Source: a virus. Taken from it: a stretch of 34,722 nt of DNA. Position numbers and translations under genes: made by a program. Positions within the stretch are counted from its first letter, which is position 1; the number at the start of each line of letters is the position of its first letter. Shown piece after piece: positions 1 to 34,722 of this stretch. Under the pieces are notes generated by a model. The model was not told the origin of the DNA. It searched no databases and saw only the letters and a list, made by a program, of their open reading frames with translations. The stretch lies in the IMG/VR virus record IMGVR_UViG_3300034168_000303, positions 1 through 34,722 of that record; one strand, 5' to 3'.

Positions 1-473
1 GTCCATTTGTAGAAAAGTTTGGCCCTGAGTATGATAAGCGAATCAAGACCCGTCTGGCCAGTGAAATCATGCTGTACGACCCTTACACGGGCGTAGCTGG
101 TCGGACGGACTTGGTGGCTGATACCTACGAATATGGTGTTGCCATCATTGATTACAAAACAAGCAAGTTTAAGAAGGGTAAGGCCAGCTTTTGGGACTCC
201 TACAGGGTTCAATTAGCTTTTTATGCTCACTGCTATCAGGTAAAAATGAATTTACCAGCACCACCAACGATCATAAACGTCGGCATCAATAGTCTTGAAC
301 CTGATTTGCCGCAATGGAAGGTGTACACCTTAGAAGAGCAAGAACAGGCTTACCGTGAATATCTCGCTATTGCATTCCTGTGGTTTAGCACCAAGGATTA
401 TTGGCCTAAGGGTGATTTTACGCGCCCGTCGCAACAAGTGATCAAGGGAAACGATAATTTGATAACAGCTTAA
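1..473 (+). CDS. PD-(D/E)XK nuclease, RecB/Cas4-like (5' partial)
   Basis: The reading frame is open from the window edge, so the gene starts upstream; 156 residues are visible. The core motifs of the RecB/Cas4-type PD-(D/E)XK exonuclease fold are present in order: GRTDLV (metal-binding Asp, near nt 108), IIDYKTSK (the D/E-x-K motif, near nt 144-167) and QLAFYAH (the Q-x3-Y motif, near nt 210-230). Such phage enzymes are metal-dependent DNA nucleases used in recombination or in degrading host DNA; the substrate cannot be told from sequence. No iron-sulfur cysteine cluster is visible in the part present, so a full Cas4 is not supported. It lies 14 nt before the primase-helicase, apparently in the same operon. 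The family call is fairly sure, the exact role is not. Confidence 0.82.
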   Translation, partial: PFVEKFGPEYDKRIKTRLASEIMLYDPYTGVAGRTDLVADTYEYGVAIIDYKTSKFKKGKASFWDSYRVQLAFYAHCYQVKMNLPAPPTIINVGINSLEPDLPQWKVYTLEEQEQAYREYLAIAFLWFSTKDYWPKGDFTRPSQQVIKGNDNLITA

Positions 474-487
474 CCGAAAGGAACTCA

Positions 488-2317
488 GTGGACACAGCGG
501 AATTGAACAATGCGCTCAAAGGGCGCATGGATGAAATGGTAGCAATGCTATTTCCAAATGCTAAGGTTCGCGGCAATATCGCGCACCTTGGTTCCATTAA
601 CGGTGAAGCTGGAGACAGCTTCCACATTTACGTTAGCGGGACTAGGGTTGGCTGCTTTATTGACCGAGCCAATGAATCAGACAAGGGCGGAACACCGCTC
701 TACCTTTGGTCCAAAGCCAAGAACATCACGTTCTTCCAAGCCGTTAAAGAGGCTAAGGAATGGCTTGGGGTCAAAGATGAGTATGCATCCGTTAAAAAGT
801 ACAAGCCGAAGACCTATCAAGCTCCTGAGGTCAAGGGTAAGGACATTCAGTTGGTTACAACCAACACCAAGGCTGAGGATTATCTCATAGGAGAAAGAAG
901 GCTGAACCGTGAGGTGGTTACAATAAACCGGATTGCTGATGCTCATCAAGGTGAGGTCATTGTCTTCCCGTACTTCGACAACTGTAAGGACAAAGCGGTT
1001 CATTTGAAGTTCTTGGGCATAGACCGTGACGAGAACGGCAAGAAGAAGATGTGGTCCTCAGATGGCACCAAACGCTGTTTGTTCAGCAAATGCACGGTGT
1101 CGGACGATGAACGGCACCTTGTTATTACCGAGGGCGAGATCGACGCCATGAGCTATCAATCGGCGGGCATATCCGCAGTCAGCGTCCCTAACGGGGTGTC
1201 TGACCAAGAGTGGATTGAACTCGATTGGGAATGGCTAGAGCGGTTTGAGAAGATATACATATCAACCGATATGGATGGAGCGGGTCGTGAAGCGGCTGAG
1301 AAGCTGGCCAAACGCCTTGGCTTGCATCGAACCTACGTCGTAACCTTACCGCATAAAGACGCCAATGACTGCCTCAAAGCTGGATTCACCCAAGAAGACT
1401 TCCTTAAAGCCCTTAACGCCTCCAAGCAGATCGACCTTGAGGAAATCAAGTGCGCGAATGCGTTCACTGATGGCGTATGGGACCTTTACGACGCGAAGAA
1501 TGCCTCCCAAGGGTACAGCACGCCTTGGGATGATTTACCGTTACGCATTAGACCGGGCGAGTTTACTGTACTATCGGGCTACTCTGGCCATGGTAAAACT
1601 CAACTCCTTAACCACTTAGTCATTCATTTGATTAGCAATGGTGCGCGAGTTTTTGACGCATCCTTGGAGATTAAGCCCTCCAAGACGCTCCAAATGATGA
1701 CCAAGAGCGCATTGGCCAAGAAGCAGCCGGACAACAAGGAAGAGTTGATCAAGTGCATTGATTGGCTTAGTGGTAGCCTGTGGTTTTATGACCACGTTGG
1801 CGTAGCTAGTCGTGAGCGTATCCTTGATGCTATGAGCTATGCTCGTAAGCGGTTTGGGGTGGAAATTTTCATCATTGATTCCTTGTTCAAGTGCGGCATC
1901 GCTGGTGAGGACTTCACGGGTCAACGCACCTTTATGGACCAACTAACGTCGTTCTGCAATGATACGGGTGCTCATGTCATTCTGGTGGCTCATAGCCGCA
2001 AGAGCGAGAATGAGGACCGTGTACCCACCAAGACCGACATTAGCGGCAGTCAGGACATTAACAATGCCGCATTCAATGTTATCGTGGTGTGGCGCAATAA
2101 GCTCAAGCAACGTAAATGGGATGAAGCCAAGCAGCGTGGCGATGTGATGAAGCAGACCGAGATTGAAGGCTGGTATGATGGTCGCATCCGTATCGACAAG
2201 CAACGCTTTGGTGATGGCGAGGACAAGGACGTTCCGTTGTTCTTTGACCGTACCTCATGGCAGTTCTGGACTAAGCAATACGTCCGACACACCTACTTCG
2301 ATGCCAAAGGAGTGTAA
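488..2317 (+). CDS. Primase-helicase (T7 gp4-like, TOPRIM + RecA-like helicase)
   Basis: 609 residues, the usual size for fused phage primase-helicases. A short N-terminal domain (about 1-100) is followed by a TOPRIM primase core with TEGEIDA at 214-220 and the DxDxxG-type motif DMDGAG at 261-266. A DnaB/T7-type helicase follows: Walker A GYSGHGKT (364-371), Walker B FIIDS (461-465), the sensor His in LVAHSRK (499-505), and a late GSQDINNAA segment. No CHC2-type zinc-binding cysteines are seen at the N-terminus, unlike T7 gp4A, so template recognition may differ. The protein should unwind the replication fork and make RNA primers. The start is GTG, supported by GAAAGGAA about 7 nt upstream, one of the few good Shine-Dalgarno sites here. 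Its 3' end overlaps the next gene by 17 nt. Confidence 0.95.
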   Translation: MDTAELNNALKGRMDEMVAMLFPNAKVRGNIAHLGSINGEAGDSFHIYVSGTRVGCFIDRANESDKGGTPLYLWSKAKNITFFQAVKEAKEWLGVKDEYASVKKYKPKTYQAPEVKGKDIQLVTTNTKAEDYLIGERRLNREVVTINRIADAHQGEVIVFPYFDNCKDKAVHLKFLGIDRDENGKKKMWSSDGTKRCLFSKCTVSDDERHLVITEGEIDAMSYQSAGISAVSVPNGVSDQEWIELDWEWLERFEKIYISTDMDGAGREAAEKLAKRLGLHRTYVVTLPHKDANDCLKAGFTQEDFLKALNASKQIDLEEIKCANAFTDGVWDLYDAKNASQGYSTPWDDLPLRIRPGEFTVLSGYSGHGKTQLLNHLVIHLISNGARVFDASLEIKPSKTLQMMTKSALAKKQPDNKEELIKCIDWLSGSLWFYDHVGVASRERILDAMSYARKRFGVEIFIIDSLFKCGIAGEDFTGQRTFMDQLTSFCNDTGAHVILVAHSRKSENEDRVPTKTDISGSQDINNAAFNVIVVWRNKLKQRKWDEAKQRGDVMKQTEIEGWYDGRIRIDKQRFGDGEDKDVPLFFDRTSWQFWTKQYVRHTYFDAKGV

Positions 2318-2609
2318 ACAAGTTGAGGGCGAAGCACTACGTTATTGGGTGGAATCCTCGGAAGAGGATAAACCGCATTTCGTGGATTTATTTGAGGACG
2401 GTGGCAACGGTCATTGCTCATGCCCTCATTATCAAATCAAATGCCGTCCTAAATACCGTGAGGGTGGGCGTATCATCAATCATGGATACCCCAACGCCAC
2501 ACGTTGCAAGCACATCAACACTGCCATGCTGTTTCAGATGGACCAGATCATTCAACAATCCAGAAAAAATCATGAAGATTATGTTAATAGCCTTAATCAT
2601 ACTATTTAG
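2301..2609 (+). CDS. SWIM-type zinc-finger small protein
   Basis: 102 residues from ATG 2301. The centre carries the SWIM pattern C-x-C...C-x-H: CSC in GHCSCPHYQ and CKH in TRCKHINTAM, with about 30 residues between. SWIM domains bind zinc and mediate DNA or protein contacts in transposases, MEKK1 and bacterial SWI2/SNF2-associated proteins. A free-standing SWIM protein next to a primase-helicase could be a replication or recombination accessory factor; that is inference. The ATG lies 17 nt inside the end of the primase-helicase gene and lacks a clear ribosome binding site, so translation is probably coupled. The 3' end overlaps the next gene by 38 nt. An earlier in-frame start at 2163 would overlap the helicase far more and adds residues that look like out-of-frame sequence. 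Confidence 0.72.
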   Translation: MPKECKQVEGEALRYWVESSEEDKPHFVDLFEDGGNGHCSCPHYQIKCRPKYREGGRIINHGYPNATRCKHINTAMLFQMDQIIQQSRKNHEDYVNSLNHTI

Positions 2610-3006
2610 CGTAACGCTAATTGGCGTTAGAGCTTCCAGCAAAGTAATAACCTACCCACCGTTGGAAGAAGTTAATGAAATCCGCTTCCTGAAGTGCATT
2701 GAGCTAGTCGAGAATAGCCGTGGGAAGACAGGTAAACGAGGTGAGTACGGTATCTACCAGATTCACCCAGCCACATGGAAAGAGCACAGTAACATACCAA
2801 TGGTTATGGTTCCCGAATCAGTGCAACGTAAGGTTGCTCTTAACATCCTGCGCCACAATGCCCAAATCATTGAGCGTCGCGGGGACGTTGTTAACAACTA
2901 TTCTCTAGCCATAGCTTGGTGCGCTGGTCCTTACGCCAAAAGAATTAGCTCACACGCATGTAACTACGCTTACCGAGTAATCAATTTGTATCCAGAAACA
3001 CAATGA
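2572..3006 (+). CDS. Secreted lytic transglycosylase/lysozyme-like protein (candidate endolysin)
   Basis: 144 residues from ATG 2572. Residues 3-19 form one hydrophobic segment flanked by Lys2 and Arg20, a signal peptide or signal-anchor-release segment. The rest resembles an SLT/VirB1-like muramidase fold: candidate catalytic Glu47 in VENSRGKTG, then GEYGIYQIHPATW (58-69), matching the ESxG...GLxQIxPxT pattern, and a later NYSLAIAWCAGPY segment matching the A-x-YN-x-G region. It should cleave peptidoglycan glycan strands after export. It sits in the replication operon, far from the holin candidates at 5985-6709, so it could be a SAR-type endolysin or an entry/exit muramidase. The longer in-frame TTG start at 2323 is rejected because its first 83 codons are only the SWIM gene read out of frame. 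Confidence 0.72.
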   Translation: MKIMLIALIILFSVTLIGVRASSKVITYPPLEEVNEIRFLKCIELVENSRGKTGKRGEYGIYQIHPATWKEHSNIPMVMVPESVQRKVALNILRHNAQIIERRGDVVNNYSLAIAWCAGPYAKRISSHACNYAYRVINLYPETQ

Positions 3007-3284
3007 ACAATGCACAAAAAGCCCAAGAGTTAGTCCTTGGTGACCGTAACGTCAGTTACGGCAACCCTAAGGACGATTACACCAAGACAGCCAAAATGTG
3101 GTCTGGTCTTTTGCACTCCAAACTAAAAGAAGACATCACCGCCGAAGATGCGATACTTATGATGGTCTTACTCAAATTAAGCCGCGAGATGTTTCGCAGT
3201 AAGGAAGATAACATCGTAGATGCCCACGGTTATCTCCTTTGCTATGACTGGGCACTAACCGGACAAAAGCCAACTGAAGCATGA
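3003..3284 (+). CDS. DUF6378-like phage protein
   Basis: 93 residues, starting within the ATGA overlap at the end of the previous gene. The visible pattern is RNVSYGNPKDDYTKTAKMW near the start, then ITAEDAILMMVLLKLSREM and a closing NIVDAHGYLLCYDWAL. This layout (R-x3-YG, a central K-x2-R, a terminal D-x2-GY) is what I know from the small phage family DUF6378, which is all-helical. No enzymatic role is established to my knowledge. Its place between muramidase and zinc-ribbon genes, with start/stop overlaps on both sides, argues for co-translation in the early operon. The gene call is secure, the family moderately so, the function unknown. Confidence 0.75.
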   Translation: MNNAQKAQELVLGDRNVSYGNPKDDYTKTAKMWSGLLHSKLKEDITAEDAILMMVLLKLSREMFRSKEDNIVDAHGYLLCYDWALTGQKPTEA

Positions 3285-3490
3285 AAAACCGCAATGTCGC
3301 TAATGAGCGCAATTGCCCCGAATGCGGGGTATCGTGGGTGGGTGCCGTTATCCCGCCTGACCTTCGTAAGGAATACAACAACAAGACCAACTACACACGG
3401 TTAATCCAATGCTACGATTGGAAGACCAAGAAAACCACGGGTTATGAATGTCCCGATTGTTTTGAATCATTTCCATTATCCAGAAAATGA
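3281..3490 (+). CDS. Small zinc-ribbon protein
   Basis: 69 residues. Two knuckles, CPECG near residue 12 and CPDC near residue 57, make a C-x2-C...C-x2-C zinc ribbon; the residues between are basic and aromatic. Such small phage zinc ribbons often contact nucleic acid or RNA polymerase, but no partner can be assigned. It starts in an ATGA overlap with the gene before and its stop overlaps the start of the RuvC-like gene by 4 nt, so it is embedded in the operon. The opposite-strand frames here look like shadows. No specific function is claimed. Confidence 0.72.
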   Translation: MKNRNVANERNCPECGVSWVGAVIPPDLRKEYNNKTNYTRLIQCYDWKTKKTTGYECPDCFESFPLSRK

Positions 3491-4029
3491 AAATAACTAT
3501 TGGCATCGACAACGGAACTACGGGCAGCATTGGCATTATCTTGCAAGATGGACACAAAAAAGAGGCTTTCTTTGCGGAAACACCCTCAAAAATGTCCATC
3601 CTTGGCAAGAAAGAGCGCCATATCCGCCGCATTGATCACCAATCCCTCAATGAACTCTTGATGGTTAACGCCATAAAGCCAATGGTCTTGAATAATAATG
3701 TAACCGTCCACGCTTACATTGAGCGTCCATTTACCGGACGGTTCATGGGCGCTGTGTTGCCCGCTCAACGCTCATTTGAGGCCGTTCTGATCGTTCTGGA
3801 GCAGTTGAACATCCCTTACAGGGTGATTGACTCGAAAGAGTGGCAGAAAGCCCAATTGCCTGACATTAAAGGCTCAAAGGAGCTAAAGGCGGCATCTTGT
3901 GCCCTTGGGCGGTCAAAATGGCCAGATTTGGCTGCAATGGTGCTTAAACACGGTGATGCGGACGGGCTAATGATTGCTGATTACTACCACAATAAGGTAG
4001 TATCGGAAGCATCAGCCAATGAGTCCTGA
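3487..4029 (+). CDS. RuvC-like Holliday junction resolvase
   Basis: 180 residues, typical of RuvC (about 170). The RNase H-like fold is indicated by strand 1 with GIDNGTTGS (catalytic Asp8), the central YIERP (Glu79) and the C-terminal HGDADGLMIADY (Asp157/Asp159). RuvC-family phage enzymes cut four-way junctions and branched replication intermediates before packaging, a role that T7 gives to endonuclease I. The order nuclease, primase-helicase and resolvase supports a replication/recombination module. It overlaps the previous gene by 4 nt and the next by 11 nt. The GTTGSI stretch after Asp8 resembles divergent phage RuvC proteins more than bacterial RuvC. Cleavage specificity cannot be inferred. 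Confidence 0.85.
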   Translation: MKITIGIDNGTTGSIGIILQDGHKKEAFFAETPSKMSILGKKERHIRRIDHQSLNELLMVNAIKPMVLNNNVTVHAYIERPFTGRFMGAVLPAQRSFEAVLIVLEQLNIPYRVIDSKEWQKAQLPDIKGSKELKAASCALGRSKWPDLAAMVLKHGDADGLMIADYYHNKVVSEASANES

Positions 4030-4234
4030 CTCTCCTACCTACAAACTGGGCGAAATGGTGTATCACAAGACTGAAGATACGCCGGGGGTTATCGTTGGGT
4101 TGCTTTACAAGTCTTCGGGCCTACTGTATCAAGTGTCTTGGCAGGGTAGGCTAATAGAAGAACACGAATCAGTTGAATTGACCTCGGAAAGGCCCTACTT
4201 CACCAGTACCAACAGCCAAGCAGAAGAGGCATAA
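4019..4234 (+). CDS. Small SH3-like beta-rich protein, unknown function
   Basis: 71 residues, last gene of the plus-strand operon, starting 11 nt inside the RuvC-like gene. The sequence alternates hydrophobic and polar residues in short strands: YKLGEMVYHK, GVIVGLLYK, LLYQVSWQG, HESVELT. This is a pattern of small SH3/KOW-like barrels in phage proteins of this size. The tail is acidic and disordered. No family is firmly recognised. A terminator about 100 nt downstream closes the operon. Confidence 0.65.
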   Translation: MSPDSPTYKLGEMVYHKTEDTPGVIVGLLYKSSGLLYQVSWQGRLIEEHESVELTSERPYFTSTNSQAEEA

Positions 4235-4239
4235 TGTGC

Positions 4240-4268
4240 TTGACACGTAAAGCGGATTAATATACCTT
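4240..4268 (+). promoter_or_regulatory. Candidate sigma70-like promoter
   Basis: TTGACA at 4240-4245, a 17-nt spacer and TACCTT at 4263-4268. The -35 is a perfect match; the -10 is weak. TTGACA followed by TAC-N-TT also occurs at the capsid promoter (13249-13278), which raises confidence. No open frame follows before the terminator at 4333-4369. An alternative -10 (TATACC, 15-nt spacer) is possible. Confidence 0.45.
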
Positions 4269-4274
4269 CGGTAT

Positions 4275-4369
4275 CAGATTAAAGCAAAACGTAGCTATTG
4301 GCTACGAATGGTTGGCCAAACCTGCCTTAACGACCCCTCTTACGACTCTGTAGGAGGGGTTCCTTTTTT
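4275..4369 (+). ncRNA. Candidate small non-coding RNA
   Basis: If the promoter at 4240 works, transcription would begin near 4275 and stop at the U-tract ending at 4369, giving about 95 nt with no credible ORF. The RNA would hold a perfect 6-bp hairpin (CGTAGC 4290-4295, GCTACG 4301-4306), a GGTT...AACC imperfect pairing near 4311-4323, and the terminator stem. A hairpin (ATACC-TTC-GGTAT, 4262-4274) overlaps the -10. I recognise no known RNA family. It may simply be operon read-through tail. Confidence 0.35.
4333..4369 (+). terminator. Rho-independent terminator of the plus-strand operon
   Basis: An 11-bp stem (A4333-C4343 with G4350-T4360, one G-T wobble) has a 6-nt loop and is followed by TTCC and six T (4364-4369). 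It lies between converging genes. The minus-strand reading lacks a U-tract, so it seems to act on plus-strand transcripts only. Confidence 0.88.
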
Positions 4370-4595
4370 AAAGCAGACGGAAGTAGTTCTGCGGTTTTTT
4401 GCAGGAGCTAGTCATTCCACGACGCTTCTCAACTATGCCGTCTTTTTGCCATTTATCTAGTTTATCCCTAGCGGTTCTTTCATTCAGTTTATATTTAGCA
4501 ACAAAATCCATGGCCGTGAACCAACCCGCTTCATCAGGTATAAATTCAGCCGACATTAACTCATCCATCTTGGCCCAAGGGTCGTTAGTTTTCAT
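4368..4595 (-). CDS. Small helix-turn-helix protein
   Basis: 75 residues. Residues about 24-60 (WFTAMDFVAKYKLNERTARDK...) read as a helix-turn-helix followed by a basic stretch (KDGIVEKRRG) like the wing of a winged helix. It is likely a DNA-binding regulator encoded at the 3' end of the late minus-strand operon. Its start overlaps the stop of the metallophosphoesterase gene by one base (TAATG), so translation is coupled. The target is unknown; the promoters at 4240 and 13226-13278 are candidates, as inference. Too short for an enzyme. Confidence 0.7.
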   Translation of the reverse strand: MKTNDPWAKMDELMSAEFIPDEAGWFTAMDFVAKYKLNERTARDKLDKWQKDGIVEKRRGMTSSCKKPQNYFRLL

Positions 4596-5326
4596 TAGTA
4601 AGTCTTAACTTCGGAGGCAGTGCGGAATTTACCATTAATACCCCGTACTTGGAATATGGAGTAGGTTCCATCATCCTCGACCCACCCATAAGCCCAACCA
4701 TGACTCCACCTTAGTTTACCCGTCTTGCGGTTTGCATAGTCAGGGTTAAGGTCGCACAAGCAACCAATGCAACGCGCCTCCTGCGGATTGAGGCCGGGGG
4801 TTTGAAAGGATTCGATTGAGTGGCAATGGCCAAAGGCCACGTTTCCATAGATACGGCTATGGGATGCACACGCTGACATTCCGGTATGGAATCCATGAAC
4901 CACGTTAAGGTGTCCAATCTGGAGCACACCCGCACGACTATCGTAGGGCATTAGAGAGGCTTTGTTCCTCCTTGCGACGTACTCTATGTCCAGTACCATT
5001 CTGTGCCCCAAATCGGCTTTAACGGCATCTACTGAATTAACTAGGTCGTATGCACGCACATCGTGATTACCCAGCATCAAAGTGTTTTCTGAACCACCTT
5101 CAAAGAAAGCATCAGCAAATTCTGCCCCTGCTTGAAAATCATCCCGCATGGATACTGCGCGATCATCCTCCGAGGCTCCCTTGCGGATAGCGGAGAAATC
5201 CCATAGGTCGCCAGCTATCACCCTTATTTCAGGTTTAAAGTCCTTCGTGAAATTGATGCACGCATTGCAAGCACGCTCATCCTTGTGAATCCCATGAATG
5301 TCACTAGCAATGACGAACTTTTTCAT
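4595..5326 (-). CDS. Calcineurin-like metallophosphoesterase
   Basis: 243 residues with the full set of family motifs: DIH at 9-11, GDLWD around 39-43, GNHD at 86-89, a lone His144 in VVHGFH, and GHCH at 166-169. These bind a two-metal centre that hydrolyses phosphomono- or diesters. The substrate (nucleic acid, cyclic nucleotide or protein phosphate) cannot be told. The spacing of motifs and the length fit stand-alone phage metallophosphoesterases. It sits between a membrane protein and the HTH gene in the minus-strand operon. No Shine-Dalgarno sequence precedes the ATG. TTGTCA lies 31 nt upstream, but no convincing -10 follows at proper spacing. Confidence 0.9.
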   Translation of the reverse strand: MKKFVIASDIHGIHKDERACNACINFTKDFKPEIRVIAGDLWDFSAIRKGASEDDRAVSMRDDFQAGAEFADAFFEGGSENTLMLGNHDVRAYDLVNSVDAVKADLGHRMVLDIEYVARRNKASLMPYDSRAGVLQIGHLNVVHGFHTGMSACASHSRIYGNVAFGHCHSIESFQTPGLNPQEARCIGCLCDLNPDYANRKTGKLRWSHGWAYGWVEDDGTYSIFQVRGINGKFRTASEVKTY

Positions 5327-5364
5327 GGATTCTGAAGCATATCACTTTATAAAAAATGACAAGA

Positions 5365-5988
5365 CTATTTATTCTTACGACGTTTTGGTTTAATGGAAAC
5401 CAGCACTTTTTCTTTGGGTTTAATCCAAGGTGCTACGGCAAAAACGATGCCCAGCCCAGCAGCAACGGTAGCAAATCGCTCAAAGGTTAGCAGGGATGAA
5501 TCAGCCGCACTCTTGTATTGGCGCGATATGGTCAAGTTCTCCAAAAGCAGCCTGTTAATCAGCTCGGTCATTGGGTCAATCACCCCATAAAGTTCAGCAG
5601 TCATTGCTGGGGAATTGAGCGTTTCAATCTTCCCGCTATCACAAGCCGCACGGGCTTTCTTAAGGTAGGCTTTAACCAATTTATGCTGCGCCAACAATTC
5701 TGGATGCTGATTGTACTCGGCAATCAATTTCTCGGCATCAATTTCCAGCTTATTGAGGGAATCACAGAACTCTTTTGAGTTCATCAACCCTTTGCTTGCT
5801 TTGGCCTGACCATCAACAATAGATAAAGCGTAAACATCAAAAAGTGGACTCAACACATTGCTGGTACGTGCGAATTCTTTATCGCTTTGTGCAATGTTAG
5901 ATGAAACATTTTGAACCGTCATTACGCCAACACCTGAAAAACAAATCACTGTTAATGCGAGAGCAGCAGTAATGGCTTTAGGGTTCAT
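5365..5988 (-). CDS. Membrane protein with chemoreceptor-like four-helix-bundle domain
   Basis: 207 residues: TM1 at about 5-25, an extracytoplasmic helical region 28-170, TM2 at about 172-187, then a very basic cytoplasmic tail (KPKRRKNK). The middle looks like the 4HB_MCP ligand-binding domain of methyl-accepting chemotaxis receptors, in particular VLSPLFDVYALSIVDGQAK, which matches the LYxxYxxxIVD..K helix of that family. The HAMP and signalling domains are absent; the protein ends just after TM2. It could be a sensor antiholin, a superinfection-exclusion protein, or a dominant-negative receptor partner; all are inference. The next-encoded gene upstream is a holin-like gene overlapping by 4 nt, which favours a lysis-timing or envelope role. 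Confidence 0.7.
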   Translation of the reverse strand: MNPKAITAALALTVICFSGVGVMTVQNVSSNIAQSDKEFARTSNVLSPLFDVYALSIVDGQAKASKGLMNSKEFCDSLNKLEIDAEKLIAEYNQHPELLAQHKLVKAYLKKARAACDSGKIETLNSPAMTAELYGVIDPMTELINRLLLENLTISRQYKSAADSSLLTFERFATVAAGLGIVFAVAPWIKPKEKVLVSIKPKRRKNK

Positions 5989-6311
5989 TTTTTAATCAGT
6001 TTGCTTGGATTCTTAGAATAGCTCTTAGCCAAATTGGTTAGACCGTCGATTATCTCAGGGCTTACCACCCCTGCCACACCATACGTTATTGCTTTAACCA
6101 AGGAGCTGACTTCAATCTGTTCCACGATAAACCAAGCGATGGTGGAAACAATAGCAGCCATCAGGATGCGTCGAATGCTATCCCACGGTGTGCCTTGAAT
6201 CGGATTGGCGAGCAGACGAGCTGTCATACCAGCTCCGCCAATGACTGCCGTAAGCCATCCCGTCTCTTTCCACACCTTGGCTATTTCCATGAGGTCTTTT
6301 GGGTCATTCAT
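5985..6311 (-). CDS. Holin-like protein (three TM segments)
   Basis: 108 residues with three hydrophobic segments at about 18-35, 46-65 and 70-88, separated by short loops (NPIQGTPWDS in the first) and ending in a Lys-rich tail. This is the architecture of class I phage holins, which form inner-membrane lesions at lysis. The first and third segments are glycine-rich (VIGGAGM; YGVAGVV), as in small holins. It overlaps both neighbours by 4 nt, so the three membrane proteins form a translationally coupled cluster. The exact Pfam family is not assigned. An alternative is an antiholin partner to the 133-aa protein. Confidence 0.72.
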   Translation of the reverse strand: MNDPKDLMEIAKVWKETGWLTAVIGGAGMTARLLANPIQGTPWDSIRRILMAAIVSTIAWFIVEQIEVSSLVKAITYGVAGVVSPEIIDGLTNLAKSYSKNPSKLIKK

Positions 6312-6709
6312 TTGGATTTACGGGTCATTCTATCGCCAAACCACCATCCAATGCAATTAAATGCACAAAACTGGATTTCATCAATCATGTCTGCTTGCTC
6401 AAGCGAAGTGACCCGAAAGAATACAATGGTCACCAAGACAAGTAATAGCAGGGTAATGACTGGGCGGAAAAGGGTGATTGTGTTAGCAGCCCACGGAGAG
6501 ATGTTATCAGGAGGTGTGGCAGCTTGTTGACTAGCGGTAAAAGCGTCCCATCGAGCTTTATCGCTGGCAATTTCCGCCATAGCCTTTGCCTCTTCAAGTT
6601 TCCGTTTGTGCTCTTGGCCCGCTTTATAATTGTCAAAGAAACCATTTCCAATACGGAGTAAGACGCCTAATGCGCCGCCTCCTAGTGCGTTTGTGATGAG
6701 GTCGAGCAT
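6308..6709 (-). CDS. Holin-like/lysis membrane protein (3TM-holin type topology)
   Basis: 133 residues: an N-terminal Gly-rich hydrophobic helix (3-20), a charged helical stretch predicted as coiled coil (29-60), a Pro-containing linker with a conserved-looking SPWAANTITLFRPVI entry, TM at about 82-100 and a second hydrophobic segment 109-123 ending in GWWFGDRMTR. The layout resembles the GTA_holin_3TM family, where a charged helix precedes two C-terminal TMs and the protein closes with a W/Y-FG-R motif. It probably takes part in host lysis with the next gene. The family assignment is from memory of the pattern. Confidence 0.62.
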   Translation of the reverse strand: MLDLITNALGGGALGVLLRIGNGFFDNYKAGQEHKRKLEEAKAMAEIASDKARWDAFTASQQAATPPDNISPWAANTITLFRPVITLLLLVLVTIVFFRVTSLEQADMIDEIQFCAFNCIGWWFGDRMTRKSK

Positions 6710-6711
6710 AG

Positions 6712-7242
6712 TTATGCAGCTTTAGGGTTAGTAAGACGACGGAACAAGAAATACGGGAGCCAAAGCCATTTTGGCATCTTGATTATCTTAACATGGGTGT
6801 TCTGCACCGTAGGCACATTAGCATCCCACAGTTTAACGCGAATGGGTTCACCATCCGGTGAGCAACAATTGATCAACGATACATTGCGCGTGGGGTCCCT
6901 GCCAAATTTCCAATAGTTATCATATTGGCCACACTCAATAGTACCCGAAATAACGCAATTTGAGAGCTTAAAGCCATCAATGGCTCCCTTGACCGTGGTT
7001 GAGCCTTCAATCGTGCAGGATTCAACGGAATAGCCGCTACCGCGCACGCAATCAATGCTATCCTCACGACTGTCAGGGATAGTCAGTCCGCGAGCCACAA
7101 GATTGTTCACATTTGAGCATTTAAACAGGTCATCCCAATCTTTGGGGAAAACTGGAGGCTGCCACACCTCGGACGTAATGAGCCTATCGTTGTCTTGTGG
7201 GCCAACGTAAGACTTCCAATTGACATCCGAGGTGCCGCTCAT
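6712..7242 (-). CDS. Putative right-handed beta-helix protein
   Basis: 176 residues. The middle (about 45-125) has short repeating rungs of the type xSVESCTIEGSTTVKG...FKLSNCVISGTIECG...VSLINCC, with Asn/Cys at turns, typical of parallel beta-helices of tailspikes and pectate-lyase-like folds. The C-terminus carries an aromatic hydrophobic segment (MPKWLWLPYFLF) then RRL, which could dip into a membrane. It lies 2 nt from the holin-like gene and 3 nt from a small gene. No catalytic motif is seen. It may be a minor virion or surface protein; function unknown. Confidence 0.55.
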   Translation of the reverse strand: MSGTSDVNWKSYVGPQDNDRLITSEVWQPPVFPKDWDDLFKCSNVNNLVARGLTIPDSREDSIDCVRGSGYSVESCTIEGSTTVKGAIDGFKLSNCVISGTIECGQYDNYWKFGRDPTRNVSLINCCSPDGEPIRVKLWDANVPTVQNTHVKIIKMPKWLWLPYFLFRRLTNPKAA

Positions 7243-7245
7243 GAC

Positions 7246-7443
7246 TTATTTGGGAACCGGAACGGGCCTTGGCGCATTGTCGCCGCCATCCAGTCCAAGC
7301 TCTTTGGCTAGGAGTTGAGCAGAGCGCAAGCAGAGGTCATGTTGATTAGCGTCAACAGGAGCACGACGACTAGCGGCGTAAAGGTTATTGAGGGCAATAT
7401 CCTTGGTTAATTCAGGTGCGGGTGATGAAGGTTGATTACTCAT
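7246..7443 (-). CDS. Hypothetical small protein
   Basis: 65 residues: a Pro/Ser-rich start, a helical core (KDIALNNLYAASRRAP, NQHDLCLRSAQLLAKELGL) and a Pro-rich end. The helical core resembles short two-helix proteins, but I recognise no family. It fits the operon spacing (3 nt to the next gene). Upstream sequence is GAATAACC before the ATG with no Shine-Dalgarno, identical to the start context of the adaptor-like gene at 27376. Function unknown. Confidence 0.6.
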   Translation of the reverse strand: MSNQPSSPAPELTKDIALNNLYAASRRAPVDANQHDLCLRSAQLLAKELGLDGGDNAPRPVPVPK

Positions 7444-7485
7444 GGTTATTCAATAATGACAATCCATTAGGCTTTTGCAAGGCAA

Positions 7486-7830
7486 TTAGGCCGCAGGAGG
7501 GGTGGGTGGTGCCCACGGCAATGGAACAGGCTCCGCTTTGTTTGGGTTCAGTTGCTTGGCAATTTGAAGATCAATATGTTCAGCGTAGTTAGGGCTGGCA
7601 GCAACAACACCCTGAATCCATCCCAATACGATGGCTTCCGTCAGTTGGTCATACGGAATGACCGCAGACGTTGGGTCATATTTGAATGGGGTGGCTCCAG
7701 AAAAGGTTCCACTCAATCCGGTGGCACTATCCGTACCAGTTTTAGTCCAGCGGGTTTGAACAACAAAATCAGGGTTTCCGCCCTGAGTGTTGGCAAGCAT
7801 ATCAGTAACTTTCCATGTGTAGGTGATCAT
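7486..7830 (-). CDS. DUF7936-like phage protein, fibre-associated
   Basis: 114 residues. It starts with ITYTWKVTDMLANTQGGNPDFVVQTRWTKTG, an N-terminal strand pattern (T-W-x-V-x-D-M...V...W) that I associate with small phage proteins of the DUF7936 type found near tail fibre genes in marine and enteric phages. The second half has IPYDQLTEAIVLGWIQGV and an amphipathic helix, ending in a Pro-rich tail. It directly follows the tail fibre gene with only 5 nt between, which suggests a fibre assembly or accessory role. The family name is from memory and moderately sure. Confidence 0.6.
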   Translation of the reverse strand: MITYTWKVTDMLANTQGGNPDFVVQTRWTKTGTDSATGLSGTFSGATPFKYDPTSAVIPYDQLTEAIVLGWIQGVVAASPNYAEHIDLQIAKQLNPNKAEPVPLPWAPPTPPAA

Positions 7831-7835
7831 AGGTA

Positions 7836-10800
7836 TTAAGATTTAGATTCTAAGGTTTTGATGCGTTCCAGCAAGTTTTTATTCATCGCATTGAGTTCTT
7901 TGACGGCATTAACCAATGCGGCGATGATTGGACGTTCTTCAAGAGAATAACGATCATCCTTTTGGTCGTAATGAACGGCTTCGGGAATTACGGTTTCAAC
8001 TTCTTGAGCAATGAAGCCCGTGTAGGCAATATCACGCCGCAGCGTCGATTTTTCGTTCCAATGGAAACGCACGGGACGAAGACCGAGAATAGCGTCAAGA
8101 CCGCGCTCAAATTCATTGATAACGTCCTTGTAACGACCATCAGAGGTTTGAACAAGGGAAACGCACGTTACGGTGCCGTATTCGTTAGCTCTGAAAATGG
8201 TGCCGCCACCGCTATTGTTAGCGTCAATCGGAGAATAGCTACTGCCAGTAAGGAGCGTGATGTTAAGGCCAACATAGCCACTGGCTACACCAAGACCCCA
8301 ATGGGTATTGCCGTATCCATTGTATCCCGTGCTGCGAATGGCATCAGCTCGGCTACCACCAAGGGTAACGCGCCCCATGTTGGATTCGTTTTGCGGGTCG
8401 CAATAATATCCATAGTCAATGTTATCGTAAAGCAAAGCAGCATATACCGCATTGTTACAGTAGATGTAATTGTTTGCCTGAATCAGGCTAAACTGCGATG
8501 TCCCATTGGGATTCATGTAGTATCCCGTATCATTGCTATCGTAATAAATTGGAGCGCGAAAATCTTGTTCAGCAATTCCAATGTATTTGATTCTTACATG
8601 ATTATCGCCCTCGCCAATTGTCATTGCTAACGTGCTGTTATATCCGTTTACATAAAAATTGTGAGCACTATATGCTTGATGCGCGTGGTATCTAATACCA
8701 GTATAAAAAGCAATATCCATTGGCTGCGGCCATGCTCCAGCTCGTTTGCCGATTAAATACTGATAATCGCTATCAGAATGCCAATTAATTATTAACCTAT
8801 CTGAAGTTGATACACCTTGATTACCAATATAAATAGCGGTTCCTGCGTCGGTAGTTAGTCTAGAAATTCTGGAATTTGAAGCGAAATCTCCATAGTATCC
8901 TGTGTTATCGCTATCGTAGAAAATTGGTGCTCTCCAAGAACCACCAGCTATTCCAGTTCCATCGCCTTGTGCAAAGGAAAATTTTGTATATGCTGTTCGA
9001 TTGCCTGAGCTTCTAGATGGAACCGTATTTGAGCCAAGGTTATTTGTTGAAGTCTCAGCGGTGATAAGAAAAGTATTAGCAGGATTATCATGCCATAAAC
9101 CCCAACCAGTATTAGGTTCAAAATCAGCGAAAATAGCGGTCCACCCCTCAGAAGTAACTTGTTGGATGGCGATTGCACCACCAGATGAGCTTGTGCCACT
9201 AGCATTTACCAATAAACCGGGTTTGTTATACGTAGCCGCATTTACTGAACCTGCGATATTTACAGACGTACCTGTGTTGTTAAAATCCGCATAATACCCC
9301 GTATTACCGCTGTCATAAAAAACTCCAGCATATAAACCGGAACCATTGCTACTATTTAATCCAAAGAGAGGAACCTCGTAAGAAGTCCCATAAGATGTTG
9401 AGTAAGTGGTTTGCGTACTTATCCACATTCTAGGGGTACTACTGCGGAAAAAATGTAAAGCAGTGCAATATGGCACATCTCCGCCTGTGTATCCGTTTAT
9501 CCACAAAGTGTCAGACCATGTAGTAGGAATACCCGTCATCGCAACCCTTGCTCCGATAGATGTTCCGAAATAATCTTGTGGATTGCCGCGAACACCGCCA
9601 TCGTATCTGGTGGGAAATCCATTAGATACGTTAATCGTTCCAGATATAGTGTTAGTTACCGTTAATCCAAGAAGATTGCTTGTGCTGGCGGGGTCCACGT
9701 AATAACCCGTATTATTACTATCATAGAAAATTGGAGCACGAACATCACCAGTAGCAGTTATTCTTGCGTTGCTACCATCAATAGCAATTGCATTGGTGCC
9801 ATTCCAAGAACCACCATAAATATAAACGCGAGAGTCTGTGGTTCCACCGTTACTTCCAGCCGCAATATAGCCAGCGGAGCCTAATCTGTTAGATGGGCCA
9901 TACCAGATACCGCTACTAAATGCAGAACTTTGGTTAATACGAAGATAACTGTCCGTAGTTTCAAAAATGGTTTTACCGTTACCAGAAAGAATGTTGATAT
10001 TGGTAGTATTCTGAAGATCGGCGTAAAAATTCGTATTATCGCTATCGTAGAAAATTGGTGCTCTTGAGGAAGTACGGCTATAAGTGTTACCTGTTTCTAC
10101 AGCAGTAAAATCCACAATTGATGTTCCGCCAAACGCCGAAGCATGGCTAAAATTCCACTCACTTTTACCGGATTCTTTTAAGGCACTGACATTAAGATTG
10201 AGATAACCTGCTCCAGCACCATTACTAGCTATAACAGTGCCGTTTGCTAAACTACCTAATTGTATTGCATTGTTAGTGGCAGTAGATGAAATGCCGCCTC
10301 CATTAAATGCATTAGTTCCAGTCCAAGTATTGTTGGTTCCTAATATCGAAGACCCCGGTGTTCCTTGTGCTCCAGTAGCACCAGTAATGCCTTGTGGGCC
10401 TGTGGGTCCAGTAGGACCCGTCAAACCCTGAATACCCTGCGCTCCAGTAGCACCCGTAAGACCCACTGGGCCTTGTACGCCTGTTGGTCCGGTTGTGCCC
10501 TGTGGACCCGTTACGCCCTGCGCTCCGGTTGGTCCTTGTACGCCTGTGCTGCCCTGTGCGCCTGTTGACCCCTGTGGGCCAGTAGCACCTGTTGTACCCT
10601 GTGGGCCAGTCGAGCCAACGGCTCCGGTAGCACCCTGTACACCAGTAACACCCGTGCTGCCTTGTGGTCCTTGCACACCAGTAGCTCCCGTGGTTCCTTG
10701 GGGACCCTGAATGCCCTGTGGTCCTGTAGCTCCGGTAACGCCCGTAGCGCCATCAATACCGGATGCCCCTTGCGGACCAGTAGCTCCGGTCAATCCTTGT

Positions 10801-12851
10801 GGACCAGTCGGTCCTTGTAAGCCCGTTGGGCCTTGGATACCTGTTGCACCCGTAATACCAATCGGGCCAGTTGGACCTTGTGGTCCGGTAGCACCGGATG
10901 GCCCAATTTGGGTGTACATCACCTGTGTAGCGGTGAGGATAACCGAAGGAGTGCGCGGATACGTAGCGTTAGCGGGAATCGTTTCCAGTGAGACGTTCGC
11001 GTTGGTTGTTTGCCAGAAAAGCTGAATGTAATCGGTAGCTGACAGCGACAGTACAAAATTGACGGTCAGGATTTGCGACGAGAAATCGCTCCCTTGCTTG
11101 TCGGGAACGTCGTAATGGGAATTCGTATCCGCGAGGATGGCTCCGTTCTTTTTAAGGAAGAATTGCGACGTACCAGATGCCGTGCTGCGGTTGGTCAGTT
11201 GAATCGAGAATGTAATGCTGTAAACGCCTTGATACTCAAAGGTTACTTGGCTGCTAGAAGCCACGGTAACACCATTATTGGCCGCATCGGAGCTATTAAG
11301 CGTAACGGCTTGCGGGGTATTGATTGCAACGGGGGTTTGATCGGTGGTATCCCAAAAAGAACCCCAATAACCAAGAGCACCACCAGCACCCTGCACACCC
11401 GTAGCTCCGGTAGCACCAGTGGCTCCAAGACCACCCGTGCGGGTAAAGTTAATGCCATCAGTACCGATAATGATGCTGCCATTGACGCCAGTACCAGTAA
11501 GGAACTGAATCATCGTAGCGCCAGCAAAGCTAGTGCCTGTTAGAACGAACGCAAAGTCGCCGTACTCAACCTGTTGAGCGATATGATTGTCAAAGTCGGT
11601 AGCGCGAGTAAAGCGATACTTGGTTGAGGGCGAACCAAGGCTAGTAACGGTGTAGATACCGTTCTCAATGGGGTTAGTCCGGTCATCAATGATCAACCGA
11701 TTGCCAACCGCAGCGGTTTGCCCATCAATTAGACCAAGAGCACCGTTAGCATCGGCCTCAATGTAAGCGCCAACGCCATAACCACCATCAGCGCCAAGAG
11801 AACCAGCGAAATAGGTGGATGCGGTTTGACCCTGTAGAACGAAATTAACGGATTGGTGGGCATTAGCCGTACCAGCAGGTCCGGTAGCTCCCGTGCCACC
11901 CTGAGGACCCGTAGGGCCTGTTGGACCGCTAGGTCCGGTTGGGCCTGTCGTACCAGTTGGCCCAGTTGTCCCTTGGGGACCCGTTGGACCCGTAGGACCA
12001 GTGGTTCCCGTAGGACCTGTAGTACCTTGCGGACCCGTAGGCCCGCTCGGCCCAACAATACCAGTAGCTCCAGTAACACCTTCGGGACCCTGAATACCAG
12101 TTGGTCCGGTTGTTCCCTGCAATCCCGTTGGTCCCGTTGTACCAGTCGGTCCAGTAGTACCTGTTGGACCCGTAGTTCCGGTGGGACCCGTAGTACCACT
12201 AGGACCTGTTGGTCCTGTGGTTCCAGAAGGACCTTGAATACCTGTAGGACCCGTCGTACCTACTGGGCCTGTCGGCCCAATAACGCCTGTAGGACCTGTA
12301 GTGCCCTGCAATCCGGTAGGACCTTGTAATCCCGTGGGGCCTGTAGTACCAATAGGGCCTGTTTCACCAATCGGGCCAGTCGGACCCGTGGTTCCTGTCG
12401 GTCCAGTCGTGCCAGAAGGACCTGTCGGTCCCGTTGGACCGGACGGACCAGTAGGCCCTGTCGGGCCAGTGGTGCCCGTAGGTCCAGTAGTTCCTTGAAT
12501 ACCGCTAGGACCAGTTGGTCCGGTAGGACCCGTTGTGCCTGATGGTCCTGTTGGCCCAGTTGGGCCAGTTGGGCCTGTTGGGCCTGTAGTGCCGCTAGGG
12601 CCAGTAGGACCAGTAGGTCCGGTGGGTCCTGTAGTTCCGGTAGGTCCGGTGGTGCCAGTGGGTCCCGTCGTGCCTGTGGGGCCTGTAGTACCCGTTGGAC
12701 CAGTGGTGCCCGTTGGGCCAGTGCTGCCTTGTGGACCCGTTGGTCCGGTTGGTCCTGTTGGACCTGACGCGCCAGTAGGTCCGATTAAATCGGGGAAAAT
12801 AACATCGAAATTAGGCGGCGTACACCAATTGGGCTGGTCACAAGACGACAT
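7836..12851 (-). CDS. Giant collagen-like tail fibre with C-terminal S74 intramolecular chaperone
   Basis: 1671 residues, the longest gene here. Residues 1-23 are a short Cys-containing anchor (C4, C10, PP). About 24-326 are roughly 100 Gly-X-Y triplets rich in GPT; about 330-475 a globular domain; 476-650 a short second GAT stretch plus a jelly-roll-like domain; 650-829 a second collagen region. About 920-1480 hold six copies of a fibre repeat of the form [16 protein letters not shown], typical of phage and cyanophage fibres. The end (about 1568-1671) is a peptidase S74 / endosialidase-type chaperone: SDGRYKD with the Ser-Lys pair, [17 protein letters not shown] and a terminal coiled coil. 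S74 domains trimerise the fibre and then cleave themselves off. Likely a host-receptor-binding fibre. Confidence 0.93.
8400..10080 (-). repeat. Six-copy fibre repeat YDSxNTGYY inside the tail fibre gene
   Basis: Six copies, at about residues 927, 1035, 1175, 1305, 1430 and 1474 of the fibre. The first five read xAP(I/V)FYDSxNTxxYxD (the third as [10 protein letters not shown]) and the last is a degenerate [11 protein letters not shown]. Spacing is uneven (about 44-140 residues), so unrelated inserted domains separate the copies. Confidence 0.8.
10355..10905 (-). repeat. Second collagen-like Gly-X-Y region of the tail fibre
   Basis: About 60 Gly-X-Y triplets, richer in Gln and Ala (GPQG, GATG, GVQG) than the first region. 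No interruption of the Gly periodicity was seen apart from its ends. Confidence 0.88.
11868..12782 (-). repeat. First collagen-like GPT-rich region of the tail fibre
   Basis: About 100 Gly-X-Y triplets, mostly GPT and GTT with some GPS, GLQ and GIQ. Identical tripeptides are written with different synonymous codons from copy to copy. Confidence 0.92.
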
Positions 12852-12869
12852 AAGTGAAAGGTAGCATCT

Positions 12870-13205
12870 TTAATCTCCAGAGGCAACATTCTCAAGTCCT
12901 TTGAGGTGCAATCCATCCTGCATAGATAGCAGAGGTTTAAGTTTCCCCTTAGGCTCGAAATGAACTCCCATCATTTCATTGGTTCCATTGTTGAACTTAA
13001 TTTTATTTGCAGGTAGTCGCTTGAGCATGTCCTTGCTGATGTTAATATCGTAGAACTCAACAATATCCTCAATCCAATCCTGCGAACAACCATCCTCTAG
13101 GGCCTTGAGCAAAACGGCCCACGCAAGTCCTTGATAGCCGGGCGTGACGTAATCCATCGAAAAACGACACTTGCGATTTGAATCTATGTGATAGCCGATT
13201 TTCAT
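12870..13205 (-). CDS. Hypothetical protein beside the capsid promoter
   Basis: 111 residues, soluble, mixed charge, with no domain that I recognise. It starts MKIGYHIDSNRKCRFSMDYV and has an aromatic helix GYQGLAWAVLLKALEDGC. Its ATG lies 20 nt from a -10-like TATAAC on the minus strand, so it would be the first gene of the transcript that includes the tail fibre (18 nt downstream). The divergent capsid gene shares the promoter region. Gene call supported by frame length and position; function unknown. Confidence 0.6.
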   Translation of the reverse strand: MKIGYHIDSNRKCRFSMDYVTPGYQGLAWAVLLKALEDGCSQDWIEDIVEFYDINISKDMLKRLPANKIKFNNGTNEMMGVHFEPKGKLKPLLSMQDGLHLKGLENVASGD

Positions 13206-13225
13206 GAGTTAGGTCATTAGAAATG

Positions 13226-13255
13226 GTTATAGGACACTAAATGATTAATTGACAA
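13226..13255 (-). promoter_or_regulatory. Candidate minus-strand promoter for the 12870-13205 gene and tail fibre
   Basis: Read on the minus strand: TTGTCA (complement of 13250-13255), an 18-nt spacer and TATAAC (complement of 13226-13231). Each box matches five of six consensus positions. The -35 overlaps the -35 of the capsid promoter by five bases. Confidence 0.5.
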
Positions 13256-13278
13256 GCCTAAAGATTATTTGCTACATT
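13249..13278 (+). promoter_or_regulatory. Candidate major capsid promoter
   Basis: TTGACA at 13249-13254, an 18-nt spacer and TACATT at 13273-13278. Transcription would begin near 13285. The box also reads TACATTTC, one base from the Bacteroidota -7 consensus TAnnTTTG, so the sigma class is uncertain. Confidence 0.55.
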
Positions 13279-13284
13279 TCAGCA

Positions 13285-13429
13285 TCAGGGGTCTAACTGC
13301 AAAGTCGGCTCGCCTTAATTGGCATACCCGCTGTGAGCAAACGGGTCTAGGTCATTTGGAACTACCCACCGAATGGCAGTATTAATGGCTGCAAATCCAT
13401 TATAGAAAAAACACTCACACAGTATTATC
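13285..13429 (+). promoter_or_regulatory. Structured 5' leader of the capsid mRNA
   Basis: About 145 untranslated bases before the capsid ATG. Visible pairings: GCC/GGC around 13312-13323; ACCCG 13326-13330 with CGGGT 13342-13346; a competing GGGT 13343-13346 with ACCC near 13364-13367; AATGG 13384-13388 with CCATT near 13397-13401. Two CTGCAAA-type loops recur (near 13298 and 13389). The last 25 bases are A-rich and lack a Shine-Dalgarno. I recognise no known riboswitch. Confidence 0.45.
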
Positions 13430-14686
13430 ATGCCTATCACTCCTACTCCTGCTTACGTCGATCTTCCGACAGCGACCCAAATCTTCGCTGCGGACCCAAC
13501 TCGCATCATCGCTCCCATTGGCGCTGCTTTGGCCGCTAATGTTCCTTACCTCTCGGTTCTTCCACAGAAGACCTTTGAGGCCCAAGTGTCCCCCATCCAC
13601 GTCAGCGTGGTTCAAGGTCGTACCGTCCCCGGTACTTCCATGACCTTCCCGACGTTTAACACGATGGGCAGTGTCACTGCTATCGGACCCAATGCTGGTA
13701 ACAGCAAGAGCGGTACGTCGAGCTATCAATACCAAGCGAAAATCTACCAAGATTTCTCGGATGTTATTGCCCTCAACGTCGCTTACAATGCGTTCAAAGA
13801 GTCCCTTACTTCGCAGCTCCAAGCTGTGCAGCAATACTCCACGGAACTCATCAATGCCGATACCCGTGCTGAAATCTTCACCCGTTCCGGTGTTAAAGCT
13901 GTTGTTCAATCGAGCGCCAGCTTCTACTCCACGATCAGCGGTGGTCAGCAACAAATCGACACCCCACTCCCGAATACCTATTCGGATACCCGTCTGAGCT
14001 TCCAGCTCCTCCATCACTACGCTCGTTACCTCACGCAAGACCTCCTTGCTTGGAAGTTTGGCGAGGGCGAAAACGCGCACGTTCGTTTCATTGGTTCCGC
14101 TGACATTCTTGAGGCCCTTCGTCAGGACCTCGGTGGTGCGGCTGGCCCCGGTGGATACGTCCAATACCCAATCGGACCTCTCGCTGCCAACAGCATTGCT
14201 GGTGACAAAGAGGCGATGAAGGGAATGACGGGCTACCTGTTCAAGCCCATGTTCCGTGGTATCGACTTCGGTGAGGACCAACGCCCCCTCCGCTACAACT
14301 GGACTGGTTCCACGTATGTTGCGGTTGAGCCATACGTCCAAGTTGCTGGCACGACTGGCAATATCGAAGTTGTTAACCCCGGCTGGCTGGTCGCTTCTCA
14401 CGAAGTCGGCTTCCTGTTTGCTCGTAACTCTTTCGAGCGTCAGGTTCCCGCTAAATGGGTTGGCGAAGGCCGTGTGAAATGGGCGCAGCAAATGTTCGGT
14501 GGAGAAGTCATCTTCGGGGCTTACCCTGACATGGTGCAAAACTTCTTCCGTAACTACGGTGTGCTCGCGTTCCAAATCGGTCGTGCTTTCCGCCCGATCT
14601 ATCCTTGGTTCGTGCTCCCCATCGTTTACAAACGGTGCAATGTTGACGATGCCCCAGCTTCTTGCTCTGGCGTCTCTGGCGTCTAA
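13430..14686 (+). CDS. Major capsid protein
   Basis: 418 residues. The sequence has the look of HK97-fold capsid proteins: an N-terminal arm, a long spine-helix-like region (SLTSQLQAVQQYSTELINADTRAEIF, about 125-150), beta-rich P-domain segments, a glycine loop (GGAAGPGGYVQYP), and a C-terminal stretch FQIGRAFRPIYPWFVLPIVYKRC. Codon use is strongly biased to C-ending optimal codons, unlike the neighbours, as expected for the most abundant protein. The gene is alone on the plus strand with its own promoter, about 145-nt leader and terminator, while all other structural genes are on the minus strand. The ATG has no Shine-Dalgarno (AGTATTATC precedes it). The 386-aa frame on the opposite strand is a shadow. 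The capsid call rests on these features, not on a search. Confidence 0.85.
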   Translation: MPITPTPAYVDLPTATQIFAADPTRIIAPIGAALAANVPYLSVLPQKTFEAQVSPIHVSVVQGRTVPGTSMTFPTFNTMGSVTAIGPNAGNSKSGTSSYQYQAKIYQDFSDVIALNVAYNAFKESLTSQLQAVQQYSTELINADTRAEIFTRSGVKAVVQSSASFYSTISGGQQQIDTPLPNTYSDTRLSFQLLHHYARYLTQDLLAWKFGEGENAHVRFIGSADILEALRQDLGGAAGPGGYVQYPIGPLAANSIAGDKEAMKGMTGYLFKPMFRGIDFGEDQRPLRYNWTGSTYVAVEPYVQVAGTTGNIEVVNPGWLVASHEVGFLFARNSFERQVPAKWVGEGRVKWAQQMFGGEVIFGAYPDMVQNFFRNYGVLAFQIGRAFRPIYPWFVLPIVYKRCNVDDAPASCSGVSGV

Positions 14687-14712
14687 TCAACTGATTAGTT
14701 AGCCAATAAATT

Positions 14713-14743
14713 GGGCCTACCTTTTACTGGGTAGGCCCTTTTT
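14713..14743 (+). terminator. Rho-independent terminator after the capsid gene
   Basis: A perfect 9-bp stem (GGGCCTACC 14713-14721, GGTAGGCCC 14730-14738) with an 8-nt loop and five T (14739-14743). The minus-strand reading is followed by an A/T-rich stretch, so it may act in both directions between converging genes. Confidence 0.93.
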
Positions 14744-14770
14744 ACTGTCCAAGTAAAACAATCTTATTGA

Positions 14771-15949
14771 TTAAACGTGAACCATGTGGCCCTTCCGGTG
14801 ATACCAACCGCTGCCCTCAGGGTCATTGGATGGGCGGCGTAGGTCAGCAATCTGTTGGAAGATGGCATCGTAACGCTTTGCACACGTTTCTAGCGAATAG
14901 AGCTGTCTGGCCCTGATACTGGTGAAAGAACGGCTTAAATCGCCCGCATTGACCTTTTTAAGGGCATCCAGCCAATCGCCAAGGGTATGGCAACGGTATC
15001 CCGTTTGACCATGGACCAAGGTTTCCGCAAAGCAGCCGTAATCTGTAGCAATCAGGGGTGTACCGCATAGCTGTCCTTCAACGCCAGCGCCACCAAACGG
15101 TTCAATGTAGCGGGTTGGCATCAGAAGGGCCTTAGCATTGCCTAATAGCTCAGAACGGGCCTTTCCGGTCACTGGACCGATATACTTGAGGTTCTTATGC
15201 GCCCATGGCTTGGGGTCGCCTTGGCCAGCAAGGATGATTTCCTCATCAATGCACTCAGCAATGGCCTTAACCACATCCAGACCCTTTTCAGGGCAAATTC
15301 TGCCGTAGTAGAGGAAATATTTGCCGGGTTCAGGTTGGTAATCCCAATCATCCAAATCAAAGTAATTGGGCACAATCCAGCAGTAATCCTTACCACCCGT
15401 TCCAACCACAGGTAGATTGTCCTGATTGTAAGCAATGCGACCATTGCCGTCAAAGTGCAGGGTCTTCCCAAGGTGGTAGTGCATCCAAGCGTAGGATTCA
15501 AAGATGCGGTAGGCACCAAAGTCATTATCAGGATAACCAATGCCCGTTTCAACGTGGTGTTGTTGCGGGAACATCTTCACAAGGTCCGCATGAGCACGCC
15601 CAAAGGGATGGCAGATAATGTCTCCGTCATTGACGTACTTAGGCAGGGCGGCTTTCAGGCGTTTATCGAACTCAATCCAGTGTGGTGAGCCAATAACCGC
15701 TGTATTGCCATGGAATGCGGTCTTCTCATGCTTTCCAGCAAACATGTTCAGCTCATCCTCTGTGAGCATTTGAACCTTAACGTCAGCGGTGGTCTGTGAA
15801 TCGCCGTTAGAATACTCAACGCACTCATAGCCGAATGGCTGCATCATCTTGGGGATGCGGAATGCTTTTTGAGTGAACGCACAATGCTGATAGGCAACAT
15901 TGGGAACGGTATGGAACAGGCCGAGGATGTGGATACGTGGTTTCTTCAT
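14771..15949 (-). CDS. Glycosyltransferase family 4 (GT-B fold)
   Basis: 392 residues. The C-terminal Rossmann half shows typical GT4 marks: KYFLYYGRICPEKGLD (donor-domain start, about 208-223), ILAGQGDP, then RYIEPFGGAGVEGQLCGTPLIATDYG (about 279-304), which contains the E-P-F-G...E-G-x-x-x-G-x-P motif for binding the nucleotide-sugar. The N-terminal half has HILGLFHTVPN and other acceptor-side elements. It should transfer a sugar from a nucleotide donor with retention. It overlaps the methyltransferase gene by 4 nt, so the two probably act on the same glycan. Targets may be virion proteins or host surface sugars; in this context the collagen-like proteins are candidates. Confidence 0.88.
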   Translation of the reverse strand: MKKPRIHILGLFHTVPNVAYQHCAFTQKAFRIPKMMQPFGYECVEYSNGDSQTTADVKVQMLTEDELNMFAGKHEKTAFHGNTAVIGSPHWIEFDKRLKAALPKYVNDGDIICHPFGRAHADLVKMFPQQHHVETGIGYPDNDFGAYRIFESYAWMHYHLGKTLHFDGNGRIAYNQDNLPVVGTGGKDYCWIVPNYFDLDDWDYQPEPGKYFLYYGRICPEKGLDVVKAIAECIDEEIILAGQGDPKPWAHKNLKYIGPVTGKARSELLGNAKALLMPTRYIEPFGGAGVEGQLCGTPLIATDYGCFAETLVHGQTGYRCHTLGDWLDALKKVNAGDLSRSFTSIRARQLYSLETCAKRYDAIFQQIADLRRPSNDPEGSGWYHRKGHMVHV

Positions 15950-16482
15950 TTGTGGAAAATCATCGCGTTGTTAGCCAGCCAACCCATGTGGTAGCCGTTA
16001 CGCATAAAGTTAAGGAAGTCAGTGGTAGCGATATTGTCGTACTTGTAGCCCAGCCATTCAAAGCGTGAGCACCAGTAATGCTTGGGTTGGCAGTTAATAT
16101 GCCCATCTCCACCCTGCCCGATTTGAGCCGCCGAGAATACGACCATGGATGGGTTGCACTTAACGATGTACCGTATGTAATGCCATGAGTAATCCGCAGG
16201 GATGTGTTCCCCTACCTCAAGTGATAGCACTACGGGAGCGGTAAACTTGGGTTCATCCCAAATAATGTCCGTAACGTGGCATTCGGGAGTCTGCAAGCAG
16301 CGACGATCAACATCCACGCCCTTGGCGCTAATGCCAACATCATTGAGCGCGGCTACGTAATTGCCGGGACCGCAGCCCACATCAAGCACTTGCTCAACTC
16401 CATAGCCTTTCAGGTACTCAGCTATGCGTTTAGCTTGTGGCGTTTCTTCGTCTAGGATTCTTTCGTAGTTACAGGGTTCCAT
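15946..16482 (-). CDS. Class I SAM-dependent methyltransferase
   Basis: 178 residues. Motif I VLDVGCGPGNYVAAL (32-46) and the acidic end of strand 2, GVDVDRR (about 54-60), bind S-adenosylmethionine; LSLEVGEHIPADY (about 88-100) takes the place of the post-motif region seen in small-molecule and sugar methyltransferases (FkbM/UbiE-like). No DNA-methylase DPPY or NPPF motif is seen, so a DNA target is unlikely. It overlaps the GT4 gene by 4 nt, which suggests sugar methylation. A reasonable Shine-Dalgarno (GAAGGTAAG) lies upstream of the ATG, an exception among these late genes. Its start overlaps the 85-aa gene by 31 nt. Confidence 0.85.
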   Translation of the reverse strand: MEPCNYERILDEETPQAKRIAEYLKGYGVEQVLDVGCGPGNYVAALNDVGISAKGVDVDRRCLQTPECHVTDIIWDEPKFTAPVVLSLEVGEHIPADYSWHYIRYIVKCNPSMVVFSAAQIGQGGDGHINCQPKHYWCSRFEWLGYKYDNIATTDFLNFMRNGYHMGWLANNAMIFHK

Positions 16483-16709
16483 TTGATTTTCTTACCTTCG
16501 TTAGGATAATTGGGTCGAGTAATCCCGCAGGTCAGGTTCTCGCAGCCCATGGTTTCATTGCTGTCAAAGCACTTGAATTTACCAGTGTTAAGATGGACCA
16601 AGAATATCGGATTATGGTCGATGCCGTAATCAATCATGAGAATTGCCCTTCCTTCGCCTAATGGCGTCTGAACCCATATCGGGTTTGTGAACTCATGAGT
16701 GACTGTCAT
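16452..16709 (-). CDS. Hypothetical small beta-rich phage protein
   Basis: 85 residues: PIWVQTPLGEGRAILMIDYGIDHNPIFLVHLNTGKFKCFDSNETMG. The TPLGEG...DYG...N..F.V.L..G....DSN pattern recalls small phage proteins of unknown role that I have seen in other tailed phages, probably a beta-barrel. It overlaps the start of the methyltransferase by 31 nt, long but acceptable for a coupled phage pair. A weak Shine-Dalgarno (AAGGCG) precedes the ATG. Function unknown. Confidence 0.6.
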   Translation of the reverse strand: MTVTHEFTNPIWVQTPLGEGRAILMIDYGIDHNPIFLVHLNTGKFKCFDSNETMGCENLTCGITRPNYPNEGKKIKWNPVTTKES

Positions 16710-16751
16710 TTTCGCCTTGAACCTAGAACAGAATTCGTGCTTAATACAAGC

Positions 16752-16955
16752 ATGAAAGTCAGCAGCAGCAACATTGAAGAAGTGGAATACGATGAACAGT
16801 CCGAAACAATGTCGGTTACGTTCAACAATGGCAGTACCTATGCGCTGTTTAACGTGCCCAAAGGCGTTTACGAACGCTTAATCAAAGCTGGCAGCATTGG
16901 GTCATACTACGCCAGCAACATCAAAGGTCGTTACAGCACCAGCAAGGTCAGGTAA
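16752..16955 (+). CDS. KTSC domain protein
   Basis: 67 residues, nearly all one KTSC domain (PF13619-type): MKVSSSNIEEVEYD, MSVTFNNGSTYALFNVP, GVYERLIKAGSIGSYY, NIKGRYS. The family is found alone in phages and bacteria and fused to lysyl-tRNA synthetase in some; its function is not known to me. The start at 16752 is chosen because the domain begins there; the longer frame from 16695 adds an unlike N-terminus. It is alone on the plus strand in a minus-strand region, ending one base before the stop of the next minus-strand gene. A TTGAAC box lies upstream. A related segment seems present in that neighbouring ejection protein. Confidence 0.8.
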   Translation: MKVSSSNIEEVEYDEQSETMSVTFNNGSTYALFNVPKGVYERLIKAGSIGSYYASNIKGRYSTSKVR

Positions 16956-19900
16956 TCACTTTTCCTGCCATTCGGCGCGTTCAGCCTCGGTCATCTTTGG
17001 TATCTTCTTATTGGCGGGTTTGCTGACGGTCAACCCTGTGCCAAATTTGCTTTCAATTTTATCACGGAATGAGGCCAACGAAGCCTTGGTGTTAACAATC
17101 GTGTACTGACCGTCGCCGGGAACCTTAATCGTAACCTTTGGGGCTTCATCATTAAATGATGACAGAATCCTTTCAGCGTCTTTTACCTTGTTTGTGTAAG
17201 AACGACCGCTGCCCTTGGAATAGTATTCCTTGTCCTGTAATGCGCGAGCATAGGCTTCCTTGTCTTTTGCGGTCTTAAGTTCAGGAACATCAGGAGCGGC
17301 TTTCTCCAGTTCTGTAAGATTCTGCGTAAGGTAATCCTTTTGAGCAGCCATCTGTTTCTTTGAAGCCAATTGAGACACTTCGGAATCAAGTTTCTCGCTG
17401 GGTTTCAGCGTGATTTTGTTCTTGGTCTTAGTAACCGTAACTTCGGGATTGCTGACAACTGGGATTTCGGCAGGAGCAGGAGCCGCCGCAGCACTAGGAC
17501 CAGCCGCAGGGGGTTCTGGTGGTGGCGTTACGGGAGCTGGAGCTGTAGGTGGAGCCTCTGGAGGCATTTCACCTGATTTTGGAGACTCTAGTTCTTGAAA
17601 GCTCTTGAGCGAAGCGGGTTTTGTTGGCTTATCCGGTTTGGCCACAAACAAATCAGTGACGTTTTTGAGGATAAGGTTGTATTCCCTTGGGTCTTTGGTT
17701 CCAGCAAGCACACGCGCAGCAATTTCGGTATCACTGTTAAGCGGAATGTTGCGCTCCTTAAATTCATTCAGAGCATTGACCTTACGCTTATTAAACTCTT
17801 CGGTAGTGAATGAAGGAGTGGTTTGAGACTTTGCGGCCTTTTCCTCACCAAGCATGGCTTTGCGCGTAGCTACCACATCAGCTTGTCCAAGACGCTCCGA
17901 GAGATATTGATTCCATTCTTGATCGGTTTTGTTCTTACGGAGATTAATTACATTTTGGTAATCAACGCCCTCTTTCTCCACAATCTGATCAATGATGCTT
18001 TGGTTCTGTTTCTCGATAGAACTCAGCTTTGCTTTTTCAACCGTTGCAGCAGCTTCATCAACAGCTTGTTTTTCAGCAGCCGCAGCTTGTTCTTTAGCGG
18101 CAGCAGCTTCATCGGCTTTCTGCTTTTTACCAGCAGCAATCGACTCATTCTCAATATCAATGTCACGTTGACGCTCCATGCGCTCATTCATGCCGCGCAA
18201 TTCAACCATCAAGTCTTCGCGTGTCTTAGGCAAAGATTCTTTAATCTTGGATTCAGCCTCTTTGAACATCCCGCCAATCTCTTTCTTGGTCTGACGAGCA
18301 GCAGTAGCTACCGAAGATTGAACAGACGATTCTGTAGCAGCCTTAGTTGCTGTAGCCGCCTTTGGAGTTGTTTCTGGAGCGGGAGGCATTTCCCCTGCGG
18401 GTCCTAAATTAAGTTTACCGGAACGATGTAGCTCAACCGCTTTCTGTAATTCAGCAGTGTTGTTAGCTATGCCGATAGCGCGAACACTAGGGTTGGTTTC
18501 AAGGTCGCTTTTAATGAAGGCAGCTTTGTCGGGAGCAGCTTCAAGTTTAGCCCCCATCTCTGGAGTGATTTGATCGTAAACGTAATGAGATATGCCACGG
18601 CTTGAGCCAATGTTATCGTAAACCGTTGGAACAAATTCAGCGTAAATCATCCCGTGTTCAGGATGGTAAGAGTAACTGAGAACCCTATCGGTTGGCGAAC
18701 GCTCAACATTTTGCTGACGCGCAGCAAATGCCTCAAGCGGACGAGCACCACGGGCTTCCCTAGGGATTTCACCCATCACGCGACCTGACGCCGCCGTTAA
18801 GCTAACATAGCGCGGGTCAAAACGATTCAATTTGGGGTCAATAACAGCACTTGTGCTACCAATCCGTTTGGCGTCAGCAACCAGATCGGTCACTTGGTCC
18901 ATGGTTGGAGCCTTACTCATGATGTTCTTGCCGGAATCGGCAACAAAAGAAACTTCACCCGGTTTGATTTCAGGCACGGGTGCTTGTTTTTTACCCGCAA
19001 TTATGTCAGCAGCATCGGTATAAAGACTAGATACGTTAATGCTTTCTCCGGGCTGAAATAAACGTGTGGATACAGCACCTCTAAGTTTTTGGCCAAGCGA
19101 ATTTAGTGCTTCGGCTCCACCCTTGGCCGCGCTTAAAACCTCTGGAAGTCCTTTGGCTACGCCACCAGTAGCAGCACCAACACCAAAACCAGCCAAAGCA
19201 GCTTCTTTATCGCCGGGTTTATCGCTAGTTGCCGCTGCAAGGCTACCACCAAGCGCCCCGCCTAAACCAGCAGCCGTAAGGGTTGAGGTGATTCCTTTGA
19301 TTGCATCAGCAGATGCGTTTTTAGTAAAATTACTGAGCGAAATGTAGTTCTGTAACCAATTTTGTGATGTGGCAATTTTGTCCGTAAGGGCATTAACACG
19401 GTCCAAGCCTTGCTCTTCGGTTAACCTAAGGGCAGGAATATCCTCAATATCTTTAGCGAGCTGACTTTGCAGTTTAAGAATTCGCTTTTCCAGCAATGGT
19501 TGAGCACCCTCTTGAATAAAATCATTGATTGCAGACACGAACTTTGTTTCAACGGCTTTAGGAATAAAAGATTCGCCAAGTTTAGAAGCAAATTGAAGTC
19601 CTTTCTTGGCTACGGTTGTTCCAGCTTTAGCGGTTGCAAGCGCAGCCTTGCCGCCCATCTCTGATGCCGTTTCTAGGGCTTTTACGGCCTTTCCGCCGCC
19701 ACCAAGGGGCAACATAACCCCTCCGACGAATTCGCCTATTTTTGCAGCGGATGGCTTTTCTGCACCATAAGTCTTTTCCGTGTACTTTTGGGCTACATCC
19801 TGAAATTTCTTGTTAAGCTCAAGACGGTCCAATGCTTCTTCTGCCGAATTACGCAGCAATGCGTCATCCCCAGTAGCTTTGGCAATGCCGGAAACGGCTT

Positions 19901-20390
19901 CTTCGCCAATGTTGGCACCAAGATTAAGGGCAGCACGACCAGTCTCAGCTAGAACGCGAGGTACTTGAGCCATGCCAGCAATAGCTGCTTTAACAGGGTT
20001 TTCCATGTACTCAGGAAGTGCTTTTTCAACCACTTGTTGAGCACCGGACAAAGCCTTACCTGTTCCCTTAACCATTTCACCAACGGATGGAACGTACTGA
20101 CCAGCCCGCTCAATTGGGCTATATTTCTTCATGCGCTGAACGTAGGTGTCAGTCCATTCCTTGCGCGCCAATTCCTTGTCGGCGTCGGGAGTATCAGCAG
20201 AAAACAACTTGGCTTCCGATTGCCGTAGTTTGGAATCAAGAATATCTAATGCAGATGATGGCTTATCTACGTTACTAGCGTTAGATAAAGAAAATTTGGC
20301 ACCAGTTTGTGCAGGAAGCGGAGTTTGATTATTCGGAGCAGGAACCGAAGAATCAACATTAGCCGCATTGATTAGACTAAATGTAGCCAT
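16956..20390 (-). CDS. Large internal virion/ejection protein (T7 gp16-position)
   Basis: 1144 residues, in the place and size range of T7 gp16 (1318 aa). The N-terminus holds two copies of FSLxNAxNVD (4-13 and 33-42). Residues about 95-290 are amphipathic helices; about 367-417 a Gly/Ala hydrophobic region that could enter a membrane; about 470-640 a globular part with a KTSC-like segment (about 560-635); about 700-793 an Ala/Glu/Lys coiled coil; about 937-978 Pro/Ala-rich; and a Lys-rich C-terminus. No SLT muramidase motif is seen, unlike T7 gp16, so that activity may come from the 2572-3006 protein. It would be ejected through the envelope at infection. It is followed by two further ejection-like genes in T7 order. 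Confidence 0.72.
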   Translation of the reverse strand: MATFSLINAANVDSSVPAPNNQTPLPAQTGAKFSLSNASNVDKPSSALDILDSKLRQSEAKLFSADTPDADKELARKEWTDTYVQRMKKYSPIERAGQYVPSVGEMVKGTGKALSGAQQVVEKALPEYMENPVKAAIAGMAQVPRVLAETGRAALNLGANIGEEAVSGIAKATGDDALLRNSAEEALDRLELNKKFQDVAQKYTEKTYGAEKPSAAKIGEFVGGVMLPLGGGGKAVKALETASEMGGKAALATAKAGTTVAKKGLQFASKLGESFIPKAVETKFVSAINDFIQEGAQPLLEKRILKLQSQLAKDIEDIPALRLTEEQGLDRVNALTDKIATSQNWLQNYISLSNFTKNASADAIKGITSTLTAAGLGGALGGSLAAATSDKPGDKEAALAGFGVGAATGGVAKGLPEVLSAAKGGAEALNSLGQKLRGAVSTRLFQPGESINVSSLYTDAADIIAGKKQAPVPEIKPGEVSFVADSGKNIMSKAPTMDQVTDLVADAKRIGSTSAVIDPKLNRFDPRYVSLTAASGRVMGEIPREARGARPLEAFAARQQNVERSPTDRVLSYSYHPEHGMIYAEFVPTVYDNIGSSRGISHYVYDQITPEMGAKLEAAPDKAAFIKSDLETNPSVRAIGIANNTAELQKAVELHRSGKLNLGPAGEMPPAPETTPKAATATKAATESSVQSSVATAARQTKKEIGGMFKEAESKIKESLPKTREDLMVELRGMNERMERQRDIDIENESIAAGKKQKADEAAAAKEQAAAAEKQAVDEAAATVEKAKLSSIEKQNQSIIDQIVEKEGVDYQNVINLRKNKTDQEWNQYLSERLGQADVVATRKAMLGEEKAAKSQTTPSFTTEEFNKRKVNALNEFKERNIPLNSDTEIAARVLAGTKDPREYNLILKNVTDLFVAKPDKPTKPASLKSFQELESPKSGEMPPEAPPTAPAPVTPPPEPPAAGPSAAAAPAPAEIPVVSNPEVTVTKTKNKITLKPSEKLDSEVSQLASKKQMAAQKDYLTQNLTELEKAAPDVPELKTAKDKEAYARALQDKEYYSKGSGRSYTNKVKDAERILSSFNDEAPKVTIKVPGDGQYTIVNTKASLASFRDKIESKFGTGLTVSKPANKKIPKMTEAERAEWQEK

Positions 20391-20398
20391 TTTCGGTA

Positions 20399-22330
20399 TT
20401 ATTTTTTGCGTTTGACCGTTGATTGATTTCCGTCCTCATCAATAATTACTGTGCCATCTGGTAATGCGTCAACTTCGGCTTGAGATTTAACCAAAATTGG
20501 GCCTACAGGTTTTTGAGCAGCAGGAACTGCACTAGGATTAGAAATGGGATTAGCGGGATTAACAATTGCAGCTTTTTTTGATGGACCAGCAGAAGTCCAA
20601 GGAGCATTACCTGTGTTATCTAATTTATCGTAATCAAAATCTCCTGTTTTTTTATCAAGAAGATCAATGTTATCAATAACGGTTTTATTTGGATTAACAT
20701 ATCCCTTATTTTTCAAAGTGTTGTACAAATCCCAAGGAATACGGTTTTCATTAACAGAATAATCAACTCCGGGCGTGCCTTTACCAATTGGATTGTCATT
20801 GGTGTAATCATCCCATTTTGCATCAAATCCGTCTGTTATTTTGTAAACTTTGTAATAATTTGATTTAGCCCTCAGATAATCTTGTTGGTTCTGATTGCCG
20901 ATAAGATACCCCATGGCCAGCTCTTTACGAACTGGTGCGGGAGTATTTGCATCGCCAAGGGCCCCAATGATGCTTTGCATTTCTTGAACAGCGACTCGAC
21001 TTCCGACAAGGCCCTTAGCTTGTCCAAGACCAGCTTGAGTAGCAAGTTTATCAAGAGCAATTAAGTCTGGTTGAAATAATTTGCGAACATCGTTAACAAT
21101 TCCACCAATAAGAGGGATTTTAGAAAATGTTGTTACTTTTTCACCAATGTTTAATTCTCGGCCAATAATATCGCGGCTGCGTTGAAGATCAGAAATAAGT
21201 GCTGCATTTCCGTCCATTTCTTTTCGCGCAGCAGCACGCATTGCAAGGTTGTTTGACACCGTTTCACTGGATGTCATGTTAACATTAGGATTACCTGTAA
21301 CCGCAGGAACTCCTTCCCGAATAGCGTTTTTAATGGAATCGTTAGCATCTTTGCCGGGTGCCCAAACAAACTGGTTGTTTTTATTTTGATAACCAAATCC
21401 ACCAGTTGTAAACGGAATTTCTTCAATTGGTTTGACCAAAGGTTCAATTGCAGGGCCAGCAGGAATAGATGCAGCAGCTACGGGAGTTGCTGGAATTTGC
21501 GGAGTAGGAGCAGTAGCGGCTAACGGTAAACCAGTTTCGGTTTTAACTTGATTAAGAAGACCGCCTTGAGGAATTGTTTCAATTACAGGAGCTTTAAAGC
21601 TACCCAATGCTTGCGGCAAACTTGGTGCAGCAACAGATTGTGGCGTAGGAGCAGGTACAGAAACCGCAGTTTGGGCGGGAGTCGTGGAATATGGAACACT
21701 ACCAGCAATAACATCCGTTACCGTACCAAATATTTTTTGTCCCGCCGCATTTAGCGTATATGGACGAATTCTATGCCGTGGTTGACCAGTTACTGGGTCA
21801 TCCGTGATTGCTCCAATAAACTCAAATTCAGTATTGCCTGAACCACGATTAAGCGCACTAGAAGGAAGGGCGGTTAATCCACCAGCGGTTCTGATGTAAT
21901 TAATGCCTCCAACATTAATAACATCATATCCTTCTTTGGAAATAGCTTTGGCAACAGCTCCTTGACCCGCAGCTTGATTAATAGCAATCTGTTCAGGACT
22001 GCCGACAGCACTGGGTGCTAATGCGGTCAAAGCAGACGTTCCACGGGCTTTTAATGCCGCTTCCGCTCGTTTGTTACGCAATTCTTGCACTGCTGCTTGT
22101 TCTTCGGGGTCAAGCAAACGACTTTGCTGTTCAGCCAATCCCTTTTGATAACCAGCTTGAGCAATGGCAGCTTGAGTCTGTGGCGCAAGCAAAGCTGTCT
22201 GTTGCGCGTTCTTGAGCGCATTAGAGTAAGCCTGTTGGGTTTCGCCAACGTCAAATTTGCCGAGGTTGCTCGGCATACTCAAGGGCTGCGGCAGTGCGCT
22301 AAGTTGAAAGCCTGATGTAGGATTAGCCAT
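20399..22330 (-). CDS. Internal virion/ejection protein (T7 gp15-position)
   Basis: 643 residues, near T7 gp15 (747 aa) in size and place. The N-terminal third is Gln/Ala-rich helical (QQAYSNALKNAQQTALLAPQTQAAIAQAGYQ), the middle (about 220-300) is Pro/Ala-rich and likely flexible, the second half is folded and helical (MRAAARKEMDGNAALISDLQRSRDIIGREL, SRVAVQEMQSIIGALGD). I recognise no domain. It lies 8 nt from the gp16-like gene and 11 nt from the gp14-like gene. Its start has TTAATAATAATCGTC upstream and no Shine-Dalgarno. The ejection role follows from position and composition only. Confidence 0.6.
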   Translation of the reverse strand: MANPTSGFQLSALPQPLSMPSNLGKFDVGETQQAYSNALKNAQQTALLAPQTQAAIAQAGYQKGLAEQQSRLLDPEEQAAVQELRNKRAEAALKARGTSALTALAPSAVGSPEQIAINQAAGQGAVAKAISKEGYDVINVGGINYIRTAGGLTALPSSALNRGSGNTEFEFIGAITDDPVTGQPRHRIRPYTLNAAGQKIFGTVTDVIAGSVPYSTTPAQTAVSVPAPTPQSVAAPSLPQALGSFKAPVIETIPQGGLLNQVKTETGLPLAATAPTPQIPATPVAAASIPAGPAIEPLVKPIEEIPFTTGGFGYQNKNNQFVWAPGKDANDSIKNAIREGVPAVTGNPNVNMTSSETVSNNLAMRAAARKEMDGNAALISDLQRSRDIIGRELNIGEKVTTFSKIPLIGGIVNDVRKLFQPDLIALDKLATQAGLGQAKGLVGSRVAVQEMQSIIGALGDANTPAPVRKELAMGYLIGNQNQQDYLRAKSNYYKVYKITDGFDAKWDDYTNDNPIGKGTPGVDYSVNENRIPWDLYNTLKNKGYVNPNKTVIDNIDLLDKKTGDFDYDKLDNTGNAPWTSAGPSKKAAIVNPANPISNPSAVPAAQKPVGPILVKSQAEVDALPDGTVIIDEDGNQSTVKRKK

Positions 22331-22341
22331 GACGATTATTA

Positions 22342-23100
22342 TTAACGATACGGTCCGGTATAGGGTTTGATTGTCGAACTAAAAGTAGTTCCGCTATACG
22401 TCGGAAGATTAAACGATGGATTAGTGTTTCCGCCCATTGGAAGCGTGTTAGCAGCTCCCGGAGTTGAACCTCCAAAATTAGCCATTCCCGCAAGACTGCC
22501 AAGATTTCCCAAGAGTTGGGCTTGAGTATTAGCTTTGGATTGAATGAGATTGGCTTGAGCACCAGCCTTGCTAAGGTCAAATTGGTTTTGCGCTTGGTTC
22601 TGGCCAATAGCAGCAGAAGCCAAGGAACCGGGGTCAAGACCGGATGTAGGAAGACCAGCCGTAGCGTTAGACGTAAGCGACAGTGCTTTTTGTTGAGCCT
22701 GATTACGAAGGTCCATTGCAGACAATCCCAATTGAGCAGCGGTCAATGGCCCAGCTCCAAATCCACCAGCACCAGCACGCGCCATGGTAGCGCGAGTGAC
22801 CTGATTAGCCACATCGGTAGGAAGATTGCCGCCGCGCTCAAGGTCTTGAGCTACTTGTTTTTGTAGGCCAAAACGAGCAGCAGAAACATCGGGCATGTAT
22901 TGCTGTTCAAGAGCAATCGACTTCTCAAGGTTTTGCTGGGCGTAACCTTGGGCCTGACGTTGCAAGGCTTCCAAGTCAATAGGCTTGTACTGTTGTTGAT
23001 TAACGAGATCAGAAGCCTTCCTTTGGGCGCTAGAGGAGATTGCGGAAGCACCAAGCGCCGAAGCTCCCATAATCAGTGCAGCAGTTGTTGAAATAGCCAT
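22342..23100 (-). CDS. Internal virion/ejection protein (T7 gp14-position)
   Basis: 252 residues, T7 gp14 being 196. It begins with a hydrophobic Ala-rich segment (about 2-25: ISTTAALIMGASALGASAI) that looks membrane-active, then long Gln/Ala/Leu-rich helices and a Gly/Asn/Pro-rich C-terminus. This matches the short core proteins that line the outer-membrane pore during podovirus DNA ejection. AAGGAG at about 10 nt before the ATG is one of the few good Shine-Dalgarno sites on this strand. Order 14-15-16 in the transcription direction is conserved with T7. No enzyme motif seen. Confidence 0.65.
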   Translation of the reverse strand: MAISTTAALIMGASALGASAISSSAQRKASDLVNQQQYKPIDLEALQRQAQGYAQQNLEKSIALEQQYMPDVSAARFGLQKQVAQDLERGGNLPTDVANQVTRATMARAGAGGFGAGPLTAAQLGLSAMDLRNQAQQKALSLTSNATAGLPTSGLDPGSLASAAIGQNQAQNQFDLSKAGAQANLIQSKANTQAQLLGNLGSLAGMANFGGSTPGAANTLPMGGNTNPSFNLPTYSGTTFSSTIKPYTGPYR

Positions 23101-23101
23101 G

Positions 23102-23572
23102 TTATTTAATCTCCTTCATGTAATGTGTTTCGGTGATTTTGTACCCTCGTTTTGTGTAAAGTTTTCCCAATTTATCGCTATGGATGCTTTCTAAGTGTAC
23201 CATGCCAATGCGTTTAACGCCTACGTCTGTTGCGATTTTCTCGTAAGCGTTAAGAAGCAAGATTCCTTCTCCTTTGCGGTATTGAGGGTCAACAAACCAA
23301 AACATTTCCTGTGATACCAAAACACCGTCATTTGGGTCCTTGCTTACAACAAACCCAAGCATACCGATTAACTTATCGTTGCGATAAGCACCAATAATGC
23401 GGCCAACGTCTCGTTTGATTATATCCGTCCAGCTCGCAATGAACGAAGACTCGTCATAATTGCCAACAATCTTTCCTTCCTGCCAGAACTGTTTGGCAAG
23501 AGGCGTAATTGAATCAAGTTTGTCGGCTTCAACAAATTTGATTTCAACTGACGTTTGGCTTTCTTGAGTCAT
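23102..23572 (-). CDS. GNAT-family acetyltransferase
   Basis: 156 residues, full length for the GNAT fold. The last half shows FWFVDPQYRKGEGILLL (motif A, acetyl-CoA pyrophosphate loop, degenerate), then an AYEKIA helix and IGMVHLE...KLYTKRGYKITETHYMKEI (motif B, with the C-terminal Tyr-Lys-x-Thr-E). It would transfer an acetyl group to an amine. Placed among ejection and tail genes with 1 nt to the next gene, a virion protein or a host protein is a likely target, but nothing in the sequence decides. GNATs are seen at this place in several podovirus genomes, as far as I recall. Confidence 0.82.
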   Translation of the reverse strand: MTQESQTSVEIKFVEADKLDSITPLAKQFWQEGKIVGNYDESSFIASWTDIIKRDVGRIIGAYRNDKLIGMLGFVVSKDPNDGVLVSQEMFWFVDPQYRKGEGILLLNAYEKIATDVGVKRIGMVHLESIHSDKLGKLYTKRGYKITETHYMKEIK

Positions 23573-23581
23573 GTAAATTGA

Positions 23582-24286
23582 TTAAACAGGGTAGCCAGCA
23601 AACACAAACCATTTCGGGCTAAACTCCGTGGTGGTAGCATTAAGCGACTTGAGCATCGTTTCCGAGGTGGACTTGATAAGGCCAACCGTGGTTTGCAGCG
23701 ACGACGTAGAAGCGGAAAGGAATTCAGTGTTATTACGCAAAGCCTGAATCTCGGTCTGACTGTACGAACCACCAATGCTGAGATTGCCGATTGTGCCAGC
23801 CACAGGGTTAACAGCGGGGTTGGAAATGTTTGTGAATGAGTTATCCGCTGGCAATCCAGCCAATCCGCTGAGAAATGTGTAATTAGGCAGCGTTCCTGTC
23901 GCAAACAATGTCAATAGATTGGATTTTTGCTGTTCCGTGAGGCTGGTGATGCTGTTAATAATGCGGCCATCCAAGAGCACCCATCCATTGGTCAAATCGT
24001 CGGATTGGCGCAAAGCCACCTTCATATCGCCCACTTGAAGCTCGCTGATAGGGGTGTAGGCACCCAAATCCTGATTCCAAGCCATGAAACGCTTGGTGGT
24101 GGTGTTGTAGAACAACCCTTGGTTACTTGTGGGTGGAGTAGCGCCGCTAATGAAAAAGCTAACGTCTTGGGAAATGCTGCCAGTAATGAACTCACTGATG
24201 ATGCTCAACAGCTCATCAATGTTAACTGCCTGAATACCCACAGGTACAGGATTGGCAATGAGGGTAATAGGAATGGAAGTCGCCAT
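23582..24286 (-). CDS. Tail collar-like virion protein
   Basis: 234 residues. The middle (about 101-136) reads GWVLLDGRIINSITSLTEQQKSNLL...LPNY, matching the phage Tail Collar / microcystin-related domain (GWxxxDGR...). The N-terminal part (about 50-85) resembles the ISGATPPTSNQGLFYNTTTKRFMAWNQDLG stalk segment of fibres, and the C-terminus ends FAGYPV with coiled-coil-like segments before it. It probably is a short tail fibre or connector of the nozzle. It follows the nozzle-like gene with a 38-nt gap. Confidence 0.68.
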   Translation of the reverse strand: MATSIPITLIANPVPVGIQAVNIDELLSIISEFITGSISQDVSFFISGATPPTSNQGLFYNTTTKRFMAWNQDLGAYTPISELQVGDMKVALRQSDDLTNGWVLLDGRIINSITSLTEQQKSNLLTLFATGTLPNYTFLSGLAGLPADNSFTNISNPAVNPVAGTIGNLSIGGSYSQTEIQALRNNTEFLSASTSSLQTTVGLIKSTSETMLKSLNATTTEFSPKWFVFAGYPV

Positions 24287-24324
24287 GGCGTTAATTTATC
24301 ACTCTGAGGGATTAGGGGCAATTG

Positions 24325-26361
24325 TTAGCTAGGATAAGTAGGGGTGTAACCCGTTTCAATGTAATTACTCGAAATCGGGGAAAGTGCTTCTGCCGAGCTG
24401 CGCTCAACAAAGGAGTAGTTTTGCGAGCCGTTAGGCACGTATTCAGGGCAACTGGCCTCAGGGAGGATGTGTTGACCAGTCTCAGGGTCAAGAACCTCGC
24501 CTTCCGTGTTATCGGGGTTGTAATCGACGGTTAAACGATAAGCCTTGAGCGCACCGACACCCGTGAAATAGAGCAAAAGGCTGAAAGCGCGATCAATGTC
24601 ATCCTGATCTTTGTCTTCTACGTTGGCAGAAGTGCAGGTTTCCTGTGCGCGATTGTCCTTAGCGCGAATATCACGGGTTTGCTTGGCAAAACTTTCGTGA
24701 TTCGTGGCATTCACAATTGGCGTGTAGTCAGGGTTGTCCAAAAGAACTGAACCCGGAGTTGCCATGACGGAAGTATCAAGCAATTGATGGTATTTGCCGC
24801 GCAATCCCTTCCAGAAGCCTTCGATGGTAACGCCACCGTAGATTTGAGTCATCAATAAGCGGAAGGTGCGGAATATGGCTTTGGAGAATGGACCGTCCGT
24901 AACGGAATGGGATTTGGTTTCAATGGTCCACGACACGGGTTCATTGTTGTCCGCACGATTGCCATTAAACGCCTTCCAGACGCGAATAACGCCATCGTAG
25001 TCAACTGACATGCAGTACACCTTCTTTTGCCCGTTAATGACCGCTGTAGCCCATTCTACGGGCCTTAGACCCGTCCATACGCCTTGCCATGCGCTGCTAC
25101 TAAAGGAACTGCCAGCAGACACGTTAAATCCTACGGGCATCACGATGCGGTCAAGAACCTGCGTATGACCATTGTAGATGCGTCCACGGTAGGTAGCCTT
25201 ATACTCAGGATTAGAAGGCTTAATAGCCACAGGAACTGACCACCAGACGTAAGAATCAAAGCTACCAGCGCAAATAGCAGAGCGATTCCCGCTCATTTGC
25301 TGTTTGGAGTAGGCCATTTCGCTGTCAATGGGAGGCAGGGCTTGGGTTGAAACAACCGTTCCGAAGCTGTCAAAGGCAACGATACCGTTGTCCGAGTACC
25401 AATGCAGCAAGCCCATGTGGTTAATCATGGACTTATGGCTAACGCATCCTACGCCAGCGAACACTTTACGTTGGAAATCGGCTACAGTAATCCATTCGCT
25501 GCGTTGCTGGATGCCTGATTGGATGGTAAATATGCCCGTATCGGTTCCAACAAACAGCATGTTTTGTTGAACACCTGATGCTCCACGGTCAATAAGGCCA
25601 GTAACCGTAGTTGGGAAGTTAAACGACGGGATGTTAATCAAGACCGTCTCATCGGTAAAGGTTAGCGGGTCGCCAAGGTCAGAAGCGAATACTTGAGTGC
25701 CGTTGGCCACCCAAAGGCGATTGCCGCTCCAAGCCATCCACAGGCCCAAACGGGTCTGATTGTAGCCATCCACGTAGATTGTGTTACCTTGGTCATCCGT
25801 CTTCCATTTCTTGACCGGATTGAGGCTACCAGCAGCTACGCCATCCCAGTAACAAGCACGGCTAACACCGTCCTGCATGATCAAGATGTTCTGTGGAGCT
25901 GTAACCCACACTCGACCATTCTGTAGGGTAGAGGTGCGAACCGTGTTAACCGCGCAAATTTGATCTGCTTGGCGGCTAAATTGGATTTGAGTGATCAAAA
26001 CTGGGTTATTAACCGTGCCGTCAGGATTGATATTGCAGTAAAAAACGGCTCCAGACACGCCAAACAGCAATTGAGGATTGCCGTTGGTAGGCTGAAAGAA
26101 CGTAAAGAACTGCGGGTAAACGTCAGGTGTACCATTATTGAACCACCAGTTGTAGAAATCGCCGCTAGACGAATTGTACATCAAGGATAGCACGCTATCA
26201 AACCCCGGACGGGTCTGCCAAATGCCACCCTTGTTGACCGAATTTTCAGCCCAGCGCACTTGAGTATCGCCCACAAACTGAGGGTCAACGTAGCTATTCA
26301 CCCCATCGGTGAAGCCAATGACATCCTTGTAGGTTCTAGTTTGTGGAACTGTATGCGCCAT
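24325..26361 (-). CDS. Tail nozzle protein (T7 gp12-like position)
   Basis: 678 residues, close to T7 gp12 (794). It begins MAHTVPQTRTYKDVIGFTDGVNSYVDPQFVGDTQVRWAENSVNKGG, with the GxNxYxxP...AxNxxV pattern of the nozzle N-terminus. The body has many short beta strands with repeating Trp/Tyr blades, in keeping with the beta-propeller-rich nozzle (LWVANGTQVFASDLGDPLTF, MLFVGTDTGIFTIQSG). No catalytic motif is seen. It is preceded by the adaptor-like gene, as in T7 gp11-gp12. The call rests on order, size and fold impression. Confidence 0.75.
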   Translation of the reverse strand: MAHTVPQTRTYKDVIGFTDGVNSYVDPQFVGDTQVRWAENSVNKGGIWQTRPGFDSVLSLMYNSSSGDFYNWWFNNGTPDVYPQFFTFFQPTNGNPQLLFGVSGAVFYCNINPDGTVNNPVLITQIQFSRQADQICAVNTVRTSTLQNGRVWVTAPQNILIMQDGVSRACYWDGVAAGSLNPVKKWKTDDQGNTIYVDGYNQTRLGLWMAWSGNRLWVANGTQVFASDLGDPLTFTDETVLINIPSFNFPTTVTGLIDRGASGVQQNMLFVGTDTGIFTIQSGIQQRSEWITVADFQRKVFAGVGCVSHKSMINHMGLLHWYSDNGIVAFDSFGTVVSTQALPPIDSEMAYSKQQMSGNRSAICAGSFDSYVWWSVPVAIKPSNPEYKATYRGRIYNGHTQVLDRIVMPVGFNVSAGSSFSSSAWQGVWTGLRPVEWATAVINGQKKVYCMSVDYDGVIRVWKAFNGNRADNNEPVSWTIETKSHSVTDGPFSKAIFRTFRLLMTQIYGGVTIEGFWKGLRGKYHQLLDTSVMATPGSVLLDNPDYTPIVNATNHESFAKQTRDIRAKDNRAQETCTSANVEDKDQDDIDRAFSLLLYFTGVGALKAYRLTVDYNPDNTEGEVLDPETGQHILPEASCPEYVPNGSQNYSFVERSSAEALSPISSNYIETGYTPTYPS

Positions 26362-26374
26362 GGTTCATTAAGGA

Positions 26375-27376
26375 TTAACGGTAGTCAGTCGCACCCATGC
26401 CGTAGCCGGGTTCAATCTGTAGCTTAAAGGTAGCTGGACCGTCCTCAATGAGCAAGCGTTCAAGAAGGAGCTTAATGGCTTTGTCTTCGTATGCTTGAGC
26501 AATATCAAGATTGTTTGTCTCAAAGAGGCGAATGGATTTGAGCAGGAAGATCAAAGCGGCTTTTGAGGGCAGCGGGATAATGTCGGTATCATTGACGAAA
26601 CGAATCTCGCTACGGCGATACTTGATGCGAACCCACTTGCAGTTGGCGTTAACGCGAATGCGACGGTACTGTGGTTGTGTCTCGGATGGGGCGTAATAGC
26701 CGATTGTGCGGCCATTGGCTTGATTGGTGCCGGGGAACCCAATCAGCTTAACGTAACCCTGTGTAACTGGTTTATCGACACGGGTAATCCGCTTGAATTG
26801 GGTAGCAGCCGAATCAATAGCCGCATAGCCGTTAAGCAGCGGGATTTGAACGCTAACAAACTTCTCATTGTAATTGGAGTCCATCGTGTCCCCGTAAACG
26901 GTGATAGACAGGTTGCCTTGTCCATCGGCAGGGTTCTCAACAATAGCCGCAAGATAAGACCATTCCTTGAGGTCTTGGAAGGTAGCGGAAAGCCCACGGT
27001 CATCCCAAACGTAACCTGAATCACCCCCTGCACCCATTCCGTAAATGCCGCCACCACCTTGTTCAGTGCCGGGACCATTGATGTGATATTGAAACCACGA
27101 ATTACGAAATTGAGCAGGGAATCCGCCAACATTGGTCGCAAGGATAACTCCCACTTCACTGGGCAGCGTAACCACGCCACAACCGTCCGAGCACACATCC
27201 ATGGTGCCCAAATACGGGTTCCAGTTAGCCTTCCACGTAGCTAACTCAATAGCACGCTGGATGTAGTCGATGATAGCATTGCGGTCATCAATGCCGAGAA
27301 CGTCGCGGCTTTTCGATGAAGCAATGATTTCACCAAGGGTGGGGTAGCCCAGTAGGGCCTGTCCGTGGGTTAGCAT
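26375..27376 (-). CDS. Tail adaptor protein (T7 gp11-like position)
   Basis: 333 residues. The N-terminus has helices (AIIDYIQRAIELATWKANW), the middle a large beta-rich part, and the C-terminus a helical bundle of the adaptor type (AALIFLLKSIRLFETNNLDIAQAYEDKAIKLLLERL). This helix-sheet-helix plan is that of tail tubular protein A in podoviruses, the ring between portal and nozzle. T7 gp11 is shorter (196 aa), so the middle beta domain is an added module; a Gly-rich loop (EQGGGGIYGMGAGGDSG) lies inside it. Next gene is the nozzle-like protein (13 nt). Role inferred from position. Confidence 0.65.
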   Translation of the reverse strand: MLTHGQALLGYPTLGEIIASSKSRDVLGIDDRNAIIDYIQRAIELATWKANWNPYLGTMDVCSDGCGVVTLPSEVGVILATNVGGFPAQFRNSWFQYHINGPGTEQGGGGIYGMGAGGDSGYVWDDRGLSATFQDLKEWSYLAAIVENPADGQGNLSITVYGDTMDSNYNEKFVSVQIPLLNGYAAIDSAATQFKRITRVDKPVTQGYVKLIGFPGTNQANGRTIGYYAPSETQPQYRRIRVNANCKWVRIKYRRSEIRFVNDTDIIPLPSKAALIFLLKSIRLFETNNLDIAQAYEDKAIKLLLERLLIEDGPATFKLQIEPGYGMGATDYR

Positions 27377-27378
27377 GG

Positions 27379-27765
27379 TTATTCGTTGTCGTCTTCGTCA
27401 TCCTCTTCGGATTTCTTGGAGTTGGACTTCTTGATCATCTTATCAACAACATCATCCATGTCGCCTTCTGATTCGTAATCATCGGGCATACAAATGGTGC
27501 GGACTTCTAGCTCAACCGAAGTGGTTGTTTTTCCGTTTTGGTCAGTGCGAACATTGATGCTGCGACGTTTAAAGTCGATCAACACGCAGCCTTCTTCGGG
27601 AATGCCTTCCAAGCCTTCAACATCACTAATGTAAAAAGATGGGTAATATTTCTTTTTTTTGCCCTTAGATTCGGATTCAGTAGCCACAGCAAGTTCTCCA
27701 ATCTCAGCGGTCTTGCCAAGTTCAATATGGACGGGGAATTCTTTTTCGCGTTGTGATTCAGTCAT
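27379..27765 (-). CDS. Small acidic-tailed virion-associated protein
   Basis: 128 residues. A folded part (about 38-95: YYPSFYISDVEGLEGIPEEGCVLIDFKRRSINVR...SVELEVRTI) is beta-rich, and the last 30 residues are almost all Asp/Glu/Ser/Lys (KKSNSKKSEEDDEDDNE). The PSFYISDVEGLEGIP segment looks like proteins seen before the adaptor gene in other podoviruses, but I cannot name a family. Scaffold, head-completion or capsid decoration are possible roles. An acidic tail would be compatible with capsid or DNA-mimic contacts. Confidence 0.6.
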   Translation of the reverse strand: MTESQREKEFPVHIELGKTAEIGELAVATESESKGKKKKYYPSFYISDVEGLEGIPEEGCVLIDFKRRSINVRTDQNGKTTTSVELEVRTICMPDDYESEGDMDDVVDKMIKKSNSKKSEEDDEDDNE

Positions 27766-27773
27766 GGTAGTAA

Positions 27774-28484
27774 TTAGTTAATGAAACCGGGGGATGTGAT
27801 GGTGTAGGAAGGCATGTTAAACACAACGCATTGTGCTCCAATGAGCAATTGCTGGTTTCCCTTGAGGTACAAGCTCAAACCTTGAGTAATATCCAGCGTG
27901 GCCCAAATGCTGTAGCTCTCAACGGTTCCATAAACCACATTGCCAACATTGCGGGTCAACTTGGCAAAAGGAATGGCTTTAAGGCCAATTTCGCCCTCAC
28001 CAATGTTCTGAGTGATGAATAGGTCGCCAGAAGTATCGCCGCCATTAGCATTCCAAGCCACTTGAATCTCGAAATGAAACAGGTAGGTTCCGCTATTGAA
28101 CGGCACAGCACCAAAATTGATAATCTTTTCGGTGGTCAGCGCATTCAGCGCATCAGCATAGGGATAAGTAGGATTCCAGTAAGCCCCAGTAAAATAGGCC
28201 AAAGGATTGGAATCGCCAGCAATACCAGTAGGACCCGTTGCACCAGTAATGCCGCGCAATCCTTGGGGTCCTTGGCTACCAGTAACGCCAGTAGGGCCTT
28301 GAACACCCGTAGAACCGCGATTGCCTTGTGGACCAGTAGGACCAGAAGGACCTGTAGCACCCTGTGGTCCAGCCACAACCGTTGTAACCGGAACCGGAGG
28401 CTGGCAAATCATGCTAACATCGGAGCAGCATCCAGTTGTGCCAGATGAGCTAGGTTCAGGAGGGTTACAGGTAGAGCAGGACAT
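27774..28484 (-). CDS. Collagen-like virion protein with C-terminal jelly-roll-like domain
   Basis: 236 residues. The N-terminal 38 are Cys-rich (C3, C6, C19, C20, C27), then about 39-91 are Gly-X-Y triplets (GPQ, GPS, GPT, GVQ), and about 95-236 are a beta-rich domain ([45 protein letters not shown]) that resembles C1q/TNF-type trimeric heads. The plan is a trimeric stalk with a head, as for a minor fibre or head spike. The N-terminal C-x-PP segment followed by G-P-x-G-A-T-G resembles that of two other collagen-like proteins here. Confidence 0.75.
28212..28370 (-). repeat. Collagen-like Gly-X-Y repeat, short
   Basis: About 17 Gly-X-Y triplets inside the 27774-28484 gene. Confidence 0.85.
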
Positions 28485-28537
28485 GGCGAAATGGTATCAG
28501 TTTGAAGGATTTAGGGCAATTAAACCCAAATTAGACA

Positions 28538-31087
28538 TCAGGTGTAATTGTTGAATACTTGATTTCCGCTTCCTTGATCGTAAACGACTGTGCCACCCGG
28601 AGAAGACGGATAACCGTTAGGGCCTGTGTTATCGGTCGCAAATGTTTTGTTTCCAGACGCTATGGATTGAGCCGTATGATCTTGCAACCAAATTCCTGTA
28701 ACGCAACCAACAAAGGTATTATTTGTCACAAGGTGTCCTGCCGTATCTTGAAGAACAACACCATTGCCATTATTTGTGCGTAACCAATTATTGTGAATAA
28801 AACTAAAATGACTATCATCACTAATATCAATTCCTACAAATGACGAGGTACCAGCATCACCAAAGAACAAACAATCGTGAATGTAAACACGTTTTATTTT
28901 TCTAATGTAAATTGATCTTTGGCTATTAGCACCATGGGTGTTAGAAATACAAATATGTTCTTGGGTACTGCTTGGAGATGCGTACAAACCGTATTGACCA
29001 AGTAATGTGCAATCATCAATAATTGTACCTTCCAAATTGCCAGATATGTATATGCATTTATCGAAATTGTAAAAATCACATGCTATAAATCTGGTAGGAT
29101 TGGATTCAGCGGTATAACACGGAGCACCACCGTTTCCTGAGGTGGCTAATTGAACACCGTTTGCTCCTGTAGTATCATCATTTTTACCACGAAAAGTACA
29201 ATTAATAAGTTTGGCATTCCAAGCATTAGTTATTCTAACTTGATAAGCGTAATAACCACTTCCATAATATGCGCTTTGTGGATTAATTGTTATTCCCCTC
29301 ATTTCCAAAGATTGAAAAGTGTTAGAACACGCTGCTCCCCAACTTAAATCTATTCCAATTGCTGCAACAGCTCCAGTTGTTTCAACAGCAACACTAAAAT
29401 CAGCTAGTAATAAACTGCACTGACTTCCTTCCGTTTTATTGAATCCAAGTCTTAAAAGTCCAGAATTGCTATATCCTGAAAGAACGGAGACGCCTTGCCC
29501 GTCTCCCATAATTGTAAGACTCTTTGGAAGCGCAATTGAATCGTTGTAAACCAGACTATTTAATCGGTATCGGCCAGCAGGGAAATAAACGCATCCTCCC
29601 GTAAAAAGAGAAATAGCGGCATCCATGGCTTTTTGAAATGCCGCTGAATCATCGTTTGTTCCATCACCTCTAGCTCCAAAATCCCTGACATTTAATTTTG
29701 GGAAAGAGCTTCCGGTTATGTATTGAACAGAAATATCAGATTCATTTGCACCCCATGACTGAAACAAAAATTGCATAGTTTGCGCTGGTCCAATAACTGT
29801 CGGCAAACTGCCATTTGTTTTCCAAGTTCCAAGTTGTGACCAAGTAATAGTTAAATTCCCGCCCGTGCTGTTGTACAATTCAAGCACAGAAAAAGCTGTA
29901 CTAGCCCTATTAGATGTTGCTACTATTACAGCATTAATTGTCAGGGGTATGCGTGCTCTAGCTACGGAAACATCGACGGTTATGTTTCCTCCAGATGGAT
30001 AATTAAGTTCAGGAACAAGTTTTAACTGAGTGGCTTCAACAATCGACAATCCCGCATTGCCGCCTTGGACAACAACGTCACTTGCTAAAATCCCGCTATC
30101 TTTGACCGTTGAGGAATTAACAAACGAAACTAAGTGATCAGCGGTAACTGCTGTGCTGACGGTGAATCCGGGACCTGTGGGGCCAGTTTGTCCAATCGGA
30201 CCTTGCAAACCTGTAGAACCAGTAACGCCTTGCGGGCCTTGTACGCCAGTTTGGCCCACCGGACCAGTTTGACCTACTGGACCTGTTTGACCCACGTTGC
30301 CTTGTAGGCCAGTAGCACCTTGAATGCCTTGAACTCCTGTTTGACCAGTCAATCCTTGCAGTCCGGTAGCTCCGGTAATGCCTTGATTTCCCTGTATGCC
30401 TGTAGCGCCTTGTATGCCTTGAGTGCCAGTAGGTCCCTGAATGCCTTGAAGTCCAGTTGGACCTGTGGTTCCTTGTATCCCCTGAATGCCCGTTGCTCCA
30501 GTGGGACCTGATATTCCCACTCCGGTAGCGCCAGTTGACCCTGTTGTTCCAGTTGCGCCAGTTGAACCAACCGTTCCCGTTGGGCCTTGGATACCTGTAG
30601 GACCAGTAGTTCCTTGAAGTCCTGTTGAGCCTTGTGAGCCTGTTGGTCCAGTTACTCCGGTTGGTCCAGTAATGCCTTGAAAACCTTGTGCTCCGGTAGC
30701 TCCTGTAGCGCCGGGAACAGTGCTTGCAGCGCCAGTAGGCCCAGCGGGACCAGTAGAACCAACATCGCCCTTAAGGCCAGATGCCCCTGTAGGTCCAGTA
30801 GAACCTTCGGGTCCGGTAGGTCCTTGCGGTCCAGTAGCGCCAATTGTAGCCGCAGGGCCGGGAGGTCCTTCTGCACCTGTTGCTCCAACAGGACCAGTAG
30901 CCCCCAAATTTCCTTGTGGTCCAGTAGCACCTGTGGGGCCAGCAGGTCCACCAGCAGGGCCGGGGTCGCCAGCTCGTCCAGACGCACCAGTAGCTCCTAC
31001 TGGCCCAGTCGCTCCCGTTGCTCCCAGTGTGCTTTCTGGAGTTTGAGTGATTGGTTGCTGAACAAAATTGAAGGTGTCGTTAGCCAC
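28538..31087 (-). CDS. Collagen-like tailspike with pectate lyase-like beta-helix
   Basis: 849 residues from a GTG start. About 22-307 are Gly-X-Y triplets ([15 protein letters not shown]), about 310-460 a beta-sandwich-like linker, and about 462-849 a right-handed beta-helix with the pectate-lyase-3 opening [25 protein letters not shown] followed by [13 protein letters not shown]. This family includes tailspikes that cut host polysaccharides; here no catalytic residues can be pointed out with certainty. The long rungs ([46 protein letters not shown]) show the solenoid. The probable role is host-capsule recognition or degradation, on a trimeric collagen stalk. No Shine-Dalgarno precedes the GTG (TTAATCCCTAATTTAACCT). 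Confidence 0.85.
30167..31024 (-). repeat. Collagen-like Gly-X-Y region of the tailspike
   Basis: About 95 triplets with short breaks ([22 protein letters not shown]). The central part is GIQ/GLQ/GTT-rich, and one segment repeats [12 protein letters not shown]. Confidence 0.88.
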
Positions 31088-31095
31088 AGGTTAAA

Positions 31096-31449
31096 TTAGG
31101 GATTAAAAGTTATCGTTACATTAACATTTTCAGAGGTTGCTTGAGAACCATTATCATCAGTTACCGTACAAGTCCATAACGCATTGTAAACACCAGATTC
31201 GTTAGTAGTTAAGGCAAAAACCACGTTATCTGCCGTCAAGCTACTGATACCGTTGAAGTCTCCTTCGATGAAATTCCACTGATACGTGTAGGGCAGCTTG
31301 CCGCCATCTGCCGATACGATGATGTTATTGGTGTTGGCGCTAGTTGGGAATTCGTAGGTTTGCGCTTCCGCAGTTGCCACATTGGTATTGAGGCTAACAA
31401 TTATGTTAACCTCTTGACTGGCAATGGAAACAACATTTAGTGCGCGCAT
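31096..31449 (-). CDS. Ig-like domain protein
   Basis: 117 residues, about one Ig/PKD-like beta-sandwich: IIVSADGGKLPYTYQWNFIEGDFNGIS, then NESGVYNALWTCTVTDDNGSQATSENVNVTITF. The Tyr-x-Trp near the middle, then Y...W-T-C-T-V-T-D at the end, is the typical core of fibronectin/PKD/Ig-like modules of phage virions. Single stand-alone Ig-like proteins are usually displayed on capsids or tails and bind carbohydrate weakly. Located between two collagen-like genes, 8 nt and 3 nt apart, it may be part of a fibre or a decorating protein. Confidence 0.7.
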   Translation of the reverse strand: MRALNVVSIASQEVNIIVSLNTNVATAEAQTYEFPTSANTNNIIVSADGGKLPYTYQWNFIEGDFNGISSLTADNVVFALTTNESGVYNALWTCTVTDDNGSQATSENVNVTITFNP

Positions 31450-31452
31450 ACA

Positions 31453-32448
31453 TTAGGAGGTCCATGCAGCTACGATACCGTTGTCAAAGTTGTTCCAAGC
31501 AAAGAGGGCGAGTAAGCCCGTGGAATTTGCCGCTAGGGTAGTAGGCACTGTTCCATTTGGAAACCACTTCCAGTCAATGGGGAACGTAAGGTTGCGCTCA
31601 GTTCCATCTGAATCAATGCGGATAAGGAGCGATTGACCTTCGGTAATTCCCGTAAGCTGAATGTCAACGTCTCCTAAAATATTGAGATATTGATTATCAC
31701 CATCAGCCATATCAATCACTGTTGTTGCTCCGTAAGTAACTGTATGGATTCGGCTTATGTACCGATCTGCCGTAACTTTTTCTGGAGCTTGCAAATTTGT
31801 CGGAAGGCCAAGGGTGTAAGTAGCGCCAGTTGGAACAGCAGTAATTTGATTCGCAGTTCCGTTAATCACTGGTGTTGCTCCAGTAGCGCCGATTGCACCC
31901 GTTGCGCCCGTAGGACCAGTTGGCCCATTAGCAGGACCCGTAGGTCCCATCGGTCCCGTAGAACCGCTTGGTCCGGTAGCTCCACTTGGACCGGACGCAC
32001 CTGTTGGACCAGCAACACCACTGGCACCGCTAGGCCCAGTAGGCCCTGTAGGGCCGTTTGCTGGCCCTGTGGGGCCTTGTGGACCCGTAGCGCCAGTTAC
32101 ACCCGTTTCGCCAATTAAACCCTGTAAACCCAAAGGCCCGGTAGCTCCTTGCGGTCCGGTAGGACCACTTGGTCCTGCGGCTCCAGTTGCACCAGACTGA
32201 CCAGCGGGACCCGTAGCGCCTTGAATTCCTTCGGGGCCTTGTGCTCCGATAGTGCCTTGCGGTCCTGTTGGGCCTTGTAAACCACTAGGACCTGTTGGGC
32301 CTACAGCTCCAGTTGATCCAGATGGACCCGTTGGTCCACCAGCAGGTCCCGCAGGTCCTTGTGGGCCAGATGCACCAGTAGGCCCTACAACCCCTTTAAA
32401 AAGGTAGGCTACTGTCGGGGGAATCATGCAACTGTAATTGTCTGCCAT
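31453..32448 (-). CDS. Collagen-like virion protein
   Basis: 331 residues. A short anchor (1-21, with C7 and PP at 10-11) is followed by about 22-194 Gly-X-Y triplets with several GGPTG and NGPTG breaks, and a beta-rich C-terminal head (about 200-331: [34 protein letters not shown]...[13 protein letters not shown]...[10 protein letters not shown]) that looks like the small trimeric head of phage fibres. Likely a trimeric spike or head fibre. It is the first of four structural genes in a row and lies at the end of the divergent space with the 32519 gene. Confidence 0.8.
31867..32385 (-). repeat. Collagen-like Gly-X-Y region
   Basis: About 57 triplets, mostly GPT, GPS, GAT and GAS, broken at GGPTG and NGPTG. 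Confidence 0.88.
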
Positions 32449-32518
32449 AAAAGTTATGATAATGGTAATTTAAGGCTGGCGCAACCGCATTGAGGCTGCT
32501 AGGTTGCGGAATATCCCA

Positions 32519-33397
32519 ATGCGTGCTGAATTATTCATGGTAACTTACGGCAACGATTATGAGTTTGCCGAATACACCCTACGTTCAATCAAAAAGTTTG
32601 GCTTTGGTTTTGCTGGCATAACTATCGTTGTCCCAACTAAAGACGAAACTAAATTTAAGGTCTTGGCCAGCAAATACGGCGTAAATCTACGCAGTTTCTT
32701 TGAAGCTCACGGTAAGGGCTTTCTCCATCATCAAGTCGTCAAATGCGAAGCTGACCTATGGTGCCCAAGGGACACCGATTTGATTGTTCACATCGACGCT
32801 GATTGCGTGTTTAAGGAGCCGTTTAGCCCTGAAACATTCATGCATGAGAATAAAGTCATTCTGGTGCGCGAGCATTTCGAGGATTTCAAGCAATATGGAG
32901 CACGTTACTCATGGAAGCATAACGTAGAGTATGCGCTAGGCATCAACGTCGAATGGGAAACAATGTGTCGCCATCCAAGCGTGTTCTACAAAGACATGTA
33001 TGCCAAAATGCGCGCTCGCGTTGAGGAGCGTCATCATTATCCGTTTACCCAATATGTACTCTTACAGCGAAACGAATTCCCGCAGTCATTCGCGGAATTT
33101 CCAACAATCGGTGGATATGCAATCGAATTTGAGCCTGAACGGTATCAAATGGTTAATCAGATTATTACTCCCGGCCCGTTTTACCAAGACGAGTATTGGC
33201 GGCAATTCAACATCAACCCTGTACCCCGTGACGATAAAGGTTTTCCAACCGTAAAGGATGAGGTCAACATCACGTTATGGGAAAATGCTGACGGCACTCA
33301 CGAAGTAAGGGGCTTAATTTCGCCCGTCCAATACTTCTGGTCGCGTAGGGGTGTTACGCCTGAGTACCGTCAGCAGCTTGAAGCTATCCTAGCTTAA
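32519..33397 (+). CDS. Glycosyltransferase, GT-A type (GT2-like)
   Basis: 292 residues from ATG 32519. The first strand ELFMVTYGNDYEFAEYTLRSIKKFG is the nucleotide-binding start of GT-A enzymes, and VHIDADCVF (91-99) holds the DxD metal/sugar-donor motif. The C-terminal part (SFAEFPTIGGYAIEF...YQDEYWRQFNI) is less typical. A longer TTG start at 32504 is possible, but the conserved fold begins at once after the ATG, so I use that. It stands alone on the plus strand, end-to-end (0 nt) with the opposing GT gene. The acceptor is unknown; with the neighbours it may glycosylate virion proteins. Confidence 0.8.
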   Translation: MRAELFMVTYGNDYEFAEYTLRSIKKFGFGFAGITIVVPTKDETKFKVLASKYGVNLRSFFEAHGKGFLHHQVVKCEADLWCPRDTDLIVHIDADCVFKEPFSPETFMHENKVILVREHFEDFKQYGARYSWKHNVEYALGINVEWETMCRHPSVFYKDMYAKMRARVEERHHYPFTQYVLLQRNEFPQSFAEFPTIGGYAIEFEPERYQMVNQIITPGPFYQDEYWRQFNINPVPRDDKGFPTVKDEVNITLWENADGTHEVRGLISPVQYFWSRRGVTPEYRQQLEAILA

Positions 33398-34722
33398 TCA
33401 AGGGCGCAAGCCTTTGATGTATTGCTCAATGAACGTGCTCTTGGTTGGATTGCCTGAGGCTGATTTGCACGCAGCATAGGAAAAGTGAACCATACGGGCT
33501 TCGGCCCAACGTCCGCTGTTCCAAGGTTGCATGATGCTATCTTCCTTGAGCCAGAACTTGTCTTCGATTCCGTCAAGAATGGCCCTATCGGTAGGAATCA
33601 CACTAGCGGTTGAGTAATTGAAGTTCTTGATAGCATTGGTTAAATGCTGCAACGCTTCCTTGCCTGACGAAACAGCAGCCAAGGAGCCATTCCCAAGCAG
33701 GGTAAAGGCATCGGGTGCGGGAACGTCATCGCTGGTGAAAGATTGATTAGGGAACACATCGTATTCCGTCATCAAGCCGCCACCATAGTAATCAAATGCC
33801 AACCAACGAAGAATAAGGGCATTCTCCTTCTTGCGGGATGCAGTGTAGTTAAGAGCGGTCAATTGCTTCTTAATCGCAGCGTAATGGGGGTGCTTGCTGG
33901 CATCCCACTCACTGAACACGACAGGGTTGTAGCCATAGGCTTTCCATGTCTTCTTCCACATCTCGATAATGCGTTCTTCTTCCGCAATGTTCGTATCGGG
34001 CGTCTTGTCGAAATAGCACGCGATGGTCTTGAGCGATTCAACAATAGTGGAAGCGCCAACGTACTTCACGTATTTTTTACGGACCGCAACAAGAGCAGAC
34101 ATGTCCTTAACTCCGTGATAGAGGTAGGGACGCTCGCCATTCTTATCAAGATTGCTCAAATCTGTTTCAGTGATGGTGCGGCGATTGAAGTCCAACAGGA
34201 TATTGTTGGTGTCCTTGCTGATGGGCAGAACGCGAGGAGCGTGATGCGTATCATAACCAACTTGGGCTGGACCACCAATGATGTTCATGCCACCAGCTTT
34301 TTGCCAGAAATCGGTAGAGTAGATGGCAACGCCATTAAGGTGAGAAGCGGTAGGATGCTGAATGATGTGACCCACAGCGGATTTGCCAGAATTGTAGGCA
34401 TCGTCATACGACTCCAGCATCTTGTTAATCCAATCGGGAGAAAGCGGGCAGCAATCAGCCTCAAGGTTAAGAAAAGCGAAGTAGTCAGTCTGCCATTCGC
34501 GGTTATACATCCGCTCCAGCAAGTCATAGAACATTTCATTGGGTCCAAATGGATACCCAGCAGCGTTCATACGACGGCATTTAAGCTCATGAACCTTGCT
34601 GAATTTATCGGCCAATCGGTCCTTGAGCGCATTGGTCATTTGCTCTGCGTCAAAGCGACGGTGGAAAGCAAAGTCCACCCTGTCGTTAAACTTGGGTTCA
34701 AGGTCAGCACTGAGTTCCGCAC
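33398..34722 (-). CDS. Two-domain glycosyltransferase (5' partial)
   Basis: At least 441 residues; the frame stays open to the window edge, so the GTG at 34678 need not be the start. The N-terminal half has YFAFLNLEADCCPLSPDWINKML, a DxD-like (EAD) GT-A motif. The C-terminal half has ALILRWLAFDYYGGGLMTEYDVFP, which resembles the GT32/Gly_transf_sug DxD motif (R..L...GG.Y.D.D), here with EYD. Two GT-A-like domains in one chain suggest sequential sugar transfers to a glycan. The gene ends exactly where the opposite-strand GT gene ends, in convergent order. EAD and EYD in place of DxD are odd and could mean altered donor use. Confidence 0.75.
   Translation of the reverse strand, partial: AELSADLEPKFNDRVDFAFHRRFDAEQMTNALKDRLADKFSKVHELKCRRMNAAGYPFGPNEMFYDLLERMYNREWQTDYFAFLNLEADCCPLSPDWINKMLESYDDAYNSGKSAVGHIIQHPTASHLNGVAIYSTDFWQKAGGMNIIGGPAQVGYDTHHAPRVLPISKDTNNILLDFNRRTITETDLSNLDKNGERPYLYHGVKDMSALVAVRKKYVKYVGASTIVESLKTIACYFDKTPDTNIAEEERIIEMWKKTWKAYGYNPVVFSEWDASKHPHYAAIKKQLTALNYTASRKKENALILRWLAFDYYGGGLMTEYDVFPNQSFTSDDVPAPDAFTLLGNGSLAAVSSGKEALQHLTNAIKNFNYSTASVIPTDRAILDGIEDKFWLKEDSIMQPWNSGRWAEARMVHFSYAACKSASGNPTKSTFIEQYIKGLRP

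Follow-up and report, generated by a model that had tools for sequence, protein, structure and literature searches.

The viral DNA stretch analysed here (34,722 nt, positions 1 to 34,722 of IMG/VR record IMGVR_UViG_3300034168_000303; referred to as the window) contains a 67-aa KTSC gene and, abutting it on the opposite strand, an ORF of 1144 aa. This arrangement raises the question whether the large protein itself includes a KTSC fold and what the two neighbours might do. KTSC is a family without established function; it has been guessed to be RNA-binding (PMC8541194, PMC7824862) or stated to be DNA-binding (PMC9503650).

The stand-alone gene (16752..16955, plus strand) encodes a canonical KTSC domain, as a first-pass annotation had said with the right boundaries. 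The protein matched PF13619 with 75.6 bits (E = 2.5e-21), exceeding the gathering cut-off of 25 bits. Its ORF is readable from position 16695, and conservation in all relatives begins at MKVSSSN. Between the window and its relative L002 (IMGVR_3300043436_001617), 14 codons of this gene changed synonymously and 2 non-synonymously (dN 0.013, dS 0.46); between the relatives L018 and L019 the corresponding numbers were 5 and 2. The stand-alone gene is under purifying selection. At the position of the central YxY motif, which we take to be a mark of the KTSC family, the stand-alone copies read YAL in the window and L002 and YxY in L017-L019. Alignment of five upstream regions identified an element (16717..16751, plus strand; TTG, approximately 18 nt, a TGCYTAAT-like sequence and CAAGC before the ATG) that is kept in four lineages and may constitute a promoter or start signal. 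Promoter scans at this element gave no strict sigma-70 match, and its recurrence elsewhere in the window was not beyond chance.

The 1144-aa ORF (16956..20390, minus strand) stops at the base directly after the 67-aa gene, so that both are convergent. A 643-aa protein (20399..22330, minus strand) is encoded upstream of it, followed by a 678-aa virion-type protein (24325..26361, minus strand; weak phrog_511 match, E = 0.002) that served as marker of the phage group, with orthologues of 99, 70, 60 and 60% identity in contigs G002-G005. A near-twin contig, IMGVR_3300042297_000348, shares 99.9% DNA identity with the window across 18 kb. L002 matches the flanks at 91-95% DNA identity, whereas blastn found nothing in it corresponding to window positions 17565-22133, a segment that takes in the greater part of the 643-aa and 1144-aa proteins. 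At the protein level, the first 662 residues of the large protein are about 29% identical to those in L002, while the last 200 are nearly identical. Accordingly, the N-terminal 940 residues and the greater part of the 643-aa protein have been swapped, or have diversified, as one unit.

Large proteins of the group comprise 950-1190 aa and show 17-41% identity to the window's 1144-aa protein. Linked sequence matches (L017-L018, E = 4e-17; L002-L017, E = 4e-7 over the region discussed below; window-L017, E = 1.8e-4) identify them as one diverged family, and with the 678-aa neighbour retaining 60-99% identity among group members, the rate of evolution is far higher in the large protein. When the full 1144-aa protein and its candidate KTSC segment were compared to GenBank phages by tblastn, no match was obtained. 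The corresponding L002 segment hit two places only, both under tRNA-Lys genes at E = 7, which we took as chance. Viral scans with three queries (P0002, A2 and A3) returned the near-twin and L002 only.

Two further features of the window were recorded. A 418-aa plus-strand ORF without Pfam match (13430-14686) lies opposite a 386-aa minus-strand ORF; it has counterparts of 418 aa in L002 and L017 and of 417 aa in L018/L019, and these matching lengths suggest that it is probably a real gene. Moreover, several collagen-like (Gly-X-Y) tail-fibre-type genes are situated at 7836-12851, 28538-31087 and 31453-32448, including one ORF of 1671 aa, and blastn detected many cross-matches among these stretches.

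The first-pass annotation had placed a KTSC fold at residues about 560-635 of the 1144-aa protein. Pfam did not report a KTSC match up to E = 10 in this protein, neither at full length nor in slices of 262 and 94 aa. A 71-aa slice scored 13.0 bits against PF13619 (E = 0.085) and the DNA-level comparison 11.1 bits (E = 0.0125), both below the cut-off. Judged by its own sequence, the window module is thus marginal and the weakest of the set. The homologues were more informative: the full-length 1190-aa protein of L002 matched KTSC with 25.3 bits (E = 1.3e-5, residues 541-601), the full-length proteins of L018 and L019 also exceeded the cut-off, and that of L017 stayed below it with 20.2 bits. 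At the DNA level, two KTSC matches above the cut-off were detected in each of G002, G003, G004 and G005. Furthermore, hhalign aligned the two embedded segments of the window and L002 to 16 KTSC domains with a score of 34.9 (E = 2.5e-6, probability 88.8%), and with 35.7 when the window's own stand-alone copy was left out. This score surpassed all 200 column shuffles (maximum 17.3). Among 61 windows along the alignment, the best five (27.7-35.1) overlapped the module, and the best distant one reached 11.1. Searches of PDB sequences with the segment by phmmer and profile yielded nothing significant (best KTSC row 4rgi, E = 0.69), and PHROGs returned phrog_34451 only (E = 0.27).

Structure prediction pointed to the same region. 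An AlphaFold model of residues 545-660 (pLDDT 71.7) displayed the order strand-strand-strand-helix-helix-strand-helix. Ranks 1-10 of the Foldseek search in the PDB, with modest E-values of 0.013 to 0.54, were taken exclusively by KTSC proteins and SIR2/HerA chains, the latter having a C-terminal KTSC domain. VIA superposed the model on 4rgi with Z 8.2 (1.6 A over 62 residues) and on 7x8c with Z 8.1, a Z under 8 being a possible sign of a common arrangement; the best unrelated row had Z 4.8. The full-length model (pLDDT 41.8) was too poor for a structure search; the module is its best-predicted stretch, with block means up to 78 versus the mean of 41.8. As the methods agree, we conclude from profile comparison and predicted fold that residues 569-640 (18471..18686, minus strand) are a KTSC-fold module. 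This bears out the proposed embedded fold, in that the aligned segments of the window and L002 matched the KTSC profile significantly and the model of the window segment fitted solved KTSC chains. The module is present in both versions of the diverged cassette with 35% identity, whereas stretches of 60 residues average 26.5%; ranking 20th among 603 such stretches, it is conserved only slightly better than the mean.

The conservation of the pair was addressed by an IMG/VR scan with the stand-alone protein, which retrieved five contigs including the window's twin. In every one of them a convergent large ORF adjoins the KTSC gene (1144 aa in the twin, and 1190, 1124, 950 and 960 aa), with stops that abut, lie 2 bases apart or overlap by 9 bases. 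With the KTSC HMM, four of these contigs showed the embedded module, whereas that of the twin stayed below threshold. The group's sixth contig, L189, stops short of the pair. As a control set, at least 120 viral loci with KTSC were collected by sequence pattern and 50 of these were searched as whole records. A second KTSC domain anywhere in the record was present in 2 of the 50, and two KTSC domains within the fetched locus occurred once among the 120 KTSC-bearing loci listed. Since the five contigs form one lineage, their uniform arrangement counts as one or a few events and not as five independent ones, and the order may have been inherited from their common ancestor instead of reflecting a functional link. 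Genes for a glycosyltransferase and a methyltransferase-like protein adjoin the pair in the window and L018. The suggested side-by-side placement of stand-alone and embedded KTSC is a conserved arrangement, and its occurrence in several divergent phages is new here.

The two kinds of copies differ in their polar residues. S5, S6, S48 and G50 are kept in all five stand-alone copies, whereas none of the five embedded copies has S5, S6 or G50 and a single one has S48. Across a further 112 KTSC domains from phages and viruses, S5 occurred in 95%, S6 in 76%, S48 in 98% and G50 in 100%. The G50 value is biased by the search pattern with which most of these domains were retrieved; S5, S6 and S48 are free of this bias. 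As the pattern fixes KTSC residues, columns 30, 32, 35, 36, 49, 50, 52 and 53 are biased at the pattern-fetched loci. The Y-x-Y core is present in all embedded copies (5/5), and strands 2 and 3 are joined in them by a longer loop, with PTVYD in the window and L002, PTVY in L018 and L019, and neither in L017. Embedded copies have thus retained the KTSC core and lost the polar S-S / S-x-G signature.

In a tree of 70 KTSC domains, which was built from few columns, with bootstrap values that had not settled and very long branches for the embedded copies, the five stand-alone copies formed their own clade (81/77) and the embedded copies were placed on long branches away from their own partners. This separation makes recent copying within the phage unlikely, so that the duplication suggested earlier did not find support as a recent event; a duplication in the distant past may nevertheless have occurred.

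Naming the 1144-aa ORF an ejection protein is based on its position, size and divergence, and the designation is accordingly used here in the sense of ejection-protein-like. Pfam and PHROG searches of this protein gave no match to any named ejection family, and without a name from the family libraries its identity as ejection protein stays an inference. The large protein resembles gp16 in size, place among virion-type genes and rapid divergence. It is predicted to be mostly helical; hydropathy of the large proteins, calculated with a view to membrane-spanning elements, showed modest peaks, with best 19-residue means of 1.0-1.4, and the near-twin contig encodes a terminase upstream. A multidomain polyvalent protein in the sense of Iyer 2017, combining several enzymatic domains in one polypeptide, was ruled out as no enzymatic domain was present; the KTSC module was the only part of the five large proteins that reached a family cut-off. 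The term KTSC is absent from the text of the polyvalent-protein paper PMC5512222.

KTSC domains are joined to other proteins elsewhere. The portal protein of Halorubrum virus BJ1 (L028:836-2791; PF04860, 71.3 bits) has a KTSC domain at its C-terminus (44.9 bits), and the same region is present at 71% identity in a protein of Halorubrum virus CGphi46 annotated as portal protein. Within jumbo phage vB_PcaM_CBB, the KTSC protein CBB_320 was identified in virions by mass spectrometry with 4 peptides and 37.2% coverage (PMC5259590). Since these halovirus portals and CBB virions also contain KTSC, the view that the window provides the first link of this family to DNA delivery was overstated. L055:6742-10071, a viral ORF with a length of 1110 aa or more, has a strong KTSC domain at residues 292-353 (66.6 bits) and an HExxH motif (HESVH) further on, and is possibly another injected multidomain protein. 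The S-S / S-x-G signature is intact in the L055 protein and in the BJ1 portal tail. A 616-aa protein of Belliella kenyensis (L047:5961-7811) combines SLFN_AlbA_2 and HATPase_c_4 with a C-terminal KTSC domain (80.8 bits), another case of KTSC fused to what is probably a nucleic-acid-handling protein. The passages on KTSC examined in PMC8541194, PMC7824862 and PMC9503650 describe neither a KTSC-fold module within an ejection protein nor a pair of KTSC copies.

The fold, as predicted, and the conserved adjacency of the pair are the firm part of our interpretation. Beyond these, we favour, with confidence about evenly balanced, that the KTSC-fold module resides in a fast-evolving gp16-like ejection protein facing a canonical KTSC gene and acts as docking element of the delivery machine. 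The 1144-aa protein would be packaged as an internal virion protein and then injected, and docking would be the most likely role of its module. Loss of the polar signature suggests that the module probably no longer acts as a canonical lone KTSC domain; it might work either through non-specific contact with DNA or as a partner of the intact stand-alone protein, which would be expressed separately in the infected cell. A partner expressed on its own would fit the position next door, the coding on the facing strand and the conserved element upstream, but inheritance of the gene order accounts for these features nearly as well. Against the favoured view stand the missing match to an ejection family, the modest hydropathy peaks, the poor full-length model, the shared ancestry of the five contigs and the weakness of the window's own module; moreover, DNA contact by KTSC is a statement of one paper, while others name RNA. 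The more specific version, a two-part device in which stripped and intact KTSC recognise each other and the stand-alone protein is a putative chaperone, brake or superinfection-immunity factor, appears rather unlikely to us.

The closest competitor, to which we attach a probability somewhat short of even, is a coincidence of inheritance, in which an ancestral KTSC gene beside a KTSC-fold protein was kept by gene order without joint function. This agrees with the shared neighbouring genes in the window and L018 and with the failure of the partners to join in the tree; yet the module persists in each lineage despite strong divergence of the large gene and exchange or diversification of the cassette between near-identical phages, and second KTSC domains are rare in other records (2/50). 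A little less probable still is that the two domains bind nucleic acid independently of each other, the embedded copy clamping incoming DNA as thought for T7 gp16-C and the stand-alone one binding host or phage nucleic acid. KTSC fusions to the portal, the SLFN_AlbA_2 protein and HerA, the DNA-binding designation by one group (PMC9503650) and DNA binding by gp16-C (PMC8954989) argue for it, whereas the conserved polar residues are lost in the embedded copies and a solved KTSC complex with nucleic acid was not seen.

Improbable in our estimate is an immunity or timing factor, that is, a stand-alone KTSC protein putatively made in the infected cell that blocks an incoming module or holds new ejection protein inactive until packaging. 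Its coding strand opposite to the virion genes, the conserved upstream element and purifying selection would suit this role, but the element does not strictly match a promoter. Chance resemblance through a generic strand-strand-strand-helix-helix motif would be consistent with the sub-threshold Pfam score of the window sequence; considering the four homologues above the cut-off on DNA and the hhalign, Foldseek and VIA results, we regard it as very improbable. Retention of the pair in several divergent phages makes the role of KTSC testable, and an intact and a stripped copy, the latter in a probably injected protein, offer a concrete experiment on KTSC recognition. Additionally, the module provides a landmark for fast-evolving ejection-like proteins that are missed by family libraries.

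Among known systems, the podovirus ejection proteins T7 gp16 and P22 gp16 share size, rapid divergence, domain swapping and place among virion-type genes with the large protein; gp16 homologues are reported to span 609-1337 aa at about 20% identity with swapping of domains (PMC8954989). Unlike these, the large protein lacks a sequence match to a named family, and KTSC does not appear in the passages of PMC8954989 on gp16 that were examined. CBB_320 is likewise a KTSC protein and is present in virions (PMC5259590), but it is a 177-aa protein of a myovirus. Similarly, the BJ1 and CGphi46 portals join KTSC to a virion protein surrounding DNA; they differ in being portals and not ejection-like, and the KTSC domain of BJ1, around which 5.2 kb were examined, retains the signature. 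Compared to the PF13619 family (4rgi, 7x8c and the HerA C-terminus in SIR2/HerA), the embedded module has the same fold with an enlarged beta2-beta3 loop and without the S-S and S-x-G signature, whereas the stand-alone gene matches the family fully.
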